Shown: piece by piece, positions 1 to 64,000 of the stretch
Numbering within the stretch: the first letter of the stretch is position 1
How the letters are laid out: the number at the start of each line of letters is the position of its first letter
From: Pelagicoccus enzymogenes
GTDB taxonomy: Bacteria; Verrucomicrobiota; Verrucomicrobiia; Opitutales; Opitutaceae
Direction: 5' to 3'
Length of the DNA stretch: 64,000 bases
Assembly (NCBI RefSeq): GCF_014803405.1
Contig: NZ_JACYFG010000040.1
Coordinates: 124,001 to 188,000, forward strand
Program-made: the position numbers and the translations under genes
Notes under the pieces: model-generated
Told to the model about the DNA's origin: nothing
What the model saw: only the letters and a program-made list of their open reading frames with translations
Database searches by the model: none

Positions 1-353
1 TTCCTTCGGCACCACCGTAGCGCCGATCGAGTATCCGGCAAAAAATAGCTGTTGGTGGCCACAGCATCAGGGTTAATTCGGTACAAGGTCGAACGAACCG
101 CATGATCCATTTCAAGCGGGCTAATATCCTCGAAAACTCGATCCGGAAACAAGCGCACGCACACATAGGGGGTCTCGTGACGCTTGATCTCCTTGACCAG
201 GGAGCCCTTGCTCCCTGCGGTCTCGATAGCGATCATTACGATGCCACGTTCCTTAAAAAAGTCGTGGGCTGCCTTCAGCCTGGCGAGGTGATAAGGCCCC
301 ATCGTCTGCCAGACGACGCAAACCGTTCTGATTTGTGAGGGAGATGAATTCAT
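1..353 (-). CDS. Glycosyltransferase, N-terminal part (gene runs off window edge)
   Basis: An open frame on the minus strand begins with ATG at 353 and stays open to base 1 (117 codons), so only the N-terminus is present. The protein starts MNSSPSQIRTVCVVWQ and continues with GPYHLARLKAA. A Rossmann-like beta strand followed by a G-P-Y-H-x-x-R loop is typical of the acceptor half of GT-B (GT4-like) glycosyltransferases. It lies 66 bases downstream of a GT2 gene on the same strand and is probably the next gene of the EPS operon. The family assignment rests on this N-terminal pattern and context only, because the catalytic C-terminal half lies outside the window. No clear Shine-Dalgarno sequence precedes the ATG. 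Confidence 0.7.
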   Translation of the reverse strand, partial: MNSSPSQIRTVCVVWQTMGPYHLARLKAAHDFFKERGIVMIAIETAGSKGSLVKEIKRHETPYVCVRLFPDRVFEDISPLEMDHAVRSTLYRINPDAVATNSYFLPDTRSALRWCRR

Positions 354-419
354 GAATACAAACTTAGCTTGGCCGACAAGCAGCGGTCGAACCGGAAGAA
401 TAGAAAGGTCGCGACCACG

Positions 420-1388
420 CTAATCAGCTAAGGCCTTATCCACATTCGGAGGCACAGCCCGCTTCTTCATTCCCCCTTCGACAAGTCGAATCCCCTCAAG
501 CTTTCCTTCCAATCTCTGTACCTTGATCTGGCTGTGGAATCGCAGATCACGCGACAAGATCCCAGAGGGAACCATGAGCAATAGCCGACAGAGCTGCAGC
601 TTCGCCCAACTGCCATACTTCTGCTTCAAGCAGAACAGCCCGCCTTCGTCCGCGGCTGCGATCCCCTTTCCCATCCCATCTTTTCGCTTGTAGTCGAGCA
701 ACCATGCGACCGAGCTCCGCGACCGCGGAACGTAATGCCAAACCAGCGCCTCCGGCAAGTAGTACCCCTTCACGCCTTTCCTCAACATCTCGTTCTGGAT
801 GTTCATCTCGTCAGAATTCGCAGCCGTACCGGGGCCGCAACGCTCATCGTAACCGCCCGCAGCTCGCAAATCGCTAGCGAACGCTGCCCAATTGAAACCC
901 AAAGCGCCGGATTCCTTCATCTCTGTGAAACCGCTCGATGGAGCCCATCCGACGGCGGCAGCCGGGAGAAACTTAACAATCCAATCTTCTGGAGGTTCAT
1001 CGTAGTCAACACAACACTGGCCTCCAAAAAAGGCGCCCTTGCTCATTCCCTCCGCCGCTTTCGCGTAAGCCTTCAAGGTGCCTCTGCTTATTCTTACGTC
1101 ATCGTCAAAATAGACGATCAACTCATCACCCAACAAATCGAGCGACTTGTTCAAGGCGCCACACTTCTTGGCGTTCGGGAAGAAATGATGTTCGACCGGC
1201 AACCGATCGACAAACTTCTTAGCAATCTCGCGCCCCACCTCCTCGGGTCCATTCTCGGCGATAATCACTCGCCTGAGTGTATCAGGAATCTCGCACGCGG
1301 AAAGGGTTTCCAAAGTGCGCTCGAGCAATTCATTGGGGGCATAGGTTGCAATAACCACTGCTATATCAGGCGCAGACTCCACTTTCAT
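420..1388 (-). CDS. GT2 family glycosyltransferase
   Basis: 322 aa. The N-terminus DIAVVIATYAPNELLERTLE is the nucleotide-sugar-binding strand and loop of family 2 (GT-A) glycosyltransferases. An acidic metal-binding motif, YFDDDVRIS, follows near residue 92. A GGYDERCGPG segment and a later acidic residue near 195 fit the acceptor side of the fold. The protein is soluble or peripheral, with no obvious membrane span. It probably adds a sugar to the lipid-linked EPS repeat unit on the cytoplasmic face. It lies 34 bases downstream of the next glycosyltransferase gene in the same direction, consistent with co-transcription. Donor and acceptor sugars cannot be predicted. Confidence 0.88.
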   Translation of the reverse strand: MKVESAPDIAVVIATYAPNELLERTLETLSACEIPDTLRRVIIAENGPEEVGREIAKKFVDRLPVEHHFFPNAKKCGALNKSLDLLGDELIVYFDDDVRISRGTLKAYAKAAEGMSKGAFFGGQCCVDYDEPPEDWIVKFLPAAAVGWAPSSGFTEMKESGALGFNWAAFASDLRAAGGYDERCGPGTAANSDEMNIQNEMLRKGVKGYYLPEALVWHYVPRSRSSVAWLLDYKRKDGMGKGIAAADEGGLFCLKQKYGSWAKLQLCRLLLMVPSGILSRDLRFHSQIKVQRLEGKLEGIRLVEGGMKKRAVPPNVDKALAD

Positions 1389-1422
1389 CGATTATTTTAA
1401 ATGTTGTATCCAGCTAATGGGT

Positions 1423-2256
1423 TCATGGCAAAGGACGCTCGCCCTCGACCTTTCCAGTAAGGAGCTTTCTCGTTTGACGCCAGGCTTTCTCCAACATCAC
1501 CCGAATGGTTGCATAGTCAGTGAGGGCAAACATCAACTTGCGTATCTTCATGCCATTCGTCCGTTCATGCATGATGCTAACTTCGGCCCACTTTCCTTCC
1601 GATATCACTTGCGGCTTGGCGATACTTCTCAGATTCCAACGCCAATTCTCAACCGTTCCCCAACGCAAGCCGCATTCTTCGCAAGCTCCCTTGGCGATCA
1701 GGTCGTTAAAAAAGTACTGGTCGCCGTAATGCCCAGCCCACATCTGGCTCGAGTCATGACTCACTACTGCGCGCTCCCATTTTTCCAGAAAACGTTCGCT
1801 CGCCTCAGACTTCCGATAAAGCAGAACACCCGTATTGAAAGTCGCTTCCTTTATCATGGCAATGAACCGAGGAGGGCGGACCAAATAGTCTGCCTCATGA
1901 GCGTTGGCGGCGCAAAAGTCTTTCCCCTCAAGCTCTGAAAACAAAGGAGCCAAAGAACCTCTTATCTCTGTATCCGTATCTAAAAACAAAGTTTCCTCAA
2001 ACGGGGACCGCCTGATGGACGAGACCTTATGCTTATGCGGATTATCGTAGTCGTCCAAGGCTTGAACCTCGACCTTAAATTTGGCCGGAACCGAGAAATT
2101 AGTATAAACAACGACCGGCAAGTCTGGCTCGTGGCGGCGCAGGCTGCTCAGCGAGCTCACAAGCTCTCCCATATAACTACGACTGCCTGCAACAACGTAT
2201 ATTACGCCTCTTTTCCTGGAAGCGGTTTCTCCGCCCTTTTCAACTTCTTTCGACAT
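1423..2256 (-). CDS. GT-A fold glycosyltransferase with DTD motif (nucleotide-diphospho-sugar transferase type)
   Basis: 277 aa. It begins with a short charged tail and then GVIYVVAGSRSYMGE. The segment SPFEETLFLDTDTEI holds the DxD metal-binding motif (DTDTE, about residue 95). FNTGVLLYRKS and DQYFFNDLI follow, a pattern seen in nucleotide-diphospho-sugar transferase (GT8/Nucleotid_trans-like) enzymes that act on extended acceptors. There is no signal peptide or membrane span. It lies between a GT4 gene (68 bases upstream) and a GT2 gene (34 bases downstream), so a role in assembling the same polysaccharide repeat unit is likely. The exact family is less certain than the general function. 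Confidence 0.78.
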   Translation of the reverse strand: MSKEVEKGGETASRKRGVIYVVAGSRSYMGELVSSLSSLRRHEPDLPVVVYTNFSVPAKFKVEVQALDDYDNPHKHKVSSIRRSPFEETLFLDTDTEIRGSLAPLFSELEGKDFCAANAHEADYLVRPPRFIAMIKEATFNTGVLLYRKSEASERFLEKWERAVVSHDSSQMWAGHYGDQYFFNDLIAKGACEECGLRWGTVENWRWNLRSIAKPQVISEGKWAEVSIMHERTNGMKIRKLMFALTDYATIRVMLEKAWRQTRKLLTGKVEGERPLP

Positions 2257-2324
2257 GCCTCAAAGATCCTTCAACACGGATCCCATTCTGTTTTCTATAC
2301 TTACTCGAATCTCCACGCCCCTAG

Positions 2325-3578
2325 TTATTTCAATACAGCGGCTTCACGCTGCGGCGCGCTTCCCTTTAAGGAACGTTCGAAAGAAACAATCCGAAAAACA
2401 GCTTCGAATCGATCGCAAACACCTCCAATTTCAAATCGACTTTCCGCATACTCCCGAGCCTTTCGCCCCATGGAGATTCGGCGATCGTCATCCTTGAGCA
2501 ATTCCATAGCCGCAGCCACAAAGCGTTCGCTATCCCCTGGAGGAACGACGATCCCCGCCCCCTGCTTCACCAGAATGCGAGCGCTAAGGTTTTCTTCTGG
2601 CATTGCGGCAACAGTAGGCTTACCCGCGCAAAGATAGGAGAGCACTTTCGACGGCACCGAAAATATGCCTGCCTCGGGTTCCAACATCGCGAGAAACACG
2701 TTCGCCGTCCCCAGAATATCAGGCAAGTCCTCGAATGGCTGAAAAGGCATGATGATGATATTGCCAACACCTCTCTTGCTTACTTCCGAACTCAAGTAAT
2801 CCGCCCCTGGCCCTTCGGCGATTACCACGATCTTGGCTGAAACGTCAGCTTCGAGCTGCTTGGCTAAATCAAGAAGCGGCTCTGGATTATGCTTCATTGC
2901 CAAGGTCCCGCTGTACATCAATACACGACTGTCCGAAAGCCCCATTCGCCTCGACCAAGGATTATCCTTATCGCGCAAGGGAATGCCCGCCAACGCGCCC
3001 CAATTCTCAATCGTGGTAACCTTACTCTCCGGCACTCCATACTGCTTCAGTATCGGAATAAAGTCATCGCTTATGGATACGATATGATCGCTGTAGGAGA
3101 AAAAACGCCTGTCGATACGCGTGTAGTAGCTGCCAGCCAAGAAGCCGAGCACACTCGATTTCTTGGAAGCCAATTTCCTGACAGCGATCGAATAGAAATC
3201 CTGCACCCAGGTAACGAAGGCGATTTGCATGCGGCGACACGCCTTGGCCGCCACCAGTTGCGGTTCAGACGGTGTTTGCCCGCTTAAAACAACATCAGGT
3301 TTGATTTCTGCGATCGCCTTCTCCAGCTCTCGTCCATACTCGCATTCGTAGCGACGGCGACGCACGAACTTATACTTGTCGCGTCGATAATTAGGATTCA
3401 TCCGAATCTCTCGAAAACGAAGCGTTTCCGGATCGCCATCCGATCTTTTTAAAACGCCACGAGGCGTGAGCAGGTCACTCGCGAAGCTGTGCGTCACCTC
3501 GTGTCCTCGACTTGCCAGCTCCTGACTTAGGCTTACCACAAACGGGTGCCCTGCATAGTCGTGTACCATTATCCTCAT
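2325..3578 (-). CDS. GT4 family glycosyltransferase (WbuB-like)
   Basis: 417 aa from the ATG at 3578. An in-frame TTG at 3599 would overlap the sulfotransferase stop by 7 bases. I prefer the ATG because it opens directly onto the first beta strand (MRIMVHDYAGHPFVVSLSQE) and has a purine-rich AAGGGA about 9 bases upstream. It is a GT-B fold protein. The acceptor domain ends near DYFSIAVRKLASKK-type segments, and the donor domain carries RVLMYSGTLAMKHNPEPLLD and a terminal E-x7-E-like region (MLEPEAGIFSVPSKVLSYLCAGKP). This is the standard arrangement of WbuB/WcaI-like GT4 enzymes that transfer a hexose or aminosugar from an NDP donor. It is tightly packed against the preceding sulfotransferase gene. 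Confidence 0.88.
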   Translation of the reverse strand: MRIMVHDYAGHPFVVSLSQELASRGHEVTHSFASDLLTPRGVLKRSDGDPETLRFREIRMNPNYRRDKYKFVRRRRYECEYGRELEKAIAEIKPDVVLSGQTPSEPQLVAAKACRRMQIAFVTWVQDFYSIAVRKLASKKSSVLGFLAGSYYTRIDRRFFSYSDHIVSISDDFIPILKQYGVPESKVTTIENWGALAGIPLRDKDNPWSRRMGLSDSRVLMYSGTLAMKHNPEPLLDLAKQLEADVSAKIVVIAEGPGADYLSSEVSKRGVGNIIIMPFQPFEDLPDILGTANVFLAMLEPEAGIFSVPSKVLSYLCAGKPTVAAMPEENLSARILVKQGAGIVVPPGDSERFVAAAMELLKDDDRRISMGRKAREYAESRFEIGGVCDRFEAVFRIVSFERSLKGSAPQREAAVLK

Positions 3579-3592
3579 ACGCTTCAATCCCT

Positions 3593-4450
3593 TCACCAAT
3601 CCGTTGAGTCTTCATACCCTAGCCTAATCAACAGGTCACCGGCCACCGCTTTAAAATCCCGTTTGGCCGCCTCATCCAAGTCAGCCCTCCAACCACCACT
3701 TCCTCCACGCCGAAAGGTGTGGGAACGCTTGGGCTGCACCGCTTCTAGAGCTCGCTGTACAAGACTATCGATCTCGAGGGCCTGGCCCGTCTTCTGCGAC
3801 AGGAACTCGAACACCTTGCGAAACTCAAGCGCCCGTTCATCCGAGACAAGACGTTCGTAGGAAACCGAATAGACCTCCGGATCCTCGATCCAACCTAAGA
3901 ATGCCGCATAGCGCTTGCCAATGTCCGGGTAGCCGCCGCCAGCGCTTTCGTTCCCCCTGATAGACAATGCGATTCGCTCGCTTTCGCTCAAGGGCTTGAA
4001 CGTCCTGTGCATATAGTGCCAACGATTCATCTCTCCAAGATAGTGAGCCTCAGATATCGCTACATCTCTAGGATCTCGATATATCAAGAAGTGCACAGCA
4101 TTCAATCGCTCCAGCGCCTCCTTGCTTTCCTTGCTGAAGTGCAAGTGGCCGCAAACAAGCTCGCCCGGGACCATCCTTGATGCCCGCGACGCCATTTGAG
4201 CGCCATCACGCACCCGCGAGCTGTAAGAGGGTTGCGAAGCCAGGAAATTGCCCCAATCCCGTTTGCCGTCTACAACACCCAATATCTTTTGCAACAAATA
4301 GGTACCGCTCTTGGGAACAGAGTTCACCAAAACCGGAGCATCCGCCTTGTATAATTCCCCACTTACTCCCATCAGGCGCCACGCTCGCGGAAACGCCGAG
4401 CCGTAACGCCATGCCTTCTTTAAAACTACATTCCTACGAAAGTTAATCAC
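3593..4450 (-). CDS. PAPS-dependent sulfotransferase
   Basis: 285 aa, predicted GTG start at 4450 with GGGGGA about 9 bases upstream. The motif VNSVPKSGTYLLQKIL (about residues 42-57) is the 5'-phosphosulfate loop of sulfotransferases. LIYRDPRDVAISEAHYL (about residues 122-138) is the 3'-phosphate-binding motif, with the conserved Arg and Ser. Such enzymes move sulfate from PAPS to a hydroxyl or amino group of a sugar. Between the polymerase gene and a run of glycosyltransferases, it most likely sulfates the EPS repeat unit or its lipid-linked precursor. The protein has no membrane span and probably acts in the cytoplasm. The window also holds a second, only distantly similar sulfotransferase at 41,360-42,226. 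Confidence 0.9.
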   Translation of the reverse strand: MINFRRNVVLKKAWRYGSAFPRAWRLMGVSGELYKADAPVLVNSVPKSGTYLLQKILGVVDGKRDWGNFLASQPSYSSRVRDGAQMASRASRMVPGELVCGHLHFSKESKEALERLNAVHFLIYRDPRDVAISEAHYLGEMNRWHYMHRTFKPLSESERIALSIRGNESAGGGYPDIGKRYAAFLGWIEDPEVYSVSYERLVSDERALEFRKVFEFLSQKTGQALEIDSLVQRALEAVQPKRSHTFRRGGSGGWRADLDEAAKRDFKAVAGDLLIRLGYEDSTDW

Positions 4451-4548
4451 AATATAAGATCCCCCAGTTCAGCCAAAAACGCTACCGAATAGCGCATATT
4501 GACATTACCGATTCCAACGCTCTTTCTTTTGTACAAATCCCCTGCCAT
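4448..4548 (-). CDS. Possible 33-codon ORF bridging the polymerase and sulfotransferase genes
   Basis: An ATG at 4548 begins two bases after the stop of the Wzy-like gene. The frame runs 33 codons and ends with a TGA that overlaps the GTG start of the sulfotransferase (GTGA). The predicted peptide begins MAGDLYKRKS and ends AFLAELGDLIL. It has no signal peptide and no recognisable family. The exact fit into the gap is typical of translationally coupled operon genes. However, there is no good ribosome site, and a terminator-like hairpin lies inside the frame. Chance is a real alternative. Confidence 0.25.
4475..4494 (-). terminator. Terminator-like hairpin downstream of the wzy-like gene
   Basis: Read on the minus strand, a 5-bp stem CGCTA/TAGCG closes a TTCGG loop and is followed directly by TTTTT. 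It lies about 57 bases after the stop of the polymerase gene. The stem is short, so termination may be partial. The sequence also lies inside the 33-codon frame described separately. Confidence 0.4.
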
Positions 4549-4550
4549 AG

Positions 4551-5885
4551 CTAGTCTGGAAGTTCATAGTTGTTCCGCCGTATCCAAGTCCCGCAAGATA
4601 TCACAGTAGCCGTTCCAATCCAAAACTGGCCACTCGAATAAATCGCTCCACCCACCATCTGGTACATAAAATAAAGCATGAACAAAAGTGACACCCACCC
4701 CAGTTCAGCGCGATTCAACAATATCGTCCATGCGCACTTGAAGGCATAGAAAAGCACATAGGTTAACGGAATCGTTCCCGCCAAACCAGTAGCTAGCATC
4801 GATTCGATAAATAAGTTGTGAGGGTACATGTCCGTACCATCATCAGCACGCAAGGTAAGGCTACTTCCCACTATCGGCGACGCTGCAATTTCCTCTGCAG
4901 CCATCTCGTACAAATTGACACGCGCAGCTCCCTCGCTATTGGTCGCGACAGCGTATCCAATGCCCATAATACGATTAATAACCGCACTGCCGGTGAACTG
5001 AGCGAGCATCACCAATCCAGTCACACCGACAATTCCGCCAACCAGCAGGAAGCTCACTCCCCTAAAATCCAACCGTCTCGCCTGAGCCGCGAAGAAAAAC
5101 AACAAGGTCACTGCCGCACCCAAGATTGGACCGCGGGAGGCGCTCCCGACCAACAAAAAGAGACCCAAACCACCCGCAACGATAGTCGGAATCCAGCGCC
5201 AAAACCCTCGCTGCCTCAGGCAAACGACATAATATGCCGCGAAAATCACCAGAGAAGCGCCCAAGTATCCAATCGGTATCGAATTGATCGTTTGCACGCC
5301 TCCTTCGGTGTCACCCGCAGACATGCGGTTCTCGAAATTGGTAAAACGATTACCGTAAAAAATCACGGTCGTGATCCCCGACCCCAAAGCGAGAAAGAAA
5401 CTGGTATTCCTGATAAAGCGATGCTTCTCCCAGCACCCATTCAGGATAACCGCAAGCGATGGAATAAGCACCCCTCCCAAAGTCATGGTGACAATGAACT
5501 GCAATGTGAATCGCCCCGTCTCCACCACCACATCAACTCGAGTCGCCGCTTCCATCAAAATGCGAGAACCAAACGCAAGCCAGAAAAGCCCATACGCAAT
5601 CAAGGCACTGCTCAAAACCGCTCGACCGGGGCGGAAGAGCAGAACGATCAACGACGCCAAAGCCATTCCCAGCAAGAGAGCGCGAGAAGGCACGGTGACC
5701 AGTCGAGAACTAACCCCCAATCCCGCAGACGCGAGCACCGCCGCCAATTGGCCGAACATGCCATAGGCCACCATGCCCCCAAGCAACCAACCGCCGAAAC
5801 TAAATTTGCTCGCCGGTTCGCTGGAGTTATCTTCCAAAACCAAGGAATGGGAAGCCTCCTCCTGATATGCCTCTGACAACCTCAA
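4551..5885 (-). CDS. O-antigen ligase/polymerase family membrane protein (Wzy-like)
   Basis: 444 aa, opening with a TTG at 5885; no ATG lies upstream in frame, and the true start could be one of several TTG codons. The N-terminal 30 residues are polar, followed by about ten or more hydrophobic segments. The segment YPHNLFIESMLATGLAG (about residue 355) is the H-N-x-x-x-E-x-x-x-x-x-G signature of the O-antigen ligase/polymerase family. In a locus with flippase, copolymerase and priming transferase, a polymerase (Wzy) role in the periplasmic leaflet is more likely than a lipid-A ligase. It is the first gene downstream of the second giant gene, across a 402-base gap. Confidence 0.82.
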   Translation of the reverse strand: MRLSEAYQEEASHSLVLEDNSSEPASKFSFGGWLLGGMVAYGMFGQLAAVLASAGLGVSSRLVTVPSRALLLGMALASLIVLLFRPGRAVLSSALIAYGLFWLAFGSRILMEAATRVDVVVETGRFTLQFIVTMTLGGVLIPSLAVILNGCWEKHRFIRNTSFFLALGSGITTVIFYGNRFTNFENRMSAGDTEGGVQTINSIPIGYLGASLVIFAAYYVVCLRQRGFWRWIPTIVAGGLGLFLLVGSASRGPILGAAVTLLFFFAAQARRLDFRGVSFLLVGGIVGVTGLVMLAQFTGSAVINRIMGIGYAVATNSEGAARVNLYEMAAEEIAASPIVGSSLTLRADDGTDMYPHNLFIESMLATGLAGTIPLTYVLFYAFKCAWTILLNRAELGWVSLLFMLYFMYQMVGGAIYSSGQFWIGTATVISCGTWIRRNNYELPD

Positions 5886-6287
5886 AACGCTAAGTCATTC
5901 AATTTTCGCCATCGGAGCTACCGGCAATTTCGGCTGTTGCAAAAATCGACGTCGGCCATTCGGCATTCGTGGTCTTCAACCCGATCATCGGCGATCCAAA
6001 GCCCCCTTGCTCCCCCTCCATCAGACCGCGTCAAACAAACAATCTTCGCCGCCAACACGCAGTTGAATAGAGGAATTTCAATAGAGCCAAGAATTGTAAA
6101 CGAAAGAGTCAGTTCACCTAAAAAAGTGCTTCTCAGCCATCGTTTTTACAAGATTTTTCTGGGGGTAAGGACGCACCTGAAGCTAACCCCCAAACCCGCA
6201 TCAGGCGAACTACCATGCCCTAGCGAAAACTCCGCTGGCATGCAGCGAAAACGACCGGAAAGCACCGTATCCAAGCAAGCTTAGATC
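5886..6287. other. 402-base intergenic region between giant gene 2 and the wzy-like gene
   Basis: I see no convincing gene here. It holds an inverted repeat TGGGGGT (6160-6166) / ACCCCCA (6186-6192) with a 19-base loop. It also has a direct repeat AGCGAAAAC at 6222-6230 and 6244-6252, spaced 22 bases (about two helical turns). There is no T-run in the right orientation for a classical terminator after the giant gene. The promoter for the wzy-like gene probably lies here, but I could not place it. Confidence 0.5.
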
Positions 6288-9200
6288 CTACAGTTCAATC
6301 AATTCAACAGCGTCTATCCAGTAGACATCTCCGGCACGCGCATCGCTCGAGAACCAGAAGTAAAACCTACCATTGCTGACCATCGAACTGAAATTTTCCG
6401 TTTGGAATTCAAACGCGAACTCTTGCCAACCGGTCGACAAATCGAAGCGCACGCGGTTTAAGCCGTAGTTCGTGTACGGACTCGAGTGCTTCGACAACGA
6501 TATGCGCAAATCACGACCGGAGTTGGAATACGCGACGAAGCGCAGTTGGTAGTTCGCATTCGGTTTCAAACTCACCCCGTTCTGGAAAAGCTGAATATTG
6601 CTTCCGGCCTGCGTTATAACAATTTTGGCGGCCCCTACTGAGCCTCCATAACCGTTGGAGTCGACGACTGCCTCGCCCACTGTGTTGGTGTAAAAAGACC
6701 AATCGCTCAAATCCGAATCAAAATGCCCATTCAGCAACGCATTCCCCGCACCCGATCCGGTCGTCTCCGATACGGAAGCCGAAAGCGCCGACTCGTTGCT
6801 GGCTAAGTCAAAAGCTGAAACTTGGTAATCGTATTCAGTCGATGGATTCAAACCGCTATCGCTAAAGGAGCTCACGATAGACTGACCAATATTCTCGCCG
6901 TCTCGATAAACGAGATACCCCAGGACTCCAACGTTGTCGGTAGACTCCTGCCAAGAGAGGTCGATTTCCGTCGCAGAGGTCGACGTTGCAGCCAAGCCCT
7001 CCGGTACGGACGGCGCTTCCGAATCGGAAACACCGACGGGAGCAATTGGTCCGTTCAACGCTTGCTGCAGCTCGGAAGCGGAGAGAGCTCGCCTGTAGAT
7101 TCGTAGGTCATCGATCCGCCCATCGAAACTGCGCCCGCCCTGCGGCTGGTCGCCGATCACCGCTGGAACACTGCTGTCCAATGCGATCGAGCCAGCGTGA
7201 GAAAGCGTTCCATCCAGTTGACCATTCACGTACACCCTCATCTCCGAACCGTCGAAGGTCGCGGCTACATGTATCCACGTGTTTATCGGCAGAACAGAGT
7301 TACCGACCAAGGTCTGCGTAACGCCTCCATCTGTCTTCAAACGGAACCGCAATTTATTTCCTCCACTTCCAATCGTACTAAGCATCCAGAAGTGATCGTC
7401 CTCGTTGACCCCTACCGCCTTCGAAACCACTCGGGCATCATGGATAGCAAATGAATCCGCATAGATCCAAGATGCGATCGTCAGCGAATTGCCGGGAATA
7501 TCCAAGTTCTCCAAGTCTACGAATCCGCCCGAGCCCGAGAACCCTAGAGCTTCACCAAAGCGCCCTTGCTCTACTCGAACGACCGAGTTGTCTAACAGCC
7601 CATCATTTTGATTCGGAGAAACATCAAAAACCAAAGCGCCAGTTCCCTCTTCGAATCCCATACCCAACCAAAGATCAGGATCGACCGAAACCGCGCCAGC
7701 CGCCTGAACGCTTTCGGGCGCAGACAAACTGGACTCGTTCCCAGCCTCATCGAAGGCTAGCACCCGATACTCGTAGCTCGTCCCCGCCACCACAAGACTG
7801 TCAAACAAACTGGTTCCCGCAACCTCGCCGATCGGCGTTCCGTTCCTGAACACGAGATAGCCAGCGACCCCTACATTGTCCGTCGATGGATTCCAGCTCA
7901 AACCGATCCCTCCGGTCGCCGGAGCTGAACCACTTAGGCCGGAAGGAACGCTCGGACTGGAAGTATCCACTAAAGTACTACCCGTGACTGGACTAGACTG
8001 ATTCGAACTCAAATTCGTATCGTCGACAGCCAATACCGTGTAATCATAGCTGTTCCCGGGCTCAAGTCCATGGTCCCTGAAAGAAAGCCCCGAACTCACG
8101 CCCACTTCGTTCCCATCGCGAAATACCTTGTACTCGACCACCGTTCCATCGTCGCTTGACGCATTCCAAGCAACGTCAATCTCACTCACCGACACACCGC
8201 TCGCGCTTACTCCGGTAGGAGTCGAAGGCGCCGCATTGAGGGCAGGAGTTTCCACCAACACGCTACTAGAGCGAAGAGACTCGTTTTGGGCCGCGTCAAT
8301 GGCGGCGACAGAAAAATTGTAGGTCGTGGCTGCCGCGAGCCCTTCGACCTGGAAACTAGCTCCCGGAACCGTATCCAAAAGTAAATTACCCTGATACACT
8401 CGGTAACCGGCAACACCTACATTATCCGTCGCAGGAGTCCAAGAAAGCGAGACTTCCGAGCCAGACACCAAGTTAGCCGCTAAACCATCAGGAGCGCTCG
8501 GTGGTTCCGTATCGCCTCCAGACTCGACAACCGGAGCGAGCACAACGGAATCGATGTAATAAACGTCACCTGCCCGAGCGTCGCTGGCGAACCAGAAGTA
8601 CAAGCGCCCATTGCTCACCGATCCACCAAAACCAGTCGTGGTAAATTCGATACTATGAATCGACCAACCAGTCCCTAAATCGAAACGTTCACGATTCAGG
8701 CCATACACGGTGTAAGGCGAAGAGTGCTTTGCCAAAGAAACGCGTAAATCGCGTCCAGAATTCGAATACGCTGCGAAACTAAGTCTGTACCGGGTATTTG
8801 CCTCAAGGCTGACACCATTTTGGAAAAGCTGGATATTCGAAGCGGCGGTAGCCAACGAGAGAGCGACCGCACGAGAGCCGCTGTAAGCATCATTTGACAG
8901 ACTCGCGTCACCAGTGCCGCTGGTGTAGAACGACCAATCGCTCATCCCGTCCTCGAAACCACCGTTTTCCACCACGCTCGAGCTCGGCCCCGGGATGGTA
9001 TCCGACAAGGTCACGCCGCTCACGGTTGAAGACAGACCAGAAGAGACTCCTTCATTGTCTATAGACTGAATCTGGTAGCCATAACTCGTTCCGGCCGATA
9101 GCCCACTGTCGGTGAAGGAAGTTGTGGAAACAGTGCCGACCAAGGCGCCGTCGCGTAAGACCCTGTACTCAACAACCGTTCCATCATCAGAGGACGCATC

Positions 9201-12200
9201 CCAAGATACCGCAATCTGCGACGTAGAGCTGCCAGATGCCTGTACGTTCGAAGGAACGGTTGGCGGAGCATTGACACTCGGAGTGAACAAAACCGCTTTT
9301 TCCGATTGAGCCGACAAATTGCCTGCGGCGTCCAAGGCAACGACCGAGTATTCATACCGGGCGGCTGGCGACAAGCCGCTGTCCAAGAAGCTCGTAGTCG
9401 AAACGATTCCTAAGAGCGATCCGTCACGAAAAACTCGATACTCCGTCACTCCTACATTGTCAGTAGCGGCACTCCAAGTTAATCGCGCGCTCAGATTCGC
9501 TTCCAAGCTCACCGACACATTGCTCGGAGCTGAAGGATTTTCTGCGTCGCCCCCCCCCGATTCGTTAATAGGAGAGAGAGAGACATTGTCTATGTAATAC
9601 GTATCGCCGGCCCTGCCGTCACTTGCAAACCAGAAGAAAAGCCGACCGTCCTCGACAGGTGCAGCGAAGCCTAAGGTCGTGAATTCAAAAGAGAAGCTTT
9701 GCCATTCCGTCCCGAGGTCGAACAACTCGCGACTCATTCCGTAGTTAGAGTATGGAGACGAATGCTTTGAGAGCGAAAGCCTGAGATCGCGACCGCTGCT
9801 TGAGTAGGCAGCAAAGCTCACCCGGTAACGAGTATCGGGAAGCAAATGAATATCGTTCTGGTAAAGCTGGATATTGGAGCCGCCCGTGATTAGATGAATT
9901 CGGGCCGCGTTTTGCCCAAGGTACCCCGGACTACTCGTATCAGCATCGCCGGAACCATTCGTGTAAAAGCTCCAACTGCCCAAACCTCCTTCAAACCCTC
10001 CATCCAATACAACGTTGGGATTACTGGGCAGGGTTTGTCCGTTGACTGTCGAAGAAACCGATGAAACGGAATCGTCATTGTCAACAGCCTGAACACCGTA
10101 TCCATAAACGGTGTCAGGCTCTAGTCCCGTATCCAGAAACGAAGTTGAAGCGGTTTCGCCAATTTCGACCCCGTCTCGGAAAACCTTGTAGAGCGCCACA
10201 AATCCATCATCGCTAGACGCTTCCCAGGAAACGTTCACTTCTGTTTGAGAGACACCGATAGCCTGAACTTGGCTAGGAGTCGACGGGGTTGAGACAACGC
10301 GATTGCCCACCACCGAAGAGCTACTAGCCATGACCGCCGCAATATCCAACTCATCCAAGGCTCGAGTGTAGATACGCACGTCATCTATTAAGCCATCGAA
10401 ACTACGATCTCCCTGCGGCTGATTTCCGATCGCGACGGGCACGCTTGGCGCTTGCGAAATAGTTCCCGACTTAGAGAGCTCTGCGTCCAATTCGCCGTTA
10501 ACATACAACCTCATATTCACACCATCATAGGTAGCAGCGACATGTATCCACTCTCCCGGCACAAGAATCCGACTGCCGATAAGAGTATCAGTACCACCAT
10601 CATTGGTCTTTAGACGCATGCGCAACTTGATTCCGCCGCTGTTAATGGTGCTAAGCATCCAGTAGTGATCGTTCGCTGCGGGTCCCGTAGCCTTGGATAT
10701 CACTCGACTGTCGGACACATCGAAATTATCCGCTAGAATCCATGCGGTCAGCGCCATGTTCGTTCCGGGAATATCGACGTTGCCCATATCAACGAATCCT
10801 CCCCCTCCGAGAAAATCGAGAGCACGCCCTGTCTTTCCATCTTCGACTCGTTCGACGTAGTCCGTTATCGCTCCATCGTGAGCGTTCGGGGTCACGTCAA
10901 AAACTAAGGCACCATTCTCTTCTTCAAAATCGAGCCCAAGCCAAAGGTCCGGATCTGGCTGAGTCACCGTCCGCAACGTAAGCGAATCCGAACTTCCAGA
11001 CGCGTTGCCAGAGAGATCAAGCGCCACAACGCGATAGCTGTACACTGTCTCCGGCAATACAGTTTCATCCACAAAGGTTGCATCGGCAACTTCCCCGAGC
11101 AAAGAACCATCGCGGAATACCTGATAGCCTGCAACGCCTACATTGTCCGAAGAGACAGCCCAAGTCAGCTGAATGCCACCGGTATTTAGAATCTCCAATG
11201 CGAGCCTATCGGGAACGCTCGGCGAAATGGTGTCCGAAACCGTCGAGCCTAGGGCTCCATTGGATCGAGACGAGACGTTTCCGGAAACATCAACAGACTC
11301 AACGGTATAGCGATAGGTGGAGTCCGGCAGAAGTCCGAAATCTTGGAAAAACGCAGAGGCGGTATCTCCAATCAGCGTACCGTCTCGATAAACTCGATAC
11401 AGCGCGACCAAATGATTATCGCTCGATTCGTTCCAACCTATGCGGAGCGACGTTTCGGTTTCATTCGAGACAACAAGTCCAATCGGTTGGCTTGGAGGCG
11501 TGGTATCCGCAACAGTCGTCGGGCTTAAGGAATTGGAAAGAGCGGAAACATACAATTCGCCGTCAATCGACTGTACCTGATATTGGTAACGAGTTCCTGG
11601 ATTCAATCCCGTATCCGTAAAACCGTTACTTGAAGACGTTCCGACGAGATTCCCGTCGCGGAACACGCGATACCCCGCGACAGACACATTATCCGTCGCA
11701 GGATTCCAACTCAGCTCCACTTCGGTTGAACCGATGTTCACCGCATTCAATCCAGACGGCTTGGAAGGCAAATCGCCTGCGGTAGCGGTCGTGCCACTCA
11801 CAACCACGGACGACTCGGATTCATTTCCTCCATCGTCAACAGCCCTCACGAAGTAGCTGTAAGCAGTGTTCGCGTTGCGCCCCGTGTCAGTAAACGACTC
11901 AGTATTAACAAAGCCAATTGGGCTGGAAGTACCCACACGATAAACGTTGTACCCCACGACGGCCAAATTATCGGAAGATGGCTCCCAAGAAAGGGTCACG
12001 GTACTAGTCGTCATCGCATCAATACGAACTGCCCCGGGTACGGACGGGACCTCGGTATCCTGTATGGCGCTGACCGGTGCGAGTTTCACCAACAGCGGCT
12101 TGTAGATGGAATTGATTTTCGCGCTCGTCCCAGCGAACTCCGTTCCCTCGACCAAGGCTATGTAAAAAGTGTGCGGCACGCCGCTGAGGTAACTCTCCAA

Positions 12201-13460
12201 GCCAATATTCCGCCCAAATCCCAATACCGTCATGTCCCCTCCGAACGGTCGGTAAGAATCGATAGAGTCGTCGTCCTCAGCATGCGCTACAACCAACGAA
12301 CGATCTAGGGCTGGGTCCGAGACGTAAACCCATTCCTCATCGACCAAGTCGTTTTGCCATGACTCGGAAACGAGGTTCGACACGCCATTCGAACGAACCA
12401 CGAAATCTGACGTGGCATCGAAGCTACCTCCCGGCGCTCCCTCGTAGAGGAACCAATAGCTTCGCGGCGCTTTGAGCATGGTCATTTTCGCGAAGCGGCC
12501 GTAGATTTCCCAAATTGCCTCCCAGTCGCCATCATCAGACATCGTTCTAAGCGTTGTCTTCAGCGGTCCCGAGATTTCCACTACACTGGTTGAATCCGTC
12601 GAGCCAGGATGGAAATTATCCTCGGGATAGATCATGTTGGGAATGCCACGATAGTTACCGCTCGCTTGTCCTGTCGGATGGTAGTCAATCCAGTCGTTGC
12701 CTTCAATATCTTCCCAACTTGAGAAGCCTCCACCCAGTGGGTGGTAGAATAGCTCGCCGGTGAGGTTCGTGATTCTGTAGGAGTCCTGGCCTTCGTCAGG
12801 AACGCCCTCCATCAACGCTACTTGAGGATCGAATGCCAAAGGCGAAACGGAAGCAGACGACTGAGTAAAGTAGAGGAAAAAGTAGCGTATCGTTCCCGAA
12901 GGCGTCGCGCCCTCAAGCGGGAAAATCACTCGTCCGCGAGCATTTGCAAGCGGATCGTAGCTCTCAGTTGGGTCAAACTGAACAGGTACGCTCGCATCCA
13001 AGACAGTACCAACTTCATCAACTTCTACGATGCGCAAAGCATCTGACTTGATAGAAGCCTGTACGCCTTGAGCGGCTAGCAATGCAGTAAAATCAACCTC
13101 AAGGTCGACCACAGCATCGCCGCGATCGAACTGATTCGGATCTACAGCAACCAAGGTCCGGTAAGCCCAGCTCGTATTCCACCAGTTCTCCATTGCCGGT
13201 CCTCCCGTCCCATTGACGGCGGAAGATTCCGACGACTCGTTGCCATTGCCATCGACTGCAACCACGGAATAAGCGTAGCTCGCCCCCTCGCTCACCTCTG
13301 TATCCAAAAAATAGAGACTTTCAGTTTCGCCCAGCAGGACACCGCCTCGGTAAACGAGGTATTTCTCAACCTCCTGGTTGTCGGTAGAGGCGCTCCACTC
13401 GACAAGCAGCGACGGTCCGACCACCGCTTCGACTGTCACATTCGCAGGACGAGTAGGCGC
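6288..13460 (-). repeat. FN3 (12), LamG (2) and CBM-like (3) module array
   Basis: Twelve FN3 modules share the pattern P-S-x-P-x-x-L...W-x-x-S-x-D-N-V-x-V-x-x-Y-x-V-F-R-D-G. Three jelly-roll modules (6,288-6,745; 8,520-8,970; 9,560-10,020) share NGGFEDG/W-SFYT, SNIQLFQNGVSL, SGRDLRVSLAKHSSPY and FWFASDARAGDVYYID. They look like CBM4/9-type carbohydrate-binding modules. Two LamG modules share DLWLGxxFEE and GNQPQGxRSFDGxIDD. The three CBM-like copies are so alike that recent duplication is likely. Confidence 0.8.
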
Positions 13461-15749
13461 TTCCAAGTCTACAGCTACCGTACCCTGATTCTCGTAAATC
13501 CATAACTTGTCGTTGTCCCAACCTATCGAGACAATATCGAGGTCTCCATCGAGGTCTAGGTCGTAGAACTTCGTTCCGCCGTGGTGATCGATTCCCGCGC
13601 CGCCCGTGTCTATGGTGTGCATCAACCAGCTTGAACCGAAACCTACGTTCTCGAAAATGAGGGCGCGAGTAGCTCCCCTGTGCTCCCCGAGCACGACATC
13701 AATGTCCCCATCGAAATCCACGTCGGCAGCATCCATACTGTATCCACCGAAAACGTCAGCTTCGATGACGTGAACCGTCCAGTCCTGGGTTGGATCCTCT
13801 GGGCATTCCAACCAAAGCAGAGGCGCTGCATCACCGGGAAAATCGGATAGCCCGACATAGGCATCCAAATCGCCATCGCCATCAATGTCGACCAAGTCGT
13901 TCCGATCCGGCGTTCCATAGCTTGCGGGAAAATCAGCGATCACGAACTGCGTCCATGACGTGCCGTTGCCCTCGTTACGCAACCACGCGTTCCCTTGGAA
14001 GATGTCCAGATCGCCATCGCCATCGATGTCGCCGGCGCTCATGTCTTCCCCTAGCGAGTTGCTGCTAAGGACCGACTTTTGCCAGGTCTGGCTGGCAATG
14101 CTGTTTGTCGGAACCGTAAAGGCGTCGACGTTCGTGCCGCCCGCTTCGCCACCATTCCACTGCATCACAACCTGATAGGTTTCTCCGCCATCGAAAGAGG
14201 CGCCCAGCGAACCCTGAAAAATCACGCTTCCCTCCCCGTTCGCCACATTGCTCAGGTAACTGAAATTTCCCTCTCCGTCGTTTCGCGACCAGCCCATGCC
14301 CTCTCCACGGGGACGCCCGTTGCTACCGAAAACATCCAAGTCGCCATCATTGTCGAAATCATGCAGCCAAGCAGCGTTTCTTAAGTCAGGACCGATCGTT
14401 TTTCGCACCCAAGCGCCCCCTATGCTGCCCGGATTCTGGAACCACCAACCGCCTGTGACGATGTCCAAGTCTCCGTCATCGTCGAGATCTCCAGCGTGGA
14501 CATCCAAGGCCTGCCAAGACAAGCCACCATCGATCAGGTGACGCTGCCACTCGTTCAAAGTGTGAACGAACTTCGGCCCCTCGTTGATAAAGATGTCGTA
14601 CCTCGGAGCCCCATGATTGAAGGGCTTGGAAATGATGTCCCAGTCCCCGTCGCCATCGACATCAGCTAGCTTCGATTCGTGGTTGGCGATTCCCTTGCTC
14701 AGAACCTCGAACTCGAAACCGCCCGCGCCATCGCCCCAAGCGATCCAAGCTGTCGCGTTGACGCCATGACCTGGGTCACCCATTTCCGCCGTGAAGAAAT
14801 CCAGATTCCCATCTCCGTCGATGTCTCCCACTTGCAGCGTATGCCCGTGGACGATTTCTTCCATCAACTCCGTCTTCACCCATTGCTGTCCAATGAACTG
14901 GTAGAAGTTGAGTGGTCCATTGGCGTCACCCGCACCGATAAGGACTTCGGGACGGCCACCGGGCACGAACTGTCCGCTCACGATTCGCGTTGAGGCCCCG
15001 GGATAGCTCGAGTCGATCGTATTCTTCCGATAATTGTTGCCACTGACATGCTCGATCCAGCTCTGGGCTGCGAGGATATCGACTTTGCCATCCCGATTAA
15101 TGTCGTCGATGAAGATGCCTTCGCCTTCCAAAGCGATTGTTGCTACGCGGGGCCAAGGAGAGGTGTTTCGATTCGACGGAATCTCATAAATCTCTAATCG
15201 CTGCTCCATGTTGACCCAAGTCACGAACTCCAATTGGTTGTCTCCATCGAAGTCACCAAACGCTTGGTCGTGCCCTTGCCGTCCGCCAGACTTGACCAAG
15301 CGGCGCGTCCAACGACCGGATACAGCGCCGCCCGGACCTGGGTTTTCCCACCACCAAACGTCACCGCCGCGCCAATCCTGGCCAAGAGCCAAGTCAAGGT
15401 CGCCATCACCATCTATATCCGCGACGGCTCCGCCCGCTTCAATCTCTAGTTGATCGTTGTCCACAACACTGCGAACCCAGCCCGACTCAGTGTTTCTATA
15501 AAGGTAGAGCGATGGGGCGGCACGCCGGTCAGCGATGAAAAAGTCGTCGTCGCCATCACCGTCCACGTCGCCCACGATACAAGCGGTTTGGTGGTCGGCG
15601 CCCGGAGCTGCAGGCAGATCACCCGAAGTCGTTGATAATCTCGTCCACTCCAAACGAGGTGGAGCGCCCTCGACTGAGTTGCTAAGCGATAGCGCAAGAA
15701 AAGCAGCTGCAAAGAGGACAGGGATTCTAGCGCTGGTTCGGGTACTCAT
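6288..15749 (-). CDS. Giant secreted FG-GAP / FN3 / LamG / carbohydrate-binding protein
   Basis: About 3,153 aa from the ATG at 15,749 (in-frame ATGs also at 15,761 and 15,827). I chose 15,749 because MSTRTSARIPVLFAAAFLAL gives a compact signal peptide ending near SVEGA, with GGA 7 bases upstream. Order by window coordinate: FG-GAP/VCBS beta-propeller-like repeats with DxDxDGDxD calcium loops (about 15,580-13,540), one FN3, a DUF2341-type block starting WWNTSWAYR (about 13,190-12,060) and four FN3. Then LamG (about 10,970-10,330), FN3, a CBM-like jelly roll (about 10,020-9,560), two FN3, a second CBM-like module (about 8,970-8,520), three FN3, a second LamG (about 7,685-7,050), one FN3 and a third CBM-like module at the C-terminus. 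There is no catalytic domain and no recognised sorting tail. It is probably an extracellular or surface sugar-binding protein. A nine-G tract lies at 9,550-9,558. Confidence 0.9.
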   Translation of the reverse strand: MSTRTSARIPVLFAAAFLALSLSNSVEGAPPRLEWTRLSTTSGDLPAAPGADHQTACIVGDVDGDGDDDFFIADRRAAPSLYLYRNTESGWVRSVVDNDQLEIEAGGAVADIDGDGDLDLALGQDWRGGDVWWWENPGPGGAVSGRWTRRLVKSGGRQGHDQAFGDFDGDNQLEFVTWVNMEQRLEIYEIPSNRNTSPWPRVATIALEGEGIFIDDINRDGKVDILAAQSWIEHVSGNNYRKNTIDSSYPGASTRIVSGQFVPGGRPEVLIGAGDANGPLNFYQFIGQQWVKTELMEEIVHGHTLQVGDIDGDGNLDFFTAEMGDPGHGVNATAWIAWGDGAGGFEFEVLSKGIANHESKLADVDGDGDWDIISKPFNHGAPRYDIFINEGPKFVHTLNEWQRHLIDGGLSWQALDVHAGDLDDDGDLDIVTGGWWFQNPGSIGGAWVRKTIGPDLRNAAWLHDFDNDGDLDVFGSNGRPRGEGMGWSRNDGEGNFSYLSNVANGEGSVIFQGSLGASFDGGETYQVVMQWNGGEAGGTNVDAFTVPTNSIASQTWQKSVLSSNSLGEDMSAGDIDGDGDLDIFQGNAWLRNEGNGTSWTQFVIADFPASYGTPDRNDLVDIDGDGDLDAYVGLSDFPGDAAPLLWLECPEDPTQDWTVHVIEADVFGGYSMDAADVDFDGDIDVVLGEHRGATRALIFENVGFGSSWLMHTIDTGGAGIDHHGGTKFYDLDLDGDLDIVSIGWDNDKLWIYENQGTVAVDLEAPTRPANVTVEAVVGPSLLVEWSASTDNQEVEKYLVYRGGVLLGETESLYFLDTEVSEGASYAYSVVAVDGNGNESSESSAVNGTGGPAMENWWNTSWAYRTLVAVDPNQFDRGDAVVDLEVDFTALLAAQGVQASIKSDALRIVEVDEVGTVLDASVPVQFDPTESYDPLANARGRVIFPLEGATPSGTIRYFFLYFTQSSASVSPLAFDPQVALMEGVPDEGQDSYRITNLTGELFYHPLGGGFSSWEDIEGNDWIDYHPTGQASGNYRGIPNMIYPEDNFHPGSTDSTSVVEISGPLKTTLRTMSDDGDWEAIWEIYGRFAKMTMLKAPRSYWFLYEGAPGGSFDATSDFVVRSNGVSNLVSESWQNDLVDEEWVYVSDPALDRSLVVAHAEDDDSIDSYRPFGGDMTVLGFGRNIGLESYLSGVPHTFYIALVEGTEFAGTSAKINSIYKPLLVKLAPVSAIQDTEVPSVPGAVRIDAMTTSTVTLSWEPSSDNLAVVGYNVYRVGTSSPIGFVNTESFTDTGRNANTAYSYFVRAVDDGGNESESSVVVSGTTATAGDLPSKPSGLNAVNIGSTEVELSWNPATDNVSVAGYRVFRDGNLVGTSSSNGFTDTGLNPGTRYQYQVQSIDGELYVSALSNSLSPTTVADTTPPSQPIGLVVSNETETSLRIGWNESSDNHLVALYRVYRDGTLIGDTASAFFQDFGLLPDSTYRYTVESVDVSGNVSSRSNGALGSTVSDTISPSVPDRLALEILNTGGIQLTWAVSSDNVGVAGYQVFRDGSLLGEVADATFVDETVLPETVYSYRVVALDLSGNASGSSDSLTLRTVTQPDPDLWLGLDFEEENGALVFDVTPNAHDGAITDYVERVEDGKTGRALDFLGGGGFVDMGNVDIPGTNMALTAWILADNFDVSDSRVISKATGPAANDHYWMLSTINSGGIKLRMRLKTNDGGTDTLIGSRILVPGEWIHVAATYDGVNMRLYVNGELDAELSKSGTISQAPSVPVAIGNQPQGDRSFDGLIDDVRIYTRALDELDIAAVMASSSSVVGNRVVSTPSTPSQVQAIGVSQTEVNVSWEASSDDGFVALYKVFRDGVEIGETASTSFLDTGLEPDTVYGYGVQAVDNDDSVSSVSSTVNGQTLPSNPNVVLDGGFEGGLGSWSFYTNGSGDADTSSPGYLGQNAARIHLITGGSNIQLYQNDIHLLPDTRYRVSFAAYSSSGRDLRLSLSKHSSPYSNYGMSRELFDLGTEWQSFSFEFTTLGFAAPVEDGRLFFWFASDGRAGDTYYIDNVSLSPINESGGGDAENPSAPSNVSVSLEANLSARLTWSAATDNVGVTEYRVFRDGSLLGIVSTTSFLDSGLSPAARYEYSVVALDAAGNLSAQSEKAVLFTPSVNAPPTVPSNVQASGSSTSQIAVSWDASSDDGTVVEYRVLRDGALVGTVSTTSFTDSGLSAGTSYGYQIQSIDNEGVSSGLSSTVSGVTLSDTIPGPSSSVVENGGFEDGMSDWSFYTSGTGDASLSNDAYSGSRAVALSLATAASNIQLFQNGVSLEANTRYRLSFAAYSNSGRDLRVSLAKHSSPYTVYGLNRERFDLGTGWSIHSIEFTTTGFGGSVSNGRLYFWFASDARAGDVYYIDSVVLAPVVESGGDTEPPSAPDGLAANLVSGSEVSLSWTPATDNVGVAGYRVYQGNLLLDTVPGASFQVEGLAAATTYNFSVAAIDAAQNESLRSSSVLVETPALNAAPSTPTGVSASGVSVSEIDVAWNASSDDGTVVEYKVFRDGNEVGVSSGLSFRDHGLEPGNSYDYTVLAVDDTNLSSNQSSPVTGSTLVDTSSPSVPSGLSGSAPATGGIGLSWNPSTDNVGVAGYLVFRNGTPIGEVAGTSLFDSLVVAGTSYEYRVLAFDEAGNESSLSAPESVQAAGAVSVDPDLWLGMGFEEGTGALVFDVSPNQNDGLLDNSVVRVEQGRFGEALGFSGSGGFVDLENLDIPGNSLTIASWIYADSFAIHDARVVSKAVGVNEDDHFWMLSTIGSGGNKLRFRLKTDGGVTQTLVGNSVLPINTWIHVAATFDGSEMRVYVNGQLDGTLSHAGSIALDSSVPAVIGDQPQGGRSFDGRIDDLRIYRRALSASELQQALNGPIAPVGVSDSEAPSVPEGLAATSTSATEIDLSWQESTDNVGVLGYLVYRDGENIGQSIVSSFSDSGLNPSTEYDYQVSAFDLASNESALSASVSETTGSGAGNALLNGHFDSDLSDWSFYTNTVGEAVVDSNGYGGSVGAAKIVITQAGSNIQLFQNGVSLKPNANYQLRFVAYSNSGRDLRISLSKHSSPYTNYGLNRVRFDLSTGWQEFAFEFQTENFSSMVSNGRFYFWFSSDARAGDVYWIDAVELIEL
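13540..15580 (-). repeat. FG-GAP/VCBS repeat block with about twelve calcium-loop motifs
   Basis: The N-terminal third of the gene encodes about twelve copies of D-x-D-x-D-G-D-x-D followed by hydrophobic strands, such as DVDGDGDDDFF, DIDGDGDLDLALG, DLDDDGDLDIVTGG and DVDFDGDIDVVLG. This is the FG-GAP/VCBS pattern of calcium-binding beta-propeller blades found in integrin-like and secreted bacterial proteins. Roughly 12 units suggest more than one propeller. Confidence 0.85.
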
Positions 15750-15801
15750 ATCAAATTCCATAACAAGGTTCGTTGGTTGGCTCTGATTCCTGGTAAGAGG
15801 C

Positions 15802-15820
15802 CGCAGCATCCCATGCTGCG
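15802..15820. promoter_or_regulatory. Perfect 8-bp inverted repeat upstream of giant gene 2
   Basis: CGCAGCAT-ccc-ATGCTGCG lies in the 195-base divergent region between the giant gene (minus) and a methyltransferase gene (plus). If the giant gene starts at 15,749 this lies 53 bases upstream of the start codon, so it could be an operator or a leader hairpin. There is no T-run on either side, so it is not a classical terminator. If translation began at 15,827 it would be within the coding sequence. Confidence 0.4.
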
Positions 15821-15944
15821 CCTCCATTTTCTGAGAAGCATGGGACTAAACGCATCGGTCTTCTCAAATTCGGTGTCATAAATAAGCTGATACAAAAGTT
15901 TGGATGGACAGCAGGTGGATCGTCCTATCAATTACGAAGTCGAT

Positions 15945-17117
15945 ATGAGCGAACAATGTCCTGCCTGCCAATCTGGAGATCATCGCGATTTCCTTTCCTT
16001 GCCTAGCATGCCAGTCTCCATCGGCGTGCAATGGCCTGACATCGAAACCGCGCGCTCTTGCGGGCGCGGCGACCTACAACTCGCGTACTGCAACTCATGC
16101 GGCTTCATATGGAATCGCTCCTTCGACGAAAGTCGGCTTGAGTATTCGCAAAAGTATGACAACTCGCTCGACTTCTCTCCCGTATTTCAATCTTACGCAG
16201 AGGGATTGGCAGACCGGCTCATCGAAACCTATTCGATTCGCGGAAAAAGAGTCGTGGAATTGGGCTGCGGCAAGGGACACTTCCTGTCCTTGCTTTGCGA
16301 ACGCGGCGAAAACACCGGGATCGGCTTCGATCCCAGCTACGAAGGGGAACGGGTTGATAGCGCAGTCGCCGAACGTATCGAGTACGTCCAGGACTTCTAC
16401 GGGGAGAAGTATACCGACCATCCGGGCGACCTCGTCTGCTGCCGACACGTGCTCGAACACATCAAAAACCCATTCGACTTCCTGGCCTCGGTTCGGAAAA
16501 CTGTCGGAGGCAACACGGACACGATCGTTTACTTCGAAGTCCCCAATGTAAGGCTTATACTCGAACGCCTCTCGGTCTGGGATATCATATACGAACACTG
16601 CAACTACTTCAGTCGCGAATCTCTCGTAAACCTTTTCGGAAGCGCAGGTTTCGAAGTTCTCCGAATCGAAGAAACCTACGAAAAGCAGTTTCTCAGCATC
16701 GACTGTCGCCTCTCTTCCGAAGGCGCTAGCTCCCAAGCTACGCCAGAACCACTGAATGACCTTTCGGGGCTGGTCGATCGGTTCTCTACGGAGATGAAGG
16801 AGCGTATCGGTTCTTGGCATGCGCGCTTGGAGGAATTCGAGAAGGCTGGCAAAAAGGTGGCTATCTGGGGAGCGGGGGCAAAGACGGTTGGCTTCGTGAA
16901 CATGCTTCAAATCGGGGACCGAATCCCCATCGCGGTCGACATCAACCCACACAAGCAGGGTCTGCATCTCGCGGGCATGGGGCAAAAGATCGTATCCCCA
17001 GTTCAACTACAAAGCGAAAAGCCCGACGTGGTGATCGTCATGAACCCTATCTACTCGGGGGAAATAAAATCCCAGCTCGATTCGATGGGGCTCACTCCTG
17101 AAATCATCGAGGCCTAA
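15945..17117 (+). CDS. Class I SAM methyltransferase with zinc-binding N-terminus and C-methyltransferase C-terminal domain (1)
   Basis: 390 aa from the ATG at 15,945; an in-frame TTG at 15,900 is less likely, because MSEQCPACQSG opens right at the zinc-binding domain. Two CxxC pairs (CPAC; CNSC, about residues 5-50) form the N-terminal zinc site. VVELGCGKGHFLSLL is SAM motif I, and CCRHVLEHIKNPFDFL is motif II/III. The C-terminal part, KVAIWGAGAKTVGFVN...VDINPHKQG, is the C-methyltransferase C-terminal domain known from NDP-sugar C-methyltransferases. It is the only plus-strand gene of the sugar cluster, converging on its own paralogue across 28 bases. A role in methylating a nucleotide-activated sugar is inferred. 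Confidence 0.85.
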   Translation: MSEQCPACQSGDHRDFLSLPSMPVSIGVQWPDIETARSCGRGDLQLAYCNSCGFIWNRSFDESRLEYSQKYDNSLDFSPVFQSYAEGLADRLIETYSIRGKRVVELGCGKGHFLSLLCERGENTGIGFDPSYEGERVDSAVAERIEYVQDFYGEKYTDHPGDLVCCRHVLEHIKNPFDFLASVRKTVGGNTDTIVYFEVPNVRLILERLSVWDIIYEHCNYFSRESLVNLFGSAGFEVLRIEETYEKQFLSIDCRLSSEGASSQATPEPLNDLSGLVDRFSTEMKERIGSWHARLEEFEKAGKKVAIWGAGAKTVGFVNMLQIGDRIPIAVDINPHKQGLHLAGMGQKIVSPVQLQSEKPDVVIVMNPIYSGEIKSQLDSMGLTPEIIEA

Positions 17118-17145
17118 ACAGCTTTTTTACATCACACTCGAAGAG

Positions 17146-18378
17146 CTAGACTGGTAGGATAACTGGGCTCAAGCCCATGCCTGCCAACTGCTCGCTTACC
17201 TCCTTTTCGTAAACGGGGTTCATTAGTATAACGCAGTCGGGCTTTTCCACTCGAAGCGTTTCGGGGTCCCGCACTTCATGGCCCGTACCTGGTATGAACT
17301 TTCCATGCTTGTGCGGATTGATATCTACCACGAAGTCGATCTGGTCCTTCAGACCCAAGGTGGTTAGGAAGGAAACCGCTTTCGATCCACCTCCCCATAC
17401 CACGGTCCGCTTGCCTTCAGCCTTGAAGGCGTCGACTTTTGAAATCCAGTCACTCCTTAGTTTTTGGAATTTCTCTTTGAAGCGCTTGACCTCGGCAGTG
17501 ACCGTTGCGAGGTCGTCCTCGCCCTCGATAAGCGGAGACGGCTGCCCCCCGTCAGGATATCCTGCGATGGTGATATACTGTTTATCATACTCGAGATCCA
17601 GCTCCACCGGTCGGAAACCGTGCCGGCGAAACAAGCGGGCTAGAGACCCAGTGGTAAAGTACGAGCAGTGCTCGTAGTAGATGTCCCAAAAGGCGGCCTC
17701 CTTGAGGACACGATAGACGTCCGGCAACTCAAAGAGCAAAACGGTCTCAGTCTGCTCTCCGATATTTTGACTCACCATACGCATGAAAGCGCTGGTTGGC
17801 GAAATATGCTCGAGAGTGTGACGACAGCAGACCGCGTCGGCTTTGAGCTCAGTATAACGTTCGTCGTAAAGATCCTGAATGAACTCGAGCTTGTCGGCTG
17901 CCGGCGTATCGAGACGCTCAGGTATGTAAGCGGGATCGATGCCGATCCCCTTGGCCATTCCGCTCTCCACCATCATTGCGAGGAACTCCCCCTTGCCACA
18001 GCCAATCTCGAGAGCCGTCTTGCCTTTCAAGTCGTACTCCTCGACCCAGCGCTCGGCCAGCGAACGGGCAAATGCGGTGAAGGTCGGAGAGAAGCCCTGC
18101 GACTCTTCGCACGAAGTCGAATACTCGTGGACGGTGGGATCGAATACCATGTTGGATATGAAGCCACAGCTCGAACAAAACCCCAGCTTGAGGTCTCGCT
18201 GCGGGTAGCCGAGGGCATGGTCGCGAGAAGGCATCAGCAAAACCGAGTGCACCGGAATGCTCTTCACCTCATAAAAGGCTTCGAGCGTTCCACTTTCGCA
18301 ATTCGGGCAGTAGGTAACGCCCTTCTCCGTTTTAGGTCCGGACTTGAGAGCGGAAATCGTATCTGTTGAATGGGTCAT
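17146..18378 (-). CDS. Class I SAM methyltransferase, C-methyltransferase type (2), paralogue of the adjacent gene
   Basis: 410 aa from the ATG at 18,378; a TTG two codons upstream is less likely. It has the same three-part layout as the neighbour at 15,945: zinc site CPNC...CSSC, SAM motif ALEIGCGKGEFLAMM, CCRHTLEHISPTSAF, and a C-terminal KRTVVWGGGSKAVSFL...VDINPHKHGKF. The pair share blocks along the full length (YYEHCSYF versus YEHCNYF), so they arose by duplication and one copy was inverted. It starts 14 bases after the stop of the third methyltransferase gene, so the two minus-strand genes are likely co-transcribed. The substrate is unknown; a CDP-linked sugar made through RfbF is the best guess. 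Confidence 0.85.
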   Translation of the reverse strand: MTHSTDTISALKSGPKTEKGVTYCPNCESGTLEAFYEVKSIPVHSVLLMPSRDHALGYPQRDLKLGFCSSCGFISNMVFDPTVHEYSTSCEESQGFSPTFTAFARSLAERWVEEYDLKGKTALEIGCGKGEFLAMMVESGMAKGIGIDPAYIPERLDTPAADKLEFIQDLYDERYTELKADAVCCRHTLEHISPTSAFMRMVSQNIGEQTETVLLFELPDVYRVLKEAAFWDIYYEHCSYFTTGSLARLFRRHGFRPVELDLEYDKQYITIAGYPDGGQPSPLIEGEDDLATVTAEVKRFKEKFQKLRSDWISKVDAFKAEGKRTVVWGGGSKAVSFLTTLGLKDQIDFVVDINPHKHGKFIPGTGHEVRDPETLRVEKPDCVILMNPVYEKEVSEQLAGMGLSPVILPV

Positions 18379-18392
18379 CAGCAAAGGAGGGA

Positions 18393-19673
18393 TTAGACAA
18401 TTCTCACGCTGGGAACCGGAACAATGAACTTGCCACCGCGCTTTCTATATTCCGCCTGCTGCTCGAGAATTTCCTCCGAGAAATTCCACGGCAACAGCAC
18501 CACGTAGTCTGGCTGGTCTTCGAGCAACTTCTCTACCTCGAGGATTTCCACGTGGACGCCTGGCATAAACCAGCCGTGCTTGTGCACGTTTCTATCTACC
18601 ACGTATTCGATCGACTCGGAATTAAGGCCCGCCGCATTCAGCATTATGGTGCCCTTGGCAGCCGCGCCGTAAGCGGCAACCCGCTTACCGTCCGCCCTTA
18701 GCTTCCCAACCAGTTCCGACAACTCCTGGCGGATTACTTGTACCCGCGAAGCGAAGTCCTGATAGTACGGAAGCTTGTCAATGCCTACCTCCTTCTCTTC
18801 AGCGAGCAGCTTCTTCAGATTCTCGGTAGGACGCTCCACCTTTTCGATGTAGTAGCGTACCGATCCGCCATGGGTAGGAAGACGCTTGGCGTCGTTCAAG
18901 TAGAGCCCGTGACGACGCATCAAGTGATCGATAGAAGTGAGCGAAAAGTAGCACAGGTGCTCGTGGTAAATCGTATCGAACTCGCAATGGTCTACCAAGT
19001 CGCGCACGTACGGCGCTTCGATCGCCACCACGCCCGTCGGCTTCAACAACCTCGCAATGCCTTCCACCACGCCATGCGTGTCCGCCACGTGGGCAAGCAC
19101 GTTGTTGCCGATGATGACATCCGCCTGCTTGCCCTCAGCCGTGAGCTTCTCCGCCACTTCCAGCGAGAAAAAGTCGTTGAGCGTCGGTACGCCTATCTTC
19201 TCGGCCGCCTCCGCTTGACGGGGAGCCGGATCAATGCCCAGAACAGGTACGCCCTTCTCGACAAAGTTCTTGAGCAGATAGCCGTCGTTGCTGGCCAGCT
19301 CGACCACGAGGCTCGATCCGTCCAGTCCGCGTTTCTCGATCAGGTCGAGAGCATTCGCTCGGCAATGGTCGAGCCATGACTGCGAGAAGGACGAAAAGTA
19401 CATGTAGTCCGGCCCGAAGAGGAACTTCGGATCGACGGTTTCGAGGATTTGCAGCAGCGCGCAGTCCGGACAGAATCCAACATCGAGCGGGAACTTACGC
19501 TCCTCTTCATCGAGTTGTTCCTTCTTCAAGATTCGATCGGAAGGCGGCATCATGCCGAGGTCGAGGACAGGCTTGAGCCCGACCGTGTCACAGCAACGAC
19601 ACCGGGCTTTAGCGCAGCGTTCATTGAAGACGTCCGTATCGGACTGGGAGATGGTTTCTTGATCCATTTTCAT
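18393..19673 (-). CDS. NDP-hexose C-methyltransferase-like protein (3), EvaC/TylCIII type
   Basis: 426 aa from the ATG at 19,673 (ATG at 19,667 also possible). An upstream TTG at 19,793 would overlap the SDR gene by 59 bases and adds a sequence unlike the family. The zinc-binding region is CRCCDTVGLKPVLDLG...FCPDCALLQ. SAM motif I is VVELASNDGYLLKNF, the form typical of sugar C-methyltransferases, and DTIYHEHLCYFSLTS follows. The C-terminal domain carries KRVAAYGAAAKGTIMLN...VDRNVHKHGWFMPG. Known relatives add a methyl group to carbon 3 of an NDP-4-keto-6-deoxy sugar to give branched-chain sugars. It differs clearly from the other two methyltransferases, so the three are not simple copies. 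Confidence 0.87.
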   Translation of the reverse strand: MKMDQETISQSDTDVFNERCAKARCRCCDTVGLKPVLDLGMMPPSDRILKKEQLDEEERKFPLDVGFCPDCALLQILETVDPKFLFGPDYMYFSSFSQSWLDHCRANALDLIEKRGLDGSSLVVELASNDGYLLKNFVEKGVPVLGIDPAPRQAEAAEKIGVPTLNDFFSLEVAEKLTAEGKQADVIIGNNVLAHVADTHGVVEGIARLLKPTGVVAIEAPYVRDLVDHCEFDTIYHEHLCYFSLTSIDHLMRRHGLYLNDAKRLPTHGGSVRYYIEKVERPTENLKKLLAEEKEVGIDKLPYYQDFASRVQVIRQELSELVGKLRADGKRVAAYGAAAKGTIMLNAAGLNSESIEYVVDRNVHKHGWFMPGVHVEILEVEKLLEDQPDYVVLLPWNFSEEILEQQAEYRKRGGKFIVPVPSVRIV

Positions 19674-19734
19674 CGGAGGTTGCAGTAGAGGAGGTCCGTT
19701 GATCGGTAGTGCTAGATGTATGCCAAACGAGGCC

Positions 19735-20775
19735 CTACTTCGCGCTAACGCTTTCCCTGAAGTACAAGCGAGAATCGATCGCTCCCTTTTCAATCAGCAT
19801 CTTGATATGAGCCAATCGCTGGTAGCGTGGACCTTCGAATTCTTCGAGCGTCACGCCGTGCTTCTTGTAGGCCTCGTAGCACTGCTGAATCCCCTTCTTC
19901 ACGGTCCACTGAGGATTGTAGTGCTTCAATTGGGTTACCGCCTTTTCGAAGCTCACACGATAGTTTCTGGTATCCGCAGAAGCCCCTGAAGCGAAACGAA
20001 GCTCGGAACCGGGAACGCAATCCCTCACCATTTCGGCGATCTCGCGTACCTGATAATTTTCGTCCGGCACGCCGATATTGAATGCTTGGTTGAATACGAC
20101 GTCTCGCTCTTCCTTGAGAACCGCGATGAAAGCCAGAGAGATATCAGCGATATGGACCAATGGACGCCAGGCGCTGCCATCGCTCTTCAAGTGAACTTTT
20201 CCGGTGGTGTAGGCCCAAGCCGTCAAATTGTTCACCACCAAGTCGAAGCGCAACTTGGGCGAGACTCCAAACGCCGTCGCGTTGCGAAGATAGGTCGGAC
20301 AGAAATCCTTGTCCGCCAAAGGCGCGATGTCTCGTTCGGAGTAGACCTTTGACTTGCCGTACGGCGTCACTGGGTTGAACTCCGACTCCTCCGTCAAAAG
20401 ACCGTCTCCCCCCGCGCCGTAGGTGCTGCAAGAGGAAGAGAAAACGAAGCGCTTTACACCCGCCTTTTTCGCCAGTTCAGCCAAGCGGACCGTTGCCTTG
20501 TGGTTGATGTCGTAAGTGAGCTGAGCATCAATGTCACCCAGTGGATCGTTGGACAGTCCCGCCAAGTGCAGGACAGCGTCGAAGCCCTGCAAGTCCTCGA
20601 CAGTCGCATCGCGTACGTCCTTCTGTATGTTGGGAACCTCAGGCGCTTTTTCGCCAAAGGAACTGGCGCGAAACAAATCGCTATCCATTCCTACCACTTC
20701 ATAGCCTTCGGCTTGAAGCATAGGTGTGAGGACAACGCCGATATAGCCAAGGTGGCCGGTAACAAGTACTTTCAT
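19735..20775 (-). CDS. NAD-dependent sugar epimerase/dehydratase (extended SDR)
   Basis: 346 aa. The N-terminal nucleotide-binding loop is [14 protein letters not shown] (G-x-x-G-x-x-G). [10 protein letters not shown] and [10 protein letters not shown] follow, then the catalytic set SSSCSTYG and PYGKSK (Tyr-x-x-x-Lys). [10 protein letters not shown] is the substrate-side motif of NDP-sugar epimerases and dehydratases. It is closer to GalE/epimerase-like SDRs than to RfbG, whose loop reads GHTGFKG. It lies between rfbF (82 bases upstream) and a C-methyltransferase gene (61 bases downstream), so it should act on the CDP-sugar from RfbF. Whether it is an epimerase, a reductase or a 4,6-dehydratase cannot be read from the sequence. 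Confidence 0.88.
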
Positions 20776-20857
20776 TATATTATGTCGTTTGAGTGTTTAG
20801 TTTTTACTGCATGTCGGTGTGTCCCGATGCAGCGGTAGACTTTCTCCAAGTATCCAT

Positions 20858-21643
20858 TCAAGCTTTCTCCCAGGTCGCCCAAGGGGCGTTGCCCTTTTGC
20901 CACAGGCTTTCTAGCAGCTGCTTGTCGCGCAGGGTATCCATGCACTGCCAAAATCCTGGGTGGCGATAGGCCATCAACTGACCTTCTTTGGCCAAACGTT
21001 CCATGGGTTCCTTTTCCCATTGAGTCTGGTCCCCCTCGATGAAATCGAAAATCTCTGGTTCCAGAACGAAGAACGCTCCGTTGATCCATCCTTCCGCCGC
21101 TTGGGGCTTCTCGGAGAACTCGAGAACCTTGTCTCCATCGAACTCCATGTGCCCGAATCGAGCCGTAGGCCTAACTGCAGTCACCGTCGCCAGCTTGCCA
21201 TGGGACTTGTGAAATTCGATCAACTTTTGTAGGTCAACGTTGGATACGCCATCGCCCCAGGTTAGCATAAACCTCTCGTTGCCTATGTGCGGCTGAAGAC
21301 GCTTGATGCGACCGCCAGTCAGCGTTGCAATTCCGGTATCGATCAGATTCACGTTCCAATCCGGGCCTTTGCTTCCACTTTGGGCAACCGTTCCCTCTTT
21401 CAACTGGATGGCTAGATTGCCTTCCAGCGCGCAGTAGTCTACGAAGTACTTTTTGATGTACTCGCCCTTGTAGCCAAGCGCTACGTAGAAGTCATTGAAG
21501 CCACTCGTGGCATAGTGACGCATGATGTGCCAGAGGATGGGTCGCCCCCCGATTTCAACCATTGGCTTGGGTTTAACATACGTCTCTTCCGAAAGCCTAC
21601 TTCCAACTCCTCCTGCGAGGATCGCTACTTTTATCTTTTCCAT
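20858..21643 (-). CDS. rfbF: Glucose-1-phosphate cytidylyltransferase
   Basis: 261 aa, the usual RfbF length. The N-terminus MEKIKVAILAGGVGSRLSEE is the nucleotidyltransferase G-x-G-x-R loop, followed by VKPKPMVEIGGRPILWHIM. GDGVSNVDL carries the metal-binding Asp, and FSEKPQAAEGWINGAFFVLE and PEIFDFI are characteristic of the family. It makes CDP-glucose from CTP and glucose-1-phosphate, the entry step to CDP-linked deoxy- and branched-chain sugars. It begins only 31 bases after the stop of the 6,457-aa giant gene, so the two may share a transcript. The upstream bases are A/T-rich with no clear ribosome site. A separate CDP-glucose 4,6-dehydratase (rfbG) is not in the window. Confidence 0.95.
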   Translation of the reverse strand: MEKIKVAILAGGVGSRLSEETYVKPKPMVEIGGRPILWHIMRHYATSGFNDFYVALGYKGEYIKKYFVDYCALEGNLAIQLKEGTVAQSGSKGPDWNVNLIDTGIATLTGGRIKRLQPHIGNERFMLTWGDGVSNVDLQKLIEFHKSHGKLATVTAVRPTARFGHMEFDGDKVLEFSEKPQAAEGWINGAFFVLEPEIFDFIEGDQTQWEKEPMERLAKEGQLMAYRHPGFWQCMDTLRDKQLLESLWQKGNAPWATWEKA

Positions 21644-21674
21644 AAATCTTTATATTGAGGTCATTACTGCGCGT

Positions 21675-24600
21675 TCAGTCCTCCGGGGAGACGGGACTGT
21701 TCGTATTGAAAACGTGATCAATCTCAGCCGTAAAGGCAGGTGAGTTCGCGCCGGAAGCGTTACCAGCGTAGACACCGAGCTGCTTGACGAGCAGGGAATT
21801 GTATCCACTGCCGAACTCGAACCAGGTATCCCCATCGTTCGAATACTCGTAGACGAAGAAGTCACCCACGCGGCGGGTCCGCAGGAAGTAAGCGTCTTCA
21901 GCCTCGATCCGTTGATTGAATAGAATTTCCGGCTCGCCGTTCTGGAAAGTTGCGCAGAAGACGAAGAGGGATTTTCCGTTTGAATAGATGTCGAATCGGG
22001 TGAAATTTGTGTCGTCTTGCTCGATTAGGATACCTTGGCTTTGGAACTGTCGCGTCGGTGTCGAGAGGAACTTGGCTTCCAGCGAGAAATCGCTGTCCGG
22101 TACCCGCTGCACAACCCGCAGGGATCGGTTGCCGTCAACCCAAAGGTCATGGTCCTTCCCCTCGGAAACCGAGAGCTTCAAGCTGCCTCCACTTTGCTCG
22201 ATGGTGCCGTCACCGACCGCGTCGACGGGCTTCCAGTAAGAGCGATCCAGTGTATCGCCCACAAAATCGTCCGATATGAATTCAGCGACGGGCGGCTCCA
22301 CGACAATCGAGGTAATGTCCGATCCAATAACCTCATCCGAGTCGAAAACGGAGGCAAAGATGTAGTGCTCGCCTGCCAGCAGCGTATCGAAATTCACGAT
22401 ACCACCTGTCGGAGCCAGAGGCCCGTCAAGACTCGAGATCCACGAGATTTCCGAGGTTAAGTCTCCATCTTCAACGTCCGTCGCAACTGCTTTGAATTGG
22501 ATCGAATCGCCGAGATTGAATATCGAGCGCTGCAGCGGAGAGGTGATCAAGACCAGAGGCGCCTTGTTACCGATAACGGTCAGAATGATGGAACTGCTTC
22601 CGGCTTGGAAGCCGGAATCTACCGCTGTCGCAGTGATCAAGTGAGTACCTGACGACAAGTTCGAGACCGACAAATCTCCACCGAATACGCCGAGCACTCC
22701 ATCTACATTGGAACTCCAAATGACCGAGTCCGTGAGGTCGCCATCTTCTTCGTCGCTGGCGATTGCCGTGAAGCGGATGACTCCCTCTTCTGGGAAGCTC
22801 GCCTCGTTGGCGGGACTCGTGATGACTACAACAGGTTCTTGGTTCGGATCCACTACGATCGAGACATAAGCCTTGCCGGTGAGTCCACCCGAGTCCGTCA
22901 CTCGAGCCTCGAGGACATGGGTCCCGACCGACAAGGTCGATACCGAAACCGTCGATCCGGATCCGGAAATTGGACCGTCGATATCAGACCACCACTTGAC
23001 CGAGCTGTTTAGGTTACCGTCATTTAAGTCGGTCGCGGTGGCGGAGAGCGTTATCGTGTCTCCTTCGATGAATACAGCCCCTTCAGCAGGACCAGAGATC
23101 GTAACCTCAGGCAGAGCATTTACAGTAATCGCAATACTCTGCTTGCCTTCAACGCCGCTGGTGTCGTTAGCGACCGCCTCGATGATGTGATCTCCCGGGG
23201 TAAGAGCGCTGGTGGATACAGTGCCTCCCGTTCCTTCAAGCGGGCCATCCACGTTGGAAGTCCAAGCCAACGTGTGGCTGACGTCGCCGTCTTCCGCATC
23301 TATCGCGGTTGCAGTGAGGGTCAGCAGTTCACCCAGCGGCACGTTGGCGCCGGCTGCCGGCTGTTGGATCGTCACGGTCGGGGCGGCGTTCACGCCTCCT
23401 TCGTCTTGGTCGAGAATTGGCGAGGCGGTATTGAACACGTAGTCGATCGCTGCGGTAAAGGCTGGCGAACTGGACCCTGTCGAGTTTCCGGCGTAAACGC
23501 CCACGTTGTTCACTACCATTCGGCGAATCACCGTTCTCGCCTCGACCCAGGCCTCGCCATCGAAGGAGTAGCTCAAAGTGAATACGCCCGCATCTCTTTC
23601 GACCCTCATGTAGATGGCGTCAGAGGTCGCAACGATCGGGCGATTGAGCAAAATTCGCGGATCGAGATCGTAGAAGTTTGCCACAAAGATGTAGAGCAAG
23701 CTGCCATTGGAGTAGAAGTCGAAACGGATGAAGTTCTCGTCATCCTGCTCTATGAGGATGCCTTGGTTCTGGAATTGCTCCGTGGGGCGAGAACCGAACT
23801 TCGCTTCAATTCCGAAGTCCTCGTCGACGATACGCTGCACCATCCGAGCGCCCCGGTTTCCATCCGACCACAAGTCGTGATCCGTACCTCCCGGTATCGA
23901 TATAGTCAATACACCGTCGCGCACCCTGTAGGAACTGTCGCCCACGGGATCAACAAAAGACCAAAGCGTCTTATCCACATCCTCTCCCGCAAAGTCGTCC
24001 GATTCGATTGGACCAGCTGGCGTCAGGACAACGAGCTCGATCGAAGTGGAGCCCTCGAGACCGTGGGAATCTGTCGCCGAGGCCGTGATAATGTGGTTGC
24101 CGGGAGAGAGCGCATCGGTCGAGAAGCCCGCGCCCACAGTACCGATCTGGCCGTCGATGCTGGAAATCCAGACGATCTGATCGTTGAGAACACCGTCTTC
24201 CACGTCGCTAGCGGTACCGGTGAAGTTTATGGTATCGCCAAGGGTATAAATCGACCGGTTCGTCGGAACGCCAATGACCACCTCCGGCTGATTGTTCTGC
24301 TTCACCTCGACCGTGACGGTCGCGCTTCCTGCCAGGAATCCTGAATCTACCACTCGAGCCGTTAGGAGGTGTACCCCAACTGAAAGCGTAGAGGTGGTAA
24401 CCGACGCGCCGCTTTCCGGCAGAGCGCCGTCAATGCTCGATTCCCAGGTCACCTCGGAGCTCAAATCGCCATCTTCCGTGTCCAAGGCGCTTGCTGTGAG
24501 CGTGATCGGATCGCTCTCGATGAAGGCCTCAGCATCGTTCGGGCTTAAGACGCTTACCACGGGAGCATTACTCGCGACTCGGTTCGTCAGCGAGACCGTG

Positions 24601-26855
24601 TCCTCGCCCACCGCTCCGTTGGAGTCGGCAACTGCGGCGCGAATCAAATGTACACCGGCCGATAGCGAGCTGACATCGACGGTCGCGCCGGTCGCGAATA
24701 CCCCGTCAATATCCGAACTCCACTCGATGCTGGCCGACAAGTCACCATCCAATGAATCGGAAGCTTCCGCCGAGAGCGAAATTGTCTCGCCAGTGAAGTA
24801 CAGCGAACCTTCGGCAGGTTGAGCAATCGCAACCACCGGCGAGTCATTGGGAATCACCTCGATTGCGACCGAGCGCGTGCCTGTAGTGAAGTCCAAGTCA
24901 GTCGCCGAGGCCGTGAGCACGTGGATGCCGGGCGACAAGTCGCTAACCGAAACGACTCCTCCATTGCCCTGTATCGCCCCGTCGATGTCAGAGCTCCATC
25001 CGAGAAGCCCGGTCAGGTTTCCGTTCTCGGCATCCTGAGCGGTGGCTCTAAGCGTAACCGTCTCGCCCTGTTTGAAAGAAGCGCCGTGAGCCGGCTCGGC
25101 GATGGTAACGGTTGGGGTCGCATTCGGGCCCCCTTCGTCTTCCGGCACGATCGGGAACTCTGTATTGAACACGTAGTCCGCGCTCATCGTGAACGCTGGA
25201 GAGTTTCGACCGGAGGCATTCCCGGCGTAGATACCAATGTTTTCGACATCCAGACGCTGCTTGAAGGAGATGCCTTGAATCCAGTTAAACCCATCAAACG
25301 AGTATTCAAGTGTGAATACATCCCTTTCACGGCTCACCCGCATGAAGTACGCCGTCGATTCCCCAATTCTCGTATTGAAGAGGATGTCCGGAATGCCATT
25401 CGAGAAGAACGCTCCGAATATAAACACTCCCTTGCCGTTCGAGTAGATGTCATAGCGGATGAAGTTACCGCTGTCCTGCTCAACCAAGATCCCCTGGCTT
25501 TGGAACTTCTCGCTCGGCGTCGTTCCAAACTTGGTATAGAAGCTGAAATCGGTGTTGTCGATGCGCTGCAACATGCGAGCCGAACGGTTGCCTCCGATCC
25601 ACACGTCGTGATCGCTGCCGCCGGGAAGAGAGATGATGAGCTCTCCACCTTCGAGAGAGTAGCTACTGTCGCCTTGAGGGTCCACAAAGGTCCACTGCGT
25701 CGTATCCAGCTCTGGTCCCACGAAATCGTCCGATCCCACGGGTCCGGCTGGCGTGTTCACCACGACCTTGATCTCGGTGGAGCCTTCGAGGCCCTTGGAG
25801 TCTACAGTCTTGGCGACGATGGTGTGCTTACCCGGCGACAGCATGTCGGTGGAGAAGGTCGGGCCCGTATAAGGGAGATCGCCATCGATGCTGGAGCTCC
25901 AAAGGATGTCGGACGTCAGGTCGCCGTCTTCCGCGTCGAAGGAGGAAGCTCGGAATGAGACCGTGTCTCCGAGAGTGTAATTGGCGTTCGTCTCCGGCTT
26001 GGAAATTGATACGAGCGGCGAGGCGTTTTTGACAATCGTGACACTGACCTTGGTAGACCGGGTCAATAATCCCGAATCCGTAGAGAACGCTTCAATCTCG
26101 TGAGTGCCCACCGAAAGGTCCGTCAGGACGAAGGAGCGACCGCTTCCAATCTCTCCGTCGATGCTGGAGCGCCATGTCAATTGCTCGCTCAGATCGCCAT
26201 CTTCCCTGTCAGTCGAACGTCCGAGCAACTCCACAGGATCTCCCTCTGGGTGCGCCGAGTTGTGCACAGGAGTTTGTATGACCACCTGCGGCGGGTCGTT
26301 TGGATTCACCAAAACCTCAAGCGTCAGGGTGGTCGACCGCTGCAGGCCACCGCGATCGGTAGCCGTCGCAGTGAGCACATGAGTTCCGATGCTGAGACTT
26401 GAGGTCGTAACCGCGCCTCCTTGTCCCGCTATGGATCCGTCAATGCTGGAGCTCCACACGATCGAGTCGGTGATGACGCCGTCGTAAGGATCTTCCGCAG
26501 TGGCTCGCAAGGTCACCGGCACGCCCTCGAATAGCTGGCTGCCCGCGCTTGGCGAGAGGATTGAAACGGATGGTTCTGTGTTGGGAGTCACCGTCAACAC
26601 CATGGAAGCGACCGCCGGCGACGAATCCGAGTCCACTATTGAAGCGGTGATGACATGCTCTCCCAGCGAGAGTCCCGCTTCCACGTTGCCGCCCACGACG
26701 TTGAGAGGACCATCGATGCTCGAGCTCCATTTGATCGAAGAGGAAATATCTCCATCATCCGCGTCGATCGCGGTAGCGGTAAACGAAATGGGCACGTTTT
26801 CGACATACTCGCCATCCGGATCTGGTCCGCTGATTTCGATCGTTGGCGGATCGTT
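21675..26855 (-). repeat. Three tandem 1.73-kb super-units (4 Ig-like + 1 concanavalin-like module)
   Basis: Unit borders lie near 26,855, 25,125 and 23,395, with the last unit ending at the stop codon. The landmark encoding E-Q-D-x-x-N-F recurs near 25,471, 23,740 and 22,012, giving spacings of about 1,731 and 1,728 bases (about 576 codons). Each unit has four Ig-like modules with the E-D-G-D...W-S-S-x-I-D-G...L-S-x-G-x-H pattern. One concanavalin-like (DUF1349-type) module follows, with DHDxWxxGNR and QSQGILxEQD. Confidence 0.85.
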
Positions 26856-29800
26856 GCCCTCCAGCGAAGAGACGAGGACATTTCCGAAAGTCGCTTCCAC
26901 ATAGTGGGCAACCAACATGAACGAGCCGCGCAGCAGCCCTTCTTCCGCTTGGCGAACAATCCCCCAGGCATTGGGTTCCGGATCTCCAGCTGCCCAGATC
27001 TTCAAACTGTACAGACCAAAGGTTGCGTCGTTTTCAGGCGTTTCGACACGGAATTTGAAGTAGTAGGTTTTGTCTACCTCCATGCTGATGCCGTTGTAGC
27101 CGCCATACTTTTTACGGCCTGTCTCGAAAATCTGGAAGTGATGACCGCCACGCGGACCTTCCAAATACCAACCATGCACACCCATGGCGCCGATCGGCCT
27201 CCATTCGGTGCCCGGCTGCTCGAAGCCGATGCGCTCATGGCCATCCCAACGCAACATGACTCCCACCAGAGGTTCGTGCGGAGGCGGCTGATGGTCGATG
27301 TGGTGGACGGTGATCGGCACTGTCACCTCATAGTCCGTCCAATCGATATCCCCGATTGCGATCAAACGGTCGTAGTGCGACTCCACCGCGCGCACTCCGC
27401 CCGCGACCAATTCCCACTTCCCGTCCACGACCTGGCCCACTTCGTCAATTCTCGAGACCAAGGACCAGTCTATCGCAAATGGCCGTGGCCACACGTTGTA
27501 GATCGAGGAATCAACGGTGATTTCTTCCGTGTATTCAGTCCCGTTGATACCGATAGCCTTAATCTCAACAAGGTTCTCGCCCTCGTTCAAATCGGTAAAG
27601 GGAATCTCTACGTTGAAGTCGCCCTTGCGGCCTATCCGCACGTTCTGCTCAGGATCCATGGTAAGCTCCTCGAGCACGTGAACTCCATTTAATGAATACG
27701 TGAGCGACTCGATTTGCTCTGGAATGATAACATTGCCGAGAATGTTAATCTGAGCCTGCGGCACGCCGAGGCGTCCAAAGGTCTGGTGGTCCCCGTACCA
27801 GACGTCTATGATCGAGCGTCCGTCCGAAGGCAGGAACAAGGCAAGTATCTCGAGATCCTCTTCGATCTCCATGCGCAATGGATTCGACTTGCTGTCGACG
27901 TCGCCCGCCCAGCCATTGAACTTCCATCCCGGAGCTGGCTCGGCTTTCAATTCGATCCGTTCGCCACTTTCATAGTAAGTCTTAACCGGGTCTACCGTCA
28001 CCGTACCCTCTCCCGAAACGACCACCTCGAGCTGGGAGTCCGGATAGAAAATCGGGATCGTCTTGTTGACGACATAGTCCACTTCCAAATTGAACTCTGG
28101 CGCATTGGCTCCGCTCGCGTTACCTGCATAGATCCCCGCCCGCGTGGCAGTGATCGGATAGGTGTAGGAACCGCCGACGTTCCACAGGTCACCATCCAAT
28201 GAATAGCTCAGCGTCCAACGGTCGCCAAAACGTCTTACTCGGATGTAATACTCGTCGGCAATCGGCAGGTCAGTCGCGATGCGGGTCGTCGGAACCTCTC
28301 CCACGAAACTGGCCGAGAACAGGCGCACGGAAGACGGGAACCTGACAAAGTCGAAGCGGAGATAGTTTTCGGAATCCTGTTCGATCTGGAAACCTTGCAT
28401 TTGATAGGGCCCCGTCATGTCCGAGGTGAAACGCGCCTCGAACTCGAAATCCGTATCGTGGATGTCCTGCATCAGTCTCGTGGTGCGGTTTCCGTCTGTC
28501 CAAATGTCATGATCCGAACCTGCAGGCAGATGTATCCGCAAGGAGCCGCCATCTGTTGAAATGATCGCGTCGCCGACCGGATCGACTACTTGCCAAATGC
28601 CTTCGTCAAGACCGTCACCACTGAAATCGTCGGACAGCAGCTGCCCTACGAGCGGCTCAATTTCAAACGTTACCGAAGCTTCTCCCAATTGTAGTCCAGA
28701 ATCCAATACAGACGCCGTAACGGTGTGTATGCCGGGAGAGAGCGCAGGAGTCGAGAAGCGGCGGCCCGTCTCGTCAAACGGTCCGTCCAAACTGGAGTGC
28801 CACCGGATGCCTGAGCTGATATCGCCGTCTTCGGCGTCGATCGCCACAGCTTCCAAATTGATGACCGAGCCTTGCTCGTAGACCGCTCCTGCGGTGGGGC
28901 GTCGTATGGTAACCTGAGGCAAGGCCGTATCGCGGCGCACGGTAATTTCTACCTTCGCGAAACCTGGCAAGAAGCCGGAGTCCACTCCAGTCGCGGTGAT
29001 CACATGATTGCCGACCGACAAGTCCGAGATCGAAACCGTGCCGCCCCTTTCCTCTAGCTCGCCGTCAATGCTGGATGTCCAAGTCACCGACTCTGAAACA
29101 TCACCATCGTCCGCATCCTGCGCAGTGGCCACAAATTCGATGGCTTCACCTTGGTAGAATTGGGCCCCATCCAGCGGGTCGTTTATCACAACAACCGGAG
29201 CATCGCTTTCCGCGCTGACCGCCACGCGCCGCGAAGAGGAACCCGGCTGGAATCCAGAATCGAGCGCCGTGGCCGTAATCGTATGGACGCCTACGGAGAG
29301 CTTGGTGGTAGAGACCAGTCCACCTTGACCTTCGATGCGGCCGTCCAAGTCCGACTTCCAAACGATCGTCGAAGTGATATCGCCGTCCTCCGGGTCAGTC
29401 GCAATCGCCTCCAAGGAGACGATGTCACCCACGGCGAAAAACTCGCCTTCTTCGGGCGAGAACAGCTCGACCACAGGCAGACCGCTCTCGCTTCGCACGA
29501 TGAGCTCGATTTCGGCGGAGCCGTCTAGCAGCCCCGAATCGAATGCCTTTGCCGTGATGGTGTGCACCCCTACCGACAGACTATCCAAGCTGATGGACGA
29601 TCCCGTCGTTCCGATCCGTCCGTCTATATTAGAGTACCATTCGATCCCCGAGGAGACATCTCCATCTTCCTTGTCTGAAGCGTTCGCCAGAAAATCGATT
29701 CGATCGCCCAAAGTGAATACGGACCCGCTAGCGGGTTGTTCAATCACAACGGTCGGCGGCAAGCTCACCTCACGCACCATGAACGTCACCGACGCGGAGC

Positions 29801-32800
29801 CCGGCTCGAAACCGGAATCGATCGCGGTCGCCGTCACCGTGTGAACGCCTACCGAAAGCGTGCTGATCGAGAGTTCGCCTCCGCTCGCGCCTAGAGGTCC
29901 GTCGATGTTCGAGCGCCAACTGATCGTATCCGTGACATCGCCGTCCTCGGGGTCCTGCGCGGTCGCCACAAAATCGATCCTACGACGCTCATTGAAACGG
30001 GCGCCCTCGAGAGGGGCAAAGATCGAGACCTGCGGAGGCTGGCTGTCCGAACCAACCCCAATGGTCACTGAATCGGAGCTTCGTTGGAAACCTGAGTCGA
30101 GCACCGCGGCGGTTACGGTGTGCAATCCTTTCGAGAGCGTAGCCGCGGAGACCGTGCCCCCTTCGCCCATCCATCCGTCAAGGTTCGATGTCCACACGAT
30201 TGATCCCGAGAGGTCCCCATCTTCTGGATCGCTGGCCACCGCAGAGAAAACGACCTGGTCGCCTTCCTTGACGAAGGAGATCTCTTCCGGGGATAGGATG
30301 CTTACGTTTGCAGGTTGGGATATTCCGCTGATCGTGAGCTCGATCGAGTCTGAACCTACTTGGTAGCCCGCGTCGGTCACTTGCGCCGTGATCACGTGCT
30401 GCCCCACCGATAGATCCGAAGTGGCGAAGTCCCCACCGATCTCATTGATCACGCCGTCCAGACTCGATATCCACTCGATCTGCGGGGTCAGTTCCCCATC
30501 CTCCGCATCAGTCGCTCTCGCCGAGAAGACGACCGTTTGGTCTTCGGTGAAGAATAAACCACCCTCCGGAGAGCGAATGTCGACCACCGGCAAAGCGCTT
30601 ACCCCTCTGATCGTGACTGAGATCGAGCTCGATCCGGGCAACAATCCGCTATCAGAAACCGTGGCCGTTATCGTATGGATTCCCGCCGTCAAGTCATCGA
30701 CCGAAATCGTCCTGCCCGTGCCCAAGTTTCCATCGATGTTGCTCTTCCAAGCGACGCCGGATGACAGGTCACCGTCCTCCGCGTCAATCGCCGTCGCGGC
30801 AAATACAACGGGACTGCCCTCGTCGAAGCCTGCTGCGGCCGTCGGCGAATCAATTGAAACAACGGGTCGCGAACTCGAGTCCGCTACCGTCACGGTGATA
30901 GAATTCGAGCCGACGAGGTCGTGAGTGTCGACCGCCGTCGCCGTAATCGTGTGAACGCCTACAGACAGATTCGACGTGGAAACAGTCGCTCCGAAGGACT
31001 CGCCAGCGTCAATGTCAGATACCCATTTCAGGCTCGAAGTCACGTCCCCATCCTCGGGGTCCGTCGCAGAACCAGTGAATACAATCTCTTCCCCAGCGAG
31101 GAAAAACGCTTCATCCAACGGCGACGCAATGGTTACTCGCGGCTCTTGGTTCGGATGGACGACCACCTCCACGGAGTCATACCAACTGTAGCCCAAAGAG
31201 TCCGTGGCAGTTGCTCGAATTTCGTGAGTTCCGACAGAAAGCGTATTCGTCGAAGCACTACCGCCAGCGCCTGATATCAAACCGTCCAAGGTCGAAGACC
31301 AAACAATCGATGCCGTCACATCTCCGTCTTCCAAATCCAGGGCCGTTGCTTGCAGCGCGATCAAATCCCCTTCGCCAAACTCAGCCCCATTACCGAGCGG
31401 AGCGATTTCAACTAGAGGAGCATTGTTCGCGTCGGAAGCGATTTCGACGGTCCTCGTCTCGTATCCAAAATCCTTATAACTCGATTCGATCGCTTCGCGC
31501 ATCGGACCGTACTCTGTCTGATCGACAAGTCCCATGGTAAAGCGTTTTGGCGTACCGTTGAGCTCTGGATTAACGCCTAATCCATTTCGCCCGAACGCAA
31601 GTACCGTCATCCGACCGTCAAGATCTTGGTAAGTGTCGAAAGCGCCATCGGTTTCGTGCAAAGCGAAGTAGATCGAGCGGGCCTGATCGGCATCCGCTAT
31701 AAAATACCATTCATCTCCACCGACAACGTCTCCCTTCAAGGACTGGTTCGCGGTGACAGATTCGCCATCCGAGCGCACGACCACGTCGTTGCCGTCAAGC
31801 ACGCCGCCCGGCGTGCCCTCGTAGAGGAACCAGTAGGAATGGTCCGCCTTCAAGACCGTCATCCGCACGTGGGATCCAAAGAATTCCCACTGGCTTTCCC
31901 ACTTACCGTCGAGCGAGCGGGAGTGCAGGGTCGCCTTCAATGGACCTTCGTGCACCACAGTCGTTGAAGAGGCTTCGCTGCTCGGATGGAAGTAACCTTC
32001 CGGGAAAACCATGTTGGGAATGCCGCGGTAGTTACCCGACGAACCGCCAGTGGGATGGTAGTCGATCCAGTCGATACCGTCCTTGTCATCCCAACTTGAG
32101 AATCCAGCGCCTAGCTTGTGGTAATACAGGGATCCTTCTAGCGTATCGACGCGAACCGAAATTTGCCCTTCGTCGATCACGTCGTCTCGCACCCGCACCT
32201 CAACCTCGGGCTCCCACGCAAAGGCCTCCGAGCCGGCTGGGGCAAAGTACAGGTGGTAGTAGCGAATCGCGTCGCCAGGGGTTGCCCCTTCCAACTTCAA
32301 TATCAGGTTTCCAGTCGCGTTCGTCGTCGCGTCAAATTCAGCCGACGGGTCAAACTGGAACGGCACCTGGTCGTCTAGAATCAAGTCCGAGGAGTCGACC
32401 TCGACGAGTCTCAAGGTGGAGATATCCACCGCTTCCACCGTCGCAATTTCGTCGAGAGCAGCCGTTAAATCCACCGGGAGCTCTGCGATCGCGTCGCGAC
32501 GGTCAACGCCGTTGGCGCTCACCGAGAGCGGCATGCGGTAGGCCCATGCGGCATTCCACCAGCCGCCGCGGCCTTTGGCATCCTTGACCGTGAGACGGAA
32601 CGACTCGCTCGTCTGGGCCTCGCCATCGTCGACCGTCACCGTCACGATCGCTTGACCGTAGGTGCCGACCGTCGGGCTGACGACAAGGGTTCGCGCAGCT
32701 CCCGTACCGCTCATGACGAGGGAGCTGCTCGGAACGAGCAACTGGTTGTTCGATTCGACACTTACAACTAGCGATTCCGCGGGCGTCTCAACATCGCTCA

Positions 32801-35800
32801 CCGCGATATCTATTTCACCCGTGCGCGATCCCGCATAGATTTCTTGATCGGGAATGGCTGAGAGCGCGGGAGCATGGTTGAGGTAGCCGACATCGACCAG
32901 CGGAGTCGCCATGATCTCCTGGATCTCGATCGCCGAGAGCGCTTGCGTGTAGATTCTAAAATCGTCGATCAATCCATCGAAATTGTGCTGCCCATCGGGC
33001 TGGTCGCCGATCGCTGCCGCCACTCCGGCATCCTGGGCGATCTCGCCGTTCAAGGGAAGCAAGCCGTCTTCCACCCCGTTCACGAACAGACGCAGAAGCG
33101 AACCGTCGAAGGTAACCGCGATATGGGTCCATACGCCTTCCTCTAGAGGAGTTGAACCGATAAGCGTATTCGTCACGCCATTACGCGTTTTCAAACGCAT
33201 TCTCAGCCTATCGGTGCCACGGACAGGCGAGGAGCTAATCATCCAATAGTGGTCGTTGATTCCTTCGCCACTCGCTTTGGAGACAATTCTGGCGTCCTGG
33301 ATACCAAAGTCGTCAGCCTTGATCCATGTCGCGATGGTCATTCTGGAGCCCGGAATGTCCATGCTGTGCAAGTCTATTTGCCCCCCGCGTCCGCTCAGGC
33401 GCAGCGCTCGTCCGTATTTGCCTCCCAATACGCGTTCGGCGTCACCCCTCATCGTTCCATTGTTGAGGTTTGGCGAAATGTCGAATACCGTCGCGGACGT
33501 TCCTTCGAACGGATAGCCAAGGAGAAGGCTTTCATCGAAGGGAGGATTGACCGTCACTTCGAAGGATTCGGAGGAAATCAGCTCGCCGTCACTCACCGTG
33601 ACCGTGATCACCGAGGTAGCGCCCTGAATAGCCGCCGGTGTTATCGTCATCGTCCGGCTGGCACCACTGCCTCCCAGCACGATGCTGTCTGCTGGAACCA
33701 ATACATCGTTGTCCGAGCGGGCGGTAACGAGCAAATCAGCGGATGCGGTTTCCGAGTCAGCAACGCTAAAGGGAATCGGGTCGCTGGAACCGCCAAAATC
33801 GATCACGATGTCTTCGAAGGGGTTGATAGAAGGCGGCTTGTTGCCAGGGGTCACCACCCGTAGCACAAAGGTTTCGCTGGCTTCGAACTCGCCATCGCTC
33901 ACTCTGACAGTGACGTTCACGATGCCTGTCAGGCCGGTCTGAGGTCTGAGAATGAGTTCTCGAGTCGGCCCCGCTCCCGCCAAAGTGATTCCCTGCGGCG
34001 GCAGCAGCGTCGCATCGTCGGAGCTCGCCGAAACCTCGAGCAAGTACCCGGTTGTCTCTACGTCTTCGATCGTAAAACGAATCGGATCTGTGACCGCGTC
34101 ACGGAATACGTTTTGATCCGCGATCTCGCTGATCGAAGGTCCGGTATTCGGCACCTCCAAGACACCTGCCATCAAGTCCTGCAGCTCCGAGGAACTGAGA
34201 GCGATGGAGAAAATGCGGAGATCGTCGATCCGTCCGTCGAAATTGTTGCCGCCCTGCGGTTGGTCGCCCAAGGCGGCCGACACGTTCGAGTTCTGAATAA
34301 TCTTTCCGACCGCCGGTAGTTCCGCGTCCACTACGCCATCGATGAAAAGGCGCATGTATTCGCCGTCGTAGGTCGCCGCGACATGGTACCAATCTTCGAG
34401 CGTAAGCAGGTTCGTAGTGCCCACCAAGGTCTTGGTGTTTCCATCCGAGGTCTTCAAACGCAGTCGGAGACGGATTTCCCCGTCGACCGCAGTGGTACTG
34501 ATCATCCAGTAGTGCTCGTTGTCGGAGGTTCCGGATGCCTTGGAGATGATGCGAGCGTCGCTGACCCCATAATCATCCGGATTGACCCAAGCAGCCAGAG
34601 TCATAGCCGAGCCGGGAATATCGATTTTCCCCAAGTTCACATGGCCGCCATTGCCGGAAAAGACGACGGAGTTCCCATTGTAACCAAGCTCCGAGCGCTT
34701 GGCTCCTGAGGTGAGTTGCCCGTTGTTTTTATTGGCTGAAATGTCGAAGACCGTGTCGCCTTCGCTTTCCTCGAAGGGCAGGCCAACAATCAAGCTGGGG
34801 TGGACCGCCGCTTCCACGCGAAGGGTGAAATTCTCGACGGTCGTCAGCTCGCCATCATGAACGGATACCGATACGACCGCTTCGCCGTTTCGGCCGGGAG
34901 CCGGCGTCAGGGTGACCGAACGGGTGCTGCCGCTTCCGCCCGTGGCTATGTTTTCTGGCGGAAGGAGCGTCGCATTGTCGCTGGTCGCCGAAACACTAAG
35001 CTGCGAAATGTCCGTGTCGGTATCGCCAATGGTAAAGGTAACGGGTCCGGTGGTGGAATCCGGGATGATTTTCAGGTCGAGGATTTCACTGATTGTCGGC
35101 GCTGAGTTGCCTGGCGTCACTACAGCGACTAGGAAGGATTCCTCGACAGTAAATTCGCCGTCGCTCACCGAAAGGGTGATCCACGCATTCCCCGTCTCTC
35201 CAGCTCGCGGCGTGATCTTTACGTAGCGAGCGCCGCCCGAGTGTCCAAGCTCGATCCCTTGCTGCGGCACGAGTATCGAATTGTCGGATACAGCAGTCAC
35301 GTCGAGCTGGTAGGGGGATGTTTTTACGTCGCCCACCGCAAAGACAATTTCATCCGTCGCGTTATCGACGAGGACCGTCTGGTTTGGGATGGAACTGATG
35401 GTCGGGGGCGCGTTGGGCACGGGCAGCACTCCATTCATGATCGTACCCACCTCCGCGTCAGCGAGAGCTCGCGTGTAGATACGCACGTCGTCGATCAATC
35501 CGTCGAAATTGCGGCCGCCTTGCGGCTGGTCTCCAATCGCAGCCAAAACGTTCGGGTCCTGCGTCATGGAACCGGACCAAGGCAACTCGCCGTCCAGCGA
35601 ACCATCGATATAAAGGCGGATCGCAGCGCCGTCGTAGGTCGCCGCGACGTGGGTCCATTCGCCGACTGGAATATCGGACTCGCCCACGAGCGTGCCCACG
35701 CCTGTGGATGTGTTGAAACGCACCCTGATGCGCGTTTCGTCTTCCACATCGATGGTACTGATCATCCAGAAATGCTGGTTATCGGTCAGGCCCGTGGCCT

Positions 35801-38800
35801 TCGAAATGATCCGCCCATCGGGAATGCCATAGTAGTCGGGCCTGATCCAAGCAGCCAAAGTAACCCGCGAACTCGGTATGTCCAAGGGCCCCAAGTTTAC
35901 ATGACCGCCTCGACCCGAGAAGACTAAGTTGCCTCCGCGCTCCGTCGAAACCGCGCGGCTTACCCCAGCCGTCAGGCTGCCGTCGTTGCCGTACAAGGAG
36001 ATGTCGACGACCGCCGAGCCTTCCTCTTCTTCGAACGGCAGTCCTAACCACAAGTCGGGATGCACCGGCGTGTAGAGCGACAACTCGAAGGTTTCCTCAA
36101 CCTCGAACTCACCGTCGCTCACTCGCACCGTAATGGTGGCTGGTCCTCTCGCGCCGGCAACCGGTCGGATTTCGATGGTCCGGTTGGATCCGCTGCCAGC
36201 GAAGGTGATAGCGGACGGTGGAACGAAGTCCGGATCGTCCGATTCTGCCGTGAGAGCCAAATTCGCCGGGTCGGTCAGAGCATCGTCGATCGAAAACGGG
36301 ATCGGACCGGTCGAGGAATCCGCGATGATCGAAACATCGCCGATCGCGGAAATGGTGGGCTTGGTATTGCCCGGCGTCACCACCACGACCGAGAAGGTTT
36401 GAGAAGTCATGCGTTCACCGTCGTCCACAGTGACAGTGATCTGGGCGTTGCCTGAGCGGTTGGCGGTGGGAGTGATCGTCAAGGTGCGGTTGTTTCCGGC
36501 GCCTCCCACGACCAATCCGCTGTTGGGGATGAGAGTCGGGTTGCTCGATGTGGCCGAAACCTCGAGCAAGAAAGGAGCAGTCTCCGCATCCGCGACCGTG
36601 AAAGGAATCGACGACGCGCTGTTAACGGGAATGTTTTCAGCCGAGATTTCAGAGATGATCGGAGCCACGTTTGGCGGCACCAGGTGCTCGGTCATGATCG
36701 ACTGGAGCTGCGAGGAGTTCAGAGCCTGGCTGTAGATGCGAACCTCGTCTATCAATCCCACAAAATTGTTGCCGCCCTGGGGCTGATTGCCGATCGCGGC
36801 CGGGACCGTGGAGTTCTCGGCGATCTGCCCGTTCATGAACAAGGAACCGTCCTCCTGGCCGTTCAGGAATAGCTTCAACTCCGCGCCGTCGTAGGTCGCA
36901 GCGACGTGTATCCACTCGCCTTGGAGCAAGTTGGTGGAGCCCACCAGCGTTTCGGTTCCACCGCTGGAAGTTTTTAAGCGAGCCCGCAGCTTAGTCCCCT
37001 GATTCGTTCGATGCGTGCTGAGCATCCAGAAGTGCTTGTCTTCCTGCTCTCCTGTCGCCTTGGAGATGATACGGTCGCCTGGCGCGTTGAGATCGTCCGG
37101 GCGAATCCACGCCGCGATGGTCATCTGCGAGCCGAAGATATCCAGACTTCCCAAGTCCACAGACTCGCCGTCGCCCGAAAAGCGCAAAGCGCGTCCCAGC
37201 TGGCCCTCGGCGATTCGTTCGATCGTCCCTCCTAGGACCCCTTCGTTGCGGTGTTCCGAGATGTCGAAGGCGATGGTTCCAAATTCCTCTTCGAAAGGCA
37301 GTCCCAACCAAAGGCTCGTCTCGAAAGGCGGCGAGATTTCGACTTCGATCTGCTGCTCGACGAAGTACTCGCCATCATCCACCGTCAGGAGGATCGTCGT
37401 CTTGCCGGAGAATCCAGGGGCCGGAGCGATCGACAGCGTTCGCTCCGATCCGCTTCCACCAAGGACAAGGCCTTCGAGCGGAATCAGCTTGGGATTTTCC
37501 GTCGCCACCGTTAGGCCCAGATCCTCGGCAGCCGTTCCCGCGTCAAACAGAGTGAAGGCGATCCCTTCTATGACATCCCCCTGCTCCATCGATTGATTGG
37601 GAATGTCGCTGATGACTGGCGGGGTGTTGCCGGGCGTGACCACGCGCAGCGTGAAACTTTCCTTCGCCTCGGCCTCGCCGTCGCTGACCGTCAAAGTAAC
37701 TTTCGCGGATCCGGTCACTCCCTCGATGGGAGTCAGTGTGACACTACGACTCGCTCCCGTGCCGGCAAGCGCGATCGCGCTCGTGGGAAGCAAGTTGGAA
37801 TTGTTAGAGGCAACCGTGAGGACGAGCTCCTCTACAGGCGTGCCAACGTCGTCTATGGAAAATGGAATTGTCGGCAGCGTTTCGCCACCACTCAGCGTCT
37901 GGTCGGCAATGTCGCTGATCTCCGGCGGCAGGTTCGCGCCACCGGGACCTGGCAGCTTTTCGTTCATCAGGGCGGCAATCCCCTCCGCATCGTAGGCCAC
38001 GGAGTAAATTTTGACCTCGTCGATCAAGCCATCGAATCCACGTCCCCCCTGCGGCTGATTGCCGATCGCTACCGGTACATTCGCATTCTGGGCAATTTCG
38101 CCACCATGCTCCAACTCGGAATCAAGCACCCCGTTCAGGTACAGCCGAATGAAGGAGCCGTCGTACACCATGGCCACGTGCATCCATTCGCCCGCGACCA
38201 AGTCGGTAGCCCCCAGAAGCGTGCGCGTGGCTCCGGCGTTTGTCTTGAATCGGCCACGCAACTTGATCCCGCCGTTGCTCGGAATCGTACTGATCATCCA
38301 ATAGTGTTGGTTGTCCGCCGAACCAATGGCTTTGGAAATGATACGGGCGTCCCGAATTCCAAAGTCGTCGGCCTTGACCCAAGCAGCGATCGTCGTCTCC
38401 GAGCCTGGAATATCCAACTTGCCCAAATCGACGAGTCCGCCCCCACCCCCGAAATCGAGAGCGTCGCCGAAGTATCCCTCGTCCGAACGGCGCACGCCGC
38501 CGGATATGATCCCGTCATTTCGATAGCCAGAGCTGTCGACCGCGATGCTTCCGCTCTCCTGCTCGAACGGCAAACCTAGGAAGAGCGAGGGGTTGCGCGG
38601 CTCCGGCAAGGTGGTCACTACGATCTGTTCGGAGAGGCCCGAAAAGTTGCCGATATAGTCCACGGCCATGACTTGATAGACGTAGGTCGTCTGCACCTCC
38701 AAGCCGTTGTCGCTATAGAAAGTGTTGTTCGCCGACGCGACCTCCTTGCCGTTGCGAAAGATCTTATAGGAGGCGATCCCCGTATCGTCGATGGACGCCG

Positions 38801-41048
38801 CCCAACTCAAGTTCGCTCGATAGGAGGAGGCGGTCACGCTGAGGTTGCGAGGCGTCGTGGGAGGCTGGAGGTCCGGTGGCGTCGTTACGTTCGAGCCGTT
38901 GGACAAGGGCGATTCGTTCCCTTGGAAGTCCACCGCCGAGACAGTGTAGGTGTAGGTCCGGTTAGGGAGCAGAAACGTGTCTTCGTAGACGGCCGAGTTT
39001 GTCTTATCGATTTCGATGCCGTTGCGGAAAATGCGATAACGATCGACGCTGATCTCGTCGATCGAAGGCTCCCAAGTCAAACGGCTGGTCGAATTCGAAG
39101 TGAGGACCGCGGTGAGATTACCGGGGATCGTCGGCGCTCGCAGATCCGAATCCGTCACCGCCGTTTCCATGTCTACCCGGATCTGCTCGACCGTCTGAGC
39201 GATGGAATACAGCCGCACTTCGTCGATCCGCCCCTTGAAGGGACGACGGTCGCCGCCGGGATTGTCACCCAGCCAGGCAGGCACGTTCGAGCCGTTGTAG
39301 ACATTTCCGGTGCGGGGACCATTGCGACGCTGCACCCCGTTCACATATATCCGCATGAAGGCACCGTCGTAAGTCACCGCAATGTGATTCCATGCATCCA
39401 AGGTCAAAGCGTTGTGCGTGACGACGTCCGAGAACCCTCCCGTGTCCGTCGCCAGTCGGAAGCGCAGGCCATCGCCGTTGTCGAGAGACACGATCACGTT
39501 GCCTTCCGTCGGATTCGTGCCAATGGCCTTCGCAAACAAGCGGGCAAAGGGATCCGTGTCCGCAGCGACGTGCGCCCACATGGACAAGGTAAACTCGTCG
39601 CCTGAAAAGTTGATCACTCCCAGATCCGCGTATCCGCTGGTCCCATCGAACGACAGCCCGTTTCCGAAGCGGCCGTTGCTCGTGCGCGAGACGTCGCCGA
39701 TGATTCGCCTCCCGTTGCCGTTGTTGGTCGAGTCGACAATCGCGTCGCCCTCTTCGGCCTCAAATCCGAACATGCCCGGAAACTTCGTCGGAGCCCGCGG
39801 ATCAGTGTTGTAGCGCGCGATTAAAACCGGCCCCGGCCAAAGCACATCCATCCCGTGCTCTTCCTCCTCAGCGGAGTATAAACTCAATACGTTTAAGCCG
39901 TTCTTCAGGGCGCTGCCGTCGCCCACCGGCAGCTTGTCGATGCTTGGGCGGTGGTCCTTGCCAAACAAGGGAAAGGTGAAGTCGTTCAGCTTCCTGATGC
40001 CGTGGTGGTCGAGACCGTTCCAGGTTCGCATGATGAGAGCGGCTCCCTCGATCTTGCTCAGGTCGTCGTCCTCAGGAATGGTGAAGTAGACCTCTTCCGT
40101 AACATGGTCGCGAACGATGAAATTCTCGGGACTGCCCGAGCTGCGATACATCCTAACCGAGACGCCCTCACGCAAAAGGGTGACCTCCGAAACTTCGTCG
40201 GTGACGAAAGTATAGCCTGAGTTGTCGGTGATATGGGCCTTGAACTTGATGGTCCCCGCCGCTTGGTCCGGGACGAGGTTCGTTCTCCAGATCTGAGCAA
40301 ACGGACTCGTTCTGTCCGTGCCTACGTGCTCCAGCAACTTCGCGCCCTCCCGGTAGCCCATGTTCCAATCCAAGAACTTGCCGTCGCCATCGGGATCGAA
40401 GCCGTTGTAGTGGGCGAAAATATCGACGGAAGCCACACCCACCGTGCTGGATGCGTTCACCCTGACCCAAGGCTCTTCCCCCACCGTGTCGCCAGAGCGT
40501 GGCGAGGTGATACCGCCAGTCGGGTGATCCTTTGCCTCTGGATCGTAATAGACTCGGAGAACCGCGCCGTACATGCCCCACATGCCCCAGTTGAAGCCGT
40601 AGCAAATCTGCGGCCCCGCCAGGCCTTCCAGCAGGTTCGTTCCTTGCACGAGGTTCGACAGCGGAACGTCGACCACGAAATTCACCATCTGGAGATAGCA
40701 GTTCGGATTAGGCGTGCCTGTCACGATGTCAGGGATGTCGAGCCACGCGTTCCCGTTGAAGCGAACTTGCCGCTTGTCCGTGCCGGAATGGCCTCCCCAG
40801 TAGTCGATGATCAGCTCAGCTCGAATCGCCCCCTGAAGGTCCTCGACTGGGATGCCATACACTTGATTCGGTAGAGTCAGAATGGCCCGCTCGTTGGTAG
40901 CGTTCGGATCCGTTACCCGCCAAGTGTTCCCCGGATTGACCAGCTTGTGATCCTTGAAAACGTCTCCCGGCTCCGGATGTCTCAAGGTCTGGCCGCGCGC
41001 CTCGCCCAAAAGCCCGCACCAAAGCGCGACAAAAGCAAGGTAGCACAT
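21675..41048 (-). CDS. Giant secreted LamG / Ig-like / concanavalin-like repeat protein (about 6,457 aa)
   Basis: The frame is open from 41,300. I place the start at the ATG at 41,048, which opens a hydrophobic leader (MCYLAFVALWCGLLGEARG) with GGA 5 bases upstream; a TTG at 41,087 would add a KRK-rich n-region, and an ATG at 41,201 is also in frame. Order by coordinate: a unique N-terminal region (40,980-39,800), LamG (39,790-39,160), two FN3 (to 38,620), then five LamG modules each followed by one or two cadherin/Ig-like modules (38,600-32,590). A DUF2341-containing block follows (32,575-31,435), then ten Ig-like EDGD modules, concanavalin-like module 1 (28,640-28,040), an InlB-type B-repeat, a unique region of about 317 aa (27,810-26,860), and three units of four Ig-like modules plus one concanavalin-like module. 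There is no catalytic domain. It is probably an adhesin or matrix scaffold. Confidence 0.92.
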   Translation of the reverse strand: MCYLAFVALWCGLLGEARGQTLRHPEPGDVFKDHKLVNPGNTWRVTDPNATNERAILTLPNQVYGIPVEDLQGAIRAELIIDYWGGHSGTDKRQVRFNGNAWLDIPDIVTGTPNPNCYLQMVNFVVDVPLSNLVQGTNLLEGLAGPQICYGFNWGMWGMYGAVLRVYYDPEAKDHPTGGITSPRSGDTVGEEPWVRVNASSTVGVASVDIFAHYNGFDPDGDGKFLDWNMGYREGAKLLEHVGTDRTSPFAQIWRTNLVPDQAAGTIKFKAHITDNSGYTFVTDEVSEVTLLREGVSVRMYRSSGSPENFIVRDHVTEEVYFTIPEDDDLSKIEGAALIMRTWNGLDHHGIRKLNDFTFPLFGKDHRPSIDKLPVGDGSALKNGLNVLSLYSAEEEEHGMDVLWPGPVLIARYNTDPRAPTKFPGMFGFEAEEGDAIVDSTNNGNGRRIIGDVSRTSNGRFGNGLSFDGTSGYADLGVINFSGDEFTLSMWAHVAADTDPFARLFAKAIGTNPTEGNVIVSLDNGDGLRFRLATDTGGFSDVVTHNALTLDAWNHIAVTYDGAFMRIYVNGVQRRNGPRTGNVYNGSNVPAWLGDNPGGDRRPFKGRIDEVRLYSIAQTVEQIRVDMETAVTDSDLRAPTIPGNLTAVLTSNSTSRLTWEPSIDEISVDRYRIFRNGIEIDKTNSAVYEDTFLLPNRTYTYTVSAVDFQGNESPLSNGSNVTTPPDLQPPTTPRNLSVTASSYRANLSWAASIDDTGIASYKIFRNGKEVASANNTFYSDNGLEVQTTYVYQVMAVDYIGNFSGLSEQIVVTTLPEPRNPSLFLGLPFEQESGSIAVDSSGYRNDGIISGGVRRSDEGYFGDALDFGGGGGLVDLGKLDIPGSETTIAAWVKADDFGIRDARIISKAIGSADNQHYWMISTIPSNGGIKLRGRFKTNAGATRTLLGATDLVAGEWMHVAMVYDGSFIRLYLNGVLDSELEHGGEIAQNANVPVAIGNQPQGGRGFDGLIDEVKIYSVAYDAEGIAALMNEKLPGPGGANLPPEISDIADQTLSGGETLPTIPFSIDDVGTPVEELVLTVASNNSNLLPTSAIALAGTGASRSVTLTPIEGVTGSAKVTLTVSDGEAEAKESFTLRVVTPGNTPPVISDIPNQSMEQGDVIEGIAFTLFDAGTAAEDLGLTVATENPKLIPLEGLVLGGSGSERTLSIAPAPGFSGKTTILLTVDDGEYFVEQQIEVEISPPFETSLWLGLPFEEEFGTIAFDISEHRNEGVLGGTIERIAEGQLGRALRFSGDGESVDLGSLDIFGSQMTIAAWIRPDDLNAPGDRIISKATGEQEDKHFWMLSTHRTNQGTKLRARLKTSSGGTETLVGSTNLLQGEWIHVAATYDGAELKLFLNGQEDGSLFMNGQIAENSTVPAAIGNQPQGGNNFVGLIDEVRIYSQALNSSQLQSIMTEHLVPPNVAPIISEISAENIPVNSASSIPFTVADAETAPFLLEVSATSSNPTLIPNSGLVVGGAGNNRTLTITPTANRSGNAQITVTVDDGERMTSQTFSVVVVTPGNTKPTISAIGDVSIIADSSTGPIPFSIDDALTDPANLALTAESDDPDFVPPSAITFAGSGSNRTIEIRPVAGARGPATITVRVSDGEFEVEETFELSLYTPVHPDLWLGLPFEEEEGSAVVDISLYGNDGSLTAGVSRAVSTERGGNLVFSGRGGHVNLGPLDIPSSRVTLAAWIRPDYYGIPDGRIISKATGLTDNQHFWMISTIDVEDETRIRVRFNTSTGVGTLVGESDIPVGEWTHVAATYDGAAIRLYIDGSLDGELPWSGSMTQDPNVLAAIGDQPQGGRNFDGLIDDVRIYTRALADAEVGTIMNGVLPVPNAPPTISSIPNQTVLVDNATDEIVFAVGDVKTSPYQLDVTAVSDNSILVPQQGIELGHSGGARYVKITPRAGETGNAWITLSVSDGEFTVEESFLVAVVTPGNSAPTISEILDLKIIPDSTTGPVTFTIGDTDTDISQLSVSATSDNATLLPPENIATGGSGSTRSVTLTPAPGRNGEAVVSVSVHDGELTTVENFTLRVEAAVHPSLIVGLPFEESEGDTVFDISANKNNGQLTSGAKRSELGYNGNSVVFSGNGGHVNLGKIDIPGSAMTLAAWVNPDDYGVSDARIISKASGTSDNEHYWMISTTAVDGEIRLRLRLKTSDGNTKTLVGTTNLLTLEDWYHVAATYDGEYMRLFIDGVVDAELPAVGKIIQNSNVSAALGDQPQGGNNFDGRIDDLRIFSIALSSSELQDLMAGVLEVPNTGPSISEIADQNVFRDAVTDPIRFTIEDVETTGYLLEVSASSDDATLLPPQGITLAGAGPTRELILRPQTGLTGIVNVTVRVSDGEFEASETFVLRVVTPGNKPPSINPFEDIVIDFGGSSDPIPFSVADSETASADLLVTARSDNDVLVPADSIVLGGSGASRTMTITPAAIQGATSVITVTVSDGELISSESFEVTVNPPFDESLLLGYPFEGTSATVFDISPNLNNGTMRGDAERVLGGKYGRALRLSGRGGQIDLHSMDIPGSRMTIATWIKADDFGIQDARIVSKASGEGINDHYWMISSSPVRGTDRLRMRLKTRNGVTNTLIGSTPLEEGVWTHIAVTFDGSLLRLFVNGVEDGLLPLNGEIAQDAGVAAAIGDQPDGQHNFDGLIDDFRIYTQALSAIEIQEIMATPLVDVGYLNHAPALSAIPDQEIYAGSRTGEIDIAVSDVETPAESLVVSVESNNQLLVPSSSLVMSGTGAARTLVVSPTVGTYGQAIVTVTVDDGEAQTSESFRLTVKDAKGRGGWWNAAWAYRMPLSVSANGVDRRDAIAELPVDLTAALDEIATVEAVDISTLRLVEVDSSDLILDDQVPFQFDPSAEFDATTNATGNLILKLEGATPGDAIRYYHLYFAPAGSEAFAWEPEVEVRVRDDVIDEGQISVRVDTLEGSLYYHKLGAGFSSWDDKDGIDWIDYHPTGGSSGNYRGIPNMVFPEGYFHPSSEASSTTVVHEGPLKATLHSRSLDGKWESQWEFFGSHVRMTVLKADHSYWFLYEGTPGGVLDGNDVVVRSDGESVTANQSLKGDVVGGDEWYFIADADQARSIYFALHETDGAFDTYQDLDGRMTVLAFGRNGLGVNPELNGTPKRFTMGLVDQTEYGPMREAIESSYKDFGYETRTVEIASDANNAPLVEIAPLGNGAEFGEGDLIALQATALDLEDGDVTASIVWSSTLDGLISGAGGSASTNTLSVGTHEIRATATDSLGYSWYDSVEVVVHPNQEPRVTIASPLDEAFFLAGEEIVFTGSATDPEDGDVTSSLKWVSDIDAGESFGATVSTSNLSVGVHTITATAVDTHDLVGSNSITVTVADSSSRPVVSIDSPTAAAGFDEGSPVVFAATAIDAEDGDLSSGVAWKSNIDGNLGTGRTISVDDLTAGIHTITATVSDSGLLPGSSSISVTIRGVSALPVVDIRSPEGGLFFTEDQTVVFSARATDAEDGELTPQIEWISSLDGVINEIGGDFATSDLSVGQHVITAQVTDAGYQVGSDSIELTISGISQPANVSILSPEEISFVKEGDQVVFSAVASDPEDGDLSGSIVWTSNLDGWMGEGGTVSAATLSKGLHTVTAAVLDSGFQRSSDSVTIGVGSDSQPPQVSIFAPLEGARFNERRRIDFVATAQDPEDGDVTDTISWRSNIDGPLGASGGELSISTLSVGVHTVTATAIDSGFEPGSASVTFMVREVSLPPTVVIEQPASGSVFTLGDRIDFLANASDKEDGDVSSGIEWYSNIDGRIGTTGSSISLDSLSVGVHTITAKAFDSGLLDGSAEIELIVRSESGLPVVELFSPEEGEFFAVGDIVSLEAIATDPEDGDITSTIVWKSDLDGRIEGQGGLVSTTKLSVGVHTITATALDSGFQPGSSSRRVAVSAESDAPVVVINDPLDGAQFYQGEAIEFVATAQDADDGDVSESVTWTSSIDGELEERGGTVSISDLSVGNHVITATGVDSGFLPGFAKVEITVRRDTALPQVTIRRPTAGAVYEQGSVINLEAVAIDAEDGDISSGIRWHSSLDGPFDETGRRFSTPALSPGIHTVTASVLDSGLQLGEASVTFEIEPLVGQLLSDDFSGDGLDEGIWQVVDPVGDAIISTDGGSLRIHLPAGSDHDIWTDGNRTTRLMQDIHDTDFEFEARFTSDMTGPYQMQGFQIEQDSENYLRFDFVRFPSSVRLFSASFVGEVPTTRIATDLPIADEYYIRVRRFGDRWTLSYSLDGDLWNVGGSYTYPITATRAGIYAGNASGANAPEFNLEVDYVVNKTIPIFYPDSQLEVVVSGEGTVTVDPVKTYYESGERIELKAEPAPGWKFNGWAGDVDSKSNPLRMEIEEDLEILALFLPSDGRSIIDVWYGDHQTFGRLGVPQAQINILGNVIIPEQIESLTYSLNGVHVLEELTMDPEQNVRIGRKGDFNVEIPFTDLNEGENLVEIKAIGINGTEYTEEITVDSSIYNVWPRPFAIDWSLVSRIDEVGQVVDGKWELVAGGVRAVESHYDRLIAIGDIDWTDYEVTVPITVHHIDHQPPPHEPLVGVMLRWDGHERIGFEQPGTEWRPIGAMGVHGWYLEGPRGGHHFQIFETGRKKYGGYNGISMEVDKTYYFKFRVETPENDATFGLYSLKIWAAGDPEPNAWGIVRQAEEGLLRGSFMLVAHYVEATFGNVLVSSLEGNDPPTIEISGPDPDGEYVENVPISFTATAIDADDGDISSSIKWSSSIDGPLNVVGGNVEAGLSLGEHVITASIVDSDSSPAVASMVLTVTPNTEPSVSILSPSAGSQLFEGVPVTLRATAEDPYDGVITDSIVWSSSIDGSIAGQGGAVTTSSLSIGTHVLTATATDRGGLQRSTTLTLEVLVNPNDPPQVVIQTPVHNSAHPEGDPVELLGRSTDREDGDLSEQLTWRSSIDGEIGSGRSFVLTDLSVGTHEIEAFSTDSGLLTRSTKVSVTIVKNASPLVSISKPETNANYTLGDTVSFRASSFDAEDGDLTSDILWSSSIDGDLPYTGPTFSTDMLSPGKHTIVAKTVDSKGLEGSTEIKVVVNTPAGPVGSDDFVGPELDTTQWTFVDPQGDSSYSLEGGELIISLPGGSDHDVWIGGNRSARMLQRIDNTDFSFYTKFGTTPSEKFQSQGILVEQDSGNFIRYDIYSNGKGVFIFGAFFSNGIPDILFNTRIGESTAYFMRVSRERDVFTLEYSFDGFNWIQGISFKQRLDVENIGIYAGNASGRNSPAFTMSADYVFNTEFPIVPEDEGGPNATPTVTIAEPAHGASFKQGETVTLRATAQDAENGNLTGLLGWSSDIDGAIQGNGGVVSVSDLSPGIHVLTASATDLDFTTGTRSVAIEVIPNDSPVVAIAQPAEGSLYFTGETISLSAEASDSLDGDLSASIEWSSDIDGVFATGATVDVSSLSAGVHLIRAAVADSNGAVGEDTVSLTNRVASNAPVVSVLSPNDAEAFIESDPITLTASALDTEDGDLSSEVTWESSIDGALPESGASVTTSTLSVGVHLLTARVVDSGFLAGSATVTVEVKQNNQPEVVIGVPTNRSIYTLGDTINFTGTASDVEDGVLNDQIVWISSIDGQIGTVGAGFSTDALSPGNHIITASATDSHGLEGSTSIELVVLTPAGPIESDDFAGEDVDKTLWSFVDPVGDSSYRVRDGVLTISIPGGTDHDLWSDGNRGARMVQRIVDEDFGIEAKFGSRPTEQFQNQGILIEQDDENFIRFDFYSNGSLLYIFVANFYDLDPRILLNRPIVATSDAIYMRVERDAGVFTLSYSFDGEAWVEARTVIRRMVVNNVGVYAGNSTGSSSPAFTAAIDYVFNTASPILDQDEGGVNAAPTVTIQQPAAGANVPLGELLTLTATAIDAEDGDVSHTLAWTSNVDGPLEGTGGTVSTSALTPGDHIIEAVANDTSGVEGKQSIAITVNALPEVTISGPAEGAVFIEGDTITLSATATDLNDGNLNSSVKWWSDIDGPISGSGSTVSVSTLSVGTHVLEARVTDSGGLTGKAYVSIVVDPNQEPVVVITSPANEASFPEEGVIRFTAIASDEEDGDLTDSVIWSSNVDGVLGVFGGDLSVSNLSSGTHLITATAVDSGFQAGSSSIILTVIGNKAPLVLITSPLQRSIFNLGDSIQFKAVATDVEDGDLTSEISWISSLDGPLAPTGGIVNFDTLLAGEHYIFASVFDSDEVIGSDITSIVVEPPVAEFISDDFVGDTLDRSYWKPVDAVGDGTIEQSGGSLKLSVSEGKDHDLWVDGNRSLRVVQRVPDSDFSLEAKFLSTPTRQFQSQGILIEQDDTNFTRFDIYSNGKSLFVFCATFQNGEPEILFNQRIEAEDAYFLRTRRVGDFFVYEYSNDGDTWFEFGSGYNSLLVKQLGVYAGNASGANSPAFTAEIDHVFNTNSPVSPED
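28640..31430 (-). repeat. Ten tandem Ig-like EDGD modules, about 279-base period
   Basis: The codons for the conserved E-D-G-D core recur at about 31,326, 31,048, 30,768, 30,498, 30,216, 29,938, 29,660, 29,380, 29,100 and 28,826. This is a period of about 93 codons. Each module follows P-x-V-x-I-x-x-P-x-x-G...F-x-A-x-A-x-D-x-E-D-G-D...W-x-S-x-x-D-G...L-S-V-G-x-H-T-I-T-A. This is the bacterial Ig-like/cadherin-like adhesive stalk pattern. Confidence 0.85.
32590..38600 (-). repeat. Five tandem LamG + Ig-like units, about 1.26-kb period
   Basis: LamG modules begin near 38,600, 37,320, 36,060, 34,800 and 33,540. The landmark encoding PQGG (PDGQ in the last unit) lies near 38,046, 36,774, 35,516, 34,252 and 32,990, giving spacings of 1,258-1,272 bases. 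Each LamG carries SLWLGLPFEEE-like starts and HYWMISxxxxGxxLRxRLKT. Two cadherin/Ig-like modules joined by V-T-P-G-N-x-x-P follow, except for one after the fifth LamG. Confidence 0.85.
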
Positions 41049-41308
41049 GCCTTTCCGTGAAAAATAGAATTCTAGCTTCCTTTTCAACGCAGTATCAAAG
41101 AGTTGGATGTTGAGATACCACCAAGCAACAGCGACGCCACTGGCCGCTCGGCACCTATAAAAAACATATAAAAATCGCCCTTCGTTCAATGAATAACTCA
41201 TCCTCCAGACCCTTATGGGGGGGGCCCCTATGACACAGTGAGTAGATCTGAGCCAAGCCCCTACGAGGGTTGCTTTATTCAAGAAAACTTTTGGCAACAA
41301 ATTGATTT
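41049..41308 (-). promoter_or_regulatory. Upstream region of giant gene 1 with CCCCTA-type elements
   Basis: About 260 bases between the terminator-like structure and the chosen start. On the plus strand it holds CCTTAT-G8-CCCC-TATG (about 41,212-41,231) and an imperfect palindrome CCCTACGAGGG (41,259-41,269). Both resemble the CCCCTAGGGG element at 55,802. Read on the minus strand, TTGAAC followed by an A/T-rich TTTTTATATG stretch (about 41,190-41,160) could be a promoter, but its spacing is poor. The open frame extends through here, so a longer N-terminus cannot be excluded. Confidence 0.35.
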
Positions 41309-41342
41309 AAAAGAGGCGCCTTTGAAGCACTTCACCCGCCTC
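41309..41342 (-). terminator. Terminator-like structure after the sulfotransferase gene
   Basis: On the minus strand a 6-bp stem GAGGCG/CGCCTC encloses a smaller GAAG-tg-CTTC hairpin and is followed by TTTTAAAT. It begins about 18 bases after the sulfotransferase stop. It would end the operon that starts near 55.5 kb and separate it from the giant gene. The overlapping GGCGCC and CCGCC-cgga-GGCGG could form competing stems. Confidence 0.5.
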
Positions 41343-41359
41343 CGGGCGGTCCTCGACCA

Positions 41360-42226
41360 CTACCACGGCAAGGGGCGACCAATCAGCTCGGCGAGGCCCT
41401 TGTTCGTTTCTTGATAGCGAGCCTTCAGCTGGGCGATTTCCGATTCCGAAACCGTGATCTTCGGAAAGTTCACCGGACGCAAAAAGGGCAACAGCTTGAA
41501 AAGCCCTCGAGCGAACAAGGGAGCATAATAATAGATCCACATGTAGAGATGCCCCAGGCGGGCGTTGACCTTGGACTTTTGATTCGCTGGCTCGAAGGTC
41601 TCGTCGATCTCCAGGAACCGAAAAACCCTTCGCAGGCATTCGCTCTTATTGCGCGCGATATCCTCCTCGTAGATAATGAAGTGAAAACGCTCTATCGGGT
41701 AATACTCGAGCCAGCGTAACAAATGCTCCTTGTAGTCGCCCATCGTGATAATCCCGTTGGTATGGCCTATCTCCAGAATCTTGCTGGTCGGCGGGATTTT
41801 TCGGGTACGAATAAAGTGGTAATAGGCGGACACCGCTCGATCCACAGGATTGCGAAGGCTAACGATCAGCTTCAGGTCCGGATAGTGCTGATGAACGATT
41901 TCCGGAATGTTGGGGATCACGCCTATATCATCGATCTCCTGCTGGTTGGGACAGATCCACAAGTAATTCGGAGTGAATTCGCCGACCGCCTTCTGATTTC
42001 GCCGACCCTCGAATTTCGAACGGTACCATTCGATTCCTCGATCGTAATTTTCACGCAAGTTGAAGAAGTGCTGCTCCTTAACCTCCGGAGCAAAAACGTC
42101 CGGATGTTGCTTGACCATGTTCGCCAACCAGCTCGTGCCGCCCTTCTGAGCGCCGATCACTAAAAAGTTCGGATCTACAACCTTCTGCTGCTCCCGATCC
42201 ACGTCACTACAAACAGATTCACTCAT
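41360..42226 (-). CDS. PAPS-dependent sulfotransferase (NDST/heparan type fold)
   Basis: 288 aa. NFLVIGAQKGGTSWLANMV (about residues 20-38) is the 5'-phosphosulfate loop with the catalytic Lys. LIVSLRNPVDRAVSAYYHF (about residues 118-136) is the 3'-phosphate site with the conserved Arg and Ser. A C-terminal region rich in basic residues fits binding of an acidic glycan. Its ATG overlaps the stop of the flippase gene by four bases (42,223-42,226), so the two are translationally coupled. It probably adds sulfate to the EPS before or during export. It is more like heparan-sulfate-type sulfotransferases than the other sulfotransferase in the window. Confidence 0.92.
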   Translation of the reverse strand: MSESVCSDVDREQQKVVDPNFLVIGAQKGGTSWLANMVKQHPDVFAPEVKEQHFFNLRENYDRGIEWYRSKFEGRRNQKAVGEFTPNYLWICPNQQEIDDIGVIPNIPEIVHQHYPDLKLIVSLRNPVDRAVSAYYHFIRTRKIPPTSKILEIGHTNGIITMGDYKEHLLRWLEYYPIERFHFIIYEEDIARNKSECLRRVFRFLEIDETFEPANQKSKVNARLGHLYMWIYYYAPLFARGLFKLLPFLRPVNFPKITVSESEIAQLKARYQETNKGLAELIGRPLPW

Positions 42227-43773
42227 ACCGATACCCGACTTTGATTCGTTTCAACTCCTTCGCCTTTCCCTTGCTTAAGCGAATACCATGACTTCACCCG
42301 ATCGACCCATCCGAAAAATAATGTCATCACCAACACATAGCTCAACGCGAACACACCGAGCGACAGGAATGCCATCACAATTGGATTACTGCCCCCTCCC
42401 CATTCTTTTATCAGGTACCCCAGAAGGACGCCCGGAACCGATGAAACCAAAGGCTCCTTCCAGCTCTTAAGCACCTCCCAGAGGCTGACGCCTGAACCCT
42501 TCAAGGCCAGAAGGGCTAGAGGGAAAAACATAAGGCACGAACTGATCGTATAGCCAATCGCGACCCCTTCCGGTCCATACGGCAATCCAATGGCAAATGC
42601 AGCGACATTCACAGGGGCCGCCACGAAGCCGATGTTCCGCATCACGCTCGTTCGATCCATAACCACGAACAACCAAGCCAAAGGCTGAGTGGCCCCGAAC
42701 AGGAAAGCCGGTATGGAGAGTATCCTGAAAATGTCGGCAGTCGCCATCCAGTTCTCGCCCAACCATAAAAGAACGAGGTCCTCCGCAAAAGCCGTCGCCC
42801 CCACAACAACTGGTATCGACAAAGCGGATACCATTGAAACCGCTCCGAGAAAGAACCTCTTCAACTTGGCAGGGTTTGCTGCCGCCCTCGACAAAGTGGG
42901 AATTGCTACCGCGGAAAACGGCGCGTTCATATTGCGAATCGGCAGCATAAGAAGGCTGTAGGCCCGAGAATACAGACCCAAGGCGCTGGCTCCCCAATAC
43001 CAACCGATCAAGGCGTTATCCGCATTGCGCGTAAAGTAGTTCACCAAGTTGAAAAGGAATATGTTGCCGCCGAACTTCCAGGTGGAGTCCATGCCCTCGA
43101 CGCGCCTTGGCCGCGATGGCACCCAACGCATGAACGCCCAAGTCAACAAGGTACTGCTCAAGGCGATACCGATTTCCATTCCCGCCAACGACCAATATCC
43201 AAATCCTTGATACGCCATGCCGATTCCGATTCCTAGGCCCACGCAGGTTGAGCCGATATCGACAACCGAAATCTTGCCGAACATCATTTGGCGCCGCAGC
43301 AAGGCCTTGTGCTGCACGGATAGCCCACCAAAAAAGAACGACAACGAAAGCAGGCACAGCAATGGGGTCAGTCGCGACTCGTCGAAAACCATGGAAATGA
43401 CGGGCGAAACCACGATCAATGCAATGGCCACCGTTAAACCGATCGCCAGGTTGACCCAGAACAGCAAGGAAACCTCCTCGTGGCTCAGCGTCTTCTTCTG
43501 CAAAGTAGCGTAGAGGAATCCCCCGCCGTCCCCCAACACCCGAGCAAGGCCAGTCACCACCAAAGTCATTCCGATAAGTCCGTAGTCTTCGGGCGTCAGC
43601 AACCTGGCGAGGACCGCGGTCGAAAGGAGCCGCAAGAGCATATTGATCGCTTGGGAACTCGCCGTAAACGACCCACCGCGAACCGCCTTTTTCTTCAAAT
43701 CATCTTCGAGGTGCTTCGTCTCAAAGAGCAAATCCGCCTTCGCATCTCGACGCCTCATATCAACTCGCCCCAT
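42223..43773 (-). CDS. Polysaccharide flippase, WzxC/MOP family
   Basis: 516 aa. After a charged N-terminal tail, AVRGGSFTASSQAINMLLRL and LTPEDYGLIGMTLVV are the signature start of WzxC-type lipopolysaccharide/EPS flippases in the MOP superfamily. A dozen or more hydrophobic segments follow, with GWYWGASALGLYSRAYSLL near residue 255. It moves the lipid-linked repeat unit across the inner membrane. It sits between a GT2 gene (34 bases upstream) and the sulfotransferase gene (4-base overlap). A second ATG at 43,758 (MRRRDAK) could also be the start. Confidence 0.92.
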   Translation of the reverse strand: MGRVDMRRRDAKADLLFETKHLEDDLKKKAVRGGSFTASSQAINMLLRLLSTAVLARLLTPEDYGLIGMTLVVTGLARVLGDGGGFLYATLQKKTLSHEEVSLLFWVNLAIGLTVAIALIVVSPVISMVFDESRLTPLLCLLSLSFFFGGLSVQHKALLRRQMMFGKISVVDIGSTCVGLGIGIGMAYQGFGYWSLAGMEIGIALSSTLLTWAFMRWVPSRPRRVEGMDSTWKFGGNIFLFNLVNYFTRNADNALIGWYWGASALGLYSRAYSLLMLPIRNMNAPFSAVAIPTLSRAAANPAKLKRFFLGAVSMVSALSIPVVVGATAFAEDLVLLWLGENWMATADIFRILSIPAFLFGATQPLAWLFVVMDRTSVMRNIGFVAAPVNVAAFAIGLPYGPEGVAIGYTISSCLMFFPLALLALKGSGVSLWEVLKSWKEPLVSSVPGVLLGYLIKEWGGGSNPIVMAFLSLGVFALSYVLVMTLFFGWVDRVKSWYSLKQGKGEGVETNQSRVSV

Positions 43774-43807
43774 GAGGCAACCCTAGCTCGACTCTTCATC
43801 CAAGGTT

Positions 43808-44764
43808 TCAACTCGGGCTCTTGTCCGAACGCTCCCTAGCTGGAGCAAACGAGGCGGCCAAGACCTTCATCTGCAAGACCACGTCCCGCAATAGGGAACG
43901 CTTCCGGGAAATCGCCCAACGCAACACCACCAGCTGGCAACGAATCTTCCCGCCGATGGAAATCGGCGCCTTCAGCACGCACCAAATCAACTCGCGCAGA
44001 CTCCTCCACCAAGGGAAGACCAGACGGTTTCGCCAATTGGGATCAAACCAGACGCTGTAAGCGACGAAGTCCGCCGACGTCCTCTTCCGGTTTCCGAGGA
44101 ACGACATCGACTGGGCTTCATGCTTGCGCGGATAGAACAAGAACTCGTCGATCGGCACGAAGCGGCCGCGCAAGCCTAGCCAGCACATGAGAATCTCGTC
44201 CCCCCGAGCGTAGAGACCGATCAGCGGCGTTTGCCTCAGGATCGACAAGCGCATCAAACCGAAAACCTGATAACACACATGAGGCTTCACCAGTCCCTTG
44301 AACCTTACAACCGGATCCTCGTCGTTCGTCCCTTCGGAAACGACGTACGGGCTATCGACGAAATTAGAAGCCGCGTCGATAATTCTCGACTTGGGATAAG
44401 CCAATGCCGCGTCGGGATTGCGATCCATCACCTCGACGCACTCCTCGAGGAATCGCGGATGGCAAAGATCGTCATGGGCAGCCCATTTGAAGTACTCCCC
44501 GCGGGCGTAGGTCACCGCTAGATTGAAATTCTTCCCCGCCCCAATGTTCTCGCTGTTCCTATAAAAACGAATCCGTTCATCGGCTTCGGCAAAGCCGCGG
44601 CAGATCGCTTCCGTATCGTCCGTCGAAGCATTGTCGACTATGATGAGCTCGAAGTCCCGAAACGTTTGCTCAAGCAAGGAAGCGATCGCTTCCCTTACAA
44701 AATTCGCCCCGTTGTAAACGGGCATTCCCAAACTGACGCGCGGCGCGTTTTCCCTGGCGTTCAT
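43808..44764 (-). CDS. GT2 family glycosyltransferase
   Basis: 318 aa. RVSLGMPVYNGANFVREAI is the classic family 2 N-terminus. FELIIVDNASTDDTEAIC gives the first Asp-rich motif, and GEYFKWAAHDDLCHPRFLEE carries the DxD-like metal site. The C-terminal 60 residues are basic and hydrophobic (WWRSLRELIWCVLKAPISI), which may anchor the protein to the inner membrane. It follows the methyltransferase gene after 54 bases. It probably adds one sugar of the EPS repeat unit; the donor is unknown. Confidence 0.92.
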   Translation of the reverse strand: MNARENAPRVSLGMPVYNGANFVREAIASLLEQTFRDFELIIVDNASTDDTEAICRGFAEADERIRFYRNSENIGAGKNFNLAVTYARGEYFKWAAHDDLCHPRFLEECVEVMDRNPDAALAYPKSRIIDAASNFVDSPYVVSEGTNDEDPVVRFKGLVKPHVCYQVFGLMRLSILRQTPLIGLYARGDEILMCWLGLRGRFVPIDEFLFYPRKHEAQSMSFLGNRKRTSADFVAYSVWFDPNWRNRLVFPWWRSLRELIWCVLKAPISIGGKIRCQLVVLRWAISRKRSLLRDVVLQMKVLAASFAPARERSDKSPS

Positions 44765-44818
44765 CCTTGAGTCGTTTTAAAGTTCGATTTCATGTAACAG
44801 CGATTTGGATACGCAATG

Positions 44819-45646
44819 TTAGACCGTTTTCTCCACCGCGGCCGGCAGGGCCTCCTCCGGAAGAGAAGTCCGGGAATACTCGCTATCAAGCCGCAAAGGG
44901 GAGCCCGAATTGCAAATCAGAAGGGCAAGCGAAGTTCCCTCGATCCAGAGGAATTCGACGGGGCTTTCTACATGTCCCATGACCTCTTCGACCGCCTTGG
45001 TCACCCCTGGCATCACCGCATAGTCATGCCAAAGAATAGCTCCTTCCCGCCCCTCGATCAGGTACAGGGCCGTCTTCGAGTCGGCCAAGGCGTTTTCGTA
45101 GCTATGCCCGGCGTCCACAAAGACGAAGTCCTGGGTGCCCCACCACGGCGAAAAGTCGAAGGTCAGCGTGTTTCCGTAGAGCTGCTTTATTTTACCGTCC
45201 AGCTGACGGTCGTGGAATAAGTATCCGGGCTCGTTCCCCCCCGGAGAGTTTTCCGTGCCACCAGGTAGATCGATGGTATGAATCTGGGAGTCGGGACTAT
45301 TCAAGTGCATCGCCAAAGTCGTCCTCCCGTCGAACGTGCCGATCTCGAATACCGACTTCGGAGCTCGCTTCTTAACAAATCCAACGATCACCGCCAACTC
45401 AACAAGCGTCGTTTGCCACTCGTTGCGAATACAGCGGGTCAGCTCTATCGCCTCAGATTCGTCGATCAGCTCCGCGGCGCTAACGCGACGCAGATGCGGC
45501 TCCCGAAGGTAAATGTCCTGATAAGTTCTTACGGACTCGAGGTAGCTCTGCCTCGTCGGTCGATGAAAGAAACTCTTAATCGCCGTCGCATTGTTATATA
45601 TAATCCCACGAATCAGGGCACTAAAGGTAATTATGTTATTAGCCAT
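44819..45646 (-). CDS. Class I SAM-dependent methyltransferase (Methyltransf_24-like)
   Basis: 275 aa from the ATG at 45,646; the codon before it is a TTG. SVFEIGTFDGRTTLAMHL (about residue 95) is SAM motif I. IHTIDLPGG has the acidic end of strand beta2, and FVFVDAGHSYENALADSK is the D-A-G-H-x-Y-x-x motif of this family. GAILWHDY follows. Related enzymes O-methylate sugars or cephalosporin-type substrates. Inside the EPS operon a sugar O-methyltransferase is the simplest reading, but the substrate is not shown. It differs from the zinc-binding C-methyltransferases at 15.9-19.7 kb. Confidence 0.85.
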   Translation of the reverse strand: MANNIITFSALIRGIIYNNATAIKSFFHRPTRQSYLESVRTYQDIYLREPHLRRVSAAELIDESEAIELTRCIRNEWQTTLVELAVIVGFVKKRAPKSVFEIGTFDGRTTLAMHLNSPDSQIHTIDLPGGTENSPGGNEPGYLFHDRQLDGKIKQLYGNTLTFDFSPWWGTQDFVFVDAGHSYENALADSKTALYLIEGREGAILWHDYAVMPGVTKAVEEVMGHVESPVEFLWIEGTSLALLICNSGSPLRLDSEYSRTSLPEEALPAAVEKTV

Positions 45647-45702
45647 CAATCTATCTAGTTTTCATTATTAACGCGACTCCAAGCTGCTTAAAAAAGCGCA
45701 TG

Positions 45703-48204
45703 CTAAAATGGGGCCGACCGCCTCCCCGAATTCACCACGCTCTCGTCTTCTTCCTCAGCCGTCGCAGCGAGCAAATCGTTCGCATCGCTTGCTTCGTAGA
45801 GTACGTGGTCCACCTTTGCGATAAAGGCCGGCGAGGCAGCATCCTTCGCATTGCCAGCGAAAACCCCCGCCATCTCCAAATCCATGTCATTCTCCAGAGT
45901 GCCATTCAGGAGCCAATCCTCGCCGTCGGGCGAGCTGTGAAAACGATAGGAGCTTCCAGCTCGAACGACCTTTAGATGGAGCGAATCCGAACCCCGAGCC
46001 GTTTCGTTGAAGACAACCTTGGGATCTCCATCCACAAAGACCGCGCAAAAAACATACAAATCCCTGCCATTCGAATAGTAGTCATAGCGGATAAAGTTAT
46101 CGGCATCCTCCTCCAATATAATCCCTTGGCTCTGGAACTGCTTGCTTGGCAAGGCATCGAATTTGACTTGCAGGGAAAAATCCTCGTCACGCACCCGCTG
46201 CATCAGGCGAGGTGCCAAATTTCCGTTTTCCCAAACATCGTGGCTAGAGCCGCTCGGAACGAAAATCGAAAGAGCCCCATCTTCGCAAGCGAAGTGGCTG
46301 TCTCCAAGCGGGTCGATTTGCATCCAAACCTTTTCGTCGAAGGAAGCCTCCTTGAATCGATCCGATACGAATTTCTCGCTCTCGCTCAGTATCAAAACCT
46401 TGGCCTTTCCAGAGCCCCAGTTGCCTACCGAATCTTTAACCGAGGCTTGAATATGATGCAGGCCGGGACTCATTCCGCGTAAGTCTAGAACCCCTCCTTT
46501 GGCTGAAAAGAAGCCTGCCAAGCTGGATTCCCAAATCACATCGGCGCCCAACCCCTCGTCTACATCATCCGTGACGAACGCTTGCAGGTACCGCCCTTCG
46601 ACCTTGCCTTCCGCGCCCAAACCTTGCCGCTCTTCGATGACCACTTGGGGAGCCCGGTCAGGGCCCACTTCCACCGACAATCGCTCTGACTCCACCCCAC
46701 GGCAAAGCGCGTAAATCTCGTGCGTCCCCTCCGAGAGGCCCATGATTTCGACGGTCGGGCCCGTTACGCTCAACTCACCATCCAAAGAGGACATCCAAAC
46801 CAACTCGTCGTCGAGCAAACCTTCCTCCACGTCCACAGCGCTTCCGGAAAGTCGAAGCGAATGCCCTATCACCACAGGACCCGAATTCCCGATTCGGCTT
46901 GCTACGACATGCGGCAAACTGTCGGGGCCGCCGCTATCTTCAGGGAAAATAGGACTCTCCACATTGAACACATAATCGACTACCGCCGTAAAGCCAGGCG
47001 CATCCGACCGAGCCGCTGACGCATTGCCTGCGTACACGCCCACCTCTACAACGTCCATGTTTCGGTCGAGAGCTCCAGCTTCGGTCCAGCGCTGCCCATC
47101 GAACGAATAGTAGAAAACGAGCTTCGATTCGCTACGATCTATGCGCAAATAATATTGGTCCGAAGGGCTAATCTTCGAGTTGAACAAGGTTTTGGGCTTA
47201 CCATTCGTAAAGGAGGCGCAAAACACGAAAAGGCCGGTTCCATTTGAGTAAAAATCGTAGCGGATGAAATTTCTGGAATCCTGCTCTACGAACAAACCTT
47301 GGCTTTGGAAACGCTCCGTTGGCGTCGAAGCGAACTTGGCTTGCAATCCAAAGGGCGTATTCAAAATCCTCTGACTGACCCTTGGGGCTCGGTTCCCGCC
47401 CACCCATATGTCATGGTCGCGCCCCGGAGGCACGGTCATCTTCAGCACGCCCCCTTCCAGGGCGTACCCCGCATCGCCAACAGGATCCCGAAATTTCCAC
47501 AGATCGAGATCCAGCTTCTCCCGAGAGAAGTCCTCCGAGACGAAGGTCCTCCGCGGCGTTTCCACGAAAACCTCAACCTCACCATATCCGACTGCCCCGC
47601 GAGAGTCCGTGGAGCTCGCGCGGACGCGATGCAAGCCCGCCGAGAGACTGTCGAGCGAAAGGTAACGCCCCTTTCCTTCGAGCGGCCCATCCAGATTGGA
47701 ACTCCATTGGATCCGGTCGGTTACGTCGCCATCCTCCGAATCAATCGCCTCCGCCTCAAACGAAACGAGGTCGCCCAAAACGTACTGACCGTTTCCTTCG
47801 CTGATCGATACGGAAACATAGGGTTCTATGTTGGAAAGAATGCTCAAGTTGATTCGAGCTGTGGCCACGGTTTCGCCGTTCTGGTAGGCAATCAGGCTGA
47901 TGGTGTGGTAGCCCACGGAAAGATCCGATGTATGCCACTCGTCAATGAAATCCCCCAGAACGCCATCGATGTCGGACCTCCAAACGTATTCATAACCAGC
48001 AGTCTCATCCGCGGAAGGGAGCATATGGCTACGAAACCTGATCGACTCCCCTTCCACGAAAACCGAGTCAGGGTTGGGCGAAAGAATTGAAATCGTTGCC
48101 GCTGGCGAAGCGGCGACGGAAAAAATGCAGGCAACCAGCAAGGCTGCCCCCAATCCATGCCGGGGCGCTACACGCGCAAAAATTCTATCGATCAAAAACG
48201 TCAT
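45703..48204 (-). CDS. Secreted Ig-like / concanavalin-like protein, short relative of giant protein 1
   Basis: 833 aa. MTFLIDRIFARVAPRHGLG and the hydrophobic stretch AALLVACIFSVAASPAA form a signal peptide. The layout is two Ig-like modules, a DUF1349-type concanavalin-like module (about 47,530-46,930), two Ig-like modules, a second such module (about 46,380-45,780) and a short acidic tail. The concanavalin-like modules match giant protein 1 closely (DHDIWVGGNRAPR, RFQSQGLFVEQD, RYDFYSNG). The Ig-like modules are more diverged; two lack the full E-D-G-D core. It lies inside the EPS operon between a methyltransferase and a GT4 gene. It is probably an exported matrix or surface protein; there is no enzyme motif. 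Confidence 0.88.
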   Translation of the reverse strand: MTFLIDRIFARVAPRHGLGAALLVACIFSVAASPAATISILSPNPDSVFVEGESIRFRSHMLPSADETAGYEYVWRSDIDGVLGDFIDEWHTSDLSVGYHTISLIAYQNGETVATARINLSILSNIEPYVSVSISEGNGQYVLGDLVSFEAEAIDSEDGDVTDRIQWSSNLDGPLEGKGRYLSLDSLSAGLHRVRASSTDSRGAVGYGEVEVFVETPRRTFVSEDFSREKLDLDLWKFRDPVGDAGYALEGGVLKMTVPPGRDHDIWVGGNRAPRVSQRILNTPFGLQAKFASTPTERFQSQGLFVEQDSRNFIRYDFYSNGTGLFVFCASFTNGKPKTLFNSKISPSDQYYLRIDRSESKLVFYYSFDGQRWTEAGALDRNMDVVEVGVYAGNASAARSDAPGFTAVVDYVFNVESPIFPEDSGGPDSLPHVVASRIGNSGPVVIGHSLRLSGSAVDVEEGLLDDELVWMSSLDGELSVTGPTVEIMGLSEGTHEIYALCRGVESERLSVEVGPDRAPQVVIEERQGLGAEGKVEGRYLQAFVTDDVDEGLGADVIWESSLAGFFSAKGGVLDLRGMSPGLHHIQASVKDSVGNWGSGKAKVLILSESEKFVSDRFKEASFDEKVWMQIDPLGDSHFACEDGALSIFVPSGSSHDVWENGNLAPRLMQRVRDEDFSLQVKFDALPSKQFQSQGIILEEDADNFIRYDYYSNGRDLYVFCAVFVDGDPKVVFNETARGSDSLHLKVVRAGSSYRFHSSPDGEDWLLNGTLENDMDLEMAGVFAGNAKDAASPAFIAKVDHVLYEASDANDLLAATAEEEDESVVNSGRRSAPF

Positions 48205-48214
48205 CTGTATCCGG

Positions 48215-48239
48215 GCTTTCGCGAGAGCTCTAGCGAAGC
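48215..48239 (-). promoter_or_regulatory. Imperfect inverted repeat just upstream of the 833-aa protein gene
   Basis: On the plus strand GCTTtCGC-gagagctcta-GCGAAGC forms an arm pair with one bulged T around an AGAGCTCT core. It fills most of the 37-base gap after the GT4 gene and ends 11 bases before the ATG at 48,204. No T-run follows. It could attenuate or block translation of the secreted protein. Confidence 0.35.
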
Positions 48240-48241
48240 TC

Positions 48242-49504
48242 TTAGGCCAAGCTCCCCCTTGCTTGATCGACTCGTTTCAAGTAATTGTCCGAAGACGCTC
48301 CCAAGGAAAACAAGGGAACCGCTCTCTCGCGCGCCCTGACACCCATGGCCCCCCACGAGTCGCGTTCTTCCAGAGCACGCCTGACTCCTCTCTTGAAACA
48401 GTCTTTGGTCGGCTCTTCGATCAGCCAGCCCGTTTCGCCATCCAACACCGTTTCCGAAGGACCGCCTAAAGCGTAAGCGAGAACCGGGCGCTCCAGGAAC
48501 TGGGCCTCAATTACAGAGAGACCAAACGGCTCGGCGTTCAATCGACTGTTAATCACCACGTCCGCCAAACGCAGGTAAGGGCGGGTGTCATCCACTTGCC
48601 CCAAAAACCGAACCAGATGCGTCACCCCAGCTGCATCCACCTTGTCCTGCAGCTCTTTTGCGTAATCGGAGTCCAACGGCCCTCCCGCTAGAATCAGCGC
48701 GACCTCCAATCCCTCTTCTATAAGCTCCAGAAAGGCTTCGACCACCAGGTGCTGCGCCTTTGCTTTCACAAGTCTGGCCGCCACGAGAAAAACAGGAAGG
48801 TCCTGGGGCAAACCAACGCTTTCCTTATCCAGCGCCTCAAACGGAGCCGAGGGCGAAAACCATTTCTCGTCGGTTCCCGGATAAAGCACCCCGCAAAACC
48901 CATTTCCTCCGCCCAGCGAGTCAGCCGTATGCCGACTATTGGCCAACGGTTTTATACTCAAGACACGACAGATCGAACGGTAGGCCAGCGATTGGAGCCC
49001 AAAGGGCAGCTTGGAATTGATGGTGTTGTGAATATGCCAAAATACGGGGACCTGAGCCGACCTTGCCGCAAGACCCGCCTTCAAGATACCGGAGTTGATC
49101 GACACGTGAACCCAGTCCGTCTCGAAGGCGCGAATCGCAGACGCGATCTCCTTTTTGTGAACCAACGAGTCTCGAACACTTTCAATGCAACCGAAGAGAT
49201 AGGAAACGCCCCTGCCGCGAATGCCCCTGTCCTTGTTGCGGTCGCTGAGAAAGAAAACGGAGTAACCCGCGGCCTCCAGCTCATCCGCAAAGGTTCCTTG
49301 CTCACGAATGACAAAGCCAATCTCTATCCCGCGACTGCGAAGGTCGCTCGCGAACCCCAAATGCGCCCTGCGAAAGCCGTAGCCCTCATCGCCACCGACA
49401 ATCCAAAGCAAGCGCCCCAGTATATCATTCCCCTCCTTCGATACAAACGCAGATTCGCCGTCCAAGGGACAGCTACCAAAATCTGAAGTATTGAAGTTTT
49501 TCAT
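48242..49504 (-). CDS. GT4 family glycosyltransferase
   Basis: 420 aa. GRLLWIVGGDEGYGFRRAHL is the first strand and loop of a GT-B fold. The donor domain has VFLVAARLVKAKAQHLVVEA (strand with Arg and Lys for the diphosphate), HLVRFLGQVDDTRPYL and NAEPFGLSVIEAQFLERPVL, where E-P-F-G-L-S-V-I-E is the conserved GT4 motif. No membrane span or signal peptide is visible. It follows the copolymerase gene across a 40-base gap that contains a strong hairpin. It is one of the repeat-unit glycosyltransferases. Confidence 0.92.
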   Translation of the reverse strand: MKNFNTSDFGSCPLDGESAFVSKEGNDILGRLLWIVGGDEGYGFRRAHLGFASDLRSRGIEIGFVIREQGTFADELEAAGYSVFFLSDRNKDRGIRGRGVSYLFGCIESVRDSLVHKKEIASAIRAFETDWVHVSINSGILKAGLAARSAQVPVFWHIHNTINSKLPFGLQSLAYRSICRVLSIKPLANSRHTADSLGGGNGFCGVLYPGTDEKWFSPSAPFEALDKESVGLPQDLPVFLVAARLVKAKAQHLVVEAFLELIEEGLEVALILAGGPLDSDYAKELQDKVDAAGVTHLVRFLGQVDDTRPYLRLADVVINSRLNAEPFGLSVIEAQFLERPVLAYALGGPSETVLDGETGWLIEEPTKDCFKRGVRRALEERDSWGAMGVRARERAVPLFSLGASSDNYLKRVDQARGSLA

Positions 49505-49514
49505 CGCGTTAAAG

Positions 49515-49536
49515 GCCGCGTCCCGGGAAACGCGGC
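49515..49536 (-). promoter_or_regulatory. Strong hairpin between the copolymerase and GT4 genes
   Basis: A perfect 7-bp stem GCCGCGT/ACGCGGC encloses an 8-base loop (plus strand cccgggaa). It lies 10 bases before the GT4 start codon, on the minus strand. It is followed by CTTTAACG rather than a T-run, so attenuation or masking of the ribosome site is as likely as termination. Confidence 0.4.
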
Positions 49537-49544
49537 AAGGGAGG

Positions 49545-51914
49545 CTACCTTCGGTTCTCCTTGTCAGCCATCAGTTTACTGACGAGCGAGTTACCGCCCT
49601 TTTTCGCTCTCGTTAATTCCTTCTCGCGAGCCTTCTTGCGCTTATCGAATTCATATTTTTCGTAATTCGAACGGTAGGCCAGACGCGGATTGAAGCTACC
49701 GGGCGAGTAACAGTTCAATATAATACCAAGCACAGGGGCGGCCGTGTTTTCTATATCCATGATGACGCGCCTGATCTGAGCAACGGGAGCGCAAGACTCG
49801 CGGGCCACAAAAAGCGTTTCGCCCACGTACTTGGCAAGAAGCTGGGCGTCAGGGTAGAGCCCCACGGGAGGAGTATCCACCAAGATGACATCAAACGCTT
49901 CGCTCAACACTTCGAACAGCTTATCGAACGCGTCAGAAACCAGCAATTGGGACGGATGCTTCGAAACTCCACCAGCTGGCAACATATAGGTTCCACTATC
50001 CAACTGGTGAATGCCCAGCGGAGAGGAGTCATCCAATACGTTTTCCATCGGACAACCGGCTTCTCCCCACCAAATCAAGCCTTTCTCTTTTTCGACGGAA
50101 TGGAATTGCTGCAGCCCAGGCTTCCTCAGGTCACAATCGATCAACAACGTTTTCCTGCCCAGACGGACAAAACCGTCGGCGAGATTCGTTGATATCGTGG
50201 ACTTGCCTTCCGCCTTCACCGCGCTCGCAATCACAAACGACTTGCACCCAGACTGCCTCGACATCAACTCCACCTGAGCGATCAGAGCCATGAACGGCTC
50301 CACGTAAGTCATTCCCAAATCGTCGGAAACGATTCGAGCCTTGTCGCGGGCCTTCAGTCGGGAAATGCGGGGAACCCCGCCCACCAGCGGCTTGCCGAGC
50401 TCTTGCTCAATATCCGTCGCCACCTTGATCCGCTGGTCAAACAAGTGCAGGGAGAGCGGCATGGTAACAAAAGCCCCGAAAGCGAGACAGCCTATGATCA
50501 TGAGCGTCACCTTCTCCTTCGAGAGTTTGGGCCGCACGATAAAGGCCGGATCGATGACTCTCATCACATCCTTGGGCAAGTTGCTCACGACCTCTGCCTG
50601 ATTGGCTCGCCTTTGCAGTTCCTTCAGGGCTTCGCGCTTCGCTTCGATTTCACTGTCGATGAGGAGCAGCTGAGCTGACAAACGCCCCATTTCGATCCCC
50701 TTCTTGAATACATCATTGAACTCTCGGTCGAGACGTTGCTCCATGGCCACAAGGTTCAAAAATTGGCTCTCTATATCGCGATAACCCAATTCAAAATTGC
50801 GGCTTATATTCTGATTGACGCCCTTTATCTTGCCATCGATTTCGAGCATCTTCGGGTGCATACGACCATACTTGAGAGCGAGCACAGAGCGTTCCGCATT
50901 CAACGCGTCAAGCGATTGCCGCAGCGCTTGGTTGTTCGCGAAGTTCGCTAAATATAAATTTTCGAAGGGTTGCCCGTCTACCGCCAAGTCCCGTTTCGCT
51001 TCTTTTAACTTGGATTCCAGATCAAACTTGCGAATACGTGTCTCCGTAAGGGATTTATTTAAACGCTCAAGCCTCAAGGCATGAAAGCTGTCCTCCTCCT
51101 CCATGGAAGAAATATTGTGTTGATCCCTAAATTCTCGTTGGCTCTCTTCAAGCTGAGTAATCTCGTCCTGCAGTTGCTTCGACTGTATATTTAATATCTG
51201 GGCAACCGACTTGTTTGTCTCCTTGATTTCGTCCTGAACCAGCTCAAGGTAGGTCGCCGTCATCCGGTTGGCGACCAAGACTGCAACCTCCGGATCTCGG
51301 TGGGTGTAGCGCAAAGTGAAAAACTCGCGATCCCTTTGCCGCTCCGCTCCCGATCGACTGGCGATCATATTGATAAAACGGTCCTCGGTCAGGGTCTCTC
51401 CGTCGTTAAGAAGAGGCGCTGCAATGCGTTGCTTTTCCTCATCCGTAATGGCCTTGGATATCGCCACGCTGAAGCGGCGACTTTGCATGACCGATAGATG
51501 GTTATGCAGAAAATTTTCCTGCACATCCTTTCTAACACTTTCATTTCCATTAATCTTAAGCAGTTCGTCCAGAGGACTTTGGGCAAGCATGGTGGAAACC
51601 GCGGTGTATTCCGGAACCGTTCTGCCAAAAAAGAAATAAAGCGTCCCCCCCACCAAGGCGGCTGCCAGAAATGCGGAAACCCAACGCTTGCGGATAATCA
51701 TTAACAGCGCCCGGAGGCGTCCTATAACCTCCGCAATGGTCATGTCATGGGCAGGTCCGCTTTTCTGCGAATTGTAGCTGTAGTTCGCAGTCGATGGCAG
51801 GTGCGACGCCGGATAATCATGCCGTCCCCCATCATTCGCGCCGCTAAATACATTCCGCCTCCCATTCCGGCGGAATGAGTTCGACGATGTTGGTTCGTTA
51901 TCTTTATCCGCCAT
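49545..51914 (-). CDS. Wzc-type polysaccharide copolymerase with BY-kinase domain
   Basis: 789 aa. An unusual polar N-terminus of about 65 residues precedes the Wzz domain. TM1 is near residues 83-100 (WVSAFLAAALVGGTLYFFF), a long coiled-coil-rich periplasmic region follows, and TM2 lies near 478-500 (VTLMIIGCLAFGAFVTM). The cytoplasmic kinase has Walker A SAVKAEGKSTISTNLA (about residues 563-578), Walker A' KTLLIDCDLRKPGL and Walker B VILVDTPPVGLYPDA. The C-terminus has a tyrosine cluster (LAYRSNYEKYEF) for autophosphorylation. It controls chain length and couples polymerisation to export. GGGAG lies 8 bases before the ATG. The fused kinase is the Gram-negative arrangement. Confidence 0.95.
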   Translation of the reverse strand: MADKDNEPTSSNSFRRNGRRNVFSGANDGGRHDYPASHLPSTANYSYNSQKSGPAHDMTIAEVIGRLRALLMIIRKRWVSAFLAAALVGGTLYFFFGRTVPEYTAVSTMLAQSPLDELLKINGNESVRKDVQENFLHNHLSVMQSRRFSVAISKAITDEEKQRIAAPLLNDGETLTEDRFINMIASRSGAERQRDREFFTLRYTHRDPEVAVLVANRMTATYLELVQDEIKETNKSVAQILNIQSKQLQDEITQLEESQREFRDQHNISSMEEEDSFHALRLERLNKSLTETRIRKFDLESKLKEAKRDLAVDGQPFENLYLANFANNQALRQSLDALNAERSVLALKYGRMHPKMLEIDGKIKGVNQNISRNFELGYRDIESQFLNLVAMEQRLDREFNDVFKKGIEMGRLSAQLLLIDSEIEAKREALKELQRRANQAEVVSNLPKDVMRVIDPAFIVRPKLSKEKVTLMIIGCLAFGAFVTMPLSLHLFDQRIKVATDIEQELGKPLVGGVPRISRLKARDKARIVSDDLGMTYVEPFMALIAQVELMSRQSGCKSFVIASAVKAEGKSTISTNLADGFVRLGRKTLLIDCDLRKPGLQQFHSVEKEKGLIWWGEAGCPMENVLDDSSPLGIHQLDSGTYMLPAGGVSKHPSQLLVSDAFDKLFEVLSEAFDVILVDTPPVGLYPDAQLLAKYVGETLFVARESCAPVAQIRRVIMDIENTAAPVLGIILNCYSPGSFNPRLAYRSNYEKYEFDKRKKAREKELTRAKKGGNSLVSKLMADKENRR

Positions 51915-52027
51915 TTAATTCGCTCCCGTTCATGTCCCGTTTCCCCAGATCCCCAGACGCAGTTCGCCTCGAGCTACCTAATGAAACTCCTCCTATAATG
52001 CAGTTCGCAACACCCCCTCAGCAATCG

Positions 52028-52120
52028 CTACACCGAACCGCTCGATTTTATCACGCCAACAACAACAACCACTACAGCTGCTATTATAAATAAATACTTT
52101 ATTTTCTTTGATTCATTCAT
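52028..52120 (-). CDS. Small single-pass membrane protein (30 aa) inside the EPS operon
   Basis: On the minus strand an ATG at 52,120 opens a 30-codon frame ending with TAG at 52,028. The peptide begins MNESKKIKY, has a hydrophobic run LFIIAAVVVVVVGVI and ends KSSGSV. This is a charged n-region, one membrane span and a short polar tail. GAGG lies 8 bases before the ATG, a good ribosome site. It sits in the 231-base gap between the copolymerase gene and the priming transferase gene, in the same direction as both. It could be a small partner of the membrane complex or of the kinase. No family was recognised, and function is unknown. Confidence 0.6.
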   Translation of the reverse strand: MNESKKIKYLFIIAAVVVVVVGVIKSSGSV

Positions 52121-52145
52121 GTAAACATCCTCAAATTTTCACGCG

Positions 52146-53564
52146 CTAGTACGCGTTCTTGTATTGGAACAAGGTCCTAAACTGGATGACGATATCCAGC
52201 CAGATGGACCAGTTTTCAATGTACTGCAGATCGTGCTTGATACGGTCTTCTAAGCTCGTATTTCCGCGCAATCCATTTACCTGAGCCCAGCCCGTCATGC
52301 CTGGCCGTACAGAGTGACGACTTTGATAGTGCGGAATTTCGTCCAAAAATCCGCGAATCAGCTCTGGACGTTCAGGGCGTGGCCCAACCAAGCTCATGTC
52401 ACCCTTGAGCACATTCCAAAACTGAGGCAGTTCATCGATATTCCATTTCCTGAGAAACGCTCCGATTTTCAACCGCCGACCATCGTTCTCGCTGCACCAA
52501 CGGGCTTTTCCGTCAGCTTCCGAAGAAAGCTTCATCGAGCGAAACTTGTATATAGTGAATGGTTTGCCACCCACACCTGTCCGTATCTGCCTGTAAATGA
52601 CCGGTCCCGGACTTTCCCGGCGAATAAGAAAGTAGACGATCGGAAAAATCGGAACCGTAATCGCCAAGCCTACGATCGCTCCCACAATATCGAGCATCCG
52701 TTTGAGCAAACTGCTGAACATGTTGTTCTGCGGCAGCTCCGAAACACCCAAAACCGGTTGTCGCCCAAGCATCTTGAGCCCTAAACACTGGGTGAAGATG
52801 TCAAACTGGTTTGGAACCAAATTGAATTCCACAAAGTGACGCTCACACACCTTGGCGATATTCAACGTCGCCTTGGCTCCCATCTCACTGTCAGCCACTA
52901 CAACGTCGTCGACGGCATAACGCTCGAGCACCGATTCCAATGAATCTAAATGGCCCAGGACCGTCAGGTTAAACCACTTCGCACCGATTTTCTTTCCATC
53001 GGCCACGACTCCGACCACCTCGCAAGGCTCGTTGAGGCTCGTTGCGAGCTTACCCACAAACGCTTGATTTCGATCAGGACAGCCAACTACCAAGATTTTT
53101 CGGACATACCTTCTGCCTCCCCATACGCCCTGCACCATTTTGACCCGCAAAATTCGCCACAATGGCAATAATACGCACATCAGGCCGCAGGTGTATCCCA
53201 CGAAGAGACGAGAAACGGGCGGCGACAGCTTCAAAATCAGCGACAAGCCAAGGAACATGACTGCCCAAAACAGCGAAACCTTGATCAAACGGGACAAGGA
53301 GCGCTCCAAGGACTGCGCCACGTTCGAGTCATAGAGATCCAAATTCCAAGCGAGCAAGAAGAAGAGAAAAAAGCCGGCCGAATAGTGCAGCAGGTAAGCC
53401 AGGACAGGCGGACGGTCTCCACCTTCCACAACGCCAATATTCAATATATAACGCAAGTAATAGGCAATAAACATGCAGAGCGCCACCACAAAGCAATCGC
53501 CAATGAACATCCAGGAAATGGGATACCTTTTTCTTCGCGCAACGGGTAGTGGGTCATTTTTCAT
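52146..53564 (-). CDS. Undecaprenyl-phosphate sugar-phosphotransferase (WcaJ/WbaP-like, priming enzyme)
   Basis: 472 aa. The first 140 residues have four or five hydrophobic segments, followed by a cytoplasmic CoA-binding-like domain (KILVVGCPDRNQAFVGKL). The catalytic C-terminus has ESPGPVIYRQIRTGVGGKPF, TIYKFRSM, DELPQFWNVLKGDMSLVGPRPE and RPGMTGWAQVNG, all hallmarks of the bacterial sugar transferase family. It loads a hexose-1-phosphate, typically glucose or galactose, onto undecaprenyl phosphate. This is the first step of repeat-unit assembly. It follows the OPX gene after 112 bases containing a hairpin. Confidence 0.95.
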   Translation of the reverse strand: MKNDPLPVARRKRYPISWMFIGDCFVVALCMFIAYYLRYILNIGVVEGGDRPPVLAYLLHYSAGFFLFFLLAWNLDLYDSNVAQSLERSLSRLIKVSLFWAVMFLGLSLILKLSPPVSRLFVGYTCGLMCVLLPLWRILRVKMVQGVWGGRRYVRKILVVGCPDRNQAFVGKLATSLNEPCEVVGVVADGKKIGAKWFNLTVLGHLDSLESVLERYAVDDVVVADSEMGAKATLNIAKVCERHFVEFNLVPNQFDIFTQCLGLKMLGRQPVLGVSELPQNNMFSSLLKRMLDIVGAIVGLAITVPIFPIVYFLIRRESPGPVIYRQIRTGVGGKPFTIYKFRSMKLSSEADGKARWCSENDGRRLKIGAFLRKWNIDELPQFWNVLKGDMSLVGPRPERPELIRGFLDEIPHYQSRHSVRPGMTGWAQVNGLRGNTSLEDRIKHDLQYIENWSIWLDIVIQFRTLFQYKNAY

Positions 53565-53605
53565 GGCGGTTAATTGGTTGATTGGATTCGGTCGTAAGCT
53601 CTCGT

Positions 53606-53632
53606 AAAGGAGCGATCTACTTCGCTCTCTTT
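53606..53632 (-). promoter_or_regulatory. Hairpin between the OPX gene and the priming-transferase gene
   Basis: On the plus strand AAAG-GAGCGA-tctact-TCGCTC-t-CTTT forms a 10-bp stem with one bulge. It lies 45 bases after the OPX stop and 42 bases before the transferase ATG. There is no downstream T-run. A direct repeat GTGACAT (53,659-53,665 and 53,669-53,675) lies just after the OPX stop. Confidence 0.4.
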
Positions 53633-53676
53633 ATCAATACATTTTACTCTATAAACAGTGACATATCTGTGACATT

Positions 53677-54315
53677 TTAGAACGTGCGTTCGGGAACGAA
53701 AACGATGTCTCCGGGTAGCAAGGCGAATGCCTTCGCTTCGGCGTTTTTGCGTTTTGATTCGAAATATGCTTCTAAATTTACGGTTATACGCTCCTCAGCC
53801 CCCTGCGTGTCTTGCCGCGTCACTTGAATCGCGTCGATTTTCGCAAGCCGGGTAAAGCCACCCGCCTCCGTGATCGCCTGCACCAGATTCATAGACTTGG
53901 CTTCTAGCGGAAATAAGATCTGTTCGGGCCGGTTCACTTGCCCCAATACGGAGACGCTTCGTTGCGAATACTCCTGCATCGCCAAAAGCACCTGCGGGTT
54001 GATATAGAACTCCTGCTCGACATACATCTTGACCAGCTTTTGCTCCGCATCGCGTAGGGTGAGCCCGGCGACGTTCACGATGCCGATTAACGGTAACCTC
54101 AATTCCCCACTTGCGGAGACGCGCTGGACCAGCCGCGTATCTGGCTCGTCGTAGATTTGAAAAGTTACCAAATCCAAAGGAGCGATTTCGTAGTCGTTCA
54201 GTTGAGTGACTTCCCCGTTTCCTCTCGCCATGGTGGCTGCAAACACGATCGCCAACCCTCCAAAAATCCGAAGCCAATGCAGCGCTTTCTTAATGTGATT
54301 GCTTTTCAACGTCAT
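53677..54315 (-). CDS. Short polysaccharide export protein (Wza-like OPX family)
   Basis: 212 aa, much shorter than the about 380 aa of Wza. A hydrophobic leader (LRIFGGLAIVFAATMARG) is a signal peptide without a lipobox cysteine. YEIAPLDLVTFQIYDEPDT begins the polysaccharide-export domain, with RVSASGELRLPLIGIVNVAG. A single SLBB-like segment (SVSVLGQVNRPEQILF...ITEAGGFT) follows. The C-terminal amphipathic helix that forms Wza's outer-membrane pore is absent. The outer-membrane channel is therefore probably supplied by the beta-barrel gene 14 bases upstream. This two-part OPX plus barrel arrangement is known from Myxococcus-type systems. Confidence 0.92.
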   Translation of the reverse strand: MTLKSNHIKKALHWLRIFGGLAIVFAATMARGNGEVTQLNDYEIAPLDLVTFQIYDEPDTRLVQRVSASGELRLPLIGIVNVAGLTLRDAEQKLVKMYVEQEFYINPQVLLAMQEYSQRSVSVLGQVNRPEQILFPLEAKSMNLVQAITEAGGFTRLAKIDAIQVTRQDTQGAEERITVNLEAYFESKRKNAEAKAFALLPGDIVFVPERTF

Positions 54316-54329
54316 CGCTTCCCTTTCCG

Positions 54330-55484
54330 CTAATATCTCCAGCCACTCACCAAGTTATAGAAGGTGCGATCTACATCGAATCGCTCCACGTCAGAATTGC
54401 TTTGGTAGAGTTCGGCTGTCAGCCGGGTAAAGAACCGCTTCGTAAACGCGTACTCCAGAGCGCCCCTAAAGCGCAAAAAGCTGTCGTCCCGCGTTTCCCC
54501 ATCCAGCAGTTCAAAGTCTACAATCCCGCGTTCGACGTATCCGATGAAACGGAATCCGTCTCCCAGTTCTTTCCGGTATTCAATATCGAGTGACTGCAGC
54601 TTGGACGCCGAGCCATTGGCCGAAAAACCGTATTCGTTCCGCAATCCAATTTTCGCCTTGGTCAGCGGAGACGCTGTCCACGTCACATCCGCATTGAACA
54701 CAGGTCCCGTGTCCTCGAAGTCGATCAGACCCGTAAATTCCGAATGCCGCACGCCAGCATAAAAGTCACCATTGAGCTTCTCGCTGAGCTTTCCCCTTCC
54801 CCTGAACACCAAGAGATGCTGCGTCGACTCGGAGCCGGAATCCGAATCGAGAGAACGCAAGCCGTATTCCAGAGCCCAACGTCGTTCAACGCCCCACGAA
54901 CCGCTGTAGCCGCCTCTCAAGGCCAAGGTTTGCGAGACGTCCAACCCGTCGTTCGAACGGTCCACCTTGTTGGCCAGGATAGCGCCCGTCATCCCAGTCT
55001 TTGCGGAGAATAGGAAATCACCCGATGCTCGAACCCCGTATATCGTCGGCTGGATGCGCTGCCCCGTCTCGATGCTTTCCCGCGTATTGCGGTTCCAAAA
55101 CGCGTCCGCCTTCCAGAAAGCGGAACCTTCCCTGTCGTTAGGGTAAACCGCGTTCACCGCCACTCCGCCATCCGTGTAGTCCGAATCGCCTTCGGAAAAA
55201 AACTGGGTACGAGCCAAGTTGCCGCTGAACACCAAATCCGTGAGGCTGTTGAGACGCGAAACCGACACCGAGTGCGAGGCCAAAGCATAGTAGTCGTCGC
55301 GAGTCGCCTCCGCGCTGCCGTCGATGTTTTCGTCGAAGCCCAAGCCCAGCTGGGTTTCCTGCTGGACGCCCCATCTCTTAAATAACTGCTCAGCCGCAAG
55401 CTCCAGTGTCCCACAAGTCAGAGTTGCCAGCAGGAGAGCCGCTGGTCGGACTAGTTTCGAAGCTGACTTGGTTGGAGAGGACAT
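54330..55484 (-). CDS. Outer-membrane beta-barrel protein of the EPS operon (EpsL/BBP2 type)
   Basis: 384 aa from the ATG at 55,484. A TTG at 55,511 lies inside a leader stem and adds nothing to the signal peptide. ASKLVRPAALLLATLTCGTL is a signal peptide, probably cleaved near LAAE. The rest consists of alternating polar and hydrophobic strands (GLGFDENIDGS, GNLARTQFF, RGALEYAFTKRFFTRL) ending LVSGWRY with an aromatic C-terminal residue, as in outer-membrane barrels. It is the first gene of the operon and lies 14 bases upstream of the OPX gene, so it probably forms the outer-membrane channel for the polymer. Confidence 0.85.
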   Translation of the reverse strand: MSSPTKSASKLVRPAALLLATLTCGTLELAAEQLFKRWGVQQETQLGLGFDENIDGSAEATRDDYYALASHSVSVSRLNSLTDLVFSGNLARTQFFSEGDSDYTDGGVAVNAVYPNDREGSAFWKADAFWNRNTRESIETGQRIQPTIYGVRASGDFLFSAKTGMTGAILANKVDRSNDGLDVSQTLALRGGYSGSWGVERRWALEYGLRSLDSDSGSESTQHLLVFRGRGKLSEKLNGDFYAGVRHSEFTGLIDFEDTGPVFNADVTWTASPLTKAKIGLRNEYGFSANGSASKLQSLDIEYRKELGDGFRFIGYVERGIVDFELLDGETRDDSFLRFRGALEYAFTKRFFTRLTAELYQSNSDVERFDVDRTFYNLVSGWRY

Positions 55485-55509
55485 CACAGAGGAGGAGTTG
55501 GAAAAGGTC

Positions 55510-55560
55510 AATTTGCTGCGTCGAGCAGCCCCTCGCCTAGTCGGGGCCGTTCAGCAAATT
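55510..55560 (-). promoter_or_regulatory. Structured leader stem-loop upstream of the EPS operon
   Basis: A perfect 9-bp stem AATTTGCTG (55,510-55,518) / CAGCAAATT (55,552-55,560) encloses an inner stem GCCCC (55,528-55,532) / GGGGC (55,543-55,547). It lies 25 bases upstream of the ATG at 55,484, within the predicted leader RNA. No T-run follows directly, so it looks like an RNA regulatory structure rather than a terminator. It matches no riboswitch that I recognise. Confidence 0.5.
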
Positions 55561-55689
55561 TAATGCCGTTGAATTCTAAAATCCCAATGGAAGGCCTGCC
55601 TTTCTGCCTTTCTGGCGGGAGATCTTGCACGCTGCCGTCAGATCGGTGCTTTCGCTCAAAAGGCGAACATCGATTGGAATCCTACGTAG

Positions 55690-55719
55690 ATTAAACCAGC
55701 TGAGGACCCCAATTTTCAA
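55690..55719 (-). promoter_or_regulatory. Candidate sigma-70-type promoter of the EPS operon
   Basis: On the minus strand TTGAAA (plus 55,714-55,719) and TTTAAT (plus 55,690-55,695) are separated by 18 bases. Transcription would begin near 55,683, leaving a leader of about 200 bases before the ATG at 55,484. The hexamers are good, but chance matches of this quality occur. Confidence 0.45.
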
Positions 55720-55772
55720 TGGTTTTTGACAAATCGAGACCGATATGAGCTTTCCCCCCATCCCCTCTCAGG

Positions 55773-55833
55773 GCAATAGGACTAGCAATAGGGTTACCTG
55801 ACCCCTAGGGGCAGGAAAAAGGGTAAAAACCCT
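55773..55833. promoter_or_regulatory. Palindrome and direct-repeat cluster upstream of the EPS promoter
   Basis: The cluster holds GCAATAGG repeated at 55,773-55,780 and 55,785-55,792 (12-base period). It then has CCCCTAGGGG at 55,802-55,811 flanked by CCTGA and CAGG, and AGGGT-aaaa-ACCCT at 55,820-55,833. It lies about 55-115 bases upstream of the candidate -35 hexamer, a usual place for activator sites. CCCCTA-type sequences also lie upstream of giant gene 1 and of the gene starting at 61,490. Confidence 0.45.
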
Positions 55834-55955
55834 AAAGCCCTTCTAATAGAAGCTCCCTCGAAAGATCACTTAAATTAATGCAAATACCCTAATTGATCCG
55901 CAAGGCGAACCCAGGGGGCAATACGGCAGCCGTCGGGGCCTGCAAACGAGCGAAA

Positions 55956-57917
55956 CTATTGTCGGCGCACCACGCGAAATCCAATTCCTTCCCCAGCGAA
56001 ATCGGGAGGGCTGGAAGAGCGGTTCGCCGAACGGCAGTCCTGCGCTTGGGAATTCCAGGCGCCCCCCCTGATCACGCGGGCCGTGCCCGTTCGAGGCCCC
56101 GCAGGATTCATGGCGTCGCCGCCGCAGTCGGTCTCGTACCAATCGGAACACCATTCCCGCACGTTTCCGTGCAAGTCGAACAGTCCATGCGCGTTTGGAT
56201 CTTTCAATCCGACCGGATGGGTTCCTTTTCCCGCGAAGATCGGATACTCTTCGTTGGCCGAGTTCAGGTCGTAAAAGCCAACCCGGTTGAGCACGGGATC
56301 CACCTCGGGCCCGACCGGACGAGAAATCGAGCCATTGTAGAAGGCCGAAACAGATTCCGCCCGACAGGCGAACTCCCACTCCGCCTCCGTCGGCAGACGG
56401 TAGCCGGTGGCCTGCTGGTCGATCGTCCACTCCCAAAGGTCGACCGCCTGGGTGAGGACACCCTCCTTGCGCGTCAAGTAATTGCAATAGGCTAAGGCGC
56501 CATACCAGCTCACCTCAAAGCAGGGATAATTCTCCCTCCCTTCTTTCACCGCAAAGTGCGAGAATGCGTCGGATTCCACAAATACGATCTGGTTTTGGTC
56601 TCGTTTGAGCAAAACCTCGGAACGCCCTTCCGCATTCATGACCGCATCCGCGGTCACCTCGATCAGCCCCTCCCCGTAGGCCCAATTCAAAACGTCCGCC
56701 ATCTGGGCGTTCGTCACCTCGGTGCGGCCCATGAAAAAGAACTGAGTCAGGCTCACCCGACGCTGCACCTCGTCGGATCCCCGTCCGAGCTCGCTGGTCG
56801 GCGAACCCATCGTGAAAGAACCGGCCGGGACCAATTCGTAGCGGGCATCTGCGTTGCCCAAAACGACCGCCTCAGCGGCCTCCAGGGCTCGACCGTAAAT
56901 CCTGAGCTCGTCCAATTCCCCTGAAAAAGCGCCAGCGCCGAAGCCCACGCCCGCCTTGAGGACTTGAGATCCTCCACCTACGGCGCCCGACCAACGATTG
57001 GTCAGCCCCTCGCCCGAGTAGGCATCGACCTCGGTGACTTCGGATCCATCTACCCACAGACGGGCCGAAGCTCCCACCGTTTCTGAGGTGTCCACGACCA
57101 AGGCGATGTGATGCCAGCGGTCCGCCTCTAGTTTCGCGTCAAAAGCGTTACGTATCGCTTTCCCTTCGCTATCCTTGCCGCCCATGTAAAGCGTTCCCGC
57201 CCCATAACCAAGCTCATCGCCCGTTGCATCCCTGACCCGCAATTCGAAATCGCCCACCTGGTAGCTTTCTCCCGTCACGTTCGACAAGATCACCCGATCG
57301 TCCACCTCGTTAGCGTTGAACCAAAAACTGATGGAAAAAAGCGAGCTGCCCAGCAATTCGCTGGATGGTCCAAAAGCCACTTCGCCATCGCTCCCGTTGA
57401 ATCGCAGGGCCTGGCCAACGACAGCCTCCGCGCTGGGGTTCACAGCTTCGCCGACCACGCCATCTACATCCCCCTCGTAATCGGACGCGTCGCCATCGAA
57501 CTTGTAATAGTGGGACGGCATGAAAAACTCGCCACCTACCCTGTGGGCATCGTCCGCTGTAAGGCGAATTTTGACCTGAGGAAACACATCCAAAGTCCAC
57601 TCCGCCCCCGCGTTCCACAATATAGTCTTGCCCGGGCCGACCCGCACAAACTTGCCAATGTCGCCCGCCGCGACCGAGACCGCCTGCCAATTCACGCCAT
57701 CCAAGCTGGCTTCCAGAGAAACGCTCGATGCAAGCCCTGCGGTGTGATCCAAGTCATAACTGATATCTACAACGCCCGTGCCAGGCCTCTGCTCGGCCAC
57801 CACGTTGGAGATCGTTGGAGCTGCCCACGAGTCCACCGGCAACGCAGCTCCGCCGAAGGCGAGCAGAGATCCCCCCAACATTAAGCTCTTCCAAAGGCTA
57901 GTCGTCTTTCGCTTCAT
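55956..57917 (-). CDS. Secreted LamG + SUMF1-fold (formylglycine-generating-enzyme-like) protein
   Basis: 653 aa. LMLGGSLLAFGGAALPVDSWA is a signal peptide. An N-terminal module (TISNVVAEQRPGTGVVDISY...ILWNAGAEW) is one often joined to SUMF1 domains in this phylum. LamG follows at about residues 133-350 (HYYKFDGDASDYEGDVDG). The SUMF1 fold is at about 360-650 (LVPAGSFTMGSPTSELGRG, TGYRLPTEAEWEFACRA, GLFDLHGNVREWCSDWY, ARVIRGGAWNSQAQDCRSA). The pair of active-site cysteines of true formylglycine-generating enzymes is not evident, so a binding or scaffold role is more likely. It starts 21 bases after the larger gene upstream and has AAGGAGG 7 bases before the ATG. Confidence 0.88.
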   Translation of the reverse strand: MKRKTTSLWKSLMLGGSLLAFGGAALPVDSWAAPTISNVVAEQRPGTGVVDISYDLDHTAGLASSVSLEASLDGVNWQAVSVAAGDIGKFVRVGPGKTILWNAGAEWTLDVFPQVKIRLTADDAHRVGGEFFMPSHYYKFDGDASDYEGDVDGVVGEAVNPSAEAVVGQALRFNGSDGEVAFGPSSELLGSSLFSISFWFNANEVDDRVILSNVTGESYQVGDFELRVRDATGDELGYGAGTLYMGGKDSEGKAIRNAFDAKLEADRWHHIALVVDTSETVGASARLWVDGSEVTEVDAYSGEGLTNRWSGAVGGGSQVLKAGVGFGAGAFSGELDELRIYGRALEAAEAVVLGNADARYELVPAGSFTMGSPTSELGRGSDEVQRRVSLTQFFFMGRTEVTNAQMADVLNWAYGEGLIEVTADAVMNAEGRSEVLLKRDQNQIVFVESDAFSHFAVKEGRENYPCFEVSWYGALAYCNYLTRKEGVLTQAVDLWEWTIDQQATGYRLPTEAEWEFACRAESVSAFYNGSISRPVGPEVDPVLNRVGFYDLNSANEEYPIFAGKGTHPVGLKDPNAHGLFDLHGNVREWCSDWYETDCGGDAMNPAGPRTGTARVIRGGAWNSQAQDCRSANRSSSPPDFAGEGIGFRVVRRQ

Positions 57918-57938
57918 TAAAGTGCCTCCTTCAGCGTC

Positions 57939-60900
57939 TCAGTTATCACCCTCCGCTGCTTCTATCAGGACCAAGCGAAATCCCGTCGTTCGCTTCGCTT
58001 CATCAAAATCAACCGGAGCGCGGTAGGCGGACCGGCAACGCTGTACCTCCGACGCGAAGTCACCTCCGCGAGCCACCCTTTCATCGCAAATACTGGAAGC
58101 GATCGGATTCAGAAGCCCACCGCTGCCCCAGTCCAAGACGTAGGGATCCCAACACCACTCCGAAACGTTGCCGTGCATGTCGTACAAGCCCCATGCGTTC
58201 GGGGCCTTCAGCCCTCCCTTGCGAGTGTCTCCCCCGCTGTTGCGGCAGTACCAGCCCACCTCATCCAAAGCGAGGTCCAGACTACAATCGCTCGCGGTGT
58301 TGTCCCCTGAGCTGAACGCCGTTTCCGTACCTGCCCGACACGCATACTCCCACTCAGACTCCGTGGGCAATCGGTATCCGGAAGACGCGAAGTCATAGCT
58401 CCAGTCGACGAGCCTCAAGCCCGATTTACGCCCTTCTTTCAGGCTGCGAAAATGCGCGTAGGCAACCGCGCCATGCCAGGTCACGCCCACCGCCGGATGC
58501 TCGTCGAAGCCTTCCTGCACTCCCAGCTCTTCGCCGGAAACCAGCAGCCGATCTACATTGATCCCCAAGTCGAGCAATACGGTGCCGTTCAAGGTGAGCT
58601 GAGTGACGCCTAGCTTAGCGAAGCCGTTGCCAATCGCCCAATTGAACACTTCCACCAGCGAGGCGTTGGTAGTCTCCTTCGAGTCCATGCGAAACGACTG
58701 GGTCAGGGTCACGTTATGCGTTGTCTCCGTGTCGCTGCGATCTCGCTCCATGACGCTCGACCCCATGGCAAAGGTCCCCGCTTCGATGCGTTGAAAGCCT
58801 GCCGGCAAGTTGTCGGGAAGCTCTCGATCTACCTGCACTCGATAGAAGGCCTTTTCCGAAAAGCCACTCAAGTCGGCCGTGTAATCGCTTCCCGATTGCG
58901 AGATGCGAGCCGCCGGAACCGGCAACCAAGACTCAAGGTCGGCGCTGTAGGTCAAAAAAGAGCGCACTCCCGGCTCGATGGGTCCGTAGGACAACTCCGC
59001 CCCCTTCGTATCCATCCATCGCAACGACAGCTTGGAATTCCAGTCCATGGGATCCGTCAAAGCCATGTACTCGGCGCGATTCGTCAATCCGTCGCCATCG
59101 GGGTCCGCTTCCTGGCTCGCGTAAAAGGCCTTCAGGAGCTGCTCCGCAGTCAAGTGCTGGGACAGCCACGATGCGTACCCTCCTACCGTGCTGACGCTGG
59201 CCGGGACGAATCCCAAGGAGACCCTACCGCCTTCTTCGATCGTTACTTTGCGAGAGGGATTCTCGTAAACAGTGCCTGGACGGAAAACAGAAAGCGAATA
59301 CTCCCCCGCAGGCAGTCTTCGCAAAATATGCGGCGTCGCGTTGGGAATGAACTCTCCGTTGAAGAGCACAGCGGCCCCACCCACCATGTCCTCCAGCACC
59401 ACTTCCCCTCCCGTCGCAGGCCCGTAGAGAATCTTGTCCACCGCAACGGCCCCCACTTGGCCGGACTGGTTGCGAAATTCGACCTGGATCCGTTTTTCTC
59501 CTTCCGCCTGATCGACCAACGGATGCGATACGCTCCGAGTCGCCGCCATCCAATCGCCCCAAACCCCGTCTTCCCCGATTCTCATTTCGTCGGCGTTCTC
59601 CACCGAGATGTCGAGCCACAGCTCGCTCGCGACACTTGTCGCCGCCCCTCCATCCACCAGTACGCTAGCGTTCCTCGCACCCAAGTTGGCTTCGTCTGAA
59701 GACAGAACAACCCGCGCCACGCCTGGCTCATCCAAGCTCGTCTCCTCGTAGCCAAGGGCGTAAACCCAAAGCTGCGTTCCCGACAGGGCTGTCAACGTGG
59801 ACGGCAGGTAAAGTTGCCCCGAGCGATCGCTCAAGGAACTCACCACCCGTATCGTTTCGTCGCCCGCGGTCCTCAGCCCAACGAAGGCTCCCGCAATCCC
59901 ACTTCCTTGCTCGTCCAGAATCCGAATCTGCGAGAGGCCTCTCCCCTCGATTCGAAAATCGTAGTCGTCTTCGAGCGGAGCGTAACGATAGACAGAGCTC
60001 GGCGACAAAGACCCCACCGAGAGAAAGGTCTCAATGCTATCCAACATCGAATCCAAATCCGGGTTGGCCATTCGATTGTAACTGACGTGGTTCGCCCTCA
60101 CGTAGAGATTGCGTTCGGTATCGATCGGACTTTTCCCGCTCGAAGCCCAAGTCGCCAAACCATCCGAATCCTCCTGGAAGCGGAGAGCCTCGATGTCAGC
60201 CAACTGGGAGTTCAAGGCATCGGAAAGCAACTGCTTCTTCCAAACGTCGCTCACCGCTGCTTCCAATCCACTCAGATCAGATTCCACGAGCCAAGGGCTG
60301 TAGCCCAACACCGCCAAGTAGTCCGGGTCCTGGACCACTTGAAGGTCCTCGTTTTCCCAGGCAACCTTTCCCGTCGCTTCAACGAATCCCTGAGGGTCAA
60401 TCATCTCGGAAACAAATAGCGGATCGAACCCTAGAACGTACTCGCTCATTCCCATCGCTCGAAGGGCTCGCAAACGCTCCCCCACACCTCTGCTGCGCGC
60501 CAAGTCGCCTTCTACCGGCCATTGCTCCTCGTAAAATATACCGTCCGCAAGACTCCCTTCCATGGGGGCGCCCAAGGAAACGAAACGCCCCACCAAGTCA
60601 TAGACCCCGGCAGTTCTGTAGTACTGGTAGTAACGGACCGCGACACCTCCCATGCCGTGCGTTAGAACATCCACCTTGGTATCATCGTGCGCATTCGCCA
60701 GGATGTTAGCCGCCTGTTCGAACAACTCAGCCATCGACCGCAGATCGACCAAGTTAGGAACCTCCAGCGTGTAGGTCGGCCGAGCGAGGGCGAGGCGCCC
60801 CCCAAGATAATTGGAATCGTCAAAGTCATCGTCCAGATCGGAATCCGCCCAGTTCGCGTCCGCGAAAAAGCTCGCGTTGCCGCCTTGCCCATGGAGCAGC

Positions 60901-61490
60901 AGCAAGGGCCTCCCCTCCACCGCGCTATCGCTTCTCCGGACGAGCTTCGACAACCTGAAAGCGCCGGACGAGACGCTCTCCCCATCCTCGCTCCCAACTT
61001 CAAGCAAACGGTACTCGTAATCCGCCGCCGGCCAATCGCGCAAAGGGAACGAAACAGCTTCCTCGTCCCAGACGACCTGACCTTCCAATACGGTATACCC
61101 CTTGGCTTCGGACGCATTGCTCAACAGAAGACGCTTGCCGAGCTCATCGACTTCCATCCTCCAAGCGACATTGATTCCCGCCCCGGCCTTGAGCTCGGGC
61201 CAATCCGTGGTGCTGGTCGTGTCAATTCTCACTTCGACGAGGTATTCCTTCCCCTCCGCCAGCGCCGTATCCGAAAAGTCGATCTCTACCTCGAACGCGT
61301 CGTCGTCCGAGGCCAAAACCCCTCCAAACAAGTCGCTAGGCGCCAACGAACTCGAAACGCTCTGGAAGGTTGGCTCGTCCAGCTGGGAGAGGTCGAGGGT
61401 GAACCAGTCGGACTCTTCGATATCGATTTCGCTCCACGAGAGACGCGCGCAGCACATTCCCAAACAAAACCCCGCAAAGCGAAGTTTCAT
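57939..61490 (-). CDS. Secreted protein with inactive-looking alpha/beta-hydrolase domain and SUMF1 fold
   Basis: 1,183 aa from the ATG at 61,490, which opens a leader MKLRFAGFCLGMCCARLSWS. An ATG at 61,529 (MGSWSASVARRYLMKL) is possible; the frame above is open but unlike coding sequence. An N-terminal beta-rich region is followed by an alpha/beta hydrolase (RPLLLLHGQGGNASFF, then VDVLTHGMGGVAVRYYQYY and FVSLGAPMEGS). The nucleophile elbow reads H-G-M-G-G instead of H-S-M-G-G, so the catalytic Ser is Gly. Later come a calcium-loop segment DPDGDGLTNRAEYMALTDP and a C-terminal SUMF1 domain (about 58,780-57,960; GTFAMGSSVMERDRSD, SGYRLPTESEWEYACRAGTE, GLYDMHGNVSEWCWDPY). It is probably an extracytoplasmic binding protein. 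Confidence 0.85.
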   Translation of the reverse strand: MKLRFAGFCLGMCCARLSWSEIDIEESDWFTLDLSQLDEPTFQSVSSSLAPSDLFGGVLASDDDAFEVEIDFSDTALAEGKEYLVEVRIDTTSTTDWPELKAGAGINVAWRMEVDELGKRLLLSNASEAKGYTVLEGQVVWDEEAVSFPLRDWPAADYEYRLLEVGSEDGESVSSGAFRLSKLVRRSDSAVEGRPLLLLHGQGGNASFFADANWADSDLDDDFDDSNYLGGRLALARPTYTLEVPNLVDLRSMAELFEQAANILANAHDDTKVDVLTHGMGGVAVRYYQYYRTAGVYDLVGRFVSLGAPMEGSLADGIFYEEQWPVEGDLARSRGVGERLRALRAMGMSEYVLGFDPLFVSEMIDPQGFVEATGKVAWENEDLQVVQDPDYLAVLGYSPWLVESDLSGLEAAVSDVWKKQLLSDALNSQLADIEALRFQEDSDGLATWASSGKSPIDTERNLYVRANHVSYNRMANPDLDSMLDSIETFLSVGSLSPSSVYRYAPLEDDYDFRIEGRGLSQIRILDEQGSGIAGAFVGLRTAGDETIRVVSSLSDRSGQLYLPSTLTALSGTQLWVYALGYEETSLDEPGVARVVLSSDEANLGARNASVLVDGGAATSVASELWLDISVENADEMRIGEDGVWGDWMAATRSVSHPLVDQAEGEKRIQVEFRNQSGQVGAVAVDKILYGPATGGEVVLEDMVGGAAVLFNGEFIPNATPHILRRLPAGEYSLSVFRPGTVYENPSRKVTIEEGGRVSLGFVPASVSTVGGYASWLSQHLTAEQLLKAFYASQEADPDGDGLTNRAEYMALTDPMDWNSKLSLRWMDTKGAELSYGPIEPGVRSFLTYSADLESWLPVPAARISQSGSDYTADLSGFSEKAFYRVQVDRELPDNLPAGFQRIEAGTFAMGSSVMERDRSDTETTHNVTLTQSFRMDSKETTNASLVEVFNWAIGNGFAKLGVTQLTLNGTVLLDLGINVDRLLVSGEELGVQEGFDEHPAVGVTWHGAVAYAHFRSLKEGRKSGLRLVDWSYDFASSGYRLPTESEWEYACRAGTETAFSSGDNTASDCSLDLALDEVGWYCRNSGGDTRKGGLKAPNAWGLYDMHGNVSEWCWDPYVLDWGSGGLLNPIASSICDERVARGGDFASEVQRCRSAYRAPVDFDEAKRTTGFRLVLIEAAEGDN

Positions 61491-62124
61491 CAGGTAACGT
61501 CGAGCTACACTTGCGGACCAACTTCCCATCCTGAACTGAAGGCAAAACCTAGTGCCGCCACTGCTGTTTACGAGCAAAGCGGACGAGTCTGACTCACATA
61601 CTAATTCCTTGTGAAAAACCATATTGCAGCTTCCAGCATCCTCAAGATCTAAGGGAAAGACACCACCCCTATAGATGGCTAGGACTCTCCCCCAGGCCAT
61701 GCAGGCCTCGCCTCGCAGAGCCCGAACCAATGGCTTTCCACTCACCCGAGAACGAGTACGCCGGCTCCTTGCCCTCGCCCGCCCCTCCCCCGCCTTGCCT
61801 CCCCACAATTGGATTCCGTAACGGCGGTAGCATGGCGAGCCACCTCCTGTGACAAAACCTGTCTCACTGTCGCAGCGATGGCACTACAGACGACACATCC
61901 GAAACAGGCGCCAAACGCCAAGCGCCCTCCAACAAATCTTTGAAATTCCGCAACTTAGGAAAATCCTTCTCCACCGCCCCGCTCCCCGGCGCGAGCCATG
62001 CATATGGGGGCGCGAAAAATTTCAGGATCCGGCCAAACGATCCGACCGCTGGAGCGTTTCCAGCTCGGCCAGAGCCGCTAACCGGACCTCAGTAAAACCT
62101 TAACAATCCAAAAGGAGAACAGAC
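61491..62124. other. Divergent intergenic region between the hydrolase-like gene and groES
   Basis: About 630 bases with no convincing gene. The left part should hold the promoter of the minus-strand gene; CACCCCTATAGATGG (about 61,663-61,677) resembles the CCCCTA elements elsewhere. The right part should drive groES. I find no CIRCE element (TTAGCACTC-N9-GAGTGCTAA). A TTGAAA at 61,940-61,945 has no convincing -10 partner, so heat-shock control could not be assigned. Confidence 0.5.
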
Positions 62125-62430
62125 ATGTCCGTAGTTGCAAAACCGAACATCAAACCGCTCGGCACGCGCGCCCTCGTGCACCGCATCGAGGAAAACGAAA
62201 CCCAAGTGGGCGGCATCTACATCCCCGATTCCGCCAAGGAAAAGCCCCAGCAGGCCGAGGTCATCGCAGTAGGCCCCGGCGAGCTAAAGGACGGAAAGGC
62301 CACCCCCTTGCCCGTCAAGGAAGGCGACCGCGTGCTGCTCAGCAAGTACGCCGGCACCGACATCAAGTTTGACGGAGAGGACTACCAGCTCGTCCGAGAA
62401 GACGACATCCTCGCCATCATCGAATCATAA
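62125..62430 (+). CDS. groES: Co-chaperonin GroES
   Basis: 101 aa, normal length. [17 protein letters not shown] is the family start. The mobile loop ([19 protein letters not shown]), which contacts GroEL, follows. [10 protein letters not shown] and [21 protein letters not shown] are conserved, and the end is DDILAIIES. It forms the seven-fold lid of the GroEL chamber in the cytoplasm. AAAGGAG lies 8 bases before the ATG. groEL follows 23 bases downstream, the usual operon order. Confidence 0.98.
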
Positions 62431-62453
62431 ACCAATCACCGGAGAATCAAAGC

Positions 62454-64000
62454 ATGAGCAAGAAGCAACTCGTGTTCGACGAATCGGCCCGCAAGAAAAT
62501 CCTGCGCGGAGTCGAAACCCTCGCCAACGCCGTCAAGGTCACCATGGGACCGAAAGGACGAAACGTTCTCATCGGCAAGAAATATGGCGCCCCCAAGTCA
62601 ACCAAAGACGGCGTCACCGTAGCCAAGGAGATCGAACTCTCCGACCCCTACGAAAACATGGGAGCCCAGTTGGCTCGCGAAGTCGCGTCCAAGACCGCCG
62701 ACTCCGCAGGCGACGGCACCACCACCGCCACCGTGCTCGCTCACGCCATCTATAAGGAAGGTCTCAAGTCCGTAGCCGCCGGATCGAACCCGATCTACCT
62801 CAAGCGCGGAATCGACCAAGCCACCGACACCCTCGTACAGAGCCTGCACAAACTTTCCAAGGAAGTCTCCGGCAACGACGAGATCCGCCAAGTCGCCACC
62901 GTATCCGCAAACTGGGACAGCGAGATCGGCGACATCATAGCGGAAGCCATGGACAAAGTCGGCAAGGACGGTACCATCACCGTCGAAGAAGCCAAGTCCA
63001 TGGAAACCACGCTCGACGTCGTGGAGGGCATGCAGTTCGACAAGGGCTTCCTTAGCCCCTACTTCTGCACCGACGCCGAAGCCCAAGAGGCTGTATTGGA
63101 AAATCCATACATCCTCTGCTTCGAGAAGAAAATTAGCAACCTCAAGGACTTGCTTCCGCTACTTCAGGAAGTATCCAAGCAAGGTAAGCCGCTGCTCGTC
63201 ATCGCCGAAGATATCGAAGGCGAGGCCCTCGCCACACTCGTGGTCAACAAGATACGAGGCACCCTCGACGTGGCTGCCGTCAAGGCCCCAGGCTTCGGTG
63301 ACCGCCGCAAAGCCATGATGCAGGACATCGCCGCCCTCACCGGCGCCAAGTTCATCAGCGAAGACCTCGGCATCAAACTCGAGAGCGTCAAACTCGACGA
63401 CCTCGGAAGCGCCAAACGCGTCACCATCACCAAGGAAGACACCACTATCATCGAAGGCGCCGGCTCCAAGTCAGACATCGAAGGCCGCGTGAAGCAGATC
63501 CGCCGCCAGATCGAGGAAACCAACTCCGACTACGACCGCGAAAAGCTGCAGGAACGCCTCGCCAAGCTCGCGGGAGGCGTAGCCGTCATCAACGTCGGAG
63601 CCGCTACCGAGCCGGAACTCAAAGAAAAGAAGGACCGCGTAGACGACGCCCTGCACGCCACTCGAGCCGCCGTCGCCGAAGGCATCCTGCCGGGTGGAGG
63701 CGTGGCCCTGCTACGAGCCGCCTCAGAGCTCGACCAAGCAATTGCCAAGATGGACGAAGGCGACCTCAAGCAAGGCGCCCGCATCGTGCGCCGCGCCATC
63801 GAGGCGCCCTTGCGCCAGCTCTGCGAAAACGCGGGAATCGAGGGTGCCTCGGTCGTCGTCGAAGTCCTCAAACGCAAAGGCAACGAAGGCTACAACGTGG
63901 CCACTGGCGCCTACGAGGACCTCTTGAAAGCTGGCGTCGTCGATCCCACCAAGGTCACACGCCAAGCCCTGCAAAACGCAGCCAGCATCGCCGGCCTGCT
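62454..64000 (+). CDS. groEL: Chaperonin GroEL, C-terminus beyond the window
   Basis: The first 515 codons of an expected about 545 are present; the frame is open to the last base. The N-terminus [20 protein letters not shown] and [21 protein letters not shown] are typical. The ATP site reads [14 protein letters not shown] and [15 protein letters not shown], with the catalytic Asp conserved. [32 protein letters not shown] and [20 protein letters not shown] are further hallmarks. It starts 23 bases after groES with GGAG about 9 bases upstream. The missing tail, usually Gly/Met-rich, cannot be judged. Many Verrucomicrobiota carry more than one groEL copy; whether this is the main one is not known. 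Confidence 0.97.

Follow-up and report, generated by a model that had tools for sequence, protein, structure and literature searches.

The window analysed here, a stretch of 64,000 nucleotides from Pelagicoccus enzymogenes, very probably contains a real and easily missed gene at positions 52028-52120 of the minus strand. The first-pass annotation had proposed that an exopolysaccharide operon contains, at this place, a gene for a small membrane protein. Conservation in all three of the relatives found to share the gene order supports it; the further idea of that annotation, a small regulator of BY-kinase or priming-transferase activity, is a hypothesis. As to function, we give roughly even chances to the reading that the gene encodes an inner-membrane microprotein with one helix, belonging to the Pelagicoccus lineage, which would serve as an accessory of the polysaccharide machinery and tune the Wzc-type protein.

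The exopolysaccharide operon of the window lies on the minus strand. It includes genes for a beta-barrel outer-membrane protein (54330-55511, PF10082) and a short outer-membrane polysaccharide export (OPX) protein of 212 aa (53677-54315, PF02563), and this adjoining pair resembles the composite OPX/beta-barrel export system described in PMC9601211. They are followed by a priming sugar transferase of the WcaJ/EPS_sugtrans type (52146-53564; PF02397, with TIGR03025 above cut-off and TIGR03023 below its cut-off), the small frame, a polysaccharide copolymerase/tyrosine autokinase of the Wzc type (49545-51914, TIGR01007 above cut-off) and a further frame, a glycosyltransferase by eye (48242-49504). 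The small gene is separated by 25 nt from the stop of the transferase gene (52146) and by 113 nt from the Wzc-type ATG (51914) that follows it. These coordinates and the family matches bear out the proposed location between the copolymerase/kinase and priming-transferase genes, in the same direction.

The frame itself is also present as it had been described. It runs from an ATG to a TAG, the stop codon being included in the coordinates, and the translation of the window gives a product of 30 aa, MNESKKIKYLFIIAAVVVVVVGVIKSSGSV. A Shine-Dalgarno-like GAGG at 52129-52132 (-) stands 8 nt 5' of the ATG, and the hydrophobic span covers residues 9-24 (YLFIIAAVVVVVVGVI, 52049-52096 (-)) by segment hydropathy, with borders set by hand. 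The AlphaFold2 model of the 30-mer is one helix over residues 3-29 (mean pLDDT 84.9, pTM 0.37), which was already expected because the 30-mer is hydrophobic. Three further features were noted at this place. A 72-aa antisense frame (51875-52093 (+)) overlaps the gene. Six valine codons, the last four of them GTT, form a possible slippage tract at 52058-52075 (-), found in this copy only among the four genomes described below. A promoter-like match (9/12) at 52125-52096 (-) lies over the start of the gene, and it is weak because three such sites were seen in the kilobase against 1.2 expected.

The same slot was then compared in relatives. For the transferase, 57 genomes were searched and 49 matched; the Wzc search covered 8 genomes of the genus (7 matching) and 200 of the family (168 matching). 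The loci of the best-scoring matches, 67 in all (L001-L041 and L049-L074), were opened, and genes were placed in them by tblastn. In 7 of the 67 loci, from four genomes, the transferase gene stands directly before the Wzc gene on one strand; as the best-scoring matches alone were opened, this tally of the gene order is a lower bound. The four are the window genome, G007, G004 and G187, and the last three appear to be DG1235, Pelagicoccus mobilis and the Opitutales MAG OFTM265, respectively, the first two of which belong to the same genus as the window genome. A small hydrophobic frame was found in the transferase-Wzc gap, on that strand, in all seven loci and thus in all four genomes, located 25-115 nt past the transferase and 113-161 nt ahead of wzc. 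Identity to the proteins of the window is 47-53% for Wzc and 63-65% for the transferase in the three relatives (the latter partial in the MAG). A scan of the genome contigs with the Wzc alignment gave three loci, in the same three relatives, and nothing further.

Among the remaining 60 loci, small hydrophobic frames were found in two (three in L039 and one in L074), all of them on the strand opposite to Wzc. An OPX gene lies upstream on the Wzc strand in 32 of the 33 other Wzc loci, and no transferase lies upstream of Wzc in these 32; the exception, L034 of G006, has neither OPX nor transferase there. The small frame is absent from L013, where a Wzc-type match directly precedes a transferase. 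G006, which is of the same genus, has a related Wzc (41%) and transferase (44%) in another order and without the small gene. In the corresponding locus of that genome (L044), a NusG-like frame, so read by eye, was observed between the OPX and Wzc-type genes at 10031-10597 (+).

A frame of this kind is rare. Counting both strands, the window has 478 frames of 25-60 aa, and that at 52028-52120 is the most hydrophobic of them; it alone has a best 15-residue hydropathy mean of at least 3, and two frames reach 2.8. Another 105 kb from the genus, in six stretches, has 759 frames of this length; only two of them reach 2.8, and both are in the same slot, in DG1235 and P. mobilis. Dinucleotide shuffling of the 231-nt gap of the window gave no frame this hydrophobic on that strand in 1000 trials, and the counts per 1000 for the four gaps were 0, 2, 0 and 3 (window, G007, G004 and G187) at a hydropathy threshold of 3.0, or 2.87 for G187.

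The conservation is seen at the level of the protein. The four products have an approximate consensus of MKLKxxxLFxIAxGVIxGVITSNASA and share the frame, its position, the hydrophobic span and an end of the T/K-S-N/S-A/G-S type, with the tails KSSGSV, TSSASAMLVVGA, TSNASAWGL and TSNASAIKALL. Their lengths are 29-32 aa with the chosen starts; in G007 and G187 the conserved ATG was picked by hand, and mechanical calling from the first TTG or GTG gives 41 and 45 aa there. In the three relatives, the MK(L/I)(K/R) position supplies the likely ATG; the window has a lysine at that position and its likely ATG four codons upstream. The frame, position and hydrophobic span, for which the first-pass annotation had suggested a check in relatives, hold in three of three with the same gene order, and the start codon differs by these four codons in the window.

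In the ungapped alignment of the four sequences over 25 codons, variable columns number 13, 13 and 24 at codon positions 1, 2 and 3, an excess at the third position with p 0.022 one-sided (overall test p 0.09, two-sided). The pairs are not independent of each other; third positions account for 19 of 30 differences in G007-G187 and again in G004-G187 (p 0.0007 each), and for 14 of 26 in G007-G004 (p 0.025). The excess is not significant in the three pairs with the copy in the window (p 0.05-0.07), and it is weaker in every pair when third positions are compared with first positions alone (p 0.007-0.13; 0.026 for G007-G187 and 0.007 for G004-G187). Pairs among the three relatives have a pN/pS ratio of 0.22-0.32, and pairs that include the window copy one of 0.44-0.55; that copy is divergent and may evolve at a higher rate.

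Leave-one-out profiles ranked the small frame first in all four cases, against all frames of the DNA of the row left out. The scores were 42.0 bits for G007 (E 1.6e-12, 573 frames), 36.0 bits for G004 (E 9.9e-11, 514 frames), 41.4 bits for G187 (E 9.8e-13, 228 frames) and 11.1 bits for the window copy (E 0.025, 1682 frames in 64 kb). These scores mark the frames in G007, G004 and G187 as clear homologues, and the copy in the window is placed by position, layout and a modest score. When that copy was shuffled with its n-h-c layout kept, 4, 15 and 121 of 2000 shuffles scored as high against G007, G187 and G004, respectively. None of 5000 column shuffles reached the observed score, but this test is biased because the frames had been pre-picked for hydrophobicity; it was set aside, and the case for a gene leans on the shared slot, the differences by codon position and the leave-one-out ranking.

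These data bear on the idea that the frame arose by chance and is no gene. The divergence of the window copy with its GTT run would fit that idea, as would the ribosome sites, which are not common to the relatives: by eye, G004 has AGGA, further off, and none is evident in G007 or G187. We consider a chance frame extremely unlikely, given that so rare a kind of frame occupies one slot in 4/4 genomes and is conserved as protein.

The position upstream of wzc, with a gap of 113-161 nt in the four genomes, could also suit a leader peptide or translational coupler, in which translation itself rather than the product would control wzc expression. What is kept is the protein sequence, which argues against a leader, and the gap of 113 nt behind the gene (51915-52027 (-)) is unconserved. 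Identity from the end of the small gene to wzc is 0.37-0.45 in all six pairs, against shuffled means of 0.42-0.45, and folding of the four gaps is not unusual (z -0.89 to 0.29). This region in the window has neither a match to Rfam nor, on this strand, a terminator-like site. The leader reading is thus very unlikely, and an RNA element in the gap was ruled out on the same grounds of unconserved DNA, ordinary folding and the lack of an Rfam match or terminator-like site. The gap also contains a GGAGGAG at 51987-51993 (-), with no start codon close behind.

The distribution of the gene appears narrow. Profile searches of the small protein were made in 252 genomes obtained for the family and in samples of 372 genomes of the order and 387 of the phylum, both overlapping the family set, and no further clear member was found in them. 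At E <= 1, 75 of the 252 family genomes matched, nearly all weakly; the only four strong matches are not independent finds because they are the rows of the profile itself, and the next best (E 0.00275) lies inside a 142-aa frame. Eight of the 372 order genomes matched at E <= 0.01, of which three are rows of the model (G187 is absent from the matches listed, presumably because the sample did not include it); of the other five, one was opened (G040, L108) and is antisense within a 402-aa frame. In the phylum set, the window genome alone matched at E <= 0.001, and the gene is single-copy in that genome (profile, E <= 1). None of the four small proteins scored above cut-off with a Pfam or NCBIfam model. 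Sub-threshold Pfam hits of the window copy (DUF3098, E 0.03; 4HB_MCP_1, 0.26; NVEALA, 0.3) and of the MAG copy (LapA, 0.03), as well as the NCBIfam hits (NF038244, E 0.0046, for the window copy and two weaker ones for the MAG copy), were not used for naming. A limited literature search found no relevant report of a small protein associated with these partners, nor of small frames in Verrucomicrobia, and no paper title on Pelagicoccus exopolysaccharide. Judging from sequence, we file the product of 52028-52120 as a new, narrow microprotein family among the small single-helix membrane proteins of polysaccharide assembly.

The chief rival to the membrane-resident accessory is a product resembling a signal peptide, handled by Sec and cut by signal peptidase I after A-S-A, of which the membrane piece or a tail of 3-6 residues would be active or discarded. 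By reading, the proteins share the n-h-c layout of cleavable signal peptides, with a basic n-region and a hydrophobic core, and TS(N/S)ASA ends the span in three of four sequences, with 3-6 residues behind it; A-S-A would make a good -3/-1 site for signal peptidase I. The window copy also has a weak resemblance to the pheromone family NF038244, at 17.3 bits where the cut-off is 29. However, the A-S-A columns read G-S-V in this copy, and the core of 16 residues is long for a cleaved signal. No mature protein follows, as the stop comes 0-6 codons past the S-A-S-A columns in the four genomes. The conserved part is the signal-like part and the tail is unconserved, the opposite of what an exported protein would show; by eye, three OPX proteins encoded in the same operon look unconserved at their N-termini. 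We regard cleavage of this kind as unlikely.

If the product is instead a resident accessory, the gene neighbourhood points to two possible partners. It could belong to the priming transferase rather than to Wzc and limit initiation, with an effect like that of ExoX against ExoY. The gene directly follows that of the transferase in the four genomes, and its three relatives have transferases 63-65% identical to that of the window, the next six among the matches listed having 44-46% identity. On the other hand, Wzc and the transferase are both closest in the same genomes, so the partners are inseparable by this comparison. We think a transferase accessory unlikely, and somewhat favour Wzc as the partner. 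Two other ideas were set aside: a helix split off from a partner, as the transferase and Wzc were read, by eye and recall, as having their usual helices, and a type I toxin, considered from size alone, because of the fixed place in the operon.

In the preferred reading of an accessory that tunes Wzc, the basic N-terminus would stay in the cytoplasm, and the orientation is predicted from its charge. The helix would make a single pass through the inner membrane and bring the short polar tail to the periplasmic face. The small protein may tune the assembly of Wzc or the chain length, as RmpD does in Klebsiella. This partnership is suggested by the gene neighbourhood, and the Wzc reading draws on two reports: RmpD is a Wzc-binding protein that controls chain length (PMC10294653), and the helices of Wzc in the octamer structure from E. 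coli are not close-packed (PMC8285477). A more specific and unlikely proposal is that the protein is a dedicated microprotein subunit of a Wzc-type tyrosine kinase, in which a helix of 30 residues would sit in the loosely packed membrane region and set octamer stability or chain length, having evolved in Verrucomicrobiota separately from RmpD. Polysaccharide assembly is usually told with large proteins only, and RmpD is a tiny membrane protein able to reset Wzc. A second small protein encoded next to Wzc in another phylum would suggest that helpers of this type recur and escape gene finders; if it is a lineage-specific extra only, it still adds a new microprotein family.

The known systems give two likenesses by description. 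In Sinorhizobium, ExoX is encoded alongside the priming transferase ExoY, and the small gene is likewise encoded with a priming transferase and could control initiation; its product probably differs from ExoX in size and sequence. Overexpression of exoX lowers EPS and that of exoY raises it, post-transcriptionally, according to PMC4443731. The second is RmpD of Klebsiella pneumoniae, to which the product is similar as a small protein tied to a Wzc-type pathway, with the one N-terminal membrane helix of the RmpD family (by hydropathy and the modelled helix). The RmpD family is also marked by Wzc binding and longer chains. According to PMC10294653, RmpD has 49-58 aa, and its C-terminal domain carries positive charge and lies in the cytoplasm, whereas the proteins described here have 29-32 aa with the chosen starts and a short polar tail predicted to lie outside. 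By length and tail the small protein is not an RmpD, and by analogy it may act like one.
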